Part shown: positions 1-64,000 of the stretch, piece after piece
Numbering within the stretch: the first letter of the stretch is position 1
Layout: each line of letters begins with the position of its first letter
NCBI GenBank assembly: GCA_020052375.1
Contig: JAGVPG010000032.1
Location: 1-64,000 of the forward strand
From: Actinomycetota bacterium
GTDB lineage: Bacteria; Actinomycetota; JAHEXW01; JAGVPG01
Length of the DNA stretch: 64,000 bases
Direction of reading: 5' to 3'
Translations under genes and position numbers: made by a program
Notes under the pieces: model-generated
Told to the model about the DNA's origin: nothing
The model's input: only the letters and a program-made list of their open reading frames with translations
Database searches by the model: none

Positions 1-888
1 ACGCTGGTGGACGAGATACTCTGGAGGGCGCTGGCACGCTACCTGTATAGATCGAAGCTGATGCCCGGCAAGCATGAGCGGATCGACGGGCTTGAGAACA
101 TAGACAAGGTCATCGAGATCGACCAATCGCCCATCGGCCGCACGCCGCGCAGCAACCCGGCCACGTATATCAAGGCATTTGACGAGATCAGAAAGATGTT
201 TTCAGAAGTGCCGGAGTCGCGCATACGTGGGTATAAGCCGGGGCGGTTCAGTTTTAACGTTACGGGCGGGAGATGCGAAAACTGCCGCGGCGACGGGCAG
301 ATAAAGATCGAGATGCATTTTTTGCCGGATGTCTATGTCACCTGCGAGGTCTGTAAAGGTAAGCGCTACAACAATGAGACGTTGGAGATAAAGTTCAAAG
401 GCAAGAACATCGCTGACGTACTCGGCATGACGGTCGAAGAGGCGTTGACGTTCTTCAAGAACATCCCGGTCATAAAGCGGAAACTCGAAACCGTGAACGA
501 CGTCGGTCTCGGGTATATAAAGATGGGACAGCCGGCTCCGACGCTTTCCGGCGGGGAAGCGCAGCGCGTGAAGCTGGCCGCCGAGTTAAGTAAAAGGGCG
601 ACCGGCAGGACGTTTTACATACTGGACGAACCTACGACCGGCCTCCACTTCGCCGACATAGACAAGTTGTTACAGGTCTTGAACCGGCTGGTCGACCAGG
701 GCAACACCGTTTTGGTGATCGAACACAACCTGGATGTAGTCAAAACGGCAGACTGGATCGTCGACCTGGGACCCGAAGGCGGAGACGCCGGCGGCTACCT
801 GATCGCCACTGGCACTCCCGAGCAAGTCACTAGGATAAAAAGGTCATATACGGGTAAATATCTTAAGCTTGTCTTAACAAAGACATAG
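1..888 (+). CDS. uvrA: Excinuclease ABC subunit A, C-terminal part (5' truncated by window edge)
   Basis: This is the C-terminal third of UvrA, the ATPase that finds bulky DNA lesions and loads UvrB in nucleotide excision repair. The frame is open from base 1, so the gene begins outside the window. Visible are the second zinc module (CxxC at about 274-285 and CxxC at about 343-354), the ABC signature LSGGEAQR at about 544-567 and the Walker B stretch [10 protein letters not shown], followed by the switch histidine in VIEHNLD. The conserved [17 protein letters not shown] segment is characteristic of UvrA. No truncation or frameshift is seen in the visible part. The family assignment is certain. 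uvrC lies 5 kb downstream, with several unrelated genes between. Confidence 0.97.
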
Positions 889-940
889 CGTTATTATTTG
901 TTTGACCGCAGAGGACTTACTCGAGACGAGGCAAGTGATT

Positions 941-1945
941 ATGACCGACCAAGTCGAGCATTTTGTCAAGAACATCAAACTCGCAAAGCTTGTCCTACGG
1001 CTCATGAACGATCCGGAACAGCGGATAGAACCCGAGATCAATCCCACCTACCCTTTGGGGTACCGTTATCCGCTGGCTGAAGAATACCTGGGACGTTCCG
1101 CTAGGGAACAACTCGAAGAGATGGCCTCGGTAGGCCTTCTCGAAAAGGAGTTCTTTTCCAAGGAATTGGGATGTCCGATAGACCAATCGATCAACCTTTC
1201 TCTTAAGCGACACTGTCCGGACTGCGATTCTACAAATATCGTCCGGGAGGAACTTATCGAACACATTCCTTGCGGTCTAGTTGCTCCTGAAACGGAATTT
1301 AAAGACGGAAAATGTCCAAAATGCGGGCGGGAACTCAAGAAGCTTGGCGTTGACTACTTGAAGCAGGGACAGAAGTATGTCTGCCAGAACTGCCAGAAGA
1401 ATTTCCAGGAACCCGTCGAGAAAGCGATGTGCCTGCGCGATAAACACTCATTCCTGTTGGATGATGCCGTCGAGGTGAATCTGTATTCGTATAAGGTCAC
1501 AAAGCTGCTGCAGGAAGAGATAAATAAGGCACTCGACCAGCAAAAATATATGGGTGACAAGATCAAAGAACTCGGTTTCTCCGTCCAATCGCCGGGCATC
1601 TTGAAAGGCAAGTCGGGTGTAGCCCACGATTTCTTTATGGTAGCTTCATCAGGCGGCGGTTTTATGAAAGTCAACATAATCATAGAACTGCTGGGTGACA
1701 CCGAGATCGACAAGGATGAAGTCTTAAGCCTGTACGCGAAGGCGACGGACGCAAACGCTCAAGGAGTACTGCTCGGCGCCATACCGGTTCTGACCGCCGA
1801 GGCAAAAGCAATCGCCGAAAGCTATCAGATCGCGTACGTCGAGGCGGATGAGCTATCCGGCGCTTCAGAGAAGATGGTCCGGAAATTTGCGGAACTAGTC
1901 GAAACGCCGGAAGAGCGTATAACGGAACTATTTTCGCCAAAGTAG
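941..1945 (+). CDS. TackOD1-like zinc-binding protein with nuclease-like C-terminal domain
   Basis: This 334-residue protein has unknown function. Residues 35-50 carry a YPLGYRYPL-type motif. Residues 91-152 form a cysteine-rich module (C92xxC95, H108/C111, C125xxC128, C148xxC151) containing APETEF and CPKCGRELKKLGVDY. I recognise these as the pattern of the thaumarchaeal output domain 1 (TackOD1), thought to be a metal-binding output module of signalling proteins. Residues about 205-320 form a separate alpha/beta domain with HDFF (D230) and a strand IIIEL (E249), reminiscent of the restriction-endonuclease fold, although a clear ExK is not visible. ATG 941 is chosen because GAGG at 928-931 lies 9 bases upstream; GTG 935 is an alternative. 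It follows uvrA by about 50 bases and could be co-transcribed with it. Domain naming is from memory of the motifs. Confidence 0.6.
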   Translation: MTDQVEHFVKNIKLAKLVLRLMNDPEQRIEPEINPTYPLGYRYPLAEEYLGRSAREQLEEMASVGLLEKEFFSKELGCPIDQSINLSLKRHCPDCDSTNIVREELIEHIPCGLVAPETEFKDGKCPKCGRELKKLGVDYLKQGQKYVCQNCQKNFQEPVEKAMCLRDKHSFLLDDAVEVNLYSYKVTKLLQEEINKALDQQKYMGDKIKELGFSVQSPGILKGKSGVAHDFFMVASSGGGFMKVNIIIELLGDTEIDKDEVLSLYAKATDANAQGVLLGAIPVLTAEAKAIAESYQIAYVEADELSGASEKMVRKFAELVETPEERITELFSPK

Positions 1946-1961
1946 AGAGGAGTGTTTCGTT

Positions 1962-2273
1962 GTGATGACCCTAGCTCATGGTATCGAGTTGGCAGTCGGT
2001 ATAATTCTCGAAGTGGCTCTTGTTTTTGCGGCAGCTATGTTTCGAAGATCATATATGAAGACAAAGGATAGATCCGCTTACGTATTGGCGATCGTATTTG
2101 CTTTTGCGGCATTGGTTAAGCTGCCCGAGGTGATCTTTAGTCACGGTCTTCAGATGGATATCCCGATATTGGAATCGATGCATGACCTTCTCTTTGTATT
2201 TGTCATCCTCGCGATAGCCTGGGCTCTCTGGCCAAGATCGACATGGAAAATGAAACTAAAGGAAAAGAGCTAG
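1962..2273 (+). CDS. Small membrane protein of unknown function
   Basis: This is a 103-residue protein with three predicted membrane helices (about residues 5-27, 40-58 and 70-90) and a basic C-terminal tail. I do not recognise a family. It begins 16 bases after the TackOD1-like gene with a good ribosome binding site (AGAGGAG at about 1946-1952). GTG 1962 and ATG 1965 are both possible starts. Tight spacing suggests co-transcription with the upstream gene, so it may be a membrane partner of it; that is inference. It converges with the glycosyltransferase gene, whose stop codon lies 4 bases away on the other strand. Confidence 0.6.
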   Translation: MMTLAHGIELAVGIILEVALVFAAAMFRRSYMKTKDRSAYVLAIVFAFAALVKLPEVIFSHGLQMDIPILESMHDLLFVFVILAIAWALWPRSTWKMKLKEKS

Positions 2274-2277
2274 AAAC

Positions 2278-3711
2278 TCACCAGACGATCTCTTTACGTG
2301 TAAGATACCTGTATAGAGCGATGATCCGTATAATTGCCAGCAGTTGATGGTATACAAGCATCACCGGAGCGTAAACTGCTTTTAGACATAACTTTTTATC
2401 GTCGGACATCAAACCCGCCGTTGCTATAACCAGAAATTCCAGCGTCAGGTAGAAATAGGTCAAGAGAAGCCATAGGCCGGTGATGTTTTTGGTCAATAAG
2501 AAAGGGATCAAAAGGTAGATCGGGCGAGCTACGACGCTGATTATCTCAAAGAAGATCGTCTCCGGAAGCAGACCGAACCCCAATGCAGGAAAACGTCGAG
2601 AGAAGATAAAGGTCCTATGTTTGAAAAGTGTCTGAAAAAGTCCTACATCCCAGCGGATCCTCTGTTTGACAAACGTTTTAAATGTTGCCGGAGCGTCTGT
2701 GTAACATACGGCTTTCTCGGAGAACAAGACCCGTTTCTTTAACCGGTAGAGTTTCCATGTCAGATCCAGGTCCTCCGTTATTATATCTGCGTCCCAGGCT
2801 CCGACCTTGTTGAGCAGGTCTTTCTTAAACGCGCCATAGGCGCCGGATATGATCAGGACGGCCTGGTAAAGATCCGTCTGAAACGGCTTCGCCATCTCCA
2901 TCATCACCAGGTATTCTATCTGCTGTATCTTGACCAGGACATTCTTCCCTGGATTGACTCTCACGTTACCGCCCACCGCGGCGACGTCATCGCGCGTCAA
3001 AGGACTCAATAACTCTCTGAGAGACGGTTTTGCGACTATCGTGTCGTCATCGATCACAACGACGGTATCGCCTCTTGCGAACGTCAGACCGAACATTATC
3101 GCCCCGGTCTTTTTTCCGCTGCAGGTCTCACGGGAGATCAATTTGATATTGTCCCCGTAGCGTAAAGCTACTTCTTTGGTTGCGTCCGTGGATCCGTCAT
3201 CGACTACCAGCACCTCTTTGTTTTGATAGTCAAGGGCCAGAACGCCGTCTAGAGTCGGGCCGAGAACGTCTTCGCTATTGTGACAGGGTATTATAATAGA
3301 AACGAAGGGTTCGTGCGGCGCGGGTCCGCTAGTCAGAGTTTCCTCAAACGTTCGTAGGTCTCCTCTGGTTTTTGCCAGTTTTCTAAGGACGGATATCTGT
3401 TTGCGTGAACCTTCGGAAGCACGATCGTATTTTTCTTCCAGGTGTTTGATCTTCTGGCGTAACCGGTCGATCCGGCGCCGGCTTAAGAACAGTCTTGACG
3501 ATCTTAATACCTTGAAAAGCTTGGTCCAGTTTATTACAAGCACACGCACGGCGTATTGCCAGAAGAAGTCGAATACTAACGCAAATCCCAGGATCAACAT
3601 GATATCGAACAGCGAAAGTCTGCTGATCGGTTGCCAAAATACTTTGTATGCCGAGTTGACTATGATCGTTCCATTCATATTGACCATAGCGTAACCGTAA
3701 TGATTTGCCAT
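2278..3711 (-). CDS. Membrane-bound family 2 processive glycosyltransferase
   Basis: This 477-residue protein is a GT2 enzyme of the hyaluronan/chitin/poly-GlcNAc synthase type. It is expected to polymerise or transfer sugars from a nucleotide sugar at the membrane. An N-terminal helix (about 30-60) is followed by a charged coiled-coil stretch. The GT-A domain then begins with FVSIIIPCHN and carries VVDDGST (first Asp), VVIDDDT (DxD), the acceptor-site TEDLDLTWK and the processive QxxRW motif as KQRIRW. Two or three helices close the C-terminus. Product and sugar cannot be read from sequence. It is divergent from hisG, with only 56 bases between the start codons. Confidence 0.9.
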   Translation of the reverse strand: MANHYGYAMVNMNGTIIVNSAYKVFWQPISRLSLFDIMLILGFALVFDFFWQYAVRVLVINWTKLFKVLRSSRLFLSRRRIDRLRQKIKHLEEKYDRASEGSRKQISVLRKLAKTRGDLRTFEETLTSGPAPHEPFVSIIIPCHNSEDVLGPTLDGVLALDYQNKEVLVVDDGSTDATKEVALRYGDNIKLISRETCSGKKTGAIMFGLTFARGDTVVVIDDDTIVAKPSLRELLSPLTRDDVAAVGGNVRVNPGKNVLVKIQQIEYLVMMEMAKPFQTDLYQAVLIISGAYGAFKKDLLNKVGAWDADIITEDLDLTWKLYRLKKRVLFSEKAVCYTDAPATFKTFVKQRIRWDVGLFQTLFKHRTFIFSRRFPALGFGLLPETIFFEIISVVARPIYLLIPFLLTKNITGLWLLLTYFYLTLEFLVIATAGLMSDDKKLCLKAVYAPVMLVYHQLLAIIRIIALYRYLTRKEIVW

Positions 3712-3767
3712 TTCTACCTTCTTCTCTTAGAATTGAAAGATGTTTTAGACGATCATGGGAGGATTGC

Positions 3768-4640
3768 ATGCTAGCGTTAGCATTACCGAAAGGCAGTCTG
3801 GAAGAGCAGACGCTGGAACTATTCGAACAAGCGGACCTTAAGGTCCTTCGCGGCGCGCGGGAGTATAACCCGACGATCGACGATCCGAGGATCGGCAAGG
3901 TAAAGATCTTGAGGCCGCAGGAGATACCGTCTTATGTCGCTGACGGCTACTTCGACCTGGGAATATCAGGCGCCGACTGCGTTCTGGAGTCGGGGGCTGA
4001 TGTCGTTAGTGTTGCCGAGATGCCTTACGCCAAGACGGGTTCGGGAACGATCAAGATGGTGATCGCCGTCGCTGCGGATTCATCCGTCAAGGAGCCGGAG
4101 GATATCGCCTCGGGTAGCCGCGTCACTACGGAGTTCCCTAATATCACCAAGGCGTATTTTGAGAAACTAGGCATACCCGTAAAGATCTTTTTCTCATACG
4201 GCGCCAGCGAAGCCAAGATACCGGAGCTCATGGATGTCGTGGTCGACCTTACGGAGACAGGCGCCACGCTGGTCAAGAACCAGTTGAAGATCATCGGTAC
4301 GGTCGGTGAGTATCCGACGAAGTTGATAGCTAATAAAGCAGCGTGGGCTGATCCTTCAAAGAAACAAGCCATCGAGGAGATAAAAACGCTTCTTCTGGGA
4401 GTCATACAAGCACGCGGACGCGTTCTGATATCGATGAATGTGGCTAAGACCGATCTGGACGCGGTGATCCAAGCGTTACCGGCGATGAAAAAACCGACGG
4501 TTTCATCTTTGACAGACAGCGAGTATGTCGAGGTGACGACCGTCGTCGAGAAGAAAGGCGTCAATGTTTTATTGCCAAAATTAAAAGCTGCCGGCGCCGA
4601 GGACATACTGGAGATACCGATCAGTAAAATAGTCAAATAG
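3768..4640 (+). CDS. hisG: ATP phosphoribosyltransferase, long form
   Basis: HisG catalyses the first step of histidine synthesis, joining ATP and PRPP to give phosphoribosyl-ATP. The protein of 290 residues starts MLALALPKGSLEEQTLELF, a typical HisG opening. It carries the PRPP-binding loop region DLTETGATL and a C-terminal ACT-like regulatory domain (about residues 215-290, including the EVTTVVEKKGVN stretch). The length therefore fits the long, histidine-inhibited form, which does not need HisZ. ATG 3768 is chosen over upstream starts because GGGAGG (about 3757-3762) sits 5 bases before it and the family N-terminus begins here. It stands apart from other his genes in this window. The downstream gene is rubrerythrin, separated by heptamer repeats. 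Confidence 0.96.
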   Translation: MLALALPKGSLEEQTLELFEQADLKVLRGAREYNPTIDDPRIGKVKILRPQEIPSYVADGYFDLGISGADCVLESGADVVSVAEMPYAKTGSGTIKMVIAVAADSSVKEPEDIASGSRVTTEFPNITKAYFEKLGIPVKIFFSYGASEAKIPELMDVVVDLTETGATLVKNQLKIIGTVGEYPTKLIANKAAWADPSKKQAIEEIKTLLLGVIQARGRVLISMNVAKTDLDAVIQALPAMKKPTVSSLTDSEYVEVTTVVEKKGVNVLLPKLKAAGAEDILEIPISKIVK

Positions 4641-4642
4641 CT

Positions 4643-4707
4643 GGTAGCCAGTAGCTAGTAGCGAGTAGCAAAAAATGTTACAAGCCACAAGCTACAAGCC
4701 ACAAGCT
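4643..4707. repeat. Two heptamer tandem arrays upstream of rubrerythrin
   Basis: Four heptamers of the form RGTAGCN occupy 4643-4670 (GGTAGCC, AGTAGCT, AGTAGCG, AGTAGCA). After a short A-rich spacer, four heptamers of the form ACAAGCY occupy 4680-4707. Both arrays lie in the short gap between hisG and the rubrerythrin gene, just before its ribosome binding site (GAGGAGGGGG at 4711-4720). Similar 7-bp arrays recur before the DUF5666 gene and ruvB in this window. Function is unknown. Confidence 0.85.
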
Positions 4708-4727
4708 CTTGTGAGGAGGGGGATGCT

Positions 4728-5231
4728 GTGGGAGTGAACGGGAAGACGGAGAAGGACTTGATGGAAGCGTTTGCGGGCGAATCGCAGGCAAACCGCAAGT
4801 ACCTCGCTTTCGCTAAGAAAGCTGAAAGCGAAGGACACAGCCAAGCCGCTAAGCTTTTCAGAGCGGCAGCTCATTCGGAGACGATCCACGCCCATAAACA
4901 TCTTGGTTTCCTGGGGGGGATCAAAGAAACACCCGCCAATATCCAGGCGTCCATAGAGGGTGAGACATACGAGTTCACGGAGATGTATCCCGCGTTCAAA
5001 GCGGATGCCCAGCAAGAAGGATTCGATGACGTCGCGGAGTATATAAGTTTTGTTACAAAAGTAGAAAAAGAGCATTCGCAGCTATATCAAAAAGAGCTGG
5101 ATAATCTTGGTAACAATGCAGATGTCGACTACTATGTCTGCGGATTCTGCGGCCATGTTCATGAAGGCGCGGCTCCCGAAAAGTGTCCGGTCTGCGGCGC
5201 GCCGCAAAGCAAGTTCAGCAAGGTCGATTAG
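4728..5231 (+). CDS. Rubrerythrin
   Basis: Rubrerythrin is a non-haem di-iron peroxidase that reduces hydrogen peroxide in the cytoplasm of anaerobes. The 167-residue protein has the ferritin-like four-helix part (residues about 8-130), with iron ligands in AFAGESQANRKY, AAAHSETIHAHKH and FVTKVEKEHSQLY. A C-terminal rubredoxin-like site follows, with CGFCGHVHEG and CPVCGAP (two CxxC pairs). GTG 4728 is preceded by a strong GAGGAGGGGG. A membrane protein starts 2 bases after the stop, suggesting an operon. The gene supports an anaerobic or microaerobic lifestyle. Confidence 0.96.
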   Translation: MGVNGKTEKDLMEAFAGESQANRKYLAFAKKAESEGHSQAAKLFRAAAHSETIHAHKHLGFLGGIKETPANIQASIEGETYEFTEMYPAFKADAQQEGFDDVAEYISFVTKVEKEHSQLYQKELDNLGNNADVDYYVCGFCGHVHEGAAPEKCPVCGAPQSKFSKVD

Positions 5232-5233
5232 TA

Positions 5234-6016
5234 GTGAGTACAACGTTCTGGTCGCACTGGATCTGGCCTCTAGCCACATCCATCGTCGGTTTCGTTTTCA
5301 TGGGTCTGCTGATGGCCCAGTATCTAAAAAGGAGAAGGATACACCAGCTCGCATGGGCCATAGGTTTTTTCTTATATGCGGCGTCAGCGTTGATGGAGTT
5401 TTACTCTGAATTCACGCAGAACTGGGACCCGACGATGTACAGGTTCTATTATGTGATGGCGGCAATACTCGTCGCGTTTCTGGGCCTAGGTACAATCTAC
5501 CTGGTCTCCAAGAACAAAATATGGGGCCATGCGTTCTTTGGATACATACTCGTCGTACTGGCGGCGTTCCTGTATTTTGCGCTGACCGCGGCCCTGAAAG
5601 ATCCGGCTGCGAACCTAGTACCCGGAATAACGGTCGGGGGTCAAGCTATGCCGGGTAGTGTCAGGATATTCTCTTTCTTCTTTACGATACCCGGAACGCT
5701 GGCCCTCCTGGGAGGATCGATATATTCGATCATCATATTCTACGGTAAAAAGGAATACGCCTATAGGGTATGGGCTAATGTCCTGATCATTATAGGTACG
5801 ATGGTCATAGCGGGAGCCGGGAGCATGGCCAGGACCGGGAGAAGTATAGGTTTATATCCCGCCGAGATGATTGGCGCAGCCGTGCTTCTGTGGGGTTTTC
5901 TGACTGCCGGCACGTTGCAGAAGGGCGCTAAGGCAAGGGCGGTCGAACTCGCGGAGATGGAACCGCAGGATGTCAAGGAAGACAAGGTAGAGATATTCGA
6001 CGTAGACGTTCTTTAG
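5234..6016 (+). CDS. Seven-helix membrane protein of unknown function
   Basis: This 260-residue integral membrane protein has about seven hydrophobic helices and an acidic cytoplasmic tail (EMEPQDVKEDKVEIFDVDVL). I do not recognise the family and see no catalytic motif. GTG 5234 is chosen because it lies 2 bases after the rubrerythrin stop; the longer frame would overlap the rubrerythrin coding sequence. Close spacing with rubrerythrin and with the DUF167 gene (10 bases downstream) suggests co-transcription. A role in redox stress is conceivable from position only. Confidence 0.7.
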   Translation: MSTTFWSHWIWPLATSIVGFVFMGLLMAQYLKRRRIHQLAWAIGFFLYAASALMEFYSEFTQNWDPTMYRFYYVMAAILVAFLGLGTIYLVSKNKIWGHAFFGYILVVLAAFLYFALTAALKDPAANLVPGITVGGQAMPGSVRIFSFFFTIPGTLALLGGSIYSIIIFYGKKEYAYRVWANVLIIIGTMVIAGAGSMARTGRSIGLYPAEMIGAAVLLWGFLTAGTLQKGAKARAVELAEMEPQDVKEDKVEIFDVDVL

Positions 6017-6026
6017 CGGTACGCTC

Positions 6027-6248
6027 ATGCTGATAGACGTGCGCGTCATCCCGAACGCCAAGAAGACCGCTATAACCCAGGAAGAAGGCCGACTCAAAGT
6101 ATATCTGACCGCGAGACCTATCGAAGGAAAAGCCAACAAAGCGTTGCTCGATGCATTATCCGATCATTTTGATGTGCCCAGATCCCGCATTAAAATAATC
6201 AGAGGAGACAGGACTCGAGACAAGGTCGTTGAGGTCAGTGAACGGTAA
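6027..6248 (+). CDS. DUF167/YggU family protein
   Basis: This is a 73-residue protein of the DUF167 (YggU) family, small alpha/beta proteins of unknown molecular function that are widespread in bacteria and archaea. Family hallmarks are RVIPNAKKTAI near the start, LTARPIEGKANKALL in the middle and IKIIRGDRTRDKVVEV at the end. The full family length is present. Its last codons overlap the uvrC start by about 10 bases, indicating translational coupling with uvrC. Confidence 0.9.
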   Translation: MLIDVRVIPNAKKTAITQEEGRLKVYLTARPIEGKANKALLDALSDHFDVPRSRIKIIRGDRTRDKVVEVSER

Positions 6249-8052
6249 GCTTCTAAAGAAAGTGCCCAACAAGCCGGGCGTTTATTTATTCAAAGATAAA
6301 AGCGACCGGGTGATCTACGTAGGCAAGGCCAAAGCTCTAAAGAAACGCATGTCCTCATATTTCCAGAAGACGCATGCCGATAATCAGAAGACCCGGATGC
6401 TGGTCGGCCATATCACCTCCTTCGATTTTGTCGTTACGGATAGCGAGTCGGAAGCTCTGATGCTGGAAAACAACCTGATCAAGCGATATAAGCCGCATTA
6501 CAACATAGATCTTCGAGATGACAAGAGCTATCCGTATCTGGCCATAAGTTACGATGACGAATTTCCCCGTCTCTACATCACGCGGGAACTCCATAGAAAA
6601 GGCACTCTGTATTTCGGGCCGTACGCCCAGGTGGCAAACATAAGAAAGACTCTGGATATGCTGCGCGGCGTTTTTCCCATACGCACATACGCGCGAAAAC
6701 GCCCCTCACGCTCATCGTCCCATCCGTTCCTTGACTACCACATAAAATGGGGATTGACCGGGAAGATCGAAGAACTGGACGTAGATGAGTACAGGAAGGT
6801 GATCGACCAGGTCAAAGATTTCCTGGAAGGTAAAGACATGTCGGTCATCAAGCGGATGGAAAAAGAGATGAGGACGGCGGCGAGGAATACGGAATTCGAG
6901 CAAGCGGCACGCTTGAGGGACAGGATCGATGCCGCCAGATATCTTCAGGAACAGCAAAAGGTGGTCAGCGAGAAACGCATAGACAGGGATATAGTCGGAC
7001 TGGTCGAGAAAGAGGGGACTGTTTATATAAGGATTCTGTTCGTCCGGTCAGGCAAGCTGATCGGCTCGCGAGGGTTCGTCCTTGAAAGAGACCAGGTGGA
7101 TGACGATGTTCTGGCCTCGTTCCTGGAGGGTTTCTACGCTGAAGCGAGCCAGGTGCCGAAAGAAATCTTGCTGCCGAGAGCGCCTCTAAGGGTGGATGTG
7201 CTGGAACAATGGCTGAGTGAGAAAAGGGGCACCAGGGTGGATGTCTCAGTTCCTCAAAGGGGAGAGAAGAAAGACCTGGTCAAGATGGCTGTGACCAATG
7301 CCGGATATGCTTACGAGGTATATCGGATACATAATATCGGCGGTACTTTTGACCCGGCTACGGTTCTCGCCGGATTGCAGGAACATCTCGAGTTGCCTGT
7401 TCTACCATACCGTATTGAATGTTTCGACATATCGACTCTTCAGGGTACGGAGACCGTCGCTTCAATGGTCGTTTTTGAGAACAGCAGGTCGAAACGTTCG
7501 GATTACAGGAAGTTCAGGATCAAGCGCGTCAGCGGACAGGACGACTTCGGCTCGATGGTGGAGGTCCTGAAAAGAAGACTGTCGCATCTGGCTTCCCCGA
7601 TACCTGACGCCCGGTTTGCGTCCAAGCCCGATCTCCTGGTCGTAGACGGTGGCAAGCCGCAACTTACAGCCGCTTTAAAGGCGATGGACGACCTCGATAT
7701 AGAGGATGTCCCGGTCATAGCGCTCGCTAAAAGGGAAGAAGAGATATACGTTCCGGGAAAAGTGGAGCCACTGGCTCTTTCCAAACGCGATCCCGCGCTG
7801 AACCTTATCCGCCAACTACGCGACGAGGCGCACCGGTTCGCTGTAGGTTATCACCGCGAACGCAGAGGTAAAAGGATGGTCTCTTCCGTTTTCGATAAGA
7901 TCCCGGGTGTCGGACCGAAACGCAAGAAGGCGCTTATCAAACACTTCGGCACCCCCGACATTGTCTACAAAAGCACAGTTGATGAAATCGCAGAAGCCCC
8001 CGGCATCTCAAACGAACTCGCGAACACGATCTACGAACACCTCCATAAGTGA
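6238..8052 (+). CDS. uvrC: Excinuclease ABC subunit C
   Basis: UvrC is the dual-incision nuclease of nucleotide excision repair, cutting on both sides of the lesion in the UvrB-DNA complex. Domains in order are the GIY-YIG nuclease (PGVYLFKDKSDRVIYVGKA, about residues 12-90), a UVR motif that contacts UvrB (about 195-230), the RNase H-like endonuclease half (IECFDISTLQGTETVASMV, with later VDGGKPQL), and tandem helix-hairpin-helix motifs at the end (IPGVGPKRKKALIKHFG). Length of about 604 residues is normal. GTG 6238 is preferred; TTG 6229 is an in-frame alternative three codons upstream. It overlaps the DUF167 gene. Confidence 0.96.
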   Translation: MNGKLLKKVPNKPGVYLFKDKSDRVIYVGKAKALKKRMSSYFQKTHADNQKTRMLVGHITSFDFVVTDSESEALMLENNLIKRYKPHYNIDLRDDKSYPYLAISYDDEFPRLYITRELHRKGTLYFGPYAQVANIRKTLDMLRGVFPIRTYARKRPSRSSSHPFLDYHIKWGLTGKIEELDVDEYRKVIDQVKDFLEGKDMSVIKRMEKEMRTAARNTEFEQAARLRDRIDAARYLQEQQKVVSEKRIDRDIVGLVEKEGTVYIRILFVRSGKLIGSRGFVLERDQVDDDVLASFLEGFYAEASQVPKEILLPRAPLRVDVLEQWLSEKRGTRVDVSVPQRGEKKDLVKMAVTNAGYAYEVYRIHNIGGTFDPATVLAGLQEHLELPVLPYRIECFDISTLQGTETVASMVVFENSRSKRSDYRKFRIKRVSGQDDFGSMVEVLKRRLSHLASPIPDARFASKPDLLVVDGGKPQLTAALKAMDDLDIEDVPVIALAKREEEIYVPGKVEPLALSKRDPALNLIRQLRDEAHRFAVGYHRERRGKRMVSSVFDKIPGVGPKRKKALIKHFGTPDIVYKSTVDEIAEAPGISNELANTIYEHLHK

Positions 8053-8095
8053 CGACTTTCAATAGTATTGTGCAAACCGGGCACTGTATGTTTAT

Positions 8096-8119
8096 GTAGC
8101 CGCCGACCTTCAGGTCGGC
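8096..8119. repeat. Dispersed GCCGACCT hairpin repeat, copy 1
   Basis: Hairpin GCCGACCT (8102-8109), loop TC, AGGTCGGC (8112-8119), preceded by TGTAGC. An inverted copy lies at 8413-8438 and further copies at 33859-33884 and 34971-34995. Together the two local copies bracket most of the 406-base gene-free stretch 8053-8458, which otherwise holds other dispersed repeats and no credible gene. Confidence 0.85.
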
Positions 8120-8125
8120 TAACCC

Positions 8126-8171
8126 CGTCGTGTCGTTGCGAGGGAGCGAAGCGACCGAAGCAATCTGCGCA
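8126..8171. repeat. Dispersed intergenic repeat of the GCGAGGGAGCGAAGCGACC type
   Basis: The sequence GTCGTTGCGAGGGAGCGAAG continues into GCGACCGAAGCAATCT. It matches a short repeat type that I know as common between genes of many environmental bacteria. A degenerate relative lies at 33783-33825. It contains the small inverted repeat GTCGTTGCG / GCGA-GCGAC. No function is known. Confidence 0.7.
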
Positions 8172-8273
8172 AAAGTGAGTGGCTGGTAAAGGTTGAAGTA
8201 AATCTTCTCGCTAAAGATATCCGCTCGAAGAATTCTTCAACCTCCTCAACCACAGAATGTATAAAGGTAAACG

Positions 8274-8316
8274 CTGTCATCCTTGAGGAGGTCGCCGAAG
8301 GCGACCGACGAAGGAA
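8274..8316. repeat. Dispersed intergenic repeat of the TCATCCTTGAGGAGG type
   Basis: TGTCATCCTTGAGGAGGTCG followed by CCGAAGGCGACCGACGAAGG forms a hairpin (GGTCGCC / GGCGACC) and resembles another repeat type common between genes of environmental bacteria. It lies between the two inverted GCCGACCT copies. Upstream, GGTTGAAG (8191-8198) and CTTCAACC (8235-8242) form a further foldback. Confidence 0.65.
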
Positions 8317-8412
8317 CCAAGCAATATGCAAACGTGCAGGTAAACGACATCATTGTGAGGTTAAAGCAAGAAGAAAATCTCGGAGTTTTGCAGGACTCAT
8401 CTGTTTGGGGTC

Positions 8413-8438
8413 AGCCGACCTGAAGGTCGGCTGCTACA
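8413..8438. repeat. Dispersed GCCGACCT hairpin repeat, copy 2 (inverted)
   Basis: AGCCGACCT (8413-8421), loop GA, AGGTCGGCT (8424-8432), then GCTACA. This is the reverse complement of the layout of copy 1 at 8096, so the two copies form inverted borders about 340 bases apart. Confidence 0.85.
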
Positions 8439-8458
8439 AGATATTCAGCTCTTCAGCG

Positions 8459-8737
8459 CTATTTCGAGCGGCGGTCACGAGAGGCGCGGCCTCCGCCGTA
8501 TGAGCCGAGGTCCAGGAAGAGGCCGAGGCCGAGCAAGGCCCAGTCGAATCCTTGGATACCTCCCGGCGAGACCAGGACGTACATAAGTGTCAGCCAGGGA
8601 AGGAAGATGACTCCCAGGATCGGCACGATGATGCTGTCGAATGCCGTACTGATCATAAACGGCCTGAAGAGCCATAGCAGGACTACAGCTATCCTCGGCG
8701 CGCCGGCAAGTATGAGAACGACCAAACAGCAACCCAT
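8459..8737 (-). CDS. Small conserved-type membrane protein
   Basis: This is a 92-residue hydrophobic protein with three predicted helices and a short basic tail ending GLFLDLGSYGGGRASRDRR. The closing LDLGSYGGG pattern looks like a conserved small membrane protein family that I have seen in actinobacteria and related phyla, but no function is attached. ATG at 8737 is preceded on the coding strand by an AAAGGAT ribosome binding site. It is transcribed opposite to its neighbours and stands alone. Confidence 0.65.
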   Translation of the reverse strand: MGCCLVVLILAGAPRIAVVLLWLFRPFMISTAFDSIIVPILGVIFLPWLTLMYVLVSPGGIQGFDWALLGLGLFLDLGSYGGGRASRDRRSK

Positions 8738-8822
8738 GAGATATCCTTTCTAGTAACGCACATGATTAGCGACCAATAGCGTTCTTGCTAACACTCTACC
8801 GTCCATTTATGATGTAAACAAG

Positions 8823-9116
8823 ATGATTGAGACAAAAAGATCAGCGACTACAGAGTTCCAAGACCGCGTCTACCAGGTCGTTTCAACGATCTCGTGCGGG
8901 GAAGTCAGGTCGTATAAGTGGGTCGCCGAGAAGATCGGGCATCCTAAGGCGGCGCGGGCTGTCGGTCAGGTGTTGAACAGGAATCCGGACCCGTTTGTAG
9001 TCCCGTGCCATCGCGTGGTCATGAGCGATGGAAGGTCTGGCGGGTATAGATTCGGAACACGATTAAAAGAACAGCTGCTCAAAGCAGAGAAGGAGTGCCG
9101 TAAAGTATGCCCGTAA
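8823..9116 (+). CDS. Methylated-DNA--protein cysteine methyltransferase, catalytic domain only
   Basis: This 97-residue protein corresponds to the catalytic domain of O6-alkylguanine-DNA alkyltransferases, which move the alkyl group from damaged guanine onto their own cysteine. The active-site PCHRV is present with C62. The DNA-binding winged helix (SYKWVAEKIGHPKAARAVGQ, with the arginine finger) precedes it. The N-terminal domain of Ada/Ogt is missing, as in the short single-domain forms. Because the cysteine is kept, it is not an alkyltransferase-like protein (which has W). It overlaps rapZ by 10 bases, suggesting an operon. Confidence 0.9.
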   Translation: MIETKRSATTEFQDRVYQVVSTISCGEVRSYKWVAEKIGHPKAARAVGQVLNRNPDPFVVPCHRVVMSDGRSGGYRFGTRLKEQLLKAEKECRKVCP

Positions 9117-10009
9117 AAAAACAGGACAAGACGGAAGTCGTCATCATAACAGGTGTATCCGGTGCCGGAAAAACGCAGGCCATCCGAAGTTTCGAGGACA
9201 TGGGTTATTTCTGTATCGACAATCTCCCGCCGACCTTGATCCCGAAAGTGGCGGAGCTGGTATTCTTACCAGGAAGTCGTGTCAAAAGGATAGCGCTGGT
9301 GATCGACGTCCGCGGCGGCGAGCTGTTCGATGCGGTCTGGGATACTCTCAGGGAGCTAAAGGCCAAACAGATCGACTACAAGATATTGTTTCTCGACGCT
9401 TCCGACGAGACTGTCATAAAGCGGTTCAAGGAAACGCGCAGGCGGCATCCGCTGACTGAAGACGGCGATATAATGCTCGGCATAAAGCGCGAGCGCGAAT
9501 TACTGACGTCTCTTAGGGAATCGGCCGACCTTATCATAGATACGACTGACACGCCGGCATATATGCTCAAAGACAAGATACGCACGGAGTTCATGGTCGA
9601 AAACCCGAGGACCGCAATGAATGTCAGCGTCGTCTCTTTCGGATACAAATACGGGTTGCCGATGGACGCCGACCTGGTCGTAGACGTCAGGTTCCTGCCG
9701 AATCCTCACTATATCGAGAAGTTGAAGAACCTGACAGGCGAGGACAAGAAAGTCCGTCAATTCGTTCTCGATCGCCCGGTGACCAAGGATTTCTTGAAGA
9801 GATTGGAGACTTTCTTAAAGTTCCTTATGCCGCATTATGTCAAAGAGGGCAAGACACACATAACGATCGCTCTAGGCTGCACAGGCGGCAACCACAGATC
9901 CGTCGTGCTGGCGAATGAGATAAAGAACTTCCTGAAAGAAACCGGTTATAACGTTGTCTTACGACACAGGGATATCGGGCGCGAATTGGCCAGTGAGGAG
10001 CAGGACTGA
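9107..10009 (+). CDS. rapZ: RNase adapter / nucleotide-binding protein RapZ (YvcJ family)
   Basis: This 300-residue RapZ-family P-loop protein (YvcJ in Bacillus) hydrolyses nucleotides. In enterobacteria it binds small RNAs and controls amino-sugar synthesis; in Gram-positive relatives its role is less defined. Visible motifs are Walker A GVSGAGKT at residues 16-23, the family DNLPP box, ATPase-core RETRRRHPL, and the C-terminal domain with GCTGGNHRSVVLANEI. Length is normal. It overlaps the alkyltransferase upstream, and its TGA overlaps the ATG of yvcK, so the three genes are probably one transcript. Confidence 0.95.
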   Translation: MPVKKQDKTEVVIITGVSGAGKTQAIRSFEDMGYFCIDNLPPTLIPKVAELVFLPGSRVKRIALVIDVRGGELFDAVWDTLRELKAKQIDYKILFLDASDETVIKRFKETRRRHPLTEDGDIMLGIKRERELLTSLRESADLIIDTTDTPAYMLKDKIRTEFMVENPRTAMNVSVVSFGYKYGLPMDADLVVDVRFLPNPHYIEKLKNLTGEDKKVRQFVLDRPVTKDFLKRLETFLKFLMPHYVKEGKTHITIALGCTGGNHRSVVLANEIKNFLKETGYNVVLRHRDIGRELASEEQD

Positions 10010-10971
10010 TGGCCGGCAAGGCCGCTTTCAGGCGGATCGTCGCTATTGGCGGAGGTACAGGCCTACCCGTCTTGCTGACCAGCCTCAAAGATTGGACCGA
10101 AGACCTCACGGCTGTCGTCACGATGGCTGACGACGGTGGCAGTTCAGGAAGGTTGAGGCGCGAACTCCATGTCTTACCGCCGGGGGATATAAGAAACTGC
10201 CTGGTGGCCCTGGCTGATGAGGACAATGAGCTGGCAGCTCTCTTTCAGTACCGTTTTTCAAACGGCACAGGCCTGGCCAGGCATAATCTGGGAAATCTGA
10301 TCATCACCGCTCTCGCGGAGAGTGGCAAGGGATTGACCGGCGCTATCGATATTGTCTCCAGGATCCTCGAGGTAAAGGGCAAAGTGCTCCCTTCCACTCT
10401 GGACGACATAACGTTATGCGCGACGACGAAAGCGCATTCGCACATCAGAGGACAGGCGATCATAGCGCGTTCAGGCCCTCTGGACAGTGTATTCATAGAT
10501 CCGGGGGATGCCGAGGCATATGAGCCGGCCGTCGAAGCGATCGAAGAAGCGGATGCGATCATCCTGGGCCCCGGCAGCTTGTTCACCAGTATAATCCCGG
10601 TCCTCCTGGTAAAGGGTATATATGAGGCCATAAGAAGGTCAGGGGCCGTAAAGGTATATGTCTGTAATACGGTCAACCAAAGAAACGAGACTCGAGGTTT
10701 TACCACTGCCGATTATCTTGAAGCTCTGGAGAAACACGCCGGCGGAGATTTCGTAGAGGTCATGGTGGTGAACGATCAAGAAACAAGTAAGGATAGGTTG
10801 CGGCGGAATGAAAAGGATCAGGAGTTCGTCGAGGAAGATCCGTCAAGGACCGTCCATGCGGATGTGATAAAGGCCGATCTGATGGATCCTGACAATTCTC
10901 TAAGGCATCATCCACAAAGGTTGAAGCAAGTCCTCTACGACATCCTGAGCCGGACCGGGGCTTATGGATAA
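10009..10971 (+). CDS. yvcK: Gluconeogenesis factor, YvcK/CofD-like
   Basis: This 320-residue protein belongs to the YvcK family, related to CofD. These proteins bind UDP-sugars and are needed for growth on gluconeogenic carbon sources and for normal cell shape in Bacillus. It opens IVAIGGGTGLPVLL and has the TMADDGGSSGRLRRE motif and the LPPGDIRNCLVAL stretch typical of the family. The ATG overlaps the rapZ stop. In many Firmicutes and Actinobacteria the next gene is whiA; here the next gene is an unrelated membrane protein, which overlaps by 8 bases. Confidence 0.95.
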   Translation: MAGKAAFRRIVAIGGGTGLPVLLTSLKDWTEDLTAVVTMADDGGSSGRLRRELHVLPPGDIRNCLVALADEDNELAALFQYRFSNGTGLARHNLGNLIITALAESGKGLTGAIDIVSRILEVKGKVLPSTLDDITLCATTKAHSHIRGQAIIARSGPLDSVFIDPGDAEAYEPAVEAIEEADAIILGPGSLFTSIIPVLLVKGIYEAIRRSGAVKVYVCNTVNQRNETRGFTTADYLEALEKHAGGDFVEVMVVNDQETSKDRLRRNEKDQEFVEEDPSRTVHADVIKADLMDPDNSLRHHPQRLKQVLYDILSRTGAYG

Positions 10972-11881
10972 GACATACCGCAATATCCTTATGATCTTTA
11001 TACTATTTGCCGCATCGATCCTTCTTGCAGCTCTTTTGTGGTTCGGGTGGCTGGGTCCGCGCATTGAGAAAGCCAGGAGCGAATCGGAGGCTGCGATCAA
11101 GGATGCCGGAAAAGCATCGCGGTCGACTGAAAACACGATCACTGAAAGCAAGCACATGGTTATCATATGGGAGACGTTGCGTCTCGATGCGAATACCGAG
11201 ATGGAGAGGGTAAGGCAAGATGCGGACGCGCATAGAGCCTACAATGTGAACGACAGGCGTGATCCGGAGGCTCAATCGATAGCCGCAGATATCGACAAGA
11301 TCGTCGTGACTTCCAAGAGGAACGAATCGGCTCTTAGAGCTGCGTTAAAGATACTGGAAAACGGGAACGACAGGAAACGCGTCGAGCGAGACTTAAAAAG
11401 GATAATCCGGCTAAGGAACGGAATGGAAGAACTTAAAAGCGACATAGATGTCTTCGGTTTCAATGCCCTCTCGCTGGCTGCGGTAGGCCGGCTTAAGACA
11501 GCCTTTAAGAACACGAACGATCTTATTCTGGCTGCCAGGTTCGAAGAAGCTTCTCAGTCGATGCAGACGGTAACGTTGTATGAAAACGAGGTCGCTTTGT
11601 GGCACGACTACGGTAATCAGGAGATCACGAATATCGGTAAATACGGAAAAGATTCGGAAACGATCCTCAAATTCATGTCCCAATCCAGGACTATATCATC
11701 GATGTTCGGTGAGGTCACAAACGCGGGGATTCAAGGAGACCAGTCTGCGATAGAAACGGGAAAAATCAAGCTCGACCGAGACCTTAAAGACCTCGACCGG
11801 ATAGTAAAAGACTACGGTTTCGACGGGACGTTTAAGACATGGTTTGTAAAGAACGCTCATAGGTACATCGACGGTCTTTAG
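10964..11881 (+). CDS. Membrane-anchored coiled-coil protein of unknown function
   Basis: This 305-residue protein has one N-terminal membrane helix (about residues 8-30). The rest is a largely helical, highly charged extracytoplasmic or cytoplasmic region rich in K, E, R and D, probably with coiled coils. I do not recognise a domain. The start ATG lies inside the end of yvcK, giving translational coupling. Its stop overlaps the convergent EF-G-like gene by 4 bases. It sits where whiA would often follow yvcK but shows no similarity to WhiA (no LAGLIDADG-like or helix-turn-helix signature). The topology is inference. Confidence 0.65.
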   Translation: MDKTYRNILMIFILFAASILLAALLWFGWLGPRIEKARSESEAAIKDAGKASRSTENTITESKHMVIIWETLRLDANTEMERVRQDADAHRAYNVNDRRDPEAQSIAADIDKIVVTSKRNESALRAALKILENGNDRKRVERDLKRIIRLRNGMEELKSDIDVFGFNALSLAAVGRLKTAFKNTNDLILAARFEEASQSMQTVTLYENEVALWHDYGNQEITNIGKYGKDSETILKFMSQSRTISSMFGEVTNAGIQGDQSAIETGKIKLDRDLKDLDRIVKDYGFDGTFKTWFVKNAHRYIDGL

Positions 11882-13962
11882 TGTTCCTTGCTTTCCTTCT
11901 CACTCTGGCGTTCTTTGACGATCTTCTCGGTCACCTGCGGCGGGACCTGTTCATAACTAAAGAACTCCATCCTGTACGATCCCTGACCGTGGGTTATGCT
12001 TCTAAGCTCGGAAGCGTATCTGCCAATTTCTGACAAGGGTACATGTGCCTTGACGAGCTGGCTGTTCCCTTCGGAGTCCATCCCCAGGATCCGCCCGCGC
12101 TTGCTGTTCAAGTCCCCGATCACGTCACCCATGTATGCCTCGGGCACCTGGATCTCGACGTTCATGACGGGTTCAAGGATGATCGGTTGGGCGTCACCGG
12201 CTACTTTCTTGAAGGCCATGGAAGCGGCTATCTTGAAAGCCATATCGGATGAATCGACAGGGTGGAACGAACCGTCATAGACGGTGACTTTGACATCGAT
12301 TAACGGGAATCCGGCCACTACACCGTCGACCAGCGCCTCTTTAACGCCTTTCTCGACGGCCGGGACATAGTTTCTGGGAATGGACCCGCCGAAGATCTTG
12401 TTCTCGAACTCAAAGCCGTCACCGCGCTTCAAAGGCGCGATCTCCAACCAGACGTCACCATACTGGCCGCGTCCGCCCGTCTGCTTCTTATATTTGCCTT
12501 GCCCTTTGGCGCCCCCGAGGATCGTCTCCCTATATGGCACTTTAGGGACGTCGAGAACGGTTTCGACACCGAACTTCCTTTTCAAGCGATCGGCTACTAT
12601 CTCCAACTGCAGGTCGCCGAGGCCTGAGATGACCGTCTGCCGCATCTCGGCGTCCCGCTTGACGCCGAACGTCGGATCCTCCTCGGCCAGTTTGTTTAAC
12701 GAAGTGCCCATCTTTTCATCGTCGCCCCGTGTTTTGGGCTCGATCGCCAGTGAATAGACCGGCGCGGGGAACTCGATCGGCGGCAGGATGATCGGCTTCG
12801 ATTCGTCGCATAAAGTGTCTCCGGTGAAGGTGCCCTCCAGTTTTGGAGCGGCTGCTATATCACCGGCGACGATCTCCTTTACATCCTCCTGGGATTTGCC
12901 CTTTATAGACAGGATGTGCCCGACGCGTTCTTTTTTAGCTTTTGTGGCGTTATATGTGGTGGCATCCGCCTTCATGACTCCGGAAAAGACCCTGATGAAG
13001 TCTAGTTTACCGACATACGGGTCGCTGATCGTCTTGAAGACGAGAGCGCACATCGGCTCTGTAGCTGAATGCTTGCGCGTTGTCTCCTCTTTGGTCTTGG
13101 GATCTGTGCCTTTCGTATCCGGCATGTCGGCGGGCGATGGCAGATCCTTCGCGATCGTGTTAAGGATCGGGAGGGTGCCTATCTCGTGCGCTCCGGACGA
13201 ACAAAGGATCGGGATCAGGTGCCCTTGAGCTATGCTTAGCGCCATCGTCCTTTGCAGATCTTCATCTTTGACGTCTCCTTCTTCCAGGAATTTCTCAAGA
13301 ACGGTGTCGTCTATCTCGACGATCAGCTCGATCAGCTTCTCCCGGTATTTGTCGGCTTGCGACCTCATGTCCTCAGGTATGTCTTCTATTTTGGCTTGAT
13401 TTCCCTTGCCGATATACGCTTTCATCGTGATAAGATCGATAACACCTTTGAAGTCGTGTTCCTTTCCGATCGGGAGCATCATCGGTGTCGCCGTCGGAAA
13501 GACTTTGTTCTTTATACTCTCAACCGCCTGATCGAAGTCTGCGTTCTCTCTATCCAGGCCGTTCACAATGCAGATCTTAGGCAGACCAAGATCGTTCACG
13601 ACCTTCGCCAGCTTCTCCGTCTGAACCTCGGAGCCGCGTACACCGTCGATCACAAAAAGTACATTATCCGATGCATGTACCGCTCCGATGGCTTCTCCGA
13701 TAAAGTCGGCATAACCGGGGGTATCGAGCAGGTTTATCTTGCATCCCTCCCATTCACATGGGGCGAGTGCCGTTGAGAGAGAAATCTTCCGTCTGACTTC
13801 TTCCGGTTCAAAATCAGTTATGGTCGTGCCGTTTTCTATCGCACCCAGCCGTGTTGTTGCCTTGGCCGCAAAAAGAAGCGCCTCGACAAGCGAGGTCTTC
13901 CCACAACTTCCGTGTCCTACTACGGCCACGTTTCGTATCTTCTCAGGGGGGTATTGCTTCAT
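11878..13962 (-). CDS. Elongation factor G-like GTPase (EF-G2 type)
   Basis: This 694-residue translational GTPase has the EF-G domain plan: G domain, domain II, EF-G domains III-IV and a C-terminal domain. The P-loop is GHGSCGKT (residues 16-23) and G3 is DTPGYADF. G4 reads VNGLDREN, where the usual NKxD lysine is replaced by glycine. Domain IV (about residues 450-600) is complete, including GGRGQYGDV. The replaced G4 residue and the unusual P-loop mark it as an EF-G paralogue (FusA2/EF-G2-like) rather than the main translocase, which would sit with rpsL-rpsG-tuf. Its exact role is not known; EF-G2 proteins vary in activity. ATG 13962 has GGAGG just upstream. It is monocistronic by context. 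Confidence 0.85.
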   Translation of the reverse strand: MKQYPPEKIRNVAVVGHGSCGKTSLVEALLFAAKATTRLGAIENGTTITDFEPEEVRRKISLSTALAPCEWEGCKINLLDTPGYADFIGEAIGAVHASDNVLFVIDGVRGSEVQTEKLAKVVNDLGLPKICIVNGLDRENADFDQAVESIKNKVFPTATPMMLPIGKEHDFKGVIDLITMKAYIGKGNQAKIEDIPEDMRSQADKYREKLIELIVEIDDTVLEKFLEEGDVKDEDLQRTMALSIAQGHLIPILCSSGAHEIGTLPILNTIAKDLPSPADMPDTKGTDPKTKEETTRKHSATEPMCALVFKTISDPYVGKLDFIRVFSGVMKADATTYNATKAKKERVGHILSIKGKSQEDVKEIVAGDIAAAPKLEGTFTGDTLCDESKPIILPPIEFPAPVYSLAIEPKTRGDDEKMGTSLNKLAEEDPTFGVKRDAEMRQTVISGLGDLQLEIVADRLKRKFGVETVLDVPKVPYRETILGGAKGQGKYKKQTGGRGQYGDVWLEIAPLKRGDGFEFENKIFGGSIPRNYVPAVEKGVKEALVDGVVAGFPLIDVKVTVYDGSFHPVDSSDMAFKIAASMAFKKVAGDAQPIILEPVMNVEIQVPEAYMGDVIGDLNSKRGRILGMDSEGNSQLVKAHVPLSEIGRYASELRSITHGQGSYRMEFFSYEQVPPQVTEKIVKERQSEKESKEH

Positions 13963-14089
13963 GGATCCTCCTTAACGCATAAAAATGGCGAAAAAACAAC
14001 TTAATTATAAAGGTAAGTTTCCTGAAAATCCAACGTCACGTTCATATGTTCTTAACAGAGGGAGACGATGATAAGAATAGATAAGAAAA

Positions 14090-14145
14090 GCAAGAAGCAA
14101 GAAGCAAGAAGCAAGAAGCAAGAAGCAAGAAGCAAGAAGCAAGAA
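14090..14145. repeat. Perfect heptamer tandem array, (GCAAGAA)x8
   Basis: Eight uninterrupted copies of GCAAGAA occupy 14090-14145. They lie 35 bases before the start codon of the DUF5666 gene, whose ribosome binding site (GGAAGGAGGGGAG) follows the array. Related but degenerate heptamers occur upstream of ruvB (20499-20540). Confidence 0.95.
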
Positions 14146-14180
14146 GAGACAGACTACTAAGGAAGGAGGGGAGATTTGAG

Positions 14181-14702
14181 ATGGCGGAGACAAAACAGGC
14201 AGCGGCAGTAAAGACCACAGATCCTGCGATAAAGGTATTGATCGGGCTTGCGGCGGCGATATTCACGCTTCTGATCTTAGCGGTTACATTCACCGGCGGA
14301 TATTTTGCCGGTTCAAGGACCGGAAAACTGGCGAAAGGCGCGGCTAACGGGGCTTTAGGGCGAAGACAAGGCATGATGGGACAGCGATCCGATCAACAAG
14401 GTCGCCAGCAGCAGAAGAACAAGCTGGACAAGCTTGGCGGCGGATTCGCGCGCGGTCAAGTGACTGATGTAGCGGACGGATCTTTGACGGTAAAAAGAGC
14501 CGGAGACGACAAATCAATCAAGGTCGTCATCAGCAGCGATACGAAGATAGTCAGGCAGGGCCAGGCTGCTTCCCTCGCGGACATAAAACAAGGAGACACC
14601 GTAATGGCGGCAGGTAAGCTGACCGGAGATACGTTGCAGGCAAAGATCGTCAGGATAGGTGCGGGCGCAGGACCGATGATGGGTCCGGGTCAAGGGTTGT
14701 AA
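14181..14702 (+). CDS. Membrane-anchored DUF5666-like protein
   Basis: This 173-residue protein has a single membrane helix (about residues 18-42). A glycine/glutamine-rich linker follows (about 43-88), then a small beta-rich domain (about 90-165): ARGQVTDVADGSLTVKR, SDTKIVRQGQAA, DIKQGDTVMAAGKL, LQAKIVRIG. That order fits the OB-like DUF5666 domain, found in surface proteins of unknown function. ATG 14181 is preceded by GGAAGGAGGGGAG. A terminator-like hairpin follows at 14755. The role is unknown; surface exposure is inferred. Confidence 0.7.
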   Translation: MAETKQAAAVKTTDPAIKVLIGLAAAIFTLLILAVTFTGGYFAGSRTGKLAKGAANGALGRRQGMMGQRSDQQGRQQQKNKLDKLGGGFARGQVTDVADGSLTVKRAGDDKSIKVVISSDTKIVRQGQAASLADIKQGDTVMAAGKLTGDTLQAKIVRIGAGAGPMMGPGQGL

Positions 14703-14754
14703 GCTCCTTTAAAAGGCAAGCTGAACGCCTATAAGAAGCCGTTTAATCGGCACG

Positions 14755-14793
14755 ACATGAGTGATATAATAATATCGCTCATGTTGCTTTTTA
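14755..14793 (+). terminator. Hairpin with T-rich tail after the DUF5666 gene
   Basis: ACATGAGTGATAT (14755-14767) pairs with ATATCGCTCATGT (14772-14784) across a 4-base loop, with one G-U wobble. TTGCTTTTTA follows. This fits an intrinsic terminator separating the DUF5666 gene from the glycosyltransferase gene. Confidence 0.55.
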
Positions 14794-14827
14794 CCGTCTA
14801 TAATGGTCAAGGGGAAGGGGAGTCTAT

Positions 14828-15862
14828 ATGAAGATCGCAGTGGTGTCGCCTGTTTGGGTAAGAGTCCCGCCTGAACAATACGGCGGGATCGAGCTTGTTG
14901 TCCACCTCTTAGTCGAAGATATGGTCAGAAGGGGAGTAGATGTCACGCTGTTTGCCAGCGGGGATTCGATAACGGAAGCGCCTCTTCGATCGCTGTATCC
15001 AAAAGCCACGGGTTTTTCAAAGATCGATACAAGCCTATATGTCGCCAACACAGCCTGGGCTTACACGCAGGCGGAAGAATTCGATATCATACACAACAAC
15101 ACGGGCGCTTCCGGAATAAGCATGGCGCCGCTGATCAAAACGCCGGTCGTAACGACCCTGCACAACAACTACTTTATAAAAGAGAACAAACCTTTCTTTG
15201 ACTTCAATAAAGACAAGGGTTTCTATACGCCTATAAGCAACGCCCAAAAAAGAGAGATACCGGGTCTTAACTTCACCAGGACCGTATATAACGCGATCGA
15301 GCCGAAAGAGTATCCGTTCAAAAAGGAAAAAGGCGATTTTCTACTAAGCCTAGGCAATCTATGGGCAGTAAAAGGCCATGATATTGCTATCGAAGTCGCG
15401 AAAAGGTTGGGCATGCCGTTGCATATAGCGGGCAAGCTCGATCCGGCCGGAGCGGACTTCTTCGCGCAAAAGGTGAAACCGAAGATAGATGATAAGACAG
15501 TCATATTCGAAGGTCAGGTAAGCCAGGAACGCAAGCTGGAACTGTTCTCGAACGCCAAGGCGATGCTTTTCCCGATACGATGGGAAGAGCCGTTCGGCCT
15601 GGTCATGGTCGAAGCGATGGCATGCGGTACCCCTGTTATCGCCTTCGGACGTGGTTCCGTCCCAGAAGTGATAAAAGACGGCGAGACCGGGTTCATAGTC
15701 GATACGATGGAAGAGATGATAGAGGCCGTCGGCAAGCTCGACCAGATAGACCCGGAGCGATGCCGCGAACATGTCGAGCAGAACTTCAGTCCGAAACAGA
15801 TGGCTGACGGATATCTGGAAGTCTTCGAAGAAGTCCTGGAGAAAGCATCTATTGGCAGGTAA
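14828..15862 (+). CDS. Family 4 glycosyltransferase
   Basis: This 344-residue GT-B fold glycosyltransferase probably transfers a sugar from a nucleotide sugar onto a glycan or lipid. It opens MKIAVVSPVWVRVPPEQYGGIE, with the GGIE acceptor-loop glycines common in GT4 enzymes. The C-terminal half has the EPFGLVMVEAMACGTPVIAF motif (EX7E) and GSVPEVI for nucleotide-sugar binding. The ribosome binding site is GGGGAAGGGGAG. Donor and acceptor cannot be read. It overlaps or nearly abuts the following DUF3048 gene. Confidence 0.9.
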   Translation: MKIAVVSPVWVRVPPEQYGGIELVVHLLVEDMVRRGVDVTLFASGDSITEAPLRSLYPKATGFSKIDTSLYVANTAWAYTQAEEFDIIHNNTGASGISMAPLIKTPVVTTLHNNYFIKENKPFFDFNKDKGFYTPISNAQKREIPGLNFTRTVYNAIEPKEYPFKKEKGDFLLSLGNLWAVKGHDIAIEVAKRLGMPLHIAGKLDPAGADFFAQKVKPKIDDKTVIFEGQVSQERKLELFSNAKAMLFPIRWEEPFGLVMVEAMACGTPVIAFGRGSVPEVIKDGETGFIVDTMEEMIEAVGKLDQIDPERCREHVEQNFSPKQMADGYLEVFEEVLEKASIGR

Positions 15863-15911
15863 ACATCGTAAAAACTCAGATAACTCTCAAGAGCGGATAG
15901 AGTTCCCGGAT

Positions 15912-17039
15912 ATGTCCAAGGACGCATTTGAAGGGGCCTTGCCGGATCCTCCTGCGATCAAGCAAGAGAGCCCGAAAATAAAGAAAAACAAAAGAAAGCG
16001 CAGATGGATACCTTATTCGATCGTTGGATTGCTGCTGGTCGCAGGGTTGGCCGGCTTCTTGGCATATTGGTATCTCAATCCGGACGCCGTCCTTAAGAAA
16101 GTATCTCTTCTATCCGGCGGGATCGTGAAGGCGCCGCCTAAGATGACATTTTGCCCGCTGGACGGACGGATAGTCAAAGACCCGGCTGCTATAAAAAGAA
16201 GGCCGCTGCTGGTGAAGGTAGAGAACCTGTCCGATGCGCGACCTCAATCAGGCCTTGACCGCGCCGATATAGTCTACGAGTCGATGGCGGAAGGTGGGAT
16301 CACGAGGTTCGCCGCCTTTTTTCTGTGTCAGGACGCGGACCAGATAGGGCCTGTGCGTAGCGCCAGGTTGCAGGATATAGATTTCATTTCAGAATACGAT
16401 GCTTTATTCGCGCATGTCGGAACATCGGATGCTTATGCGAATGAAGCGTCGTCGTCCATAGCGGATCTCGACCAGTTCTTCCATGAAGACGCCTATGAAA
16501 GAGTCGATTGGCGCGACATGCCTCATAACGTATATACAAGCACAAAAAAACTAAGAGATCTGGCGGTCACGCTTGGGTATGAGAAAGAAGTAGTGTTGAC
16601 CTCACTCAAATTCGGGACGGTCAAAAAGCAACAGGCGGCGAATGCTATTGATATTCCATATCTGGCTGACTGCGCCGTTCACTATAATTTTGACGCTAAG
16701 AGCGGAACTTATTTGAGATCGGTCGCGGGACAACCGCATACGGATAAGGTGACCGGCAAACAGCTGTCTCCTGTAAGCGTGATCGTCCAGTATGTGGATT
16801 ATACGAGCTCATCTTCCGGTGAGGATTACGGCATGGGCGATACCCAGACGATGGGCTTGATCGGCAGCGGCCGGGCATTAATATTCACCGGCGGCGGAGT
16901 GATCGAAGGCACATGGAGCCGTTCGGGCCAGACGGACCGGACCGTCTATACCGACGCTAAAGGTGAACCGGTACGATTGAACCGCGGCCAGATATGGATC
17001 GAGTTCGTGCCATCTAGCTGGGATATCACTTATTCCTGA
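15912..17039 (+). CDS. DUF3048 (YerB-like) membrane-anchored protein
   Basis: This 375-residue protein has a cytoplasmic basic stretch (KKNKRKRRW), one membrane helix (about residues 30-52) and an extracytoplasmic DUF3048 domain. Family signatures are PLLVKVENLSDARPQSGL, ADIVYESMAEGGITRFAAFF, GPVRSARLQDI and DMPHNVYTS. YerB of Bacillus is a lipoprotein of this family with no established enzymatic role; here the anchor is a helix, not a lipobox. ATG 15912 is the first methionine past the upstream gene. A TTG at 15852, overlapping the GT4 stop, would add 20 residues and cannot be excluded. Confidence 0.85.
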   Translation: MSKDAFEGALPDPPAIKQESPKIKKNKRKRRWIPYSIVGLLLVAGLAGFLAYWYLNPDAVLKKVSLLSGGIVKAPPKMTFCPLDGRIVKDPAAIKRRPLLVKVENLSDARPQSGLDRADIVYESMAEGGITRFAAFFLCQDADQIGPVRSARLQDIDFISEYDALFAHVGTSDAYANEASSSIADLDQFFHEDAYERVDWRDMPHNVYTSTKKLRDLAVTLGYEKEVVLTSLKFGTVKKQQAANAIDIPYLADCAVHYNFDAKSGTYLRSVAGQPHTDKVTGKQLSPVSVIVQYVDYTSSSSGEDYGMGDTQTMGLIGSGRALIFTGGGVIEGTWSRSGQTDRTVYTDAKGEPVRLNRGQIWIEFVPSSWDITYS

Positions 17040-17117
17040 GGGCTGAAGCGGCACCCCGTTGTGATATACTTATTACTACAGGTTGGCCAATAAGAATGCG
17101 TTTTGGAGGTCGTTTTT

Positions 17118-18002
17118 ATGGTTGAAGAAAGTACGGTTCGGGTAAAACGAGGCCTGGCGGAGATGCTAAAAGGCGGAGTGATCATGGATGTCACGACGTC
17201 CGAGCAGGCAAAGATCGCCGAGGATGCCGGCGCAGTCGCCGTCATGGCGCTGGAACGTGTACCGGCGGATATTAGAGCAGCCGGCGGCGTAGCCAGAATG
17301 GCGGATCCTGTAGTCATACAGGCGATCATGGATACAGTGACCATTCCGGTCATGGCGAAGGCCCGCATCGGCCATTTTGCTGAAGCTCAAGCGCTCGAAG
17401 CGATGGGTGTGGATTATGTCGACGAAAGCGAGGTCCTTACCCCGGCGGACGAGGAGAACCATATAAACAAATGGGATTTCAAGGTGCCGTTCGTCTGTGG
17501 CGCCAGGAATCTTGGAGAGGCATTAAGGCGGCTCGGGGAAGGCGCGGCCATGATCCGCACAAAAGGCGAGGCAGGCACCGGAAACGTCGTCGAAGCCGTC
17601 AGACACGCACGGACTATAAACCGTGAGATCAAATGGGTATCGACGCTGAACGACGATGAGTTGATGGCAGCCGCTAAAGAACTGCGCGCCCCGTATGAAC
17701 TTGTAGCGGAGGTCAAGAAGATAGGCGCGTTACCGGTGGTCAACTTTGCTGCCGGCGGTATCGCCACCCCCGCGGACGCTGCCCTTATGATGTTTCTCGG
17801 AGTCGACGGCGTATTTGTCGGTTCGGGGATATTCAAGTCTGACGACCCACCGGCGAGAGCCAAGGCGATCGTCGAGGCGACGACGCATTATACAGATCCG
17901 AAGTTGGTCGCGGAGGTATCCAAAGGCATCGGAACGGCTATGAAGGGCCTCGAGATCTCCGAGATACCCGAGGAAAATCTTCTCCAGACCAGAGGATGGT
18001 AG
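17118..18002 (+). CDS. pdxS: Pyridoxal 5'-phosphate synthase, lyase subunit
   Basis: PdxS makes pyridoxal phosphate from ribose 5-phosphate, glyceraldehyde 3-phosphate and ammonia delivered by PdxT, in a 12+12 complex. The 294-residue TIM barrel is highly conserved. It shows [37 protein letters not shown], the catalytic lysine in the MAKARIGH strand, and [15 protein letters not shown] near the phosphate site. ATG 17118 has GGAGG (17105-17109) 8 bases upstream; an in-frame TTG at 17103 overlaps that site and is rejected. The stop overlaps the pdxT start. Confidence 0.98.
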
Positions 18003-18598
18003 TGAAAACCAGGCCATCGAAGGAACTCACCATAGGCGTACTGGCGCTTCAAGGCGCGGTACGCGAACATATCAGGATGCTCGAGCGCTGTGGAGTAAAA
18101 GCGCGCGAGATCAAGGTGGTGTCGCAACTCGAAGGCATAGATGGCCTGATCATCCCGGGTGGAGAGAGCACGACGATCGGTAAACTGATCGTCAAATACG
18201 GGTTTGTAGAGCCGATCAAACGGCTCGCGGAATCAGGGATACCGATCTACGGCACATGCGCGGGGTTGATCCTTATAGGTGAAAGCGTGACCCGCGGCGA
18301 GCAGCCCCTATTGAATCTTATGGATATCACGGTTGAAAGGAATGCGTTCGGCAGGCAGACAGAGAGTTTTGAGACTGACTTGAAGATCGGCACGCTTGGC
18401 GGCGGACCGTTCAAGGGCGTGTTCATCAGGGCGCCTTTGATTGAAAAAACCGGGCAGGAGGTCGACGTAATGGCCGACGTCTCCGGAAAGCCCGTTATGG
18501 CCAGGCAGCGCAATCTGCTGGTCACCGCGTTTCATCCGGAACTCACGGACGATACCAGGATCCACGATTATTTCATCGGAATGGTCAAGGAGGCATAA
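18002..18598 (+). CDS. pdxT: Pyridoxal 5'-phosphate synthase, glutaminase subunit
   Basis: PdxT hydrolyses glutamine and channels ammonia to PdxS. The class I glutamine amidotransferase fold is clear: IGVLALQGAVREH, oxyanion region PGGESTTIGKL, nucleophile cysteine in YGTCAGLI, and the His-Glu pair in FHPELTDD. Length of about 198 residues is normal. GTG 18002 is preferred because AGAGG (17991-17995) lies 6 bases upstream; ATG 17996 sits directly on that site. The start overlaps the pdxS stop by one base. yebC begins 3 bases after the stop, so the operon probably runs on into yebC-ruvCAB. Confidence 0.96.
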   Translation: MKTRPSKELTIGVLALQGAVREHIRMLERCGVKAREIKVVSQLEGIDGLIIPGGESTTIGKLIVKYGFVEPIKRLAESGIPIYGTCAGLILIGESVTRGEQPLLNLMDITVERNAFGRQTESFETDLKIGTLGGGPFKGVFIRAPLIEKTGQEVDVMADVSGKPVMARQRNLLVTAFHPELTDDTRIHDYFIGMVKEA

Positions 18599-18601
18599 CG
18601 T

Positions 18602-19360
18602 ATGTCGGGTCATTCCAAATGGGCGTCGATCAAACATAAGAAAGGCGCCGCCGATGCCAAGAGGGGCAAGCTCTTTAGCCGTCTCATCAGGGTGATAACA
18701 GTAGCCGCCCGTGAGGGAGGCGGAGATCCTAAGAACAACGCCGCTCTCGCGCAAGCCATTGATAAAGCAAAAGAGAACAATATGCCGGCGGATAATATCG
18801 ATAGGGCGATCAAGCGTGGCACGGGTGAGATCAAGGGCGCGGAATACGAACAGATAACTTATGAAGCATACGCGCCGAACGGCGTGGCAGTGATGATAGA
18901 GGTCATGACGGACAACAGGAACAGAGCGGCTTCCGACGTCAGAAGCATTCTGACGAAGCACGGCGGTAACATGGGAGCCCAGGGATCAGTCAACTGGATG
19001 TTCTCCCGTAAAGGTGTCATCCTCGTCGGGAAATCAGCCGGATTATCTGAAGACGAAATGATCGACCTGGCAATAGAAGGTGGAGCCGATGACGTGAATG
19101 TCGGGGACGACCATTTCGAGATCGTCGTCGATCCGGCGGCTCTTGATAACGTCAAGAAATACCTGACCGACAAAGGGGTCGCTATCGAATCCAGTGAGAT
19201 CACTATGTTTCCACAGACGACCGTGAAACTTGATAAAGACGCGGCGAAGAAGATACTGAGACTCATGGATGCCCTGCAGGACGCCGAGGACGTCCAGGAG
19301 GTATTCGCCAATTTTGATATACCGGATCAGATACTCGAGGAAATAGCCAAGACAATCTGA
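18602..19360 (+). CDS. yebC: YebC/PmpR family regulatory protein
   Basis: This 252-residue protein belongs to the YebC/TACO1 family. Members have been described as transcription regulators and, more recently, as translation factors that help with difficult stretches such as polyproline. It opens MSGHSKWASIKHKKGAADAKRGKLFSRL, the family signature, and has the MPADNIDRAIKRGTGE and GGNMGAQGSVNWMF blocks. Full length is present. It sits directly before ruvCAB, a very common bacterial arrangement, with a 34-base gap to ruvC. Confidence 0.97.
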   Translation: MSGHSKWASIKHKKGAADAKRGKLFSRLIRVITVAAREGGGDPKNNAALAQAIDKAKENNMPADNIDRAIKRGTGEIKGAEYEQITYEAYAPNGVAVMIEVMTDNRNRAASDVRSILTKHGGNMGAQGSVNWMFSRKGVILVGKSAGLSEDEMIDLAIEGGADDVNVGDDHFEIVVDPAALDNVKKYLTDKGVAIESSEITMFPQTTVKLDKDAAKKILRLMDALQDAEDVQEVFANFDIPDQILEEIAKTI

Positions 19361-19394
19361 TGGCACATGTTCTCTTGAAGAAGGATACGACTGC

Positions 19395-19886
19395 ATGATC
19401 ATACTAGGAATCGACCCCGGCACAGCCCGTTGCGGTTACGGCGTTATCGAAGAAAAAAGCGGAGAAATGGCGTTATTGGACTGCGGATTGATTGAAACGC
19501 ACCCGGGCCAGACCGACGCTTTCAGGCTGAAGATCGTCTTTGATGGGATAGTCGGACTCATCGAACGCCATTCGCCCGATGTCATATCCGTCGAGCAGCT
19601 TTTCTACGGAGCCAATTCTCAGACGGCGATGAAGGTGGGGCAGGCTCGAGGAGTGATCCTCCTGGCGGCCGCTTCATCCGGGGTGGAGACTGCCGAATAT
19701 ACACCTCTCCAGGTCAAACAGGCGGTCGTAGGTTACGGGAAAGCCGATAAGTCACAGGTGTTATATATGGTCAAAACGATCCTCAAGATGAAGGAAGACC
19801 CTGCAACAGACGACACATCGGATGCGCTGGCTATCGCGATCTGCCACGCCAACAGCCGGCGGATGCGCGCGTTGACGGAGGTTTGA
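19395..19886 (+). CDS. ruvC: Crossover junction endodeoxyribonuclease RuvC
   Basis: RuvC resolves Holliday junctions by symmetric nicking in the RuvABC complex. The 163-residue RNase H-like protein starts ILGIDPGTARCGYGVIE, with the first catalytic aspartate in GIDPG. It has SVEQLFYGANSQTAMKVGQARGV, carrying the catalytic glutamate, and the C-terminal acidic residues in DDTSDALAIAICH. It precedes ruvA by 7 bases, in the standard ruvC-ruvA-ruvB order. Confidence 0.97.
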   Translation: MIILGIDPGTARCGYGVIEEKSGEMALLDCGLIETHPGQTDAFRLKIVFDGIVGLIERHSPDVISVEQLFYGANSQTAMKVGQARGVILLAAASSGVETAEYTPLQVKQAVVGYGKADKSQVLYMVKTILKMKEDPATDDTSDALAIAICHANSRRMRALTEV

Positions 19887-19893
19887 TTCAAAA

Positions 19894-20496
19894 GTGATCT
19901 CTAATATCCGGGGAGTGTTACATAAGAAAGGAACGGACAGGGTCGTAGTCGATGTCCAGGGCGTAGGATACGAACTCTATGTGCCGGCGATCTCTCTGGA
20001 AAGACTACCGGACACCGGATCCGAAGTCTCTCTCCATACGTATCTTTACGTGCGCGAAGACACGATGCAGCTATTCGGGTTCTTGAACGAGGATGAAAAA
20101 GGTCTCTTTGAGACGTTGATCGGTATATCCGGCATCGGTCCAAGAATCGCGGTGTCGATCATGTCGGTATTTCCCGTGGATTCTTTTAGGAAGGCCGTAG
20201 CCTCAACGGATGTCGATGCGATCACCAGGATCCCGGGGATCGGCCAGAAAGGTGCCAAGCGGATCATCCTTGAACTGCAAGAAAAACTGGTAACGACTGA
20301 AGAGGCCGGTGTTGCGCAAGACCTGCCTAGCGAACAGGCGCAGATCCTTAAAGAAGCGAAACAAGCCCTTGTCGGACTGGGTTATACGATGGCCGAAGCA
20401 ACTCGAGCAATAGAAGATTATCCCTTAGACGGAGATGCTGCGTCGCAGGTCGAAGACATCATAAAGTATGGATTGAAGAATCTTGCGCAGGTGTAG
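19894..20496 (+). CDS. ruvA: Holliday junction branch migration protein RuvA
   Basis: RuvA binds the four-way junction as a tetramer and positions RuvB. The 200-residue protein has an N-terminal OB fold (ISNIRGVLHKKGTDRVVVDVQGVGYEL), tandem helix-hairpin-helix motifs (LIGISGIGPRIAVSIMS and ITRIPGIGQKGAKRIILEL) and the C-terminal RuvB-contacting domain (ILKEAKQALVGLGYTMAEATRAIE). GTG 19894 is the start. The following gap to ruvB holds a degenerate heptamer array. Confidence 0.97.
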   Translation: MISNIRGVLHKKGTDRVVVDVQGVGYELYVPAISLERLPDTGSEVSLHTYLYVREDTMQLFGFLNEDEKGLFETLIGISGIGPRIAVSIMSVFPVDSFRKAVASTDVDAITRIPGIGQKGAKRIILELQEKLVTTEEAGVAQDLPSEQAQILKEAKQALVGLGYTMAEATRAIEDYPLDGDAASQVEDIIKYGLKNLAQV

Positions 20497-20498
20497 AA

Positions 20499-20540
20499 GA
20501 AGCAAGAAGCGAGAAGTAAGAGGCAAGAAGTGAGAAATGA
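20499..20540. repeat. Degenerate heptamer tandem array upstream of ruvB
   Basis: Six units run from 20499 to 20540: GAAGCAA, GAAGCGA, GAAGTAA, GAGGCAA, GAAGTGA, GAAATGA. It starts 2 bases after the ruvA stop. It matches the GCAAGAA array at 14090 in period and sequence, but with point changes. The array can be read through in the ruvB frame from a GTG at 20530, which may mislead start prediction. Confidence 0.85.
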
Positions 20541-20565
20541 AAAGAACGCGGAGGGGAAAGAGGAA

Positions 20566-21588
20566 GTGTTGGAAGAAGAGGAACGCATAGTATCGGGAGA
20601 GCTAAGCACTGAAGAGCGTGACTTAGACAATACGCTTAGACCGCGGCGGATAGATGAGTTTGTCGGTCAGATAAAGGTCAAGGAGCATCTGGATGTCCTA
20701 ATATCGGCCGCCAGGAACCGGGGTGAAGTGCTCGACCATGTGCTGCTGTGCGGCCCGCCCGGGTTAGGAAAGACGACGCTAGCCGGTATCATAGCTGCTG
20801 AACTGGGTGTCAGCCTTAAAGGCACTTCGGGTCCGGCTATGGAACGCGCCGGCGATGTGGCGGCGATCCTGAGCAACCTTCAGGCCGGCGAGATCCTTTT
20901 TATAGATGAAATACACCGTTTGAACAGGCAGATAGAAGAGGTGTTGTATCCGGCGATGGAGGATTTCAAGATCGATATAGTCGTCGGACAAGGTCCGGCG
21001 GCGCGGTCGATCAGGTTGGATGTGCCGCGGTTTACACTTGTAGGCGCGACTACCAGAACGGGATTGATCACCTCACCATTGCGGGACAGGTTCGGCATGA
21101 CGGCGCGCCTCGACTATTATAACGAACAGGAGCTGGAGGCCATCATCACGCGGTCCGCCTCGATCCTCGACGTTGGGATCCACAAAGAAGGTGCGGCGGA
21201 GATAGCGCGCAGGTCGAGAGGTACACCAAGGATAGCCAACCGGCTACTTAAGAGAGTGCGGGACTATGCCGACGTCAAAGGAGACGGCACGGTCAGCGGC
21301 GCGACGGCTGCAAAAGCGCTGTCTTTCTTTGAAGTGGACGACAAGGGTCTCGACAAGCTGGATCAGAGGATCCTGCTTGTGTTGATCGATAAGTTCAAAG
21401 GGTCTCCGATAGGCCTTAATACGCTGGCCGACGCGGTCGGAGAAGAACCGCAGACGATCGAGGAAGTCTATGAACCATATCTTCTGCAGCTCGGTTTCCT
21501 GAAAAGGACACCGCGCGGTAGAGTGGCAACGGAACGCGCATACGAACATCTAGGAAAAGAAATGACAGACGAAGCGAGGTTGTTTTAA
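20566..21588 (+). CDS. ruvB: Holliday junction branch migration helicase RuvB
   Basis: RuvB is the AAA+ motor that drives branch migration. Hallmarks are [12 protein letters not shown], Walker [10 protein letters not shown], Walker B FIDEIHRL, sensor 1 [19 protein letters not shown], and the C-terminal winged helix with [27 protein letters not shown] 20566 is chosen because GAGGGGAAAGAGG lies just upstream and the protein then begins close to the usual RuvB N-terminus. The alternative GTG 20530 lies inside the heptamer array and would add 12 repeat-derived residues. The stop overlaps the next start. Confidence 0.95.
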
Positions 21589-22379
21589 TGGAACCACAAC
21601 TGGCATTCTGCACACATCTGACACGGTCATATGAAACGGCGGTAAAGCTAGCGGCAAAAAACGGCATGACCGCGGTCGAACATTCTTTTACGCTAAAAAC
21701 GATGCCGTTTCTGAAAGAGGAGACACAGAGGATCAAGGAGCTACTCGGACAGCAAAGCGAGATCAGATACCATGCCGTGTTCAACCAGGACGACATCGGC
21801 GCCGCCGATATCAAGAGATCGCGCGCGAGTCTGATGCGTTTCATGGAGGCCGTAAGACTGGTCGGCGAAGCTGGGGGCTGGTTTCTGACGATACATGTAG
21901 ATCTAAAGAGCGAAGGAGATCCTGACTGGATATATGATAACGCTAGTTCAAACCTAAAAGAACTGGTCGAGTTCGGGAATGAAAACGGGGTCCTCATCTG
22001 TGTTGAGAACCTCAGGTCCGGTCTGACCAGCAAGCCCGATCAGCTTAAGAAGTTGATAGAGTATGCGGAAGCCGGCGTTACTCTCGACCTGGGACACGCG
22101 GCGGGACCGCGCGGCATAGAAAAGAACCCGGAAGACGTTCTGGATTTTCAAATGGAGTTGGCTTCGTTCATAGTCAACGCGCATATCTACGGGACAGAAG
22201 ATAAGAACGGCCATGAACCACCGAAAAAATTAGAAGCGCTCGAACCCGTTCTAAACGGTCTTATGATGACCGATTGCGACTGGTGGACGATCGAACTGGG
22301 ACATCCGGACGATCTAGACCGGATCCATCGATATATAAGGGATTACTTCGACCGGCTTAAGGTAATCGAAAACCGATGA
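21588..22379 (+). CDS. Sugar phosphate isomerase/epimerase-like (AP endonuclease 2 superfamily) protein
   Basis: This 263-residue TIM-barrel protein belongs to the xylose isomerase-like/AP endonuclease family 2 superfamily. Members include sugar isomerases, epimerases and endonuclease IV. Metal-ligand-like residues appear in AVEHSF, LTIHVDLKS, ICVENLR (glutamate), VTLDLGHAAG, VNAHIYG and WWTIELGH, spread along the barrel as expected. The substrate cannot be deduced; endonuclease IV-specific motifs are not evident. Start ATG overlaps the ruvB stop by one base, and its end overlaps the next gene by 4 bases. Confidence 0.7.
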   Translation: MEPQLAFCTHLTRSYETAVKLAAKNGMTAVEHSFTLKTMPFLKEETQRIKELLGQQSEIRYHAVFNQDDIGAADIKRSRASLMRFMEAVRLVGEAGGWFLTIHVDLKSEGDPDWIYDNASSNLKELVEFGNENGVLICVENLRSGLTSKPDQLKKLIEYAEAGVTLDLGHAAGPRGIEKNPEDVLDFQMELASFIVNAHIYGTEDKNGHEPPKKLEALEPVLNGLMMTDCDWWTIELGHPDDLDRIHRYIRDYFDRLKVIENR

Positions 22380-23110
22380 CAGCGATCGTCGAGATAGCAG
22401 GCCGGGACAGCTTCGCCGCCGCGATAAAATTCTCAAGAGAGAATGCTGTGGACACCATCTATCCGACATTCGCCCATACCGGTACCGAGTTCGGCGATAT
22501 GGAAGATGTGAGACGTAATGTCGAACTGCTTCGCCGGCAGTTAAATAAGGAATCCGGCACCGGAGTCGACGATCTCAAGGAGCTTGCGGACTACAGACTT
22601 TGGCGCGCTTTGAACGGCCGCTTTATCTCCATCTTGATCCAAAAATACGGATTTTATACTCCCTGTATTGGATGCCATCTGTATGTACATCTGGTCAGGC
22701 TGCCCTTAACACAAAAGCTTGGTGTAAATACACTTATCGCGGGTGAACGAGAGTATCACGAAGCGGGCCAGAAACTGAACCAGACGAAATGCGCGATCGA
22801 TGCCTATAAAAAAGTGCTCGAGTCTGTCGGCGTCGATATAGTATTTCCGGTCAGGCATCTTAAGGATTCTTCAGAACTGATGGAATACGCTGATTGGCTG
22901 TGGGAGGAGGGGGGCAACCAACCGCAGTGCGTACTTAGCGGTAATTACCGGGGCGCCGCGGGTATAGACTCCGGAATCGATCCGGAAAAACAGGAGAGGT
23001 TCGCCGAGGAATTCATTGTAAGCGTAGGAAAAGAGCTGGCGAGTAAGATCGTCAAAGGTGATGACGACTACATCGAGATCGTCGAGACTGCTCTTAAAGG
23101 ACAACAATGA
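22376..23110 (+). CDS. PP-loop ATPase-like protein of unknown function
   Basis: This 244-residue protein is not firmly assigned. Residues 4-13 (IVEIAGRDSF) resemble the SGGxDS pyrophosphatase loop of the PP-loop family (QueC, TtcA, NAD synthase), with A-G-R-D-S in place of S-G-G-x-D-S. FAHTGTEFG fits the following strand. A CxxC (C97-C100, CIGCHLY) and LIAGEREYHEAGQ occupy positions where PP-loop tRNA-modifying enzymes have functional cysteines and conserved residues. These match the superfamily only loosely, so the call is inference. The gene overlaps its neighbours on both sides by 4 bases, indicating tight coupling with the isomerase-like protein and ApgM. Confidence 0.5.
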   Translation: MTAIVEIAGRDSFAAAIKFSRENAVDTIYPTFAHTGTEFGDMEDVRRNVELLRRQLNKESGTGVDDLKELADYRLWRALNGRFISILIQKYGFYTPCIGCHLYVHLVRLPLTQKLGVNTLIAGEREYHEAGQKLNQTKCAIDAYKKVLESVGVDIVFPVRHLKDSSELMEYADWLWEEGGNQPQCVLSGNYRGAAGIDSGIDPEKQERFAEEFIVSVGKELASKIVKGDDDYIEIVETALKGQQ

Positions 23111-24390
23111 GATGTCTTCTGGTCATCCTTGACGGGCTCGGCGATCGGCCGGCCGACATCCTGAACGGCACAACACCGCTTCAGGCGGCCTTGACTCCCA
23201 ACCTGGACGCGCTGGCCGCGTCCGGCATCAACGCTCTTATGTATCCCATATCACCCGGCATCGCTCCATCCAGCGATATCGCGCATTTTACCATCTTCGG
23301 TTACAGCAGCGACGAGTATCCCGGACGAGGTTATATCGAGACACTGGGTGAAGGCATCCCGATAGACGACCTGGATGTCGCGTTCAGGACAAGCTTTATA
23401 AGTGTAAAAGAAGAAGACGGTTCGTTCATAATCACAGGAAGATCGATGCGCGGCCACGTCGATACCGGGTACGAGCTGGCCAAGTCGATACCGGATGACG
23501 TCTTATACGGAATAGAGACGAAGTTTGTTTATACGGGTTTAAGGCAAGGTCTTCTTCTGCTCAAAGGAGACGTTTCCGCGGATGTCACGGATGCCGATCC
23601 CCTAGAGGTGGGGCTGCCGATAGCGGAGGTTCAGCCGACTGCCGATGCATCCGACAGGGAAAAAGCGGCCAACACGGCTCGCGTTGTCAATGAGTTCATG
23701 CTGCGGACATACGAACGGATCAAGGACGAAGACATGAACTTCCTGGTGACCAAGTGGGCAGGGCAAAAAAAGGATATCGATCCCTTCTATGAGAAGACGT
23801 CTTTACATGGCGCCATAGTCGCGGAGGGGCCTTTATACAAAGGCCTGGCGACTTACACCGGTATGGACTTCGTAGAGGTCAAGGATGAGGATAAACCGTG
23901 GTCGGATCTGGCGCGCAGGCTCGATACGGCACTGGACTTACTGGCAGAGAGCCGGGACTTTGTCCACGTGCATACTAAAGTACCCGATCATGCCGGCCAC
24001 CGAAAAGATCCTTTGTTGAAGAAGTCCCAGATAGAAGAGCTGGATAAGGCATTTGCCCGGCTTATACGTCCGGTCAAGGATGACAAGGACCTTCTCGTTG
24101 TAGTCACAGCCGATCACGCGACTACCAGCCAGGGCGACCTGATCCACTCCGGGGAACCGGTGCCCATGGTCATGACCGGCCCGACGACCGGGAAGGATAC
24201 GGTTGACAAGTTCGACGAGTTTTCGGCCCGTCTAGGTTCCCTCGGTTGTGTATACGGCCGGGACGTCATGCCGCTGATCTTAAACTACACCGACCGCATA
24301 AGATATCTCGGTTCACGCGTCTTTCCGGGTAACATCACCGCCCGTCCCACTTTGGATAGGATAAAGGCACTTAGATCGAAACGTGATTGA
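23107..24390 (+). CDS. apgM: 2,3-bisphosphoglycerate-independent phosphoglycerate mutase, archaeal type
   Basis: ApgM interconverts 3- and 2-phosphoglycerate in glycolysis and gluconeogenesis without a bisphosphoglycerate cofactor. The 427-residue protein belongs to the alkaline phosphatase superfamily. It opens MRCLLVILDGLGDRPA, with the first metal aspartate. SPGIAPSSDIAHFTIFGY holds the serine nucleophile, and late metal ligands lie in VHTKVPDHAGH and VVTADHATTSQ. This is the archaeal-type enzyme rather than the longer GpmI of most bacteria, although it is found in several anaerobic bacterial groups. It overlaps the upstream PP-loop-like gene by 4 bases. Confidence 0.93.
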   Translation: MRCLLVILDGLGDRPADILNGTTPLQAALTPNLDALAASGINALMYPISPGIAPSSDIAHFTIFGYSSDEYPGRGYIETLGEGIPIDDLDVAFRTSFISVKEEDGSFIITGRSMRGHVDTGYELAKSIPDDVLYGIETKFVYTGLRQGLLLLKGDVSADVTDADPLEVGLPIAEVQPTADASDREKAANTARVVNEFMLRTYERIKDEDMNFLVTKWAGQKKDIDPFYEKTSLHGAIVAEGPLYKGLATYTGMDFVEVKDEDKPWSDLARRLDTALDLLAESRDFVHVHTKVPDHAGHRKDPLLKKSQIEELDKAFARLIRPVKDDKDLLVVVTADHATTSQGDLIHSGEPVPMVMTGPTTGKDTVDKFDEFSARLGSLGCVYGRDVMPLILNYTDRIRYLGSRVFPGNITARPTLDRIKALRSKRD

Positions 24391-24465
24391 AGAATCTTTA
24401 CTCTCTTTACATCCAGGACTAGAATAGTTTCAAACACTGTCGTTAGCAGTGAAGGGGGACGTATC

Positions 24466-24723
24466 ATGGCGGAAGAAGAAGTAGGTATCGTCGAATCGTT
24501 CTTTGCCCAACCTGTAGTAGCGGCCATCAAGGTGACCGGGAATCTGAACGTCGGAGACACCATCCACATCAAAGGCCACACGACCGACATAATCCAGACA
24601 GTCGAGTCGATGCAGATCGAGCACGATCAGATCAGCACTGCTAAGGCCGGCGACGAGATCGGGATCAAAGTCACTGACCGCGTAAGGCCCCACGACCATG
24701 TCTACAGGGTGATCGGGGAATAG
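24466..24723 (+). CDS. Translation elongation factor-like protein (EF-Tu domain 2-like)
   Basis: This 85-residue protein is a stand-alone beta-barrel resembling domain 2 of EF-Tu and related GTPases: VGIVESFFAQPVVAAIKVTGNLNVGDTIHIKG, then VESMQIEHDQI, AKAGDEIGIKVTDRVRPHD. Such small proteins are annotated as translation elongation factor-like and often lie near U32 peptidase genes; none is present here. No GTPase domain is present, so it cannot act alone as a translational GTPase. ATG 24466 has GAAGGGGG upstream. Function is unknown. Confidence 0.7.
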   Translation: MAEEEVGIVESFFAQPVVAAIKVTGNLNVGDTIHIKGHTTDIIQTVESMQIEHDQISTAKAGDEIGIKVTDRVRPHDHVYRVIGE

Positions 24724-24760
24724 ATCCGGCCTTAAGAAGATCCTTAAGCTAAGGGGCCAT

Positions 24761-25303
24761 ATGAAGATACTGGTACACACCTGCTGCGGGCCGTGCCTCA
24801 TCTATCCGGCAGCGCGCTTAAAAGAGGGCGGCTTTGAGATAGCAAGCTTTGCCTACAATCCGAACATCCATCCTTACAGTGAATACCTGGAGAGGATGCA
24901 GACGCTGGCGCGATTTTGCGCGGCCAATGATATACATCTAACGGAGGGCGACTACGACTTTCACGATTACTTGAAGAGAGTCTCTTTGAGCGATGAAGAC
25001 CGCTGCGGATTATGCTACGAGATGAGACTGGATAAAGCCGCGAAGACCGCCGTTGAAATGGGATTTTCGAGTTTTACTACGACTTTGCTGGTCAGCCCGC
25101 ATCAGAAACACGCTCTAATAAAAGAGAAGGGCGAGAAGGCCGGATTGAAACACGGCATCCTGTTCTATTACGATGATTTCCGCCAGGGTTATCAACAGGC
25201 AGTAGCTCGTTCCAAGGAGCTTGACATGTACCGCCAGAAATACTGCGGATGTATCTACAGCGAGCACGAAAGATATGGGAGCAAGAAGATCAAAGCTGTA
25301 TGA
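24761..25303 (+). CDS. queH: Epoxyqueuosine reductase QueH
   Basis: QueH reduces epoxyqueuosine to queuosine in tRNA, the last step of queuosine synthesis. It is the non-cobalamin alternative to QueG and is common in anaerobes. The 180-residue protein has the adjacent C8-C9 pair in HTCCGPC, the DRCGLCYEMR motif (C82, C85) and the YRQKYCGCIYSE motif near residue 165. These provide the iron-sulfur and metal ligands of the DUF208/QueH family. The stop overlaps the queA start (ATGA), so QueH and QueA are translated together. Confidence 0.95.
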   Translation: MKILVHTCCGPCLIYPAARLKEGGFEIASFAYNPNIHPYSEYLERMQTLARFCAANDIHLTEGDYDFHDYLKRVSLSDEDRCGLCYEMRLDKAAKTAVEMGFSSFTTTLLVSPHQKHALIKEKGEKAGLKHGILFYYDDFRQGYQQAVARSKELDMYRQKYCGCIYSEHERYGSKKIKAV

Positions 25304-26325
25304 AGACCTCGACTTTCGACTACCGGCTTCCTCCGGAACTGATAGCACAAAAACCAGCTTCTCCGCGTGACTCATCAAGACTCCTGGTGGTCGACAAAGC
25401 TACTGAAACGACCGAACACCGCCGTTTTTCAGATCTGCTTGAATATCTTAAGGCCGGTGATTGTCTTGTAATGAACGAGACGAGAGTCATACCGGCGAGA
25501 CTTATAGGGAGGAAAAAACACTCACACGGGCAGGTCGAAGTCTTTCTGTTAAGGCAGGTGGATCACGCGGCATGGGAGGCGCTCGTCAAACCCTCACGGC
25601 GCCTGAAAGAAGGAGCCGTCGTGGAGTTCGATGGAAGCGATGTGACGGCAACGATCGGGAAGACGCTGGAAGACGGGAAACGCCTGGTCGGATTCGACTA
25701 CGAAGGATCTTTTGAGAAAGTGCTTGAAAAGTTGGGCCGGGTACCACTTCCTCCGTATATAAAGCAACCGCTCGATGATCCGGAACGATATCAGACCGTG
25801 TACGCAAAAAACAGCGGATCTGTCGCGGCACCGACCGCGGGGCTTCATTTTACCTCAAGGATGCTGGAGAAGTTACGCTTAAAAGGTATTGAATCCGTAA
25901 AGGTCACCTTGGATGTGGGCCTTGGGACATTCAGGCCGGTCCAGGCAGAGGATGTGGAAAGCCACAAGATGGAACGCGAGAGGTTTTCCATATCTGAAGA
26001 GACCGCGACGGCGGTCAATATGGCAAAGCACGAAGGGCGCCGTGTGATCGCCGTCGGGACGACGTCGGTCAGGGTGCTCGAATCGGCAGTGCGGGACGAC
26101 GGTCAAGTCGAACCGTGCGATTCGGAGACAGGGCTTTTCATCTACCCCGGTTATAGGTTCAAAGTCGTCGATTGTCTGCTGACTAACTTTCATCTTCCCA
26201 GGTCATCACTACTCCTGCTGGTTTGTGCCTTTGCCGGGACCGAGCTTATAATGGATGCATACAAACAGGCGATACAGGAGAGATACAGGTTCTACAGTTT
26301 CGGGGACGCGATGTTCATATGGTGA
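25300..26325 (+). CDS. queA: S-adenosylmethionine:tRNA ribosyltransferase-isomerase
   Basis: QueA transfers the ribosyl part of S-adenosylmethionine to preQ1-modified tRNA, forming epoxyqueuosine. The 341-residue protein begins MKTSTFDYRLPPELIAQKPASPRDSSRLLV, with DCLVMNETRVIPARL, the VAAPTAGLHFT motif and the final FHLPRSSLLLLVCAFAG block, all diagnostic of QueA. ATG 25300 is chosen because it overlaps the queH stop and matches the family start; the longer upstream frame lies inside queH. It overlaps the downstream exonuclease start by 7 bases. Confidence 0.97.
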   Translation: MKTSTFDYRLPPELIAQKPASPRDSSRLLVVDKATETTEHRRFSDLLEYLKAGDCLVMNETRVIPARLIGRKKHSHGQVEVFLLRQVDHAAWEALVKPSRRLKEGAVVEFDGSDVTATIGKTLEDGKRLVGFDYEGSFEKVLEKLGRVPLPPYIKQPLDDPERYQTVYAKNSGSVAAPTAGLHFTSRMLEKLRLKGIESVKVTLDVGLGTFRPVQAEDVESHKMERERFSISEETATAVNMAKHEGRRVIAVGTTSVRVLESAVRDDGQVEPCDSETGLFIYPGYRFKVVDCLLTNFHLPRSSLLLLVCAFAGTELIMDAYKQAIQERYRFYSFGDAMFIW

Positions 26326-26870
26326 CGGCTTATTTTGATATTGAGACCAAATATCTGTTTGACGAGGTCGGCGGGTATGAGAACATGACAAAGCTCGGGC
26401 TTTCGGTGGCCTGCCTGATCCTTGATGACTCGGATGACCCCGCATTCTATGAGGAAAAAGACATAGAAGACCTGTTCGACGCGCTGTCGCAAGCCGATCT
26501 GATTGTCGGACACAACATCATCGGCTTCGACTACCCGGTCCTGGACGCCTATGCTTCGTTCAACGTTCCCGGGAGATATAAGAAGAAGACCTTCGATACC
26601 CTTCATGAACTTTATAAAGTCACAGGCAGGAGGATCGGCCTGCAAGATCTCGGCCATCGCAATCTGGGAAGAGGTAAGACTGGTGAAGCGGTGATGATGC
26701 CGCATCTCTGGCGGGACGGCCAGCACGATCTTGTCAAAGAATATTGTGCCAACGATGTCCGGCTGGTAAGGGACATCTTTTTACACGGTAAAAACACGGG
26801 GCACATCACATACACGGATAAGCGCAGGGGTGTACTTCTCGGAATACGCGAGGTACCCGTAAAGTGGTAG
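26319..26870 (+). CDS. DEDDy-type 3'-5' exonuclease (RNase H-like)
   Basis: This 183-residue RNase H-fold nuclease is predicted to remove nucleotides from 3' ends. Motif I is YFDIET (D7, E9), motif II HNIIGFDYPVL (D71), and motif III YCANDV (Y142, D146), giving the DEDDy set of DnaQ-like exonucleases. It resembles the RNase_H_2/YprB-type group. DNA or RNA preference is not readable. GTG 26322 is an alternative start. It overlaps queA upstream and the endonuclease III-like gene downstream, so it sits in a tightly packed operon; a DNA repair role fits its neighbour but is inference. Confidence 0.8.
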   Translation: MVTAYFDIETKYLFDEVGGYENMTKLGLSVACLILDDSDDPAFYEEKDIEDLFDALSQADLIVGHNIIGFDYPVLDAYASFNVPGRYKKKTFDTLHELYKVTGRRIGLQDLGHRNLGRGKTGEAVMMPHLWRDGQHDLVKEYCANDVRLVRDIFLHGKNTGHITYTDKRRGVLLGIREVPVKW

Positions 26871-27532
26871 ACCGGCTGGGCAAAATATACGCCAAGTTGC
26901 ACGATCATTTCGGCCCGCAAGGATGGTGGCCTGCCGACGGCCCTTTCGAGATGGTCATCGGCGCAATCCTGACACAGAACACCACCTGGAAGAATGTCGA
27001 GAAGGCGATAGCTTCACTAAAAGCCGAAGGCCTGCTCGACCCCATGGATCTCATCAAGACCGGACCCGACGAGATACAGCGGCTTATCAGGCCCACCGGG
27101 TACTTCCGGCAAAAAACAGAGCGGTTGCTCGCCATAAGCTATGCTATCATCGATAAGTGGGACGGTGATCTTGGCAACCTCTTTAAGAAACCGGCGAGCC
27201 AGGCGAGACAGGAGTTGTTGAGTTTTAAGGGATTGGGTCCGGAGACCGTCGACTCCATCCTCTTATATGCCGGGAACAAGCCGGTGTTCGTCGTCGACGC
27301 GTATTCGAAAAGGATCTGCGAGCGGTTGGGGCTCATAAAGACAAAAGACTACAACGAACTGCAGCGGTTTTTCGAGAGCAACATCCCTGTCGACGTCGAG
27401 GTATACAAAGAATTCCACGCGCTCCTGGTAGCGCTCGGCAAGGAGTATTGCAGTTCTAATGAGGCGAATATGAAATGTCATCTATGCCCTTTGGAGGCGG
27501 ATTGTGAAACTGGTCTACTCGCCCAAGTATGA
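26864..27532 (+). CDS. Endonuclease III-like DNA glycosylase (MagIII type)
   Basis: This 222-residue HhH-GPD DNA glycosylase belongs to the endonuclease III superfamily. The helix-hairpin-helix reads LLSFKGLGPETVDSILLYAG and is followed by the catalytic aspartate in FVVDAYSKR. A [4Fe-4S] cluster motif closes the protein (C-x8-C-x2-C-x5-C ending CHLCPLEADC). The catalytic lysine of true Nth (GVGRKTA) is replaced by glutamate (GLGPETV), predicting a monofunctional glycosylase, like the 3-methyladenine glycosylase MagIII, without lyase activity. It overlaps the exonuclease by 7 bases and the deacetylase by 29 bases. Confidence 0.85.
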   Translation: MVDRLGKIYAKLHDHFGPQGWWPADGPFEMVIGAILTQNTTWKNVEKAIASLKAEGLLDPMDLIKTGPDEIQRLIRPTGYFRQKTERLLAISYAIIDKWDGDLGNLFKKPASQARQELLSFKGLGPETVDSILLYAGNKPVFVVDAYSKRICERLGLIKTKDYNELQRFFESNIPVDVEVYKEFHALLVALGKEYCSSNEANMKCHLCPLEADCETGLLAQV

Positions 27533-28397
27533 GGTCGACATCGGTTCCCATGTCTTCCCGACGGATAAATACAGGTTGGTGTACGAGCGCTTGATCGAAG
27601 AGGGAGTGTTCGGCAAGGACGATTTTCTACTCCCGGTTCCGGCGGATGATGAGGATGTCCTGCTCGTCCACAACATCACATATGTCGATAAGCTGAAGAA
27701 GGGGACGCTGTCGTTACCCGAGATCATGCAGCTCGAGCTCCCGTACTCGCCTGAACTGGTCGAAGTCGCCTGGTTGTGGGTGGGTGGTACTGTCATGGCC
27801 GCAAGACGGGCACTGGAAGACGGCATCTGCGTCCATCTCGGCGGAGGGTGGCACCATGCCTTTCCGGATCACGGAGAGGGTTTCTGCGCCCTTAACGACC
27901 ATGCCATCGCTGTCAGGCGCTTGCTAAAAGATAAGGTGGTAAAGAAAGTTGCGATCGTCGATTGCGATGTCCATCAGGGGAATGGGACGGCGGCGATCTT
28001 TGCGGGAGACAGCGATGTCTTTACGTTCTCGATCCACCAGGAAAACAACTACCCGATGATAAAACCGCCGAGCGATATCGATGTCGGGCTGGAAGACGGG
28101 GCAACGGATAGTGAATACCTGACAAAAGTCCACGAACACCTGCCGCGGATACTAAAAGATTTTAAACCTGGCCTGGTCGTCTATGTCGCCGGTGCCGACA
28201 CATACGTTAACGACCAGCTTGGAGGCCTGTCTTTGACGGTAGACGGTCATAAAGAACGTGATAGACTGGTGATCGGCGAGGCGAGGCGCGCTGGCATACC
28301 CGTAGTCATCGTACTCGCGGGCGGGTATGCCGTAAGGGTGGAGGATACGGTCACGATACACGCAAACACCGCGAAAATAGCCAAGGAGATGATCTAG
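27504..28397 (+). CDS. Histone deacetylase family protein (AcuC/class II-like)
   Basis: This 297-residue zinc amidohydrolase of the arginase/deacetylase superfamily removes acetyl groups from lysines or polyamines; bacterial examples include AcuC and acetylpolyamine amidohydrolases. The active site is visible as GGGWHHAF (His-His pair), GFCALND, the zinc aspartate and histidine in VAIVDCDVHQGNGTA, and the second zinc aspartate in YVAGADTY. GTG 27504 lies 29 bases inside the glycosylase gene. The true substrate is unknown. Confidence 0.9.
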   Translation: MKLVYSPKYEVDIGSHVFPTDKYRLVYERLIEEGVFGKDDFLLPVPADDEDVLLVHNITYVDKLKKGTLSLPEIMQLELPYSPELVEVAWLWVGGTVMAARRALEDGICVHLGGGWHHAFPDHGEGFCALNDHAIAVRRLLKDKVVKKVAIVDCDVHQGNGTAAIFAGDSDVFTFSIHQENNYPMIKPPSDIDVGLEDGATDSEYLTKVHEHLPRILKDFKPGLVVYVAGADTYVNDQLGGLSLTVDGHKERDRLVIGEARRAGIPVVIVLAGGYAVRVEDTVTIHANTAKIAKEMI

Positions 28398-30015
<1,618 letters not shown>

Positions 30016-30026
30016 AAGGAGCAGCA

Positions 30027-30371
30027 ATGGCCAACTTGACCCCGCTTATAATATTTGCAGTAGCGATGGTCGTATTCTATATGTTCCTGCTGTATCCGCA
30101 GAAAAGAAAAGCGAAAGAACACCAGCAGCTGATCGAAGGCCTAATTGAAGGCGATATGATCATGACGATCGGCGGGATCATTGGTATGGTAAGGCAGGTA
30201 AATGAAGACATCCTTCTTCTCGAGGTAGCTGAAGACGTTGTTGTAACAGTCGCCAGGCAGTCCGTCGCCAGGAAGATCGATTCGCCGAATCTGACGGATC
30301 TGTTTGCGGATGGCGCGCTTATAATCGAAAAACCAAGCGACGCGTCGAATCACAAACAAGTTGACGGATAA
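30027..30371 (+). CDS. yajC: Preprotein translocase subunit YajC
   Basis: YajC is the small accessory subunit of the SecDF-YajC complex at the inner membrane. The 114-residue protein has one N-terminal helix ending YMFLLYPQKRKAKEHQQLI, followed by the cytoplasmic domain with GDMIMTIGGIIGMVRQVNEDILLLEV, both typical. Its place after tgt and before secD is the common bacterial order, here with an HD-domain gene in between. Confidence 0.95.
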   Translation: MANLTPLIIFAVAMVVFYMFLLYPQKRKAKEHQQLIEGLIEGDMIMTIGGIIGMVRQVNEDILLLEVAEDVVVTVARQSVARKIDSPNLTDLFADGALIIEKPSDASNHKQVDG

Positions 30372-30383
30372 GGACGACACCAC

Positions 30384-31055
30384 TTGATCGAGAAATTAAT
30401 TACCAGGAAAGACATAGAAAAGATCCCGGCCGTAAGGACTTATACAAAGCACGCCGACGAATTCATGAAGAAATACGGTTATACGGAACATGGTGAAAGG
30501 CACGCATCCCTGGTGGCGAACATCGGCCATAACATCCTCGTCCGTATGGGTTATCCTCAAAGACTGGCGGAGCTTGCCGAGATAGCCGGCTTCCTCCACG
30601 ATATCGGGAATATGGTCAGCCGGAAAGGGCATGAACAGATCGGCGCTCTGATGGCCCAAGGTATCCTCAAAGACGCAGGAATGTCTCTGGATGAGATAGC
30701 CGTGATCATGAACGCGATCGGAAACCATGAGGAAGAATACGGGTGGACGTGCAGTGAAATAGCGGCGGCTCTTTTAATAGCCGATAAGAGCGACGTCCAT
30801 ATGACGCGCGTCCGGAACCCTGACCAGACGACTTTTGACATCCACGACCGCGTCAATTATGCTGCTAAGAGGTCGTTCTTGAGAGTCGATGAGAAAAACA
30901 GGAAACTGACTCTAGAGATCGAGATCGACACCTCCAGTAGTCAGGTCATGGAGTATTTTGAGATATTCCTATCCCGGATGGTGATGTGCAGGAGAGCCGC
31001 CGAGTACTTGAAGAGTACATTCAGTCTCGAGATCAACGGCGCGAAGATGTTATAA
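30384..31055 (+). CDS. HD-domain phosphohydrolase
   Basis: This 223-residue protein has an HD metal-dependent phosphohydrolase domain. The ligand set is HGERHASLV, GFLHDIGNM (the HD pair), GHEQIG and the late aspartate in LLIADKSDVH. Substrates of this class are nucleotides or cyclic nucleotides, but nothing here defines which. A C-terminal part (about residues 150-223) is less conserved. The start appears to be TTG 30384. HD proteins between yajC and secD occur in several Gram-positive-type phyla, so the position is probably ancestral. Confidence 0.85.
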   Translation: MIEKLITRKDIEKIPAVRTYTKHADEFMKKYGYTEHGERHASLVANIGHNILVRMGYPQRLAELAEIAGFLHDIGNMVSRKGHEQIGALMAQGILKDAGMSLDEIAVIMNAIGNHEEEYGWTCSEIAAALLIADKSDVHMTRVRNPDQTTFDIHDRVNYAAKRSFLRVDEKNRKLTLEIEIDTSSSQVMEYFEIFLSRMVMCRRAAEYLKSTFSLEINGAKML

Positions 31056-31056
31056 A

Positions 31057-31092
31057 AGAGCTGAAGAGCTGAAGGATGAAGAACTGAAGGAG
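31057..31092. repeat. Octamer-type repeat AGAGCTGA before secD
   Basis: AGAGCTGA (31057-31064), AGAGCTGA (31065-31072), AGGATGA (31073-31079), AGAACTGA (31080-31087), then AGGAG. The last part doubles as the secD ribosome binding site. The reverse complement of the same unit occurs at 61651-61672. Confidence 0.75.
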
Positions 31093-31100
31093 AAAAAAAG

Positions 31101-32459
31101 GTGACGACGCAGCAGAGACATATGCTTTTTATAGGGATCGCTCTCGCATTGGTCGCGGTGGCGGTCTATTTCACATATCCGGTCAAGAAGTCGATGAAGC
31201 TGGGCCTGGACCTTCAGGGAGGCGTAAGCATACTGCTGGAAGCCAAGGATACACCGAAGGCCAAGGTGACGACCGACGCGATGGACAACGCGGAGAAGAT
31301 CATCAGAGACCGCGTCGATGCGCTAGGCGTAGCGGAACCGGGTATCTTAAGGCAAGGGACACGATATATACTTGTCCAGCTCCCCGGGGTGAAAGACCAG
31401 AAAAAGGCCATCGATATAATCGGGAAGACAGCCCTTCTCGAGTTCCGCGAGGTCCTGGACACGGCTGCCGTTAGTGAAGATAAGCTCGGACCGGTGACCA
31501 AGGATCCGCAATCGGACAAAGAGGTCGTCCTCCTCGATCGGGACGGCCAGTCGAAGTATAAACTCGGCCCGACACTCATGACTGGAAAAGGGATACAGAA
31601 CGCGCAGGTAGAATTCGACCAGTTCGGAGCCTCAAAAGTCGGAATAACTTTCAACGCGGAAGGCAGCAAACAGTTCGACCAGATCGGTGAGAAGCTTTAC
31701 CAGAAAAGAGTGGCGATCATACTGGACGATAAGGTCCAGTCGTCGCCGAACGTCAACGCGCGCAAGTTTGGCGGGCGGGCGGAGATCAGCGGAAAGTTCA
31801 CGACGGAAGATGCCAAGACGCTGGCTCTCGTGCTTCAGACAGGCGCTCTGCCGGTAAAACTGGACATGGTCGAGGTAAGGACCGTCGGGGCGACTCTCGG
31901 ACTGGACGCTCTGCGTGCCGGGCTGCTGGCCGGCATCATCGGCCTGATCCTGGTAGCGGTCTATATGCTCATCTATTATCGCGGGCTCGGAATGATCACG
32001 GTACTCGCGCTGGCGGTCTTCGGAAGCATACTTCTCGGTATTGTTGCTGTTCTCGGGCTATACGGAAACAAGATCGGCATTTACTACGCGATGACTTTGC
32101 CCGGTATCGCGGGTATCATCTTAAGCATCGGCGTTGCCGCGGACTCGAGCATTATCATTTTCGAACGGTTCAAGGAAGAGGTAAATGAAGGAAAAACCGT
32201 GCGCGTCGCCGCGAGCAGCGGTTTCAAGAATGGATTCAAGACCATGGTCGACGCGGACCTGGTCACCTTCATCACGGCGTTCATTATCTATATAGTCGCC
32301 GTAGGACCGGTACGCGGCTTTGCGTTTACGCTGATGTTGGGCATCTTCATTGACCTGTTCACAGCCTTCTTCTTCACGCAGTCCGCTTTGTTCTTTGTTG
32401 CCAACACAGACTGGCTTAAGAAACCGGTTCTCTTGGGAGTCAAGGAGGTGGGACAGTGA
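31101..32459 (+). CDS. secD: Protein translocase subunit SecD
   Basis: SecD uses the proton motive force to pull secreted proteins out of the SecYEG channel on the outer face of the membrane. The 452-residue protein has the first helix, the LGLDLQGGVSILLEA motif, the periplasmic P1 domain (about residues 40-260), and five C-terminal helices with the ADSSIIIFERFKEE signature. It is shorter than the E. coli protein, as is usual outside Proteobacteria. Start is GTG 31101 with AAGGAG upstream. It overlaps secF by 4 bases. Confidence 0.97.
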   Translation: MTTQQRHMLFIGIALALVAVAVYFTYPVKKSMKLGLDLQGGVSILLEAKDTPKAKVTTDAMDNAEKIIRDRVDALGVAEPGILRQGTRYILVQLPGVKDQKKAIDIIGKTALLEFREVLDTAAVSEDKLGPVTKDPQSDKEVVLLDRDGQSKYKLGPTLMTGKGIQNAQVEFDQFGASKVGITFNAEGSKQFDQIGEKLYQKRVAIILDDKVQSSPNVNARKFGGRAEISGKFTTEDAKTLALVLQTGALPVKLDMVEVRTVGATLGLDALRAGLLAGIIGLILVAVYMLIYYRGLGMITVLALAVFGSILLGIVAVLGLYGNKIGIYYAMTLPGIAGIILSIGVAADSSIIIFERFKEEVNEGKTVRVAASSGFKNGFKTMVDADLVTFITAFIIYIVAVGPVRGFAFTLMLGIFIDLFTAFFFTQSALFFVANTDWLKKPVLLGVKEVGQ

Positions 32460-33529
32460 TACGGCCTCATTTCGACTTCATCGGTAAAAAATGGATCTGG
32501 TTCGCTGCATCCGGCACGATAATCGTGATCGGGCTGATTGCCGTTCTGCTTGGCGGACTACATTTCGGTGTTGAGTTTCAAGGCGGAACCCTACTGGATA
32601 TCAAGTTTGCTAAAACACGACCGTCTGTCGCGGAAATAAGAAAGACGGTAGCCCCGTTCAAAATGGAAGAGAGTGTCATCCAACTAAAAGAGGGAAACGA
32701 GGCGCTGATCAGGACGCGCAGGCTTTCTACGACAGAAGTCAATGAGGTCGAAAACGCACTCAAGAAGTCTCTTAAAGTTTCGGCTGTTAGTACTACAACT
32801 GTTGGACCTGGATGGGGTGACCAGGTGACAAATGGCGCAATCAAAGCTCTTTTATTCTCTCTTCTAGTTTTGGTGATATACATAAGTATCCGCTTTGAAT
32901 ATAAGATGGCATTAGCTTCACTGGTTGCCATTTTTCATGACATCTTTGTGGTTATCGGTGTTTATGCCATATTGGGGCTGGTGGCGGATAGACTGTCTGG
33001 AGGAGCCCTTGCTTTTTTACCTCAAGAAGTCACACCAAATACCGTAGCTGCGCTGCTTACCATCCTGGGGTACTCTCTTTACGATAATATAGTAGTGTTT
33101 CATAGGATCCAGGAAAATACACCACTTATAGGTAAACGTACTTACTCAGAAATGGCTAATGACTCGGTTAATCAAGTTCTGCTCCGTTCTATCAACACGT
33201 CTCTCGCGTCCCTGATACCGATAGTCGTTCTTCTGCTATTCGGCGGCGATACGCTGAAAGATTTTGCGTTTGTTTTGTTTGTCGGTATGATCAGTGGCGC
33301 TTACTCAACGATCTTCATAGGCAGCCCTGTATTTGCCATGCTGAAAGAGATCGAACCACGTTACCGCGTGGCCAGGGAAAGGTTTACCGGCGCGCGCGAA
33401 GTGATGCCGCTGGCTGAGGCGGGGGAGAGACTGGCGGAAGAATTCGAAGGCCCGGAGATCGCGCCTTCGCAGGCCCGCGCCACCGCGGCTCAAAAAGCCA
33501 AGAAAAAGAAAAAGAAAAAGCGCCGCTAA
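32456..33529 (+). CDS. secF: Protein translocase subunit SecF
   Basis: SecF pairs with SecD. The 357-residue protein shows GVEFQGGTLLDIKF, the six-helix core, EVTPNTVAALLTILGYSLYDNIVVFHRI, and a basic lysine-rich tail (KKKKKKKRR). Base composition shifts inside the gene: by hand count 32821-33180 is about 41% GC and uses A/T-ending codons, while the first and last parts are clearly richer. No frameshift accompanies this. An uncommon residue is H in VVFHRI, where D (IFDRI) is usual. After the stop the accessory island begins. Confidence 0.96.
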   Translation: MIRPHFDFIGKKWIWFAASGTIIVIGLIAVLLGGLHFGVEFQGGTLLDIKFAKTRPSVAEIRKTVAPFKMEESVIQLKEGNEALIRTRRLSTTEVNEVENALKKSLKVSAVSTTTVGPGWGDQVTNGAIKALLFSLLVLVIYISIRFEYKMALASLVAIFHDIFVVIGVYAILGLVADRLSGGALAFLPQEVTPNTVAALLTILGYSLYDNIVVFHRIQENTPLIGKRTYSEMANDSVNQVLLRSINTSLASLIPIVVLLLFGGDTLKDFAFVLFVGMISGAYSTIFIGSPVFAMLKEIEPRYRVARERFTGAREVMPLAEAGERLAEEFEGPEIAPSQARATAAQKAKKKKKKKRR

Positions 33530-33550
33530 CTCGTAAAAAGTGAGTCCTCG

Positions 33551-33734
33551 CAGGAGGATATGTTTTAAGTCATCCTCCTGGTCGCCGTCCTTGATTTTAC
33601 TCTCATTTCCACAGGTCGTTCGTAAGACTCTTTTTTACATCTTAACAGAAGGTCTTCCTCACAGACCTGGTAAATGCTCGCAAAATCTAAAGTCAGCTCC
33701 CTTATGGAGCATTACTTAAAACATATTCCCCCGC
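33551..33734. mobile_element. Foldback (MITE-like) element A
   Basis: A 184-base element has imperfect terminal inverted repeats: ATATGTTTTAAGT at 33558-33570 is the exact reverse complement of 33714-33726, with further pairing on both sides. Inside, AGGTC (33613) and GACCT (33664) also pair, so the element can fold into a long hairpin. Short blocks TCGCCGTCCT, AGGTCG, GACCTGG, GCTCG and GTCAGCTC occur in the same order in element B at 37380-37574. No reading frame is evident. It fills most of the first half of the gene-free stretch 33530-33944. Confidence 0.65.
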
Positions 33735-33782
33735 TCCGACAATGCACCTTATTTAGTAAAAGGTAAAAGTGCAGGTAAACCG

Positions 33783-33825
33783 TGTCATTGCAAGAAGCGA
33801 CGCCCGTCAGCGCGACGAAACAAAC
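33783..33825. repeat. Degenerate dispersed repeat of the TCATTGCAAGAAGCGACG type
   Basis: GTGTCATTGCAAGAAGCGAC followed by a CGCGACGAAACAAACT segment is a diverged relative of the repeat at 8126-8171. Both loci also carry GTGCAGGTAAAC (33771 and about 8334). Confidence 0.5.
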
Positions 33826-33858
33826 TCATGCTTCACAAAAAGTAAGCAGCAGTCTAGT

Positions 33859-33892
33859 TGTAGCAGCCGACCTTTAGGTCGGCTTTTTCTTT
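33859..33892 (+). terminator. GCCGACCT repeat copy acting as intrinsic terminator
   Basis: AGCCGACCT, loop TT, AGGTCGGCT is followed by TTTTCTTT, so this copy of the dispersed hairpin repeat has the form of a rho-independent terminator. It ends just before the promoter of the HTH-nucleotidyltransferase gene and would insulate it from secDF. Confidence 0.7.
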
Positions 33893-33899
33893 ATGTACA

Positions 33900-33928
33900 T
33901 TGATTAAATGACTAAATAAGACTAATAT
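33900..33928 (+). promoter_or_regulatory. Sigma-70-type promoter of the HTH-nucleotidyltransferase unit
   Basis: TTGATT (33900-33905) and TAATAT (33923-33928) are separated by 17 bases. The start codon is at 33945, giving a very short leader. The promoter lies directly after a terminator-like hairpin. Confidence 0.6.
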
Positions 33929-33944
33929 ATACTAGTGGTGATAA

Positions 33945-34688
33945 ATGATGACTAAAGAGATCATGGATCTAAAAGAAATAGCGGCGTATCTGGGTTTCAG
34001 TGAGACAAAGATATACCGGCTTATCAAGGCGGATGCAATACCGTACGCAAAGATCGGCGGTCAATACCGGTTTGTTAAATCAGAGATCGATGAATGGCTT
34101 AAGGGAAAAGGAAAGATCAGCAAGGGCGATCTTTGGGACAGGATAAAGAATGAAAAAGACAAACTAACACGGTGTCTACTAACAATCGGTCTTCTGACGA
34201 AAGAGATGGAAAAGAGTGGGGTCAAGCCGGTAGTCGTCGGAGGGCAAGCGGTGGAGTTTTATACGGCCGGCGGTTACGCAACTATGGACATAGACATAGT
34301 GACGTCTGGCTATGATCTTGCTGGAAACATACTTAAGAGCTGGGGGTTCACAAAGGAAGGACGTCATTGGTCAAGTGAAGAGCTCGATCTTTCCATCGAG
34401 ATCCCGGCATCGGTCCTGGCAGGTGATGATTCGAAAATAACAGAGGTGGATATCGAAGGCCTGACGGTATACATGATCGGAGTGGAAGACCTGATAATCG
34501 ATCGCATAAACGCATATGTGCATTGGGGCTCTAAAGACGACGGTACATGGGCTAAAGAACTGATGTTGCTGAACAAAGATCAGATAGACTGGAAATATCT
34601 TCAGAAAAGAGCCACAACGGAAAAAACAGAAAAAGCGCTTAAGGATCTGTGCGAGGACTTGTTGAAAAAAGGTGGCAATCCGGTATGA
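33945..34688 (+). CDS. Excisionase-type HTH fused to a nucleotidyltransferase domain
   Basis: This 247-residue fusion has two parts. Residues 8-53 (LKEIAAYLGFSETKIYRLIK ... YRFVKSEIDEWL) are a MerR/excisionase-like helix-turn-helix. Residues about 75-240 contain a nucleotidyltransferase-type motif: VVVGGQAVEFYTAGGYATMDIDIV, with GG99-100 and acidic D115 and D117. This recalls the minimal nucleotidyltransferases and AbiEii-like toxins or antitoxins, which modify tRNA or partner proteins. The following 74-residue gene overlaps by 4 bases. The fusion could be an autoregulated toxin-antitoxin-like unit, which is inference. The gene has its own promoter and lies in an island between repeats. Confidence 0.75.
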   Translation: MMTKEIMDLKEIAAYLGFSETKIYRLIKADAIPYAKIGGQYRFVKSEIDEWLKGKGKISKGDLWDRIKNEKDKLTRCLLTIGLLTKEMEKSGVKPVVVGGQAVEFYTAGGYATMDIDIVTSGYDLAGNILKSWGFTKEGRHWSSEELDLSIEIPASVLAGDDSKITEVDIEGLTVYMIGVEDLIIDRINAYVHWGSKDDGTWAKELMLLNKDQIDWKYLQKRATTEKTEKALKDLCEDLLKKGGNPV

Positions 34689-34909
34689 ATAAAATAGATT
34701 ATGGCGAGTGGCAGAATAAAAGAAGAGAGTTCAGAAAGGTCCGAGAGCGCTATGGATTCAAAAGGCAACCTTCAAGCAGACCGCGAGACGAGACTGAGAG
34801 AGATCTGCTCATGAGGGCCGATAAAGCGCGGATGGACCGCTGGATAGCATCCGGCCGATTGACGTTTATCAATCCCCGGAAAGTACGGATCAATTTACAA
34901 GCTCATTAA
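34685..34909 (+). CDS. Small basic protein coupled to the HTH-nucleotidyltransferase gene
   Basis: This 74-residue protein is strongly basic (many R and K) and predicted helical. I recognise no family. ATG 34685 overlaps the upstream stop in an ATGA, so translation is coupled; the longer upstream frame lies inside the nucleotidyltransferase gene. Size, charge and coupling fit the second member of a toxin-antitoxin-like pair or a nucleic-acid-binding partner. This is inference from layout. Confidence 0.6.
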   Translation: MNKIDYGEWQNKRREFRKVRERYGFKRQPSSRPRDETERDLLMRADKARMDRWIASGRLTFINPRKVRINLQAH

Positions 34910-34970
34910 CTGTGTGACGGAAAGCTGCTTACGTAACTACTACTCAGATTATGATAGTGGGTGGGGTTTT

Positions 34971-34995
34971 GTACAAGCCGACCCTTTAGGTCGGC
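34971..34995. repeat. Dispersed GCCGACC hairpin repeat, copy 4
   Basis: GCCGACC (34977-34983), loop CTTTA, GGTCGGC (34989-34995). It lies between the small basic gene and the convergent lipoprotein gene. No T-run follows on either strand, so its terminator value is unclear. Confidence 0.7.
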
Positions 34996-35019
34996 AATAG
35001 ATAAGAAGAAAGAAAGAGT

Positions 35020-37248
35020 TTAAGGAACGCTTGTAGATGCGGAACGATAAATAGTTATACCGGCACTGGTGATTTCAGCACTATTGTCAATAGTTCCAAC
35101 AAACGGATTTGCAATAACGACTTGGAAAGTAATCGTTCGCGTTTGAGATGCATTCACTTGGATATTGGAACCCTCGATGCGGTTTAGTCCGGCATTGTAT
35201 GTGACCGAAGAACTTCCTACACCGTCAAGCAACACAGATCCAGGGACATAGGTTGTATTTGCAGGTATGTTGTCATATACAGTAACAGATTGTGAACTGC
35301 TTGATGTGTGAGTCAAGTCAATAGTATACGTAATTGTACTTCCTGCTGCAGCATTTACCGGTGCAGTCTTAGTAGATGGAGTAAATGGTGGTGGTGGTGG
35401 ACCTATTGTATGAGATGCTGAGGTCGATACACCTAACATGTCAGTTATATCTGCTGTATTAATTATAGTACCGGAAGCACCTATAGTTACTTGGAATCTG
35501 AAAAGTGCTGATGTTAGCCCAGGTACTAAAATACGTTGGCTAAGATAATAAACAGAGCCTAGTTGATATAAAGGATCTGGTGATATGGTCTGTCCATCTA
35601 GAGTTGCAGATCCTACGACATATGAGGTACCTGTTGGAATTATGTCGTAGATGTCAGCATAAGCCGGTGCGGCGGTTGTATTATTGGCATATATCGTATA
35701 CTGCACGACATCACCTGTATTTGCAGTAGCTGGTCCAGTCTTTGTTGACGTGCTAAAATCCGGGTCGAGCAGTGTTACATAGTATGGTCCATATGTGGCT
35801 GATGCATTACCTGCTTGATCGGTTGCTTGAAGATAATATCGATAAGTATCAGCACTCCAGTTGACTGGGAGTCCAGTATTCATATCATCAAGATAGTTCC
35901 ATGACCATCGTCTTACTCCGTTATAGGCTGGTTGCGACTGATGCACAAGATAAGCACTGTCACTCTCCCTGTAAACATCGATAGTCACGTATGAGCATTC
36001 ACTGAGTCCGAACACAGTTGATAAAGATCTTACGCTGGCAAGGTCATAGGGTATACCAGGTGGAGATGCAGGTGTTGATGGATAGTTTCTTACCTCACTA
36101 ATGACAGGTGCTGTACTTGCGTTTTTATGGTAGTCGTAAGTGTATTTCTCATGAGTGAGCAAGAGAAGTGTTGTATCCGATGGAGTTGCACGCACACGGA
36201 TTTCTCCGATAACACCGTTCGCGTCCGTCTCTCTTTTCACAGCATAGAACGGTACATCACCATTTTCAGGTATTAGATACCAGCCAGCCGGCCAATACGT
36301 TCCCCAGTCATACCAGTTGTAGTATTCGCGGACCACACTTGTCTGGTCAGCCGTCGCCCACACACCGTTTGGATCTAGTGCCCACTGTTCGGTTGTGTTC
36401 CATTGGCCATCATATATGTATTTATTAGCGAGTTGATCCGGCAAGAAGAATCTATAGTAAGCATAACCATATCCGGAAGTCGCGCCAGTCGTAGAATCAA
36501 AAAGTGCTCCCCAATATGTTTGTTGTTCCGATTTAACATATTCATATTTAGCGATTACGTCGCCTTCTTTATAAAAGAAATTACCACCTTCAGTTTTTAC
36601 CAAAGGTGTTCCATATCCTATCATCTCGATATTTATTACTTGCTGGGTCGAACCGTCGAAATAGAAGTAACGTGTTGATAGTGGAATTGGGTCGTATCCT
36701 GTCGCTAGTGCAGTGACATAATAATATCCTGAAGATATACCTTTAAAAGAATAGTAACCATCACCTGAGGTTGTGTAGGTATCAACGATATTATCTCGCT
36801 TATCGTTAAGTGTTACTAAGGCATTTGCGATAATCCCACCTTCAACTCGTTCGATCACCTGACCATATACGGGGTCAGTTGGGGACCATACACGTCCAGA
36901 AGGTGTTGGGGTCGGGCCAGGTCCTGGCTGCGGACCTGGAGAAGGTGTTGGCGGGGTGCCTATTGGTACGGTACCCGTGCTCGTACCTGTACCTGTTCCT
37001 GTCTGTGCTGTTCCGGCTCCGGTGCCGACGGCTTGGCCGGCGCCGACCTTGAGTGTTTGGACGTTTGTCATGAACGGATCCGATTTTGAATCCCATTCGG
37101 GTTCGGGGGTGTAGGGTTCGACCTTGACTTCCTGGGGTTTGAATTCCTCGACGACTTTACCGGGGCCGCAACCCGCGAAGGTCAACCCGACAAGCGCTAT
37201 GACTATTATAAAAAGCCCGATATGGACTGCCTTACCCTTAAGAGGCAT
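35020..37248 (-). CDS. Large secreted lipoprotein with carboxypeptidase-regulatory-like and DUF11 domains
   Basis: This protein of about 742 residues has a lipoprotein signal peptide (VALVGLTFAGC lipobox). A Gly/Thr-rich linker, a Pro-rich linker and a carboxypeptidase regulatory-like beta domain (GQVIERVEGGIIANALVTL ... YYSFKGISSGYYYV) follow. A long unrecognised middle region comes next, then two DUF11 repeats (TKTGPATANTGDVVQYTIYA and TKTAPVNAAAGSTITYTIDL). It is probably an outer-surface structural or adhesive protein. ATG 37248 is chosen because the signal peptide begins there and AGGGA/GGAGG lie upstream; GTG 37266 is in frame. Most of the gene is markedly AT-rich compared with neighbours (38% GC by hand count at 36421-36480), suggesting recent acquisition. 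Confidence 0.8.
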   Translation of the reverse strand: MPLKGKAVHIGLFIIVIALVGLTFAGCGPGKVVEEFKPQEVKVEPYTPEPEWDSKSDPFMTNVQTLKVGAGQAVGTGAGTAQTGTGTGTSTGTVPIGTPPTPSPGPQPGPGPTPTPSGRVWSPTDPVYGQVIERVEGGIIANALVTLNDKRDNIVDTYTTSGDGYYSFKGISSGYYYVTALATGYDPIPLSTRYFYFDGSTQQVINIEMIGYGTPLVKTEGGNFFYKEGDVIAKYEYVKSEQQTYWGALFDSTTGATSGYGYAYYRFFLPDQLANKYIYDGQWNTTEQWALDPNGVWATADQTSVVREYYNWYDWGTYWPAGWYLIPENGDVPFYAVKRETDANGVIGEIRVRATPSDTTLLLLTHEKYTYDYHKNASTAPVISEVRNYPSTPASPPGIPYDLASVRSLSTVFGLSECSYVTIDVYRESDSAYLVHQSQPAYNGVRRWSWNYLDDMNTGLPVNWSADTYRYYLQATDQAGNASATYGPYYVTLLDPDFSTSTKTGPATANTGDVVQYTIYANNTTAAPAYADIYDIIPTGTSYVVGSATLDGQTISPDPLYQLGSVYYLSQRILVPGLTSALFRFQVTIGASGTIINTADITDMLGVSTSASHTIGPPPPPFTPSTKTAPVNAAAGSTITYTIDLTHTSSSSQSVTVYDNIPANTTYVPGSVLLDGVGSSSVTYNAGLNRIEGSNIQVNASQTRTITFQVVIANPFVGTIDNSAEITSAGITIYRSASTSVP

Positions 37249-37344
37249 TAATCCCTGTTCCTCCACTATTTCCTTTTTTGCAAGGCATATATTCGGCAGC
37301 TTGGCAATGAAACTTTAACCCTCGCGCTCGTCAAGCTATGTAAA

Positions 37345-37374
37345 AGTATAGCGTAAACGAAAAATGCAAGTCAA
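37345..37374 (-). promoter_or_regulatory. Sigma-70-type promoter of the lipoprotein gene
   Basis: On the minus strand TTGACT (37374-37369) and TATACT (37350-37345) are separated by 18 bases. Transcription would start about 90 bases before the lipoprotein start codon. I see no known riboswitch in that leader. Confidence 0.65.
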
Positions 37375-37379
37375 ATGGA

Positions 37380-37574
37380 AAGGATGTGTATGGTCTCGAC
37401 GACTGCTCGCCGTCCTGGTGTTTACTGCGCAATCTTCTTAGGTCGCTGCGGAACTCGCTCGGGTTTAATCTAGTTAAGAATAGAATGCGTCGCTCAAACA
37501 GTCCTCGCGACCTGGCAGATAGCTCGTAAATCCACAGGTCAGCTCGCAATGTTGCCTCGACCATACACATCCTT
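37380..37574. mobile_element. Foldback (MITE-like) element B
   Basis: A 195-base element is bounded by exact 16-base terminal inverted repeats: AAGGATGTGTATGGTC at 37380-37395 and GACCATACACATCCTT at 37559-37574. Internal AGGTCGC (37440-37446) pairs with GCGACCT (37507-37513), so it can fold back on itself. It shares an ordered set of short blocks with element A. No target-site duplication is obvious. It occupies most of the gene-free stretch 37249-37706; the rest holds the lipoprotein promoter and, weakly, TTGCAG/TATACT (37582/37603) as a possible relA promoter. Confidence 0.7.
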
Positions 37575-37706
37575 CCTAGTATTGCAGGTCCGATAGCATA
37601 GCTATACTTGTCAGTGACGACCGCTTCGGTTACTAAAACAAAGGAGGAAAAAAATTCTACTGTGCTAAGATAATGGAGGAAATATTATTTCTATCAGGAG
37701 ACTTAC

Positions 37707-39869
37707 GTGGTCAATGATCTCTTAAAAAAGGTGCTTAAATACAATCCGAAGGCGGATACCAAGCTTATAAAGAAAGCTTATGAGTTCGCGTATTCGGCGC
37801 ATACCGACCAGTACCGGAAGTCCGGAGAGCAGTACATACTACACCCTCTTAGTGTTGCGGAGATCCTGGCGGATCTCGAGATGGATACGTCCACGATAGA
37901 AGGAGCTCTGCTGCACGATGTCGTCGAGGACACTTCGGTGACGCTGGACGAGGTAAGGAAGGAGTTCGGAGAGGAGGTAGCCGGGCTTGTCGACGGTGTC
38001 ACCAAACTTGGCCGGATCAAGTACAAGAAGTCGGAAGAAGCGCAGGTAAAAAACCTACGGAAGATGCTGGTCGCGATGGCAAAAGACATCCGCGTCATCA
38101 TGATCAAGCTGGCGGACCGGCTGCACAACATGCGTACCCTATCGCATCTTGGCACGGAAAAACAGCAGATGAAAGCGCAAGAGACACTTGAAGTCTACGC
38201 GCCGATCGCTCACCGGCTGGGTATCCACCAGATAAAAGCGGAGCTGGAGGACCTGGCTTTTGTCAATCTATATCCCAAACAGTACGCGGAGATCGTCCAT
38301 CTGGTAGCGGAACGCAGCGAAAAGCGTGAGACCTACATCCAGAATGTCATTGAGGCGCTTAAGGCGGAGCTAAAGAAAGCTAAGGTCAAAGCAGATCTTT
38401 CCGGAAGGGCGAAACACTACTACAGTATCTATAAAAAGATGGTCGAACAGCACCGGGAGTTTGATGATATATACGACCTGGTAGCGGTTCGTGTCATCGT
38501 CGATACGATCAAAGACTGCTATGCCGCTCTCGGTGTCGTCCACTCGATGTACAAACCGATACCCGGCAGGTTCAAAGACTATGTCGCAATGCCTAAACTG
38601 AACATGTACACGTCGATACATACATCCGTCGTAGGTCCGGAAGGGCGGCAAGTGGAGATACAGGTGCGTACGCATGAGATGCACAAGACCGCCGAATATG
38701 GCATCGCGGCGCACTGGCGGTATAAGGAGAAAGAGAAAGGGAAGGACCAGTTCGAGGAGCGTCTGGCCTGGCTTCGCCAGATGCTGGAATGGCAAAGTGA
38801 CGTCAAAGACCCGCGTGAGTTTATGGAGGCCTTACGGATCGACCTTCTTGAGAACGAGGTCTATGTGTTCACACCGCAAGGGCAGGTATTGAGCTTTCCA
38901 AGGGGCGCCACGCCGATCGACTTCGCTTACACCATCCACACGGATGTCGGCAATCATTGCATAGGAAGCAGGGTGAACGGCCGCATCGTCCCTCTCGAGT
39001 ACGGACTGAAAAGCGGTGATACTGTCGAGATCATAACCAGCAAGGCGGCTGCTAAGCCGAGCCGCGACTGGTTGAACCTGGTCAAGACGACGAAAGCCCG
39101 GAACAAGATCAAGCACTGGTTTGCCAAAGAAGAAAAGAAAGAAAGCCAGCAGCTCGGTCGCGATATGTTGCAGAAAGCCATCAGGAAGCAGGGGTTGTCC
39201 ATCCAGAAGGTCATGCACCAAGAGATGCTGGCTTTTATGGCGAAAGAATACAACTATAATACGACAGAAGACCTGTTCGCGGGCATCGGCACAGGCATCG
39301 TATCCGCCCAACAGGTCACAACAAGGATGATGCATAAGCTGACAGGTAAAGAGCCCGCGGAGACAGCGCCGGCCGAGGCCGAAAAGATCACGCAACCACG
39401 AAGGCCACCAACAGGCGCGGCGGGCGTTGTCATACAGGGATTAACGGACGTCTTGATCCGGTTGGCAAGATGCTGTAATCCGGTTCCGCCGGATAAGATC
39501 GTCGGATTCATAACCCGGGGAAGAGGTGTGACCGTCCATAGAGAGGATTGCTCGAATGTGAAAGACCTGATGAAAGAGAAGGACAGGTTTATAGAGGTCA
39601 TATGGTCGGAGAAGCTGCCGGCGGCATTCCCGGTCGAGGTCAAAGTGGACGCGATGGACCGCACGAGACTGCTCCGTGATATAACAACGGTGCTAGGCGA
39701 GTATAAGATCAACATATTGAGCGCTTCGGTCGTCGTCGGCAAAGACAGTATGGCGGCGACGCGGCTGACATTCGAGGTCGGTAACATCGATCTGTTGAAT
39801 GACATTCTGATCAGCCTGAAAAAAGTGGAAGGCGTCTTTGACGCGTACAGGGTGGTGCCAGGCTCGTGA
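37707..39869 (+). CDS. rel: Bifunctional (p)ppGpp synthetase/hydrolase
   Basis: Rel makes and degrades the alarmone (p)ppGpp in the stringent response. The 720-residue protein has an intact HD hydrolase domain (LLHDVVEDT, H70-D71, and KLADRLHNM), the synthetase domain (YYSIYKKM, DLVAVRVIV, MYTSIHTSVVGPEGR), a TGS domain (VYVFTPQGQVLSFPRGATPIDFAY) and a C-terminal ACT domain. Both active sites look functional. GTG 37707 is the start, with AGGAG upstream. In many Gram-positive genomes rel follows secDF closely; here about 4.2 kb of accessory DNA intervenes. The stop overlaps the next start. Confidence 0.97.
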   Translation: MVNDLLKKVLKYNPKADTKLIKKAYEFAYSAHTDQYRKSGEQYILHPLSVAEILADLEMDTSTIEGALLHDVVEDTSVTLDEVRKEFGEEVAGLVDGVTKLGRIKYKKSEEAQVKNLRKMLVAMAKDIRVIMIKLADRLHNMRTLSHLGTEKQQMKAQETLEVYAPIAHRLGIHQIKAELEDLAFVNLYPKQYAEIVHLVAERSEKRETYIQNVIEALKAELKKAKVKADLSGRAKHYYSIYKKMVEQHREFDDIYDLVAVRVIVDTIKDCYAALGVVHSMYKPIPGRFKDYVAMPKLNMYTSIHTSVVGPEGRQVEIQVRTHEMHKTAEYGIAAHWRYKEKEKGKDQFEERLAWLRQMLEWQSDVKDPREFMEALRIDLLENEVYVFTPQGQVLSFPRGATPIDFAYTIHTDVGNHCIGSRVNGRIVPLEYGLKSGDTVEIITSKAAAKPSRDWLNLVKTTKARNKIKHWFAKEEKKESQQLGRDMLQKAIRKQGLSIQKVMHQEMLAFMAKEYNYNTTEDLFAGIGTGIVSAQQVTTRMMHKLTGKEPAETAPAEAEKITQPRRPPTGAAGVVIQGLTDVLIRLARCCNPVPPDKIVGFITRGRGVTVHREDCSNVKDLMKEKDRFIEVIWSEKLPAAFPVEVKVDAMDRTRLLRDITTVLGEYKINILSASVVVGKDSMAATRLTFEVGNIDLLNDILISLKKVEGVFDAYRVVPGS

Positions 39870-40444
39870 TCCTAGAGACGGTGGTAGTCGGGTTTCTTAT
39901 GACTAATTGTTATATTCTGGCAGATAAAAGAGGCGGGGATGCCGTGGTCATAGATCCCGGAGACGACGCGTCGAGCATCCTGGATGTCGTGAACGGCGAA
40001 GAGCTTAACGTCAAATATGTGCTCAATACGCACGGGCATTTCGATCATAACGGTGCCAACGAAGCGATAAAACTGGCGACGGGCGCCAAGATAGCTGCTG
40101 CAATAGAGGATGGTAATGCCGGTATAGACAGGCGGTTATCTGAAGGAGACGTCGTAAAGGTGGGATCGCTCGAGATCAAAGTCAAGTCGACATCCGGACA
40201 CAGCGCCGGGAGCATATCCTTGATGGTAGACAATATGTTGTTTTCCGGCGACTTGATCTTCGCCGGTTCGGTAGGCAGGACCGATTTTCAAGGCGGCTCG
40301 TTGGAAGAACTACGGGAATCGCTTGAATGGGTATTGACTCTGCCTGACGACACGATCGTATATCCGGGACATGGCGAGCATTTCGGACTTAGTGCAGAGA
40401 AGACCTCCAATCCCTATCTGGTGTGGGCGGGAAAAGATGAATGA
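39866..40444 (+). CDS. Glyoxalase II-like metallo-beta-lactamase fold hydrolase
   Basis: This 192-residue metallo-beta-lactamase fold hydrolase has the binuclear metal motif THGHFDH, a later histidine in TSGHSAGS, aspartate in FSGDLIF, and the closing histidine in YPGHGEH. Small proteins of this kind are annotated as hydroxyacylglutathione hydrolase-like, but the substrate is usually unknown. Such a gene commonly follows rel. It overlaps rel by 4 bases and cdd by 8 bases. Confidence 0.9.
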   Translation: MILETVVVGFLMTNCYILADKRGGDAVVIDPGDDASSILDVVNGEELNVKYVLNTHGHFDHNGANEAIKLATGAKIAAAIEDGNAGIDRRLSEGDVVKVGSLEIKVKSTSGHSAGSISLMVDNMLFSGDLIFAGSVGRTDFQGGSLEELRESLEWVLTLPDDTIVYPGHGEHFGLSAEKTSNPYLVWAGKDE

Positions 40445-40835
40445 CATATCCAAAGAAGAATTGATGAAACAGGCGACCGGTGCCATGAGGAATGCGTATA
40501 CGCCTTACAGCGGATTAAGAGTCGGAGCGGCTTTGGAGACCGGTGACGGGACAGTCTATACGGGCGCGAACATCGAGAACTCGTCTTACGGATTATCGAT
40601 ATGCGCCGAACGGGTCGCCCTTTTCAAGGCCGTATCCGAAGGAAAGACCGGATTCAAAAGGATGGCTCTGGCCTCGGATGGGACCGCGACTATCGTACCG
40701 TGCGGGGCGTGTCTTCAAGTACTGGCTGAATTAAGTCCGGATCTTCAGGTGATCACAAAGGACGCGGACGGAAATATCCAGGAAAAGGCGCTTGATAGTT
40801 ATCTGCCGGAAGCATTTAAGATATTTGAAGGGTAG
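40437..40835 (+). CDS. cdd: Cytidine deaminase
   Basis: Cdd deaminates cytidine and deoxycytidine in pyrimidine salvage. The 132-residue protein is the short tetrameric type. The zinc and catalytic site is CAER with PCGACLQVLAE, and YTPYSGLRVGAAL and NIENSSYGLSICAER are typical. ATG 40437 is chosen because it matches the family start; the longer frame lies inside the upstream gene. Together with deoC downstream it suggests nucleoside salvage. Confidence 0.95.
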   Translation: MNDISKEELMKQATGAMRNAYTPYSGLRVGAALETGDGTVYTGANIENSSYGLSICAERVALFKAVSEGKTGFKRMALASDGTATIVPCGACLQVLAELSPDLQVITKDADGNIQEKALDSYLPEAFKIFEG

Positions 40836-40845
40836 GGAATAAGCG

Positions 40846-41313
40846 GTGGTCCTGATAACCAGGGGTAAAGAGATCGTTCCCGAAGTGTTGAAGGATCTTG
40901 TCGCCTTCGAGCGTGAACACGGTTCCGGAGGATTCGACAAATGGTTGCTGCCGGTGTTTTCGAATTTCGGTCTTCTATATGTGATGAGGGAAGGCGGTGA
41001 CCTGGTCGGCACCGCTCAATTAATGCGTGTTTGGGAAAGGCCGGATGCTATCTGCGTGGCGGGGATAGCCGTCCGGAAAGACCGGCGTGGCGAAGGGCTT
41101 GGCACCTTGCTGATGAGCCATATCTTAAAAGACCTTAAACGAGACGGATTCAATGAGGTCCGGCTGACGGTGTCGCCGGAGAACACCGCGGCTATGAAGA
41201 TCTATTGTGACAAGATGGGGTTCAAAAAGAGGGGCATGGAAAAGGATTTCTATGGAGAGGGCGAGGATCGCCTGGTGCTGGTAAAACAACTGAAAGAAGT
41301 CACGGGTGAGTAA
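40846..41313 (+). CDS. GNAT family N-acetyltransferase
   Basis: This 155-residue GNAT acetyltransferase has the acetyl-CoA pyrophosphate-binding motif RRGEGLGT (motif A) preceded by ICVAGIAVRKD. LTVSPENTAAMKIYCDKMGFKKRG is the typical C-terminal block. It may be related to RimI-type ribosomal or protein N-acetyltransferases, but the substrate is unknown. GTG 40846 is the start. It overlaps era by 8 bases. Confidence 0.88.
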   Translation: MVLITRGKEIVPEVLKDLVAFEREHGSGGFDKWLLPVFSNFGLLYVMREGGDLVGTAQLMRVWERPDAICVAGIAVRKDRRGEGLGTLLMSHILKDLKRDGFNEVRLTVSPENTAAMKIYCDKMGFKKRGMEKDFYGEGEDRLVLVKQLKEVTGE

Positions 41314-42211
41314 GGCCAAAAAGAAGCCGTTCAAGAGCGGATTCGTTGGCATAGTCGGCCGCACGAACGTCGGCAAATCGACGCTGTTGAACACGCTTGT
41401 CAGATCCAAGATCGCCATTACGTCTCATAGACCGCAGACGACCAGGCACCGGATCCGCTGTATATTGACGCGAGACGATGTCCAGATAGTCTTTATAGAC
41501 ACCCCCGGGTTTCACAAACCGCACAATCTTCTGGGCGAAAAGCTCAATAAGGCGGTGACCGCTACGATCGAAGAAGTCGATGTCGTACTTTTTATGCTCG
41601 ACGGCAGCGAGGACATAGGGGGTGGTGATCACTTTATGGCCAGGCATCTCGCTCTTACAAGAACGCCGGTAGTCGTCGCATTGAACAAGATCGACAGGAT
41701 AACCAACCGTCAGACCCGGGAAAAAGTCGAGATCGCGGAGCGGCTCGGGAGTTTCAAAGCGGTGATCCCCATATCGGCGCGGAGCGGCGAGAATGTTAAC
41801 TTGCTCATCGAAGAGCTGGTATCTCTACTGGGAGAAGGTCCGCAGTATTACCCGGAAGGCGTTTTGACGGATGAACCGGAGAACGTCATCATAGCGGAGT
41901 TCATCAGGGAAAAGATATTGGATTTGACACGCGAAGAAGTTCCGCATAGTGTAGCGGTAGCAGTCGAAGAGATGAGCAAACGTCAAGGCCGGGACCTTGT
42001 CGACATCATGGCGAACGTATATGTCGAGAAGGATTCGCAAAAAGGGATATTGATAGGCAAACAGGGCAGCCTGCTGAAAACGATTGCGACAAGGGCGAGA
42101 AAAGATATCGAAGCGCTCCTGGGAAGCCAGATCAACCTGAAAGTATGGGTGAAAGTGGAGAAAGACTGGCGCAAGCGGGAAGCCGCTATGCATAAGGTAG
42201 GAATAGAGTAA
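41306..42211 (+). CDS. era: GTPase Era
   Basis: Era is an essential GTPase that binds the 3' end of 16S rRNA and helps 30S assembly. The 301-residue protein has G1 GRTNVGKS (residues 18-25; GRPNVGKS is usual), the HRPQTTRHRI switch, G3 DTPGFH, G4 NKID and a C-terminal KH domain (KGILIGKQGSLLKTIATRARKDIE). GTG 41306 is the start. A perfect 12-base inverted repeat begins at its stop codon. Confidence 0.97.
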   Translation: MSKAKKKPFKSGFVGIVGRTNVGKSTLLNTLVRSKIAITSHRPQTTRHRIRCILTRDDVQIVFIDTPGFHKPHNLLGEKLNKAVTATIEEVDVVLFMLDGSEDIGGGDHFMARHLALTRTPVVVALNKIDRITNRQTREKVEIAERLGSFKAVIPISARSGENVNLLIEELVSLLGEGPQYYPEGVLTDEPENVIIAEFIREKILDLTREEVPHSVAVAVEEMSKRQGRDLVDIMANVYVEKDSQKGILIGKQGSLLKTIATRARKDIEALLGSQINLKVWVKVEKDWRKREAAMHKVGIE

Positions 42212-42258
42212 GATGGAAGATCTAGTCTTCACTCCTCCATCTTTATTCTTCCATCTTA
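42209..42258. repeat. Inverted repeat between era and deoC
   Basis: TAAGATGGAAGA (42209-42220, including the era stop) is the exact reverse complement of TCTTCCATCTTA (42247-42258), with a 26-base loop. It may reduce read-through or protect the transcript end. The deoC ribosome binding site (CGGAGG) lies just after it. Confidence 0.75.
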
Positions 42259-42271
42259 GAACGGAGGTTAT

Positions 42272-42961
42272 ATGCCGATAAACCGGGCGCAACTGGCAAA
42301 GATGATCGATTACGCACTGCTAAGAGCGGACGCCACAGAAGCTGATGTCCGGAGACTCTGCGACGAAGCGATGCAATACCACGTCGCGTCCGTCTGTGTG
42401 AATCCGGTCTATGTCGGACTGGCTAAAACGTTTCTTAAGGGGTCGGACGTTAAGGTCGGCTCGGTCGTCGATTTTCCCCTGGGTGCGTCGACCGTCCGGG
42501 ACAAAAGCTTCGAGGCGCTGGATCTTGTCGGACGCGGAGCGGTAGAGATCGATATGGTGCTGAATATCGGCGGTCTAAAGTCCGGCCGTTATGAGCTCGT
42601 CAAAAGAGGCATAGAAGCCGTAGTCAAGCTATGCAGGGCAAAGGAACCGGAGATCGGCGAGGCGCTTATCATAAAGGTCATCATAGAGGCATGCTACCTG
42701 ACAGATCAGGAAAAACGGCTGGCGTCGGAGATGGCCAAGAAGGCCGGAGCGGATTTTGTCAAGACGTCCACCGGTTTCGGTTCGGGCGGCGCAACTATTA
42801 AAGACGTGAAGCTCATGCGCGAAACGGTCGGTTTCGACGTCGGCGTAAAGGCCTCCGGCGGGATCAAGGACTGTGAGAAGGCGATATTGATGATAGAAGC
42901 CGGCGCTACGCGCATAGGCACCAGCAACGCGGTAGGAATCCTAGAGGAATGCAACGAATAA
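42272..42961 (+). CDS. deoC: Deoxyribose-phosphate aldolase
   Basis: DeoC splits 2-deoxyribose 5-phosphate into glyceraldehyde 3-phosphate and acetaldehyde in deoxynucleoside breakdown. The 229-residue TIM barrel shows SVCVNPVYVGLA, VDFPLGA, EIDMVLNIGGL, the lysine in LIIKVIIEACYL and the Schiff-base lysine in FVKTSTGFGSGGAT. Start ATG 42272 is preceded by CGGAGG. It sits between era and recO; with cdd nearby it makes a small nucleoside salvage pair. Confidence 0.96.
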   Translation: MPINRAQLAKMIDYALLRADATEADVRRLCDEAMQYHVASVCVNPVYVGLAKTFLKGSDVKVGSVVDFPLGASTVRDKSFEALDLVGRGAVEIDMVLNIGGLKSGRYELVKRGIEAVVKLCRAKEPEIGEALIIKVIIEACYLTDQEKRLASEMAKKAGADFVKTSTGFGSGGATIKDVKLMRETVGFDVGVKASGGIKDCEKAILMIEAGATRIGTSNAVGILEECNE

Positions 42962-42971
42962 GTAGTGAACA

Positions 42972-43709
42972 GTGCCACTTTACAAGACTAAAGGGATCGC
43001 CCTCAACACTTATAAGCTCGGTGAGGCAGACAAGATCATCGTACTCATCTCTCCCGAACGCGGTAAGATCAGGGCTGTCGCAAAGGGTGTCAGGAAGACT
43101 AAAAGCAAGTTCGGCAGCCGACTCGAACCCTTCACGTTTATAGACCTCATGCTTTATGAGGGCAAGAACCTCGATATCGTCAACCAGGCCGAGATCATCG
43201 ACTCGTTCAAGGAGATCCGCGCCGATCTAAACAAGCTCAAGTACGGTTCGGTGATGCTTGAACTGGCCGATAAGGTCAGCCAGGAGAACGAGGATTCCAG
43301 ACAGGTATTCTTACTCCTTCTTAACGCGTTGAAAGAACTAAAGACGTCGGACGAGAAACAAGCGCTTTTGCTTGCCATATTCGAGTTGAAGTTGATGAGT
43401 GTCATCGGCTTCAGTCCTCACATCGACCAATGTGCCGCGTGCGGTGTAAACACAAAACCGGGCAATCTTTTCAGTATCAAATACGGCGGGCTTCTATGTG
43501 CGGGCTGCATCGACCGGGACCCGGCGGCCATACCTTTGTCGAACGAAAGTCTTAACAGATTGCCTGAAGTCATCAAAGCGACGTCTCACAGCTGGAAAGA
43601 CCTGGATATCTCCGAAAAAAGCGAGAACGACATCCTTAAGCTCGCGGACGCTTTTGCCGCCTATCACATGGACCGCCCTATAAAAAGTTCAAAGCTTCTC
43701 AACATCTAA
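42972..43709 (+). CDS. recO: DNA repair protein RecO
   Basis: RecO helps load RecA onto single-stranded DNA in the RecFOR pathway. The 245-residue protein has the N-terminal OB fold (KTKGIALNTYKLGEADKIIVL) and a zinc site of two CxxC pairs (QCAACGV and LCAGCID). The C-terminal helical domain ends YHMDRPIKSSKLLN. GTG 42972 is the start. The order era-(deoC)-recO-glyQS is common in Gram-positive-type bacteria. Confidence 0.95.
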   Translation: MPLYKTKGIALNTYKLGEADKIIVLISPERGKIRAVAKGVRKTKSKFGSRLEPFTFIDLMLYEGKNLDIVNQAEIIDSFKEIRADLNKLKYGSVMLELADKVSQENEDSRQVFLLLLNALKELKTSDEKQALLLAIFELKLMSVIGFSPHIDQCAACGVNTKPGNLFSIKYGGLLCAGCIDRDPAAIPLSNESLNRLPEVIKATSHSWKDLDISEKSENDILKLADAFAAYHMDRPIKSSKLLNI

Positions 43710-43714
43710 GAAGT

Positions 43715-43784
43715 GGGGTCAGGTCTTGTATTTTGACATTCTTAGACTACTCAGCAAGAATGTCAAAATACAAGACCTGACCCC
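43715..43784. repeat. Perfect 29-bp inverted repeat between recO and glyQ
   Basis: GGGGTCAGGTCTTG... at 43715-43743 is the exact reverse complement of 43756-43784, with a 12-base loop (43744-43755). This nearly fills the 101-base gap before glyQ. No T-run follows. The sequence type resembles short mobile repeats mobilised by REP-associated transposases, from memory; no transposase is present in the window. Confidence 0.9.
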
Positions 43785-43810
43785 CTTATGATAAGATTAC
43801 TTTTATTAAA

Positions 43811-44677
43811 ATGATGAATTTCCAGGAGATCATTCTTACACTTCAAAAATACTGGACGGACGCCGGTTGTATTCTTGTCCAGCCATATGATGTAGAGGTC
43901 GGCGCGGGTACGTTCAACCCGGCCACATTTCTGCGTTCGCTAGGACCCGAACCGTGGAATGCCTGCTACGTCGAACCGTCACGGCGCCCGACGGACGGGC
44001 GTTATGGCGAGAATCCCAACCGTTTGCAGTTCTACTATCAGTTCCAGGTGGTTATGAAGCCGTCTCCGGACGACATCCAGGACAAGTATCTCAAGAGTCT
44101 CCAGGCGCTTGGCATCAAGACAGGGATGCACGATGTGCGTTTCGTCGAAGATGACTGGGAATCGCCGACTCTGGGAGCTTCGGGCCTCGGCTGGGAGGTC
44201 TGGTTGGACGGCATGGAGATAACACAGTTCACATACTTTCAACAAGTGGGAAGCATAGAAGTAAAACCGGTGACAGTAGAGCTCACTTACGGTCTCGAAC
44301 GCCTGGCGATGTATATCCAGGAAGTGGACAGCGTCTTCGACATAGAATGGAAGAAGGGGATCACATATGGCGAGATACACCGCCGGAGTGAGGTCGAGTG
44401 GTCGGTGTATAACTTCGAGAAGGCGGATACGATCCTCCTGTTCGATCTGTTCAATAAGTATGAGATGGAGTCGAAAGCGGCTTTGAAAGCAGGTCTTGTC
44501 CTCCCGGCGTATGATTACACATTGAAGTGCTCGCATACTTTCAATCTGTTAGATGCGCGCGGCGCCATCAGTGTTAACGAACGTACATCTTATATAGCGA
44601 GAGTCCGGGATATGGCGCGCGGCTGCGCCCAAGCGTATCTCGACCAGCGAGAAGAGAGGGGATTCCCTCTTGGCTAA
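43811..44677 (+). CDS. glyQ: Glycyl-tRNA synthetase alpha subunit
   Basis: GlyQ is the catalytic subunit of the heterotetrameric glycyl-tRNA synthetase. The 288-residue protein is strongly conserved: [72 protein letters not shown], and [13 protein letters not shown]. Two adjacent ATG codons (43811, 43814) are possible starts. Its stop overlaps the glyS start by 8 bases. It is preceded by the perfect inverted repeat; no T-box leader is visible. Confidence 0.98.
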
Positions 44678-46760
44678 GGACCTGCTTTTCGAGATAGGGA
44701 CCGAAGAGATCCCGGCGTCGGAGATGACTGCGGCGCTTCCGCAACTGGTTGAAAACGCTGTCTCCAAGCTTAAGGAAACCCGTCTCACGTATGAAGACAT
44801 ACGGACTATGGGGACGCCCCGGAGAACGGTCTTATATGTGAAGGGTCTCAGCGAAGAACAGGAATCTTTTGCGGAAGAAGTACGCGGCCCGGCTGGCCGG
44901 ATCGCCTTTGCTGAAGACGGTAATCCGACGCCGGCAGCGATCGGCTTTGCCAGATCACAGGGTGTTAAGGCAGAAGACTTGATCTTGAAAGAAACAACCC
45001 AGGGAGAATATGTTTTTGCCGTAAAACGCGCGACTCCAAAGAAGGCAGATGAAATACTTCCGGGATTGCTTAAAGACCTCGTTCTTTCAATCGATTATCC
45101 GAAGGCGATGCGCTGGGGAGACCGGGATCTTAAGTTTGCCAGACCGATAAGATGGCTTCTTTGTCTTTATGGCACAAAGACATTAAAGATAGAGCTTGAC
45201 GGCGTCCTGTCGGCCAAGAAGACCTTCGGGCATCGGACGGATGATGATAAACCGGTGGAGGTCAAGAAGGCGTCGGATTATCTGGATGAATTGGGAAAAC
45301 ATAATGTGGTTGTGGACCAGGAAAAACGTCGCGAACTGATCATCAAAGAGATAAAGGAAGCGGCAAAAAGTGTAGCCGGTGAACCGGTGATAAATCCGGC
45401 AGTGCTGGAGGAGGTCGTTTATCTCGTCGAGGCGCCGCATGCCGTGGCAGGCGCATTCGAGCAGGAGTATCTCGATCTGCCGAGGTGTGTGACTGTTACG
45501 GCCATGGAATCGCATCAGAGGTATTTCCCCGTTGAGAATACTAAAGCGGAGCTGATGCCGTACTTCATAGTCGTACATAACGGGTCAAAGGCACACGATG
45601 ACCTGATAAGGACCGGTCACGAGAGAGTGTTGAGGGCGCGCCTGGCCGATGCGCTCTTCTTCTTCCGGGAAGACCGCAAGAAGCGGCTTGAGGACAGTAC
45701 GGAAGCCCTGAAGGGCGTTTTGTTTCAGGAAAGACTGGGTTCCGTCTACGACAAGGTGTTGCGGATGGAAGCTCTTACGGAAACAATATGTAATGAACTC
45801 GGCCTGAAAGAAGATGTCAAAAGTAACGCGAAACGGGCGGCGATACTTGCCAAGTCGGATCTGGTCACAGACATGGTGCGTGAGTTCCCGGCTTTGCAGG
45901 GCGCCATGGGAGGCGAGTACGCGGCTCTGGATGGTGAAGACATAGCGGTGGTTTCGGCGATCACCGAGCACTATAAGCCCCGTTCGTATGAGGACGGGAC
46001 GCCGCAGTCGGAAACCGGGATGGTTCTTAGTATAGCGGACAAGCTGGATACGCTTGTCGGATTGTTCGGCATCAACATGATACCGACCGGTTCGCAAGAC
46101 CCGTATGCTTTAAGACGGCAGGCGCAGGGGATCGTCTCGATCATAATCGACAACCGGTTACCGGTTAAGATGAAAACGCTTGTCAGCAAGGCCATCGATC
46201 AATATATGGGACAAGGATGCAAGCTGCGGGAAACCGGCGAGATACATAAGGATGTCGATTTGTTTATCGCTCAGCGCGTCAAGTTCCACATACAAAAAGA
46301 GAAGGTAAGATACGACATAGCCGATGCGGTCCTTACTGAAGAGATGGATGATCTGGTCGCTGTGAATGAAAAAGCGATCGAGTTGAACAAGGTACTCGGA
46401 TCGAAGGCCATGGAAGACCTTCTGACCGGCTTCGAGCGGTGTAATAACCTGTCACGGAATGCGGCAAGCGATATGATCGAACCGGTGTATTTTGAAGCTG
46501 ATATTGAATCCAAGCTGTATGAGGAGCTGATCGCGGCGGACGATGCACTAGACAAGACGCTTGCCGCGCATGACATAGCCGCCTCGGTCAAGACTCTGGC
46601 GTCGCTCAGACCGACCATAGACACATTCTTCGACGACGTGCTGGTCATGGACAAGAACGAAGCCAAACGGACGAACCGTTTGGCGTTGCTGAAAAGGGCA
46701 GTCAACGTCTTTAACCGCCTGGCTGATTTTTCGAAGGTGGTCAGAGAGGGCGAGAGATGA
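44670..46760 (+). CDS. glyS: Glycyl-tRNA synthetase beta subunit
   Basis: GlyS binds and positions tRNA-Gly in the alpha2-beta2 enzyme. The 696-residue protein begins [16 protein letters not shown], continues with [21 protein letters not shown] and [12 protein letters not shown], contains the HD-like region ([23 protein letters not shown]), and ends in the anticodon-binding domain. The start is TTG 44670, overlapping glyQ. Length is normal. It overlaps the downstream regulator gene by 4 bases. Confidence 0.97.
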
Positions 46761-47572
46761 AAACGACGGTATTCGCCGTCTCCGATTTCTCGGGCGAGAC
46801 GGCGGCCAAGGTTGCAAAGTCGGCTGTAAGCCAGTTTCCGGGGATGGACTTCAAGGTAGTCAAGGTCCCCGGCGTTATAAAGATAACGCAGCTCAACATT
46901 GTAATAAGACGGGCCAAGAAGGGCCCGTCGGCTATATTTTATACCCTGGTCGATCCGGAACTCAGGGGATTCCTGGCGGCTAAAGCCGGCGCGGCCGGCA
47001 TTCCTCACTTCGATGTGTTCGGACCTGCGCTGGACATCATAGATGACATTGCGGGAGAACAACCGATCCTACAGCCCGGACCTACCACAAAACTCGACAT
47101 GGAGTACTTCAACTGGGTTGATGCGGTCCAGTTTGCAGTAAGACACGACGACGGGACAAACACGGCGACTTTGAACAAAGCGGATATCGTTCTTATAGGC
47201 GTGTCCCGTACGGGCAAGACGCCTCTCACCATCTATATGGCGTATCGCGGTTGGAAAGTCGCCAATGTACCGATCATCTATGGGCTTCCTCTTCCCAATG
47301 AGATACACAAGATCGACAAGAAGAAGATAATCGGTCTGACCATAAACGCCAAACAGTTGACGGAGATCAGGCACAGGAGAGTCAGTTTCGTGTCCAGCAT
47401 GCTGGACACGCAGTATGCCGCACCGACATACATACATAAGGAATTGAGATACAGCAAAGAGCTGATGAACAAGCTGGGATGCCGTATCGTGGATGTCTCG
47501 GGAAAAGCGGTCGAAGAGATCGCTCAGGAGGTAACGATGCATTTCAAGGGTGATACGGAATCGCTTGTTTAG
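46757..47572 (+). CDS. PEP synthase (or PPDK) regulatory kinase/phosphorylase
   Basis: This 271-residue DUF299 family protein is an ADP-dependent kinase and phosphate-dependent phosphorylase that switches its partner PEP synthase or pyruvate phosphate dikinase off and on by modifying a threonine beside the catalytic histidine. The P-loop is GVSRTGKTPL; VFAVSDFSGETA opens the protein and VIYGLPLPNEI is also typical. The target gene lies directly downstream and is a PEP synthase, so the PSRP type is expected. The gene overlaps glyS by 4 bases. The pair points to control of gluconeogenic flux. Confidence 0.94.
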   Translation: MKTTVFAVSDFSGETAAKVAKSAVSQFPGMDFKVVKVPGVIKITQLNIVIRRAKKGPSAIFYTLVDPELRGFLAAKAGAAGIPHFDVFGPALDIIDDIAGEQPILQPGPTTKLDMEYFNWVDAVQFAVRHDDGTNTATLNKADIVLIGVSRTGKTPLTIYMAYRGWKVANVPIIYGLPLPNEIHKIDKKKIIGLTINAKQLTEIRHRRVSFVSSMLDTQYAAPTYIHKELRYSKELMNKLGCRIVDVSGKAVEEIAQEVTMHFKGDTESLV

Positions 47573-47675
47573 CTGTATTGAAATAGTATAGAATATTACC
47601 GCATCATCTATCATTACCCAAAGCCCAAGGCCTTTATTCCTATTGTCTTGGTCTCATGTTTTAGGAGGTGGACCG

Positions 47676-50069
47676 GTGGCCGTACGACAAAAGACAAAAG
47701 AGTACGTCCTGTGGTTTGACGATCTGGGGATTGACGAAGTACCTCTAGTCGGTGGCAAATCAGCGTCACTTGGCGAGATGACTTCAAAGACAAAAGTCCC
47801 CGTTCCCTATGGTTTTGCGACAACAGCCACTGCGTACTGGCATTTTATCGATTCGGCAGGGCTGCGAGACACCATCGCCAAAGCCTTGGCTAAGTTGAAA
47901 GACCCGAACGATACAAAAGTCCTTCAGAGTGTCGGAAAAACCATAAGGAATGCGATGGTCAAGGCGCCGTTCCCGGAAGATCTTGAGAAAGAGATCAGAA
48001 ACTCATATCAAAAGCTCGGCGACAAGATAGGCGAGACGGAACCGTTCGTGGCCGTCCGTTCGTCAGCTACCGCGGAAGACCTGCCCGATGCCAGTTTTGC
48101 CGGACAGCAGGAGACCTATTTGAACATCCGTGGAGGAGACGACGTAGTCAAATGGATCAAGGAATGTTACGCGTCGCTGTTCACCGACCGCGTCATCTTC
48201 TACCGGACCCAGAAAGGATTCGACCATATGAGCGTTGCCTTGAGCGCGTCGGTGCAGATGATGGTCTATAGCAAGGCATCCGGAGTCATGTTCACTCTCA
48301 ATGTTAGCAACGGCGACTCTAATGTCGTACTGATCGAGGCGGGATACGGGCTTGGCGAATATATAGTCGGCGGGATCATAGTCCCTGACGAATACATCGT
48401 TCGGAAGAGTAATCTGAAGATCGAGAAGAAGAACATAGTCATGAAACCGATCATGCTAAGCAGAAACCCGAATGGTGGCACAATCGAGCAACAAGTACCA
48501 CATGACATGGCTGACCAGCCTGTCTTGACGGACAGCGAGATCGTGACGCTGGCAAAATTCGCGCGGGATATAGAGAAGCATTATAAGAGGCAGATGGATA
48601 TCGAATGGGCGCTTGATGAAAGGTCCAATAAGTTATTCATCCTGCAGGCAAGGCCCGAGACCGTCTGGTCGGCCGAAAAAGGGCCGGAGTCCGGAGGGGA
48701 GATGGCATTGGCGGCGACTACAACGGAACGGAATATGATAGTACAGGGATTACCCGCATCACCGGGCATGGCGGCAGGCAAGGCCCATGTGATCGCGAGT
48801 GTCGACAAGATCAGTGAGTTCAAAGACGGAGAGGTTCTTGTAACGGAGATGACGGCTCCGGACTGGGTACCGGCGATGCAGAAAGCAAAGGCGATCGTTA
48901 CGGATTCAGGTGGCATGACGTGCCACGCGGCCATCGTCAGCCGGGAGATGGGCATCCCGTGCATAGTCGGGACCAAAAGCAAGGGCAACCCCGCGACCAT
49001 GACCTTAAAGACGGGGCAGGAGATCACGGTGGACGCGAAAAACGGCGTCGTATATGACGGGATACTTGCCGAGGCGACAGCCCAACCTGTGGCAGCGGCA
49101 GGAACTGCGGTTGTGGAAGAGACGTACCCTGTTACAGGCACGAAGATATATATGAATCTTGGCAATCCTGACTTAGCCGAAAAACACGCGGTTTTACCGA
49201 GCGATGGTATCGGTTTGATGCGCGAGGAGTTCATATGGACGACGTTCATCCATGAACACCCTCTATATCTTATCGAGATCGGGAAGCCCGACAAGGTAGT
49301 CGACATGCTCGCGGAAGGCATCCGCAAGGTATGCCAGCCGATGAACCCAAGACCGGTCATCCTCCGCTTCAGCGATTTCAAGAGCTCGGAATACCGGGAC
49401 TTGAAAGGCGGCGATAAGTACGAACCGCAAGAACCCAGCGCTCTTCTGGGATGGAGAGGCGCCTCCCGTTATTACGATCCGAAGTATAAAGAGGCCTTTA
49501 AGCTGGAGGTCAAGGCGGTCCGGAAGGTACGTGAGGAATTCGGGTTGAAGAACTGTCATGTAATGATCCCCTTCTGCAGAACGGTTGAGGAATGCCGCAA
49601 GGTCATAGCGATCATGGAAGAGGAAGGGCTCAAAAGAAGCGCGGACTTCAAAGTATGGTTGATGGCCGAGATACCTTCTAATGTCATCCTGGCCGACAAA
49701 TTCAACCACTACATAGACGGGTATTCGATAGGTTCCAACGACCTGACGATGCTCGTCCTCGGATGCGATCGCGATAACGATACGGTCTCCGACATCTTTG
49801 ACGAGAGGGACCTGGCCGTCAAGCGGGCTATCAACAAACTGATCCAGATGGCTCATAAGGACGGCAAGACGGTCTCCATCTGCGGCCAAGCGCCAAGTGT
49901 CTATGAGGACTTTACTGTGTTCCTGGTCAAAGCAGGGATCGACTCGATATCCGTCAATCCGGACGCCGTCAAGGCAACAAAGAAGCTGGTCGCGCAGGTA
50001 GAACAGCGGATCCTACTGGAGTGCGTGACCAAGCAAGGACTGACACCGAACGGCGAACTCGACTGGTAG
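47676..50069 (+). CDS. ppsA: Phosphoenolpyruvate synthase
   Basis: PpsA converts pyruvate and ATP to phosphoenolpyruvate, AMP and phosphate. The 797-residue protein has the N-terminal ATP-grasp domain (EVPLVGGKSASLGEM, VAVRSSATAEDLPDASFAGQ), the phosphohistidine domain (SGGMTCHAAIVSREMGIPCIVGT, with the histidine and the neighbouring threonine that the upstream kinase would modify), and the PEP/pyruvate TIM barrel (GIGLMREEFIW, SIGSNDLTML, CGQAPS). GTG 47676 is chosen because AGGAGG lies 7 bases upstream; the longer frame starts in the leader. Length fits PpsA rather than the longer PPDK. Confidence 0.95.
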   Translation: MAVRQKTKEYVLWFDDLGIDEVPLVGGKSASLGEMTSKTKVPVPYGFATTATAYWHFIDSAGLRDTIAKALAKLKDPNDTKVLQSVGKTIRNAMVKAPFPEDLEKEIRNSYQKLGDKIGETEPFVAVRSSATAEDLPDASFAGQQETYLNIRGGDDVVKWIKECYASLFTDRVIFYRTQKGFDHMSVALSASVQMMVYSKASGVMFTLNVSNGDSNVVLIEAGYGLGEYIVGGIIVPDEYIVRKSNLKIEKKNIVMKPIMLSRNPNGGTIEQQVPHDMADQPVLTDSEIVTLAKFARDIEKHYKRQMDIEWALDERSNKLFILQARPETVWSAEKGPESGGEMALAATTTERNMIVQGLPASPGMAAGKAHVIASVDKISEFKDGEVLVTEMTAPDWVPAMQKAKAIVTDSGGMTCHAAIVSREMGIPCIVGTKSKGNPATMTLKTGQEITVDAKNGVVYDGILAEATAQPVAAAGTAVVEETYPVTGTKIYMNLGNPDLAEKHAVLPSDGIGLMREEFIWTTFIHEHPLYLIEIGKPDKVVDMLAEGIRKVCQPMNPRPVILRFSDFKSSEYRDLKGGDKYEPQEPSALLGWRGASRYYDPKYKEAFKLEVKAVRKVREEFGLKNCHVMIPFCRTVEECRKVIAIMEEEGLKRSADFKVWLMAEIPSNVILADKFNHYIDGYSIGSNDLTMLVLGCDRDNDTVSDIFDERDLAVKRAINKLIQMAHKDGKTVSICGQAPSVYEDFTVFLVKAGIDSISVNPDAVKATKKLVAQVEQRILLECVTKQGLTPNGELDW

Positions 50070-50083
50070 GTAGCAGAGATACT

Positions 50084-50174
50084 CCCCCTCCCTTGACGGG
50101 AGGGGGTTAGGGGGAGGGTGGCAACCCAATATGTCACCCCCACCTTTAATTCCTCCCCCTAAGAGGGGGAGGAA
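50084..50174. repeat. G/C-run intergenic hairpin repeats (CCCCCTCCC type)
   Basis: CCCCCTCCC (50084-50092), loop TTGAC, GGGAGGGGG (50098-50106) form one hairpin. TTCCTCCCCCT (50150-50160) and AGGGGGAGGAA (50164-50174) form another. GGGGGAGGGTG and CACCCCCACC in between may also pair. This dispersed repeat type is common between genes of many environmental bacteria and here separates ppsA from dgt. Confidence 0.75.
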
Positions 50175-50198
50175 AAGATATTGAAAAAGGTATAGACG

Positions 50199-51197
50199 GT
50201 GAACATACGTGAGATGATCGAGGAGAGGGAAACCAAGTTTCTCTCTCCTTATGCAATGTTAAGCACAGCATCAAAGGGCAGAAAGCGGGAAGAGGAGCCC
50301 AATCTCGTAAGAACCGCGTTCCAGCGCGACCGCGATCGTATCATACATACCAAATCATTCAGACGGCTTAAGCATAAGACGCAGGTGTTTCTTGCTCCCG
50401 AAGGAGACCATTATAGGACCCGCTTAACGCATACGCTGGAGGTATCCCAGGTCTCGCGGACGATTGCACGCGCCCTGCAGCTGAACGAGGATCTGACTGA
50501 AGCAATCGCGCTCGGACACGATCTGGGCCATACGCCGTTCGGCCATACAGGCGAGGACGCTCTGACACCGCCGTATGTAGAGAAACAATTTGAGCATAAT
50601 CTGCAGAGTGTAAGGGTAGCGGATGTCTTGGAAAGAGACGGTAGAGGGCTGAACCTGACATGGGAGGTCCTGGACGGGATCGAGAACCATGTCGAGGAAC
50701 GGACACCTTCAACGCTTGAAGGAAAAGTAGTCCGGCTGGCGGACAGGATAGCGTACATCAACCACGATATAGACGACGCGATAAGGGCAGGTATCATAAC
50801 CGAAAAAGACCTTCCATCCGCACAAATACGGATTCTCGGCGATACAGGCGGCAAGAGGATAAACAGTCTTGTGATCGATATGGTCGAGAACAGCCTGGGT
50901 AAGGATGATATCCATATGAGCCGGAACGTATATAGCGCCATGGAGGAGATGAAAGCTTTTCTATATAAACATGTGTATATAGGTTCGGAAGCAAAGCAAG
51001 AACACTCAAAGGCTATCAACTTGCTTAGGGCGTTGTATTCATATTACATGGAACACCCTGGCGACCTGCCGGTCGAATACAAGGAGCGCCGGAATAAGGA
51101 GTCAGTCAAGGTGATCGACTATATCGCCGGCATGACCGACAGGTATGCTTTACGAGAATATGAGAGACTTTTTATGCCCCGCGTATGGCAGGGGTGA
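50199..51197 (+). CDS. dgt: Deoxyguanosinetriphosphate triphosphohydrolase-like protein
   Basis: This 332-residue HD-domain dNTP triphosphohydrolase removes triphosphate from dNTPs and helps balance nucleotide pools. The HD set is RTRLTHTLEVSQ, LGHDLGHTPFGHTGEDAL, HNLQSVRV and ADRIAYINHDIDDA. It lacks the insertions of the E. coli enzyme and matches the shorter Gram-positive-type group. GTG 50199 is the start. It is followed by dnaG after 3 bases, and dgt-dnaG-rpoD is a recurrent order. Confidence 0.94.
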   Translation: MNIREMIEERETKFLSPYAMLSTASKGRKREEEPNLVRTAFQRDRDRIIHTKSFRRLKHKTQVFLAPEGDHYRTRLTHTLEVSQVSRTIARALQLNEDLTEAIALGHDLGHTPFGHTGEDALTPPYVEKQFEHNLQSVRVADVLERDGRGLNLTWEVLDGIENHVEERTPSTLEGKVVRLADRIAYINHDIDDAIRAGIITEKDLPSAQIRILGDTGGKRINSLVIDMVENSLGKDDIHMSRNVYSAMEEMKAFLYKHVYIGSEAKQEHSKAINLLRALYSYYMEHPGDLPVEYKERRNKESVKVIDYIAGMTDRYALREYERLFMPRVWQG

Positions 51198-51200
51198 GCG

Positions 51201-53033
51201 ATGGCGCTGATCCGGGATGAAGACATTGACGAAGTACGCGATCGCGTCGAGATAGTCGATATCATCTCATCGCACGTCCAGTTGAAGAAGGCCGGACGGT
51301 TGTTCAAAGGGTTGTGTCCTTTCCACAACGAAAAGACCCCGTCATTTACCGTAGATCCTGAAAAGCAGCTATACCACTGTTTTGGTTGTGGCGAAGGTGG
51401 TAATGTCTATACGTTTATCATGAAAATGGAACGGATGGATTTTCCGGAGGCCGTACAGTATCTGGCCGAGAAGGCGGGATATACGCTCCGTACGGAAGAA
51501 AAGCTTAAAGACAAACGGGCAGACCAAAGTAAATTGACGCGCCTCTATTCTCTGAATAAACGAGCGATGGATTACTTCACGAACACATTGAGTACAAAGC
51601 AGGGCGACGCAGCTCGCGATTATCTTCAGGGCAGGGGATACACGGAAGAAGCAGTTGAAAGGTTCATGATCGGTCTTAGCCCTACAGGCTGGGATGATCT
51701 GACACGGAAAGCGATCGGGCAGGGCGCGTCACAACAGGACCTGATCGACGCGGGCCTTTCGGTCCGAAGCGAGAAAGACTCGAAGAAGATGTACGATCGT
51801 TTCCGCGGTCGTCTTATGTTTCCCATCTTCGACATACACGAACGTGTCATTGGATTCGGAGGCCGTGTCCTTACGGACGAGACACCTAAGTACTTGAACA
51901 CGTCCGAAACACCGGTATTTCACAAGGGGAAGACTTTGTATGCACTGAACTGGGCGAAAAAGGCGATAACGGACACCGGCGAAGCTGTCATCGTAGAAGG
52001 CTACACGGATGTGATCTCGCTGCACGATGCGGGAGTCGGCAACGCGGTCGCTACTTTGGGGACCGCCCTGACAGCAGATCATCTGCGCCTTCTGGCGCGC
52101 TTTGCAAAAAGGATCGTCCTTGTCTTCGACGCGGATATGGCCGGTGAAAAAGCCGTGGAAAGAGGGATCGATCTGGCGGCTGACTTCTATCTCGGCGCTG
52201 AGTACAGGCCGTTGCTGGAGATCCTGGATAAACGGCATCTGGATCTTTTTGTAGCCAGCCTTCCGGCAGGTAACGACCCGGCCGACTATGTCACGGCGCA
52301 CGGAAAAGACGAATTCATTAAACTGGTCGAACAAGCCGAGCCCTTTGTCGATTTCAGTCTGAAGGCGGTCATAAACAAACAACAGATCAAGAACATATCG
52401 GATAAACAAGCGGCGGCGGCTAGGGCTATGGATGTGATCGCAATGCTTCCCGGAAATGTAACGCGCGAATATTATCTAAAGGTTATAGCCGAAATGCTCG
52501 ATATCTCTTATAGAGCGTTATTTGCCGACTTCGCTCGCATTCAGAAAAATAGAACGGGATATCGTAAGGCCTCTAGTCCCAGGACCGAAACGGCGGTGCA
52601 GATGAACCCCGAGGAACGGCTGGAACTGGAGGTCTTACGGGCTTGCATCAAGTTTCCGGAGACACTCAGACCATCACTGGCTGAACTGGATACAAAGCAC
52701 TTCACGACCGAGATGAACCAGCGGTTGTTCCTTCTCTTAAGCCGTGCACTCGAGACATCCAGAAGCCTTGATGTTGCGGCATTGATCGACCACGCGGAAG
52801 ATGAAAGATTGAAAACAATGCTGACATCGATGGCGACAGAGGCTTTTAATGTAGACGATCTTGATGCATATTCGAAAGAACTTTTGAAAAGGATGAAGGA
52901 ATTTGAACTCAAACGGCGAATACATACATTAAAAGACGAATTGACCGAGATAAATCCTCAGCAGGATCCTACAAGATATGACGAGCTTTTTGAACGCCTG
53001 TTGGCATTGGAAGTGGAAAGAAGGGAGCTTTAA
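51201..53033 (+). CDS. dnaG: DNA primase
   Basis: DnaG synthesises RNA primers at the replication fork. The 610-residue protein has the N-terminal CHC2 zinc finger (C39, H42, C60, C63; [13 protein letters not shown] and CFGCGEGGN), the primase core ([15 protein letters not shown]), the TOPRIM domain ([28 protein letters not shown] with [13 protein letters not shown]), and a C-terminal helicase-binding domain. No frameshift is seen. It lies 8 bases before rpoD, in the classic macromolecular synthesis operon order. Confidence 0.97.
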
Positions 53034-53041
53034 TAATAAGT

Positions 53042-54244
53042 ATGGATGAAGAAAAACACGCGCAAGATACGCAGGAAGAACTAAATCTGGCCAGAGTGCA
53101 GCAACTGTTGGCGATGGGGAAGGATAAAGGATTCGTAACGCCTGACGATATAGCGGATACGCTTCAGGATATGGATCTGACACCGGAACAGATCGAGAAT
53201 ATCTACGCAAAGCTGATGGAACTGGGTATAGAGGTTTATGACGAAGAGGCTTCCGAAGAAATAGAGACAGAGGCCAAGGTTGTCAGTGCGGCTGCCAGCG
53301 TGAAAGAACTAGCGGCGGAGGAAGTGGCGGGCGTTGCCGGAGCTGAAGAATCTCCGGTCAAAGCGGAGCATCGCGCCGAGGTGAAAGAGGAAGAAGTGGA
53401 AAGCGGCATCAAGGTCCAGGCGGGCGATCCGGTCAAGATGTATCTCAAGGAGATAGGGAAGGTGGCCTTGCTGACAGCGGCTGAAGAGATAGAACTGGCC
53501 AAGAGGATCGAACAGGGCGACTTGAAAGCCAAGCAGAAGCTTGTCGAGGCGAACCTTCGCCTGGTGGTCTCTATAGCGAAAAGATATGTCGGCCGGGGTA
53601 TGCTGTTCCTCGATTTGATCCAGGAAGGCAACCTCGGTCTTATCAGGGCTGTCGAGAAGTTCGATTACCGCCGCGGATATAAGTTCTCCACATACGCGAC
53701 CTGGTGGATCAGGCAGGCGATTACCAGGGCGATAGCCGACCAGGCAAGGACTATACGTATTCCCGTCCATATGGTCGAGACGATAAACAAACTCAGCCGT
53801 ACGCAAAGACAGCTTCTGCAGGATCTGGGCCGGGAACCGCTGCCGGAAGAACTGGCTGACGCGATGGATATGCCGGTCGAGAAGGTAGAAGAGGTGCTGA
53901 AAGTCTCACAAGAACCCGTATCTTTGGAGACGCCGATCGGCGAGGAAGAAGACAGCCATATCGGGGACTTCATAGAAGATAAAGAAGCGACCGTGCCACT
54001 TGACGCGGCATCATTCGCCCTGCTCCAAGAGCACTTGCGCGGTGTCCTCGGCACGCTTAACGAGAGGGAGCGCAGGGTGATCGAATATCGGTTCGGCTTA
54101 CTGGACGGCCACCCGAGGACGCTCGAGGAAGTAGGACGCGAGTTCGGTGTAACGAGAGAGCGTATCAGGCAGATCGAATCGAAGACCCTCGCCAAACTAC
54201 GTCATCCGCTACGAAGCCAGAAATTGAGAGACTATCTGGAGTAG
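53042..54244 (+). CDS. rpoD: Primary RNA polymerase sigma factor
   Basis: This is the principal sigma-70 factor, recognising -35/-10 promoters such as those noted in the island here. The 400-residue protein has a short region 1.1, an acidic Ala/Glu-rich linker (about residues 65-120) and region 1.2 ([23 protein letters not shown]). Region 2 follows ([47 protein letters not shown]), then region 3, and region 4 with the helix-turn-helix [18 protein letters not shown]. Its 3' end overlaps a convergent gene by 13 bases. Confidence 0.97.
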
Positions 54245-54666
54245 ATGGAGGCGATAAGTTCGGTTTTGCCGGCGTAGTATCGGAAGGTGAACTGGATACG
54301 GCGTTTGCCATCATTTTTATAATATCCCAGGACCATCCGGCTCGCGGTATATTCTTGCCAGTCATTGTTTTTCATTTCACTTCGGTAAAACTCTCTGATC
54401 TGCTCGAGCGAACCTAGCGGAACGCGATATTTAGCGATCATCCCTTCATCCGACTTTTCAGCAGATGTCAGGCTTGCTCCGTTATAGACTGGCAGGTCGT
54501 CAGGGATCATATCCCTTGCGTTCATAGACTCCGTTTGAGCTGATGTCCGAGCAGGCGAGGGAGCGGGCCGGCCTACTGTCATCACAAAAACGAATAGAGT
54601 GCCCGACCCGAATATGATAAATAAAGCGAGAAAAAGACTCTTGAAACTTGGTGCGTTGTTCTGCAT
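54232..54666 (-). CDS. Membrane-anchored protein of unknown function
   Basis: This 144-residue protein has one N-terminal helix (about residues 10-31), a short linker, and a small extracytoplasmic domain: [60 protein letters not shown]. The pattern 'P-x-Y-x-G-A ... IREFYR' is seen in small secreted bacterial domains of unknown role. It converges with and overlaps rpoD. Its ribosome binding site lies inside a hairpin stem (54668-54718). It follows the ABC transporter operon on the same strand. Confidence 0.65.
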
Positions 54667-54667
54667 A

Positions 54668-54718
54668 TTATTACCGCCTCTTAAAGAAGTCTATCGACTC
54701 TTTATGAGGCGGTAATAA
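54668..54718 (-). promoter_or_regulatory. Hairpin that covers the ribosome binding site of the downstream gene
   Basis: Twenty-base arms at 54699-54718 and 54668-54687 pair with a single mismatch around an 11-base loop. On the minus strand the 3' arm contains AGAGG, the only good ribosome binding site for the ATG at 54666. The hairpin therefore could block translation of that gene, or mark the end of the ABC transporter message. Confidence 0.55.
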
Positions 54719-54733
54719 GTGAATTTGTGAAAA

Positions 54734-55399
54734 TTAAAGGAGTTTGCCGTCTTTCAAGTGGAACGTCCGGTCGGTCTGGCCGGCTATCTCCGTATCATGC
54801 GTGACTGCCAGAATGGTCGTATTCTCGGATCTGGCCAGATCGTGCAGGAGGTCGAAGATGACCTTTCCGGTCTCGGTGTCCAGGTTTCCTGTCGGTTCAT
54901 CAGCCAGGATAAGCTTAGGCTTATTTGCCAGCGCGCGAGCGATAGCTACACGCTGCTGCTCGCCGCCCGATAAACGTCCTGGCTTTCGTTTCTGCTGCTC
55001 GCCTGTCAATCCGACCTGCTCAAGAAGTTGTTCCGCGCGTTTCCGGCGTTCCAGACGGGCGATACCATCGAACTCCATCGGCAGCATGACGTTCTGAAGC
55101 GCCGATAGATTGGGGATCAGGTTGTATGATTGAAAGACGAATCCGATCTTATCCCTGCGGTATGCCGTCAATTTCCGGTCTGACATCTTGGAGACGTCCT
55201 CATCATCTATGCGGATAGTACCTGATGTAGGTTTATCGAGCGTGCCGAGTAAAGACAGAAGGGTGCTCTTACCGCTGCCGCTTTTACCGACGATCGCGGC
55301 GAAGACACCGTCGCCCAGCGACAGACTGACATCATCTACCGCTGTAACGGTCGTGCTGGATGATCTGAACTCGCGTTTAAGATTGTTTACGTCCAACAT
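54734..55399 (-). CDS. MacB-like ABC transporter ATP-binding protein
   Basis: This 221-residue ABC ATPase belongs to the LolD/MacB/FtsE-like group, which pairs with FtsX-type permeases in mechanotransmission or efflux. It has Walker A GKSGSGKST, the Q-loop in GFVFQSYNLIP, signature LSGGEQQRVAIARAL, Walker B LILADEPTGNLD and the H-loop in AVTHD. ATG 55399 is chosen, with AGGAG 9 bases upstream; GTG 55408 overlaps that site. The start lies just after the permease stop on the same strand, indicating an operon. Confidence 0.93.
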   Translation of the reverse strand: MLDVNNLKREFRSSSTTVTAVDDVSLSLGDGVFAAIVGKSGSGKSTLLSLLGTLDKPTSGTIRIDDEDVSKMSDRKLTAYRRDKIGFVFQSYNLIPNLSALQNVMLPMEFDGIARLERRKRAEQLLEQVGLTGEQQKRKPGRLSGGEQQRVAIARALANKPKLILADEPTGNLDTETGKVIFDLLHDLARSENTTILAVTHDTEIAGQTDRTFHLKDGKLL

Positions 55400-55400
55400 A

Positions 55401-56780
55401 TCATTCACTCCTCATGACTTCGGCGGGTCTTATTCTGGAAATAAACCAGGCGGGAATAGCGCTGCCGAGTACGGCTATGACGATGGCAGCTAGCAGGCCG
55501 TATATCAGGATATCGTATCCGATCGCCGTATGGATCCCCTGGGTCGCGGTCCTGATGATACTGCCGGCGCCGGCCATCCTAAAACCGGGGCCGAAGCGGC
55601 CGGCTCCGTTAGCGGCATTAGCTGTGCCGGATGTGCTGGTGGCCACCATCGTGTTCAAGATCGGATTGCTTAAGATGACGCCGAGAACACCGCCGACAAT
55701 ACTGCCCAGTATCGTCAGGACAAACGATTCGGTCACGAACTGCAGTACTACTTTTATGTTCGATGCCCCGATCGCCTTGAGTACGCCGATCTCCCGGCGA
55801 CGCTCTCTGACGATCATCAGCATGCTCAAGAAGATGATGACCGCGCCTGCAGCAAGAGACCCGATCAATCCGTATGTTGCGATACTCTTGATGTTCGTCA
55901 GCGGATCGAGGGCTTCTTTCGAGGTATCTTGCGATGTCACGATGTCGGCTTTTGAACCGAGTTTTAAAGAAGCCGATTTCTGTACTTTGTCGATATTATC
56001 GATGGAGTCGACCGTGACGATCGCGGATGAGACCTCGCCGGTCCTCCCGGAGAGACGCTGCACTGTTGTCAACGGCATCATCATCTCACTGTTGGCGAAC
56101 TGGTTGCCGGCATCGAAGATCCCGACTACGGTGATCGTGCTACCGTATGCCGTAAACGTCGATCCCACTTTCAGCTTGTTCTTGCTCGCTAGCGCTTTGC
56201 CTATTATGGCCGTATCCGTATCTTTTCCGGCAGCTATCATTTTTCCGGAAGTCACTGTCAGCTTATTGCCGGATATGGCTGTTGAGCTCGAGACATCATT
56301 AGTGCCCGCGACCATGACCGGGATCGTGAACGTTCGGGTCCCTGTCTGGGTCGCCTGTCGATCAGGTCTGTCGTCCGGAGGAGGCGCATCATTAGTATTC
56401 CTGCTTGAGAGCCCCCGCTGTTGCCGCTGGCCGAGGGTCCCGGGATCAATAGCGGACGCAAGAGACGTGTCAGTAGATGGTTCAAGCCGGTCATTCATCG
56501 TTTTGACAGTCTTTGTCACATGCGGGAGGTTGGCGACCGTCTTGAGGTCGGTCTCCGTAAGAGGCTCACCGCCCCCCTCGAATCCCCGGGCGCCGGCCGG
56601 TGAGATGGTGATAGTGTTTCCGATCGAGCTTTTTACCGTGTCTATCTTGCTTTGTACTGCTTTCAGAGACAGCACCATGACCAGCGCCAGGCCGATGCTT
56701 AAGCCGACGATCAGGGCCAATGAACCGGTCCTGATCAGGTTACGGAAGGCGTTCTTACCGCCGCGCGTCAATGAACTCAT
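55401..56780 (-). CDS. FtsX/MacB-type ABC transporter permease
   Basis: This 459-residue permease has the MacB layout: one N-terminal helix (about residues 20-42), a large extracytoplasmic domain (about 43-300) and three C-terminal helices in the FtsX domain (IIFLSMLMIVRERRREIGVLKAIGAS is the coupling region). The extracytoplasmic domain has a Pro/Asp/Gln/Arg-rich low-complexity segment (APPPDDRPDRQATQ). Substrate is unknown; related systems move lipoproteins, peptides or antibiotics or sense the envelope. It is first in the operon with its ATPase. Confidence 0.92.
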   Translation of the reverse strand: MSSLTRGGKNAFRNLIRTGSLALIVGLSIGLALVMVLSLKAVQSKIDTVKSSIGNTITISPAGARGFEGGGEPLTETDLKTVANLPHVTKTVKTMNDRLEPSTDTSLASAIDPGTLGQRQQRGLSSRNTNDAPPPDDRPDRQATQTGTRTFTIPVMVAGTNDVSSSTAISGNKLTVTSGKMIAAGKDTDTAIIGKALASKNKLKVGSTFTAYGSTITVVGIFDAGNQFANSEMMMPLTTVQRLSGRTGEVSSAIVTVDSIDNIDKVQKSASLKLGSKADIVTSQDTSKEALDPLTNIKSIATYGLIGSLAAGAVIIFLSMLMIVRERRREIGVLKAIGASNIKVVLQFVTESFVLTILGSIVGGVLGVILSNPILNTMVATSTSGTANAANGAGRFGPGFRMAGAGSIIRTATQGIHTAIGYDILIYGLLAAIVIAVLGSAIPAWFISRIRPAEVMRSE

Positions 56781-56906
56781 GTGTTTCCTCCTTTAAATGT
56801 TGAGAGTCATATTTAAAGACTAGCATAGTGATCCGTTATGAAGGCGTAGTAAAAAGGATATGAAGGATGTGTTAAGTGTGACAAACCAGGTTCACCAGGT
56901 CTTTTC

Positions 56907-57947
56907 CTAGATCCTGAGGGCGAGGCCGCGCTTGTTAGCGGTGACGATGACCAGCCAGACTGCTACGATCATTGCGGTGGCAAGGCTCGCTCCGTAAAGA
57001 AAAGGAAGCTTCTCGTGGATGTGGAAATACCATATAAAATAGGATGCCAAGATGTACTGGAGTATCCAGGCAGAGAGTGCGGCGATGCCGAACTCTCGCA
57101 ACGGTCGTAAACGTTGTATCAACCATTCGACCTTCTTGGTCTCGATAAAGTAGTACAAGAACATCAGCATGATGGCCGCCGCGCCGGACGATATGAGGGC
57201 ATAACTCGAAGACACGAGTTCCTTGCGGGGAGGGTCGAACAACCCGACTGCCGTTCCGATGACGATCAAGACAGCACCCAACCAGTAAAGATAATGTTCG
57301 TAGCCGTTCCTATTGTGTGCAAGGTGGTCTCCCGCGATCATACCGAATATGGCGATCGTTGCCCAGGACAGTATCGACAAGGGGCTGCCGTGCGCGGACG
57401 TCTTGATGAAGTCGGCGTAAGGAGCGTATGTCAGCAGGCTCAGGTGTAAAGAAAGTAACCCGGTCGTGATCGCTATTCTCTTCCAGGGTTTAAAAAGCAT
57501 AACAACATAGGTGACCAGATAGCTTACGCCGAGTGTCTCCAGGACTCCCCATTTGACTCCGAATGTCCCGCCAAGCAGGGGCGCCCTTGTTTCATCTATG
57601 ATGAGGCCTAAAATGAACAAAAGGATCGCGCGTCGAAGAACGCCAAGAAAGATGTCGCGCTCGGAAACGCCTTTTGCCCGCTGTCTTGAAACTGATATGG
57701 CGAGTGACAATCCCATGATAAAGAGGAAGAAGGGGGCTACCAGATCCCCGAAGAGCAGCATGTCAGTACGTCCATGTTGCAGGAGGATCGGCACGTTCTT
57801 GGTAAAGAACGGAACGTAATCATAGATGAGCATCAAAAGGACTGCGAGGCCACGGAAATAATCGATCGACAGTAAACGCCGGTTTGGAGGGACGGCCGCT
57901 TGGGACTCGACGACTGTCGTTTCGTCCGTTGTCTTCTTTTGTGTCAT
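56907..57947 (-). CDS. HGSNAT-like membrane acyltransferase (DUF5009 type)
   Basis: This 346-residue polytopic membrane protein with about ten helices resembles heparan-alpha-glucosaminide N-acetyltransferase and its bacterial relatives. The opening RRLLSIDYFRGLAVLLMLIYDYVPFF and FGDLVAPFFLFIMGLSLAISVSRQ are typical, and RRAILLFILGLIID follows. These enzymes move acetyl groups across the membrane onto sugars. Substrate is unknown. It is separate from the ABC operon by a 126-base gap. Confidence 0.8.
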   Translation of the reverse strand: MTQKKTTDETTVVESQAAVPPNRRLLSIDYFRGLAVLLMLIYDYVPFFTKNVPILLQHGRTDMLLFGDLVAPFFLFIMGLSLAISVSRQRAKGVSERDIFLGVLRRAILLFILGLIIDETRAPLLGGTFGVKWGVLETLGVSYLVTYVVMLFKPWKRIAITTGLLSLHLSLLTYAPYADFIKTSAHGSPLSILSWATIAIFGMIAGDHLAHNRNGYEHYLYWLGAVLIVIGTAVGLFDPPRKELVSSSYALISSGAAAIMLMFLYYFIETKKVEWLIQRLRPLREFGIAALSAWILQYILASYFIWYFHIHEKLPFLYGASLATAMIVAVWLVIVTANKRGLALRI

Positions 57948-58030
57948 GACCCCGACCCCCTTCTTTGATCTCTAGCTAATACGTTAGCAATGCGAGATGT
58001 AGATGAGGTTACAAAGATGTGAAAATCAGG

Positions 58031-59245
58031 TTAAGAAAGGGAGGGGCTTATTTCGAATCCCACTTTGGACACGGCGATCCCTAGTGACCTCGAGTCTTTG
58101 CTTCTTCCGCCGGATGACGGGGTCCAGGTGTCACTGACCTCGATCCTGCATTCTATTTCACCCGGTTGTTGTGAAGGGAAATCCAAGGTTATTTCCTGCC
58201 AGCCTTGTTTTAGGCTGCGTGTTTCGCGACTTTCATCACCGATGGTCACTTTCACTGCGAACTCATTATTCACTAGGGGCTCAGGCACAAAAATCGAAGC
58301 AGTCATCCTTCGTTCTCCACCTTTGGCTTTAAGATTCAGAACAGATTCCTTCATCATCCAGCGGCACAGCGGCGGCCAGTCTTCAAGACCATACCAGCCC
58401 GACGAGATGTGGAACACATCGTTATGGCCCATCATCACATAGTCGTCTATGGGTTCCAACAGCCCGTACATGCTTCTGTAGATATCTTCAGGATAGAAGA
58501 ACCTTGAGCCGCCGTCTTTTTTTGCCCGGATGAACAGGTGGTCACACCATGACGGGTGAAGCATCATCACCGCGGCGTCGAGTCTTTTATGTTCGTATAT
58601 GTTCAAACGTTCCGCGGAATCGATAGTAAAACCACACCCGCTGATCAGATGCGTGGTTTCATCCATCGAGTATTCGCGGTTGTGACGGCCGTAAGGTCCG
58701 TATCCCGAGTATGCATCATATATATTCTTATTCTTAAGCAACTTTCTTATATTCGTCCATCTGTTAACATTAGGCGTGGTCAATATCAGCGTACCGCCAT
58801 CTTTCAGTATCCTCTGGATCTCGCAGAGCATATGCGTAGGGTCTTTAAGGAGATGCTCCAGGATCTCGCAACACAACACGACGTCAAAGCTTCCATCTTC
58901 ATACGGGAACGGATCGGTCTCGACATTGAAATGGTCATACTCGAACCTGTGCGTCTCATTATATTTACGGCTGTTGATCGTCTGCACACCTTGGTGGGTA
59001 CTGTCATCTTCCTCTAAGAAGTTGGCTGTCCGGATATCATACGTTGACGATCGTTTCAGCATAAGCGTCAGGAAATAAGGATTGGCGCCAAGCTCCAACA
59101 TCCTTCCTCCTTTTTTCTTATCAGGGATCAGGTCGGATGTCAGCATGAAACGCTTTGAGGATTCGTTCAGGTAGTTGATGCCTTCTTGTTCCTTACCCGC
59201 AAAGGTATCGAATGATTGAAGATACTCCGAGAGCTCCTTATCCAC
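58031..59245 (-). CDS. SAM-dependent methyltransferase with C-terminal beta domain
   Basis: This 404-residue protein has a class I Rossmann methyltransferase domain in its first half: MLELGANPYFLTLML (motif I), DGSFDVVLCCEILEHLLKDP, and LKDGGTLILTTPNVNRW (post-motif). The last third (about residues 290-400) looks like a beta-sandwich module, as in carbohydrate-related methyltransferases. A role in surface glycan modification is plausible but not shown. It overlaps the flavodoxin-like gene by 8 bases. Confidence 0.85.
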   Translation of the reverse strand: MDKELSEYLQSFDTFAGKEQEGINYLNESSKRFMLTSDLIPDKKKGGRMLELGANPYFLTLMLKRSSTYDIRTANFLEEDDSTHQGVQTINSRKYNETHRFEYDHFNVETDPFPYEDGSFDVVLCCEILEHLLKDPTHMLCEIQRILKDGGTLILTTPNVNRWTNIRKLLKNKNIYDAYSGYGPYGRHNREYSMDETTHLISGCGFTIDSAERLNIYEHKRLDAAVMMLHPSWCDHLFIRAKKDGGSRFFYPEDIYRSMYGLLEPIDDYVMMGHNDVFHISSGWYGLEDWPPLCRWMMKESVLNLKAKGGERRMTASIFVPEPLVNNEFAVKVTIGDESRETRSLKQGWQEITLDFPSQQPGEIECRIEVSDTWTPSSGGRSKDSRSLGIAVSKVGFEISPSLS

Positions 59246-59750
59246 TCGGCTGCGACTCCATGGCTTTCGCTAGTTCCGCTCCCCAAAGGCGCGCCTGCTC
59301 CAGCTCTCCGTCACGCAGCGGCCCGAATTTACCTGTGACGATAAACCGGCGGGCTTTTGCGATCGTCTTATATCCGGCAGCCTCAAGGCCCCGGGAGATC
59401 GATTTCGTGGCGCCTCCGGGCGACCACCAGATTCGCGTCTCGAAACTGGCCGAGCGTCCTTGTCTAGCGGGTAGTGAATCAAGCCATGAGCGCATCGACG
59501 GGTGTGAGAGATCGGGTGCTTCCGGTGCGTTGCCCGGGTTGGCGCCGATTCCTGTTCTGACCTTATCGGATGGCAGACTGAACGCGATAACGGGAGCGCC
59601 CGCTACGATCAGGTCGGCCTCACTAACCGCAGTACCGGATGCTTCATCAGTCGAAAGAACGCGCGCTTCAGATCCGATGCCTTCCGCTATGGCACGCGCT
59701 ATTGCTGCGGTATTTCCCCAAAGGGATTCATATACAACTATGGCTTTCAT
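59238..59750 (-). CDS. Flavodoxin-like protein
   Basis: This 170-residue protein has the flavodoxin fold opening MKAIVVYESLWGNTAAIARAIAEGI, where the S-x-W-G-N-T loop binds FMN phosphate. ADLIVAGAPV and KFGPLRDGELEQARLWGAEL follow. It is likely an electron carrier or FMN-binding protein. ATG 59750 is chosen because AGGAAGG lies just upstream on the coding strand; an upstream frame adds 11 residues without support. It is first in a two-gene unit with the methyltransferase. Confidence 0.85.
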   Translation of the reverse strand: MKAIVVYESLWGNTAAIARAIAEGIGSEARVLSTDEASGTAVSEADLIVAGAPVIAFSLPSDKVRTGIGANPGNAPEAPDLSHPSMRSWLDSLPARQGRSASFETRIWWSPGGATKSISRGLEAAGYKTIAKARRFIVTGKFGPLRDGELEQARLWGAELAKAMESQPSG

Positions 59751-59826
59751 GGCATTTACCTTCCTTGAAATTTTCAATAACATAATGGGCAGAGTTCAGG
59801 TATTTATAATGCAAGCGGTCTTAGAT

Positions 59827-60140
59827 TGGCTCCCCGGGTAGGACTCGAACCTACAACACTGCGGTTACGGTTTCTCCTACGGTTTCCCGCAGGACCGGAC
59901 TATCTCATCGTCCGCATGGGACGTCGGGCGCTGGTAGGGTATTATCGGCCAGGAGTCCTCAACCCTTAGTCTCTGCACGTTCCTGCTTACATTTCATCCT
60001 GTTCGGCAGGCTTCGCTCAGGATCACCTACTCATTTTGAGCGTACGGTTTCCCTGAATTCACCCAATTTTCCACTACAGCTTACGCTATAGCGCTGCGTT
60101 TAAACACAGCCGCATGCTCTACCGATTGAGCTACCGGGGA
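59827..60140 (-). tRNA. tRNA-Asn(GUU) interrupted by a group I intron in the anticodon loop
   Basis: On the minus strand the exons are 60140-60106 (35 nt) and 59867-59827 (41 nt), joining to a 76-nt tRNA including CCA. Arms: acceptor TCCCCGG/CCGGGGA with discriminator G and encoded CCA; D stem GCTC/GAGC; anticodon stem TGCGG/CCGCA with loop CTGTTAA (anticodon GTT); variable GTGTT; T arm GTAGG-TTCGAGT-CCTAC. The intron splits the anticodon between U35 and U36. A GUU anticodon is a substrate for the queuosine enzymes encoded here. A promoter lies at 60159-60187. Confidence 0.93.
59868..60105 (-). ncRNA. Group I self-splicing intron in tRNA-Asn
   Basis: The 238-nt intron lies between U35 and U36. 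P1: the exon end GCTGT pairs with GCAGC (intron positions 9-13), giving the conserved U-G pair at the 5' splice site; the last intron base is G. Core elements are in order on the minus strand: P (AATTCAGGGAAACC), Q (GATCCTGAGCGAAGCC), R (GTGCAGAGACTAAG) and S (GACGATGAGATAGTCC). P4 (CAGG/CCTG) and P7 (AGACTA/TAGTC) can pair. No reading frame is inside. It is of small size, like known bacterial tRNA introns. Splicing activity is inferred, not shown. Confidence 0.92.
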
Positions 60141-60158
60141 GCGTAATACAACCTCTTT

Positions 60159-60187
60159 ATTCTAAAGGCAGACTGCTCATTAGTCAA
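60159..60187 (-). promoter_or_regulatory. Promoter of the intron-bearing tRNA-Asn gene
   Basis: On the minus strand TTGACT (60187-60182) and TAGAAT (60164-60159) are spaced 17 bases apart, 18 bases before the tRNA 5' end at 60140. This fits a strong sigma-70 promoter. Confidence 0.75.
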
Positions 60188-60266
60188 AAAGCACAAACGA
60201 CAGTTTTTCTGACTGTCATTGCTATAGCATATATGCACGAACTGATGTTTGTATTATAATTATTCC

Positions 60267-60569
60267 ATGGATGCTAGAACTTACTCTGATAGGCGCGAAT
60301 ATCTGATTAAAGCAGTAAAAAAGCGCCGGAAGCATATCCGACAGCAAGCTATTGCTGCTTTAGGCGGTAAATGTCAAAAATGCGGATATGCTACCTGCTT
60401 AGATGCTTTAGAGTTTCATCATGTTGATGAAAGTTGTAAAGATTTTGGGATTTCAAGCAAAGGATACACGAGAAGCTGGGATTGTGTTAAGCGGGAATTG
60501 GATAAGTGTACGTTACTATGCGCTAATTGCCATCGTGAATTACATGCATTAGTGAATACGAATTCTTAG
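60267..60569 (+). CDS. Small HNH-motif protein
   Basis: This 100-residue protein has an HNH-type nuclease motif: C36xxC39 (GKCQKCGY), H51-H52 (LEFHHVD) and C85xxC88-H89 (LLCANCHRELH), the zinc-bound HNH layout with no other domain. Residues 1-30 are very basic and may bind nucleic acid. TATAAT at 60255-60260 lies only 6 bases before ATG 60267, so the mRNA may be leaderless. The gene is AT-richer than neighbours and lies divergently next to the intron-bearing tRNA, as free-standing homing endonucleases sometimes do. A link to intron mobility is inference. Confidence 0.8.
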   Translation: MDARTYSDRREYLIKAVKKRRKHIRQQAIAALGGKCQKCGYATCLDALEFHHVDESCKDFGISSKGYTRSWDCVKRELDKCTLLCANCHRELHALVNTNS

Positions 60570-60587
60570 GTGGCTTAATCTTTCAGC

Positions 60588-60690
60588 TTAAAACCGATCA
60601 AAGACCTCGTCTTCCGAATACTGTTTCAACAAAGGAGCCAGCCTCTTAATAAGCGCGCCCGAGTTGCCGTGAGACAGGGCGACACCCTAG
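60588..60690 (-). pseudogene. Possible 3' remnant of a decayed gene
   Basis: On the minus strand a 34-codon stretch reads VALSHGNSGALIKRLAPLLK and ends SEDEVFDRF before a TAA. An in-frame TAG stands immediately upstream and no start codon is present. Composition and residue pattern look protein-like, so it may be the tail of a lost gene. I do not recognise the family. It could be chance. Confidence 0.3.
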
Positions 60691-60702
60691 AATAGAGAAA
60701 CG

Positions 60703-61620
60703 ATGCAAAACATTCTTAGCTTCGGCCTCGATGTCATAAGGGCTATCCAACAGATTCACGGACCGCATATGGACGCGTTTTTCCGGACCATCACGTCCTT
60801 GGGCGGCGGAGAAATATACATCCTGCTATTACCAGTATTCTTTTGGTGCGTTGATACGGGTCTGGGCGCGCATACAGGTTTCGTCTTCTTGATATCCAGC
60901 TATTTCGCCAGCGGGGTCAAGGACCTCTTCCAGCAGCCGCGTCCGTTCCAAATCGATCCGTCTGTAAAACTCGTCAACGCGACCAGTTACGGATTGCCCA
61001 GCTTTCACGCCCTGGAAGCGACGGTCATGTGGGGGATGTTCGCGTTGTGGTTAAAGAAGCCCTGGTTCTGGGTCCTGGCGGTAGCGATGATGCTGTTGAT
61101 CGGATTCTCGCGCATCTATTTGGGGGTCCATTTTCCAACGGACGTATTGGCCGGCTATGCGATCGGCGGCGCGTTTTTATGGGTCTATGCGACCGGTGGT
61201 CATACTTTCGAGTACTGGTTGAAGGCGCTGCCTTTCCGGTGGCAGGTAGGGTTGTCCGTTGCTGTTCCGTTGGTTCTGGCGATCAGCCACCCGACCGACT
61301 ATGTCATTTTGATCATGTCGGCGCTCAGCGGGTTTTGTTTGGGCTTAAGCTTGCTGAACCGTTATCTGCGCTTCAGCGCCGAGGGGCCGGTTTGGCAGCG
61401 GATCGTTAGGTTCATCGTCGGTGATATTGCTATCCTGCTTCTGTACGTAGCGCCGCGGCTGGTCGGGTTTATCAGCACAGGGGTACTCCACTCACCCCTG
61501 CGGTATCTGCACTACGGCGCCATCGGCATCTGGATTACTTTTGGCGGGCCGTGGCTGTTTCTAAGACTGGGCCTGGCCGGCCCGGCAAAGACGGAGGCGA
61601 GTAATGCATTCGAGATCTGA
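60703..61620 (+). CDS. PAP2 family membrane phosphatase
   Basis: This 305-residue polytopic membrane protein has the three PAP2 phosphatase motifs: KDLFQQPRP (KxxxxxxRP type), PSFHALEA (PSGH type, with F for G), and SRIYLGVHFPTDVLAG (SRxxxxxHxxxD). Such enzymes dephosphorylate lipid phosphates such as undecaprenyl pyrophosphate or phosphatidic acid on the outer membrane face. About eight helices are present, more than minimal members. Start ATG 60703 has a weak ribosome binding site. Confidence 0.88.
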   Translation: MQNILSFGLDVIRAIQQIHGPHMDAFFRTITSLGGGEIYILLLPVFFWCVDTGLGAHTGFVFLISSYFASGVKDLFQQPRPFQIDPSVKLVNATSYGLPSFHALEATVMWGMFALWLKKPWFWVLAVAMMLLIGFSRIYLGVHFPTDVLAGYAIGGAFLWVYATGGHTFEYWLKALPFRWQVGLSVAVPLVLAISHPTDYVILIMSALSGFCLGLSLLNRYLRFSAEGPVWQRIVRFIVGDIAILLLYVAPRLVGFISTGVLHSPLRYLHYGAIGIWITFGGPWLFLRLGLAGPAKTEASNAFEI

Positions 61621-61650
61621 GTGGCTCCAGATGTGTATAACATTCTTGTC

Positions 61651-61672
61651 AGCTCTTCAGCCTTCAGCTCTT
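61651..61672. repeat. Reverse-oriented AGAGCTGA-type repeat before the PIG-L gene
   Basis: AGCTCTTCAG CCTTCAGCTCTT is the reverse complement of the AGAGCTGA/AGGCTGA units found before secD at 31057. It lies just upstream of a TATAAT (61677-61682) and the deacetylase lipoprotein gene. Confidence 0.6.
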
Positions 61673-61729
61673 ATGTTATAATCGGCATGACGTTCGTGTC
61701 GGTTTTCACAGGCCAAGGGAGGTCGCTGG

Positions 61730-63133
61730 ATGAGAAGAGCGGTTATCTGCGTATTAGTTGTATTACTGGTAATACTGGTCGGAGTCGCCGGGTGCAAGAC
61801 GTCGACTAAGACCAAGGTGGTTCCGAAGAAAGAGGCACTTGTACTTAATTCAACTGAGCGTATCCTGATCGTTGCTCCTCATCCGGACGATGAAAGCCTG
61901 GCTCCGGCCGGTCTTATTCAGAAAGCCATATCGCAGGATATCCCGGTAAAAGTCGTTATGATGACGACGGGAGACGGTTACAAACACGCGACCGAACTCA
62001 ACCTCCACGTTTTGGATCCGAAACCGGAAGATTACCGGAAGCTAGGAGAGATGCGGCGACTAGAAACGCTAGCAGCCATGAGAAAACTCGGCCTGAAAGA
62101 TGAAGATGTCACCTTCTTGGCTTTCAACGACGGAAGCGTCAATTCTCTCTGGGGTAAGAACTGGGATTACGATAAACTGCATCTCGGTTTGAACGGAGCT
62201 CTCGAATCACCTTATGATTTCGCGTACCAACTACGCTCGCCATACTGCGGGGATCAGGTCGTAAAAGAACTGACAGAGATCATACTCGATTATGGACCGA
62301 CGACCATTGTGTTCCCTAGCGCGGAAGATGTCCACCATGACCATTGGGCGACAAACGCGTTCGTCCAGTACACATTGGCAAAAGAGGAATTCAAAGTCAG
62401 GGAGCTGCAGTATCTGGTGCACAGGGGAAGAGGATGGCCTACACCGCTAAGGCTTGCCAGGAAAAAAGAACTAAGCATCCCGCATGCGCTACAGGGTATA
62501 AAAGTCACATGGATATGGAAGCCGATGTCAAAGAGCGAGGAAGACCTTAAAGAACAGGCGCTGACTTCGTATAACACGCAGAAAATAGTCGCTGTCGGCT
62601 TTTTGGACGCGTTCGTACGGGAAAACGAGTTGTTTATGAAATACACCATACCCGATCTGGTGCAAGTCGATAAGGCCCCAACTCTTGATTCAAAAGAGCT
62701 GCCCGGACAGGTGGCGATAGATCCGAATGATGACTCTTTACTGGACGGGCCTCCAAAAGGCGGAGACCTCGAAGTGTTATGGTTGTTCCGCGACGCAAAG
62801 ACCCTGTGGTTTATCGGAGATGTCAGAAACGAGACGAATCCGGACATCATATACGCGCTTCATATAAGGTATATCACGAAAGACAAGGTCGAACGCCTTG
62901 ATGTGGAAGTAAAGGACGGAAAGCCCACGATACCGATCTATGCGGACAATTCGATCAAGGAGAAGGTCGAGATAGAGTATGACGAAGAGACAGGAAGAGT
63001 AGCAGCAAAGATACCGGCCGACCGGCTGAACAATGCTGACTACATCATGATAGACGTAGAAACGTATAAAGACCAGATAGATGAGAACCACTGGCTTGAC
63101 CGCACCGCCTGGCAACGTATACGCATACGGTGA
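61730..63133 (+). CDS. PIG-L/LmbE-type deacetylase lipoprotein
   Basis: This 467-residue lipoprotein has a signal peptide with lipobox LVGVAGC, then a PIG-L (LmbE) zinc deacetylase domain (residues about 45-290) with APHPDDESL, MRRLETLAAMRKLGL and the histidine pair in EDVHHDHWAT. The last part (about 330-467) is a beta-rich domain with no name I can give. Family members remove N-acetyl groups from sugars; a surface-anchored form suggests action on cell-wall or extracellular glycans. ATG 61730 has GGGAGG upstream. Confidence 0.88.
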   Translation: MRRAVICVLVVLLVILVGVAGCKTSTKTKVVPKKEALVLNSTERILIVAPHPDDESLAPAGLIQKAISQDIPVKVVMMTTGDGYKHATELNLHVLDPKPEDYRKLGEMRRLETLAAMRKLGLKDEDVTFLAFNDGSVNSLWGKNWDYDKLHLGLNGALESPYDFAYQLRSPYCGDQVVKELTEIILDYGPTTIVFPSAEDVHHDHWATNAFVQYTLAKEEFKVRELQYLVHRGRGWPTPLRLARKKELSIPHALQGIKVTWIWKPMSKSEEDLKEQALTSYNTQKIVAVGFLDAFVRENELFMKYTIPDLVQVDKAPTLDSKELPGQVAIDPNDDSLLDGPPKGGDLEVLWLFRDAKTLWFIGDVRNETNPDIIYALHIRYITKDKVERLDVEVKDGKPTIPIYADNSIKEKVEIEYDEETGRVAAKIPADRLNNADYIMIDVETYKDQIDENHWLDRTAWQRIRIR

Positions 63134-63143
63134 TCGAACACTG

Positions 63144-63593
63144 CTATTCCTGATCGGGTGGTTCCTCCGGTTCATTGTCGGGAGGTTCGATCCCAAGCCA
63201 TTTACCGATACTGGCCAGAGCGTTCTTTAATCCCTTAAGCGCTGATTCCGGCATGCGAGTAAGCTTTGCTGTTATGACAGCGATGGCATGAGCTCTGCCG
63301 CGATCTTCATCACTTTTTTTGTCCGGTTTGACTTTCGGTGTCTTTTCAGGTTTCTCGTTCTCGTCCGCCTCGTCGTTCTTTGAAGCATTGTTCTCTTTGT
63401 CGATCTTTTGCTTGTCTTCTTGACCGGGGGCCTGTTTCTCTCCCGAACCATTACCGTTTTCTGCTTTCTTCTCGAGCCCGGGCGGGTTTCCGGAACCATG
63501 TGCACCTTTGTTTTCTCCACCGTTCTTTGCTAACGCGACCGATGGTAGTAGTAACAGGATCATCACCATAACTGCGATCATCTTTTTCAACAT
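63144..63593 (-). CDS. Secreted low-complexity charged protein
   Basis: This 149-residue protein has a signal peptide (VMILLLLPSVALA), a long Asn/Gly/Lys/Glu/Asp-rich disordered stretch (about residues 25-105), and a short hydrophobic-helical tail (AVITAKLTRMPESALKGLKN ... PPDNEPEEPPDQE). No family is recognised. ATG 63593 is preceded by GGGAGG on the coding strand; GTG 63602 overlaps that site. It follows the DUF5667-like gene by 5 bases, and both share Lys/Asp/Gln-rich segments, so they probably form one operon and may act together on the surface. Confidence 0.65.
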   Translation of the reverse strand: MLKKMIAVMVMILLLLPSVALAKNGGENKGAHGSGNPPGLEKKAENGNGSGEKQAPGQEDKQKIDKENNASKNDEADENEKPEKTPKVKPDKKSDEDRGRAHAIAVITAKLTRMPESALKGLKNALASIGKWLGIEPPDNEPEEPPDQE

Positions 63594-63598
63594 CCTGA

Positions 63599-64000
63599 TC
63601 ACCTCCCGTTCTTGTTATTGTCTTTGCCATGATCCGATTTCTCGGTGGCTCCGTTATTCGATGAAGGGGCTTGTTGGTCTTTTTCTTTTTGATCATTGGA
63701 TCGGCCATCGGCCCCGTTATCTTCTTTACTTTTGTCTTCATTGGCGGGCTGGTTCTTGTCCTGCTTGTCCTTTGACTGCTCTTGCTGTGCGTTCTCGAGC
63801 CCGTGTTTTGAGGCGGCGAGGGCTCGTTCAAGGCCGTCTCTGGCATCTTCCGGGGCAGTAGCAAGAAGCCCGGCAAGGACGGCTTGCTGTCTCTCGGAAA
63901 TAGACACAAACTTGTCAAATAGCCGTTCTTTGTCCCGGCCGGATGATTCAAGTGCAAGCCGGTAGATCTCCGCTGTATCCTGCCGGAGGCCGGTAAGAGC
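63599..64000 (-). CDS. DUF5667-like protein, 3' part (continues beyond window)
   Basis: The reading frame is open to the window edge, so this is the C-terminal portion (at least 133 residues). The first visible part (EIYRLALESSGRDKERLFDKF ... LAGLLATAPEDARDGLERALAASKHGLE) is helical and resembles the DUF5667 domain found in secreted actinobacterial proteins. The rest is a Lys/Asp/Gln/Asn-rich disordered tail. An internal GTG at 63907 is not the likely start, because the frame continues upstream with coherent protein sequence. Function is unknown. Confidence 0.6.
   Translation of the reverse strand, partial: ALTGLRQDTAEIYRLALESSGRDKERLFDKFVSISERQQAVLAGLLATAPEDARDGLERALAASKHGLENAQQEQSKDKQDKNQPANEDKSKEDNGADGRSNDQKEKDQQAPSSNNGATEKSDHGKDNNKNGR

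Follow-up and report, generated by a model that had tools for sequence, protein, structure and literature searches.

We found that positions 59827-60140 of the window, i.e. the whole 64,000-nt stretch of DNA analysed here, hold a tRNA-Asn(GUU) gene on the minus strand (60140 to 59827) that is split between U35 and U36 by a group I intron, and this assignment was confirmed by several lines of analysis. With high confidence we read the insert as a probable self-splicing intron of a mobile intron-HNH family that most likely spread by homing, the HNH endonuclease gene having most likely moved out of the intron in this lineage. The Rfam model RF00028 (Intron_gpI) matches positions 60115-59876 with 82.4 bits (E=2e-19, cut-off 50 bits); the match is complete (model positions 1-253) and is the only Rfam match within the 64-kb window. 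ARAGORN detected no tRNA in the raw window, but without the 238 nt the sequence gave a perfect tRNA-Asn(gtt) cloverleaf. The program's intron mode, run on the precursor, miscalled the gene as tRNA-Ser. The intron boundaries (60105 and 59868) were assigned on the basis of the spliced tRNA, the U-G splice pair and the terminal G at 59868; in the relatives described below the terminal G was imposed by the search pattern and is independent evidence only for the window intron. The original prediction, made from the letters alone, was right on the coordinates, on a length of 238 nt, on a junction between U35 and U36, and on the terminal G and the U-G pair within P1. Its assignment to the group I introns is borne out by the Rfam score and by an intact core with covariation, and its claim that a tRNA-Asn assembles on removal of the insert by the ARAGORN cloverleaf. 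All features are compiled in Table 1.

Table 1. Position of the split tRNA-Asn gene, the structural elements of its intron and the neighboring HNH gene (numbering of the window)
Feature	Position	Strand	Remarks
tRNA-Asn 5' exon	60140..60106	minus	35 nt, tRNA positions 1-35, 3' end GGCUGU35
Group I intron	60105..59868	minus	238 nt, GUUUAAACGCAGC...GAGAAACCG
tRNA-Asn 3' exon	59867..59827	minus	41 nt from U36, discriminator G73, encoded CCA
P1 5' strand	60106..60110	minus	exon GCUGU; U35 in the U-G splice pair; no variation across the 51-intron alignment
Internal guide sequence GCAGC (P1 3' strand)	60093..60097	minus	pairs with GCUGU
P3 5' strand	60060..60066	minus	partner 59924-59930
P4-P5 domain	60017..60056	minus	P4 TCAGG/CCTGA, P5 ACC/GGT
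P6/P6a	59977..60016	minus	from the 51-intron alignment
P7 5' strand GACTA, R element	59967..59971	minus	guanosine-binding helix; partner TAGTC, S element, 59898-59902
P8	59909..59923	minus	from the 51-intron alignment
P9 with GAAA loop	59876..59893	minus	7/7 pairs with changes on both sides
HNH endonuclease gene	60267..60569	plus	100 aa from ATG; longest ORF from 60249

The P1-P9 structure was drawn on the window sequence and applied to 51 related introns. In this alignment 94.4% of cells are paired (75.2% in shuffles), 542 cells are changed on both sides (148 in shuffles) and the covariation amounts to 0.537 (0.161 in shuffles), values that none of 500 shuffles reached. Changes on both sides were found in 37 of the 52 pairs; in P3, where 97.7% of cells are paired, they affect five out of seven. 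When the 3' strands were slid out of register, pairing fell to 34-42%. Covariation is strong in P2-P6, P8 and P9, and both P1 and P7 are invariant. All 51 introns share the guide sequence and the U-G wobble that P1 forms at the 5' splice site, and because P1 never varies it yields no covariation evidence; its exon side is fixed by the choice of tRNA-Asn loci. The precursor fold lies 4.5 s.d. below shuffles. The interval between P7 and P3' measures 36 nt in the window intron and 20-60 nt across the family, and forms a hairpin in the relatives, whereas the tRNA introns of the Azoarcus/Anabaena (cyanobacterial) type, group IC3, are generally known to have a short interval at this place.

The original prediction had regarded asparagine as an 'unusual or new' host for a tRNA intron, a view at variance with the databases, in which such introns are not rare. 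A scan with a pattern reaching from the S element of the intron through the 3' half of tRNA-Asn matched 24 IMG/VR viral contigs and at least 116 contigs of GTDB genomes. Exons were reconstructed geometrically, requiring only a T before the junction and leaving the anticodon free, and at every locus with a 5' half found exon 1 ends in GGCTGT, which corresponds to the anticodon GUU split at 35/36. With a stricter reconstruction at least 138 loci from bacteria, archaea and viruses rebuild as tRNA-Asn with the same junction. In all 138 spliced tRNA-Asn sequences the intron sits within the palindrome GTTAAC of the anticodon loop (between GT and TAAC), a feature that is partly built into the search pattern. 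Judged by record title, the hosts belong to at least 26 named bacterial phyla, including Omnitrophota, Nitrospirota, Acidobacteriota, Cyanobacteriota, Elusimicrobiota, Chloroflexota and Myxococcota, and many of the loci lie in Patescibacteria. Three Pacearchaeota contigs were present among the matches listed (L112, L113 and L213), archaeal by title and with misbinning as a possibility. Their tRNA-Asn begins the acceptor stem with G1-C72 as opposed to U1-A72 in the bacterial ones, ftsZ is found nearby on two of the three contigs, and HNH-like sequence occurs inside the introns of L113 and L213. One match lies in a MAG titled Klebsiella pneumoniae, in which the contig was probably mislabelled or misbinned. 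Introns of about 207 nt, found on IMG/VR contigs that are viral by IMG/VR's own call, represent a shorter and more divergent type; one of them was run against the Rfam model and stayed under its cut-off (36.4 bits, E=8.6e-8). The shared insertion site across phyla suggests a widespread mobile element and not a one-off oddity.

Upstream of the tRNA-Asn gene, at a distance of 126 bp and in divergent orientation, we found an HNH endonuclease gene located outside the intron, which the original prediction did not mention. The ORF was identified by its match to PHROG HNH (E=1.1e-25); Pfam gave nothing at 0.01 and one HNH match below the cut-off (E=0.049). The window intron itself holds no endonuclease ORF. 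At least about 30 introns of the family carry an HNH gene in the P1 loop; in these introns, of about 420-720 nt, the homologue follows the 5' splice site and precedes the guide sequence. Third codon positions are the most variable in the HNH gene, which is therefore under purifying selection. By sequence the window HNH is a relative of those encoded in tRNA-Asn introns: among the matches listed it is 66-71% identical to the HNH of the closest sister introns (L067, L068 and L070). Across all copies found, whether intron-encoded or flanking, the identity to the window ORF covers a wide range. The window intron clusters with L031, L065, L067, L068 and L070 (99% support). Within this group L067, L068 and L070 hold the HNH gene inside the intron, and L031, from a genome of the same order (G002), has an HNH homologue that is likewise located outside, upstream and inverted. 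The P1 loop of L065, otherwise an ORF-less intron, contains a short piece of the HNH frame, noticed by eye. The intron grouping is matched by the HNH tree, which places the window copy among P1-loop copies; this tree is based on 95 columns, has modest support (86/84) and is poorly resolved. In three loci from other lineages (L119, L191 and L169) an HNH gene is present just upstream of the intron-bearing tRNA-Asn as well. Exit of the HNH gene from the intron is, on parsimony, the simplest and most likely reading of this arrangement.

The opposite direction would be that a free-standing HNH gene, acting by collaborative homing, is the older state in the clade and only later entered the P1 loop of the sister introns. 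It has been suggested that mobile introns can arise through collaborative homing (PMC3984707), and the flanking HNH genes in several lineages would fit such a course; we nevertheless consider it rather unlikely in view of the spread of P1-loop HNH genes over many phyla, among which the window copy nests (in a weak tree), and of the HNH remnant kept inside the L065 intron. We judge it improbable that the intron is immobile and vertically inherited and that an unrelated, free-standing selfish HNH gene came to lie upstream by chance. The missing ORF in the window intron and the many broadly similar HNH genes found on viral contigs (508 relatives) would agree with such a coincidence, but the best relatives found are located inside tRNA-Asn introns, those of the closest sisters included, and even the best viral match (69%) lies within a tRNA-Asn intron. 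In addition, the gene recurs at the same place and in the same orientation in the same-order genome and just upstream of the split tRNA-Asn in the three other lineages.

The genome assembly comprises 1.64 Mb in 35 contigs. In this 95.4%-complete assembly ARAGORN reported 43 other tRNA genes, which cover every amino acid but Asn, and neither ARAGORN nor a search with the spliced tRNA found a second tRNA-Asn in it. Strong matches to the spliced query were restricted to the two halves of the split gene, and the weaker ones lie at other places, which were other tRNAs where checked. A search for an intron-less tRNA-Asn elsewhere in the genome had been proposed as a check along with the original prediction, and none was present among the 43 other tRNA genes. 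Within the phylum the intron form was detected in 14 of 397 genomes. An intact tRNA-Asn pattern was found in 199 of the 397, and in 0 of the 14 intron-bearing ones. This mutual exclusion (hypergeometric P=5e-5, ignoring relatedness among genomes) is suggestive because the intact pattern is incomplete, detecting only half of the phylum genomes, and because the genomes are related. In a further genome of the same order (G001) the intron is absent and no tRNA-Asn was detected either, so this genome does not provide an intron-less sister. An assembly artefact, or an intron that has degenerated and no longer splices, together with another tRNA-Asn in the organism, as the incomplete assembly (95.4%) might allow, is very hard to reconcile with the intact core, P1 and terminal G, with the same site in independent genomes and with the absence of an intact tRNA-Asn pattern from all 14 genomes of the phylum that carry the intron. 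Provided that the assembly is representative, decoding of asparagine codons in the cell would depend on splicing.

A self-splicing, mobile intron is the preferred explanation. The window intron most likely splices itself, and from the established group I mechanism we infer two guanosine-initiated transesterifications. The guide sequence GCAGC would pair with the conserved exon sequence GCUGU to form P1, a bound guanosine would cut after U35, and the released 5' exon would then attack just past the terminal G, yielding a normal tRNA-Asn. Judging from its distribution, the family was most likely spread by homing, by means of the HNH endonuclease that many of its members encode in the P1 loop. 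In the window lineage the HNH gene most likely moved out of the intron to its present divergent position upstream of the tRNA, from which a functional endonuclease could still aid the mobility of the locus by cutting intron-less tRNA-Asn genes. We lean slightly towards a broader reading as well, in which the intron family and its HNH gene spread horizontally among bacteria, archaea and phages, the host being spared by precise splicing of its sole tRNA-Asn, and in which the endonuclease left or entered the intron several times.

Failure of splicing would leave asparagine codons unreadable, and this locus would be a natural example in which an essential tRNA relies on a ribozyme. Split genes are missed by tRNA finders, as illustrated by ARAGORN, which found none here, and genomes can therefore seem to be without tRNA-Asn. 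Since a single insertion site shows the endonuclease within the intron, reduced to a remnant and next to the gene, the question of how mobile introns gain and lose it becomes directly testable. Archaeal and phage hosts would widen the known range of group I introns in tRNAs, and if the horizontal spread outlined above is true, the Pacearchaeota loci would be the first report of such introns from tRNA genes of archaea.

The original prediction had also pointed to queuosine enzymes encoded nearby. The genes queA (25249-26325) and tgt (28930-30015) are indeed located within the window; at about 30-35 kb from the tRNA-Asn gene their proximity carries no weight, and nothing was found that links them to the intron. 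A connection between queuosine and the intron is thus speculative. Tgt probably acts on the spliced tRNA-Asn, as G34 would be engaged in the P1 duplex of the precursor.

Several further group I introns were noticed. The same genome carries a second one in the T-loop of its tmRNA (G000:C26, about 71072-71353, L044), a kind already known (PMC11915505); spliced in silico, this tmRNA gives the ARAGORN tag ADTNYALAA, and that of the same-order genome G002 (L046) the tag ANTELAYAA. Two loci of the same phylum (L072 and L075) are, as judged by eye from the flanks, tRNA-Ile2/Met(CAU)-like genes interrupted by group I introns. In Klebsiella phage Muenster (MT708547.1, L332:1441-1689) we noticed an unannotated group I intron in a tRNA (RF00028, 104.1 bits) that by eye reads CAU once spliced, with an annotated HNH gene downstream. 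In Gordonia phage Daredevil (NC_048021.1, 41862-42048, L331) a group I-like sequence, below the Rfam cut-off, splits a tRNA that is unannotated, reads Lys UUU by eye and lies near the HNH gene gp51.

Group I introns in tRNAs as such are already known. A 2014 review does not mention Asn, and the phage introns known at that time were all in protein genes (PMC3984707). For tRNA-fMet and Ile2, group I introns are reported in the tRNAscan-SE 2.0 paper (PMC8450103), a 2021 paper mentions them in unspecified tRNAs of genomes that are mostly Patescibacteria (PMC8172020), and a 2018 survey of archaea listed 39 introns, all of them in rRNA (PMC6125680). None of the papers found in our literature search reports a group I intron in tRNA-Asn, be it from bacteria, archaea or phages. 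As cited in PMC12641178, a preprint of Nakagawa et al. (2025) describes group I introns in tRNAs of Patescibacteria with 'a novel insertion site'. Many of the tRNA-Asn relatives lie in this very group; to judge from that citation the preprint may concern tRNA-Asn, and the family may already be described.

Among the known systems, the tRNA-Ile intron of Azoarcus (PMC3984707) resembles the window intron in being a group I ribozyme of about 200-300 nt that splits the anticodon loop, and shares with it the U-G pair of P1, the terminal G and the P3-P8 core. It differs in its host, which in the window is tRNA-Asn with the site between U35 and U36, and many members of the tRNA-Asn family carry an HNH gene in the P1 loop. 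The cyanobacterial tRNA-fMet intron (Bonocora and Shub 2001, as described in PMC3984707) is likewise located in the anticodon region and has its own tRNA-gene-specific endonuclease, whereas the endonuclease in the window is of the HNH type and encoded outside the intron. The T-loop introns of tmRNA, known from 21 phyla (PMC11915505), also reside in a structural RNA, and the genome studied here contains one, but host and site are different, and the endonucleases reported for them are of the LAGLIDADG type, encoded in P7.1 or after P9. Collaborative homing, finally, in which a free-standing endonuclease is aimed at the insertion site of an intron (Zeng et al. 2009, as described in PMC3984707), offers a parallel to the flanking position of the HNH gene. 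The cases described there concern phage protein genes, whereas here the putative target is a cellular tRNA gene, and the tRNA-Asn relatives carry the same endonuclease inside the intron.
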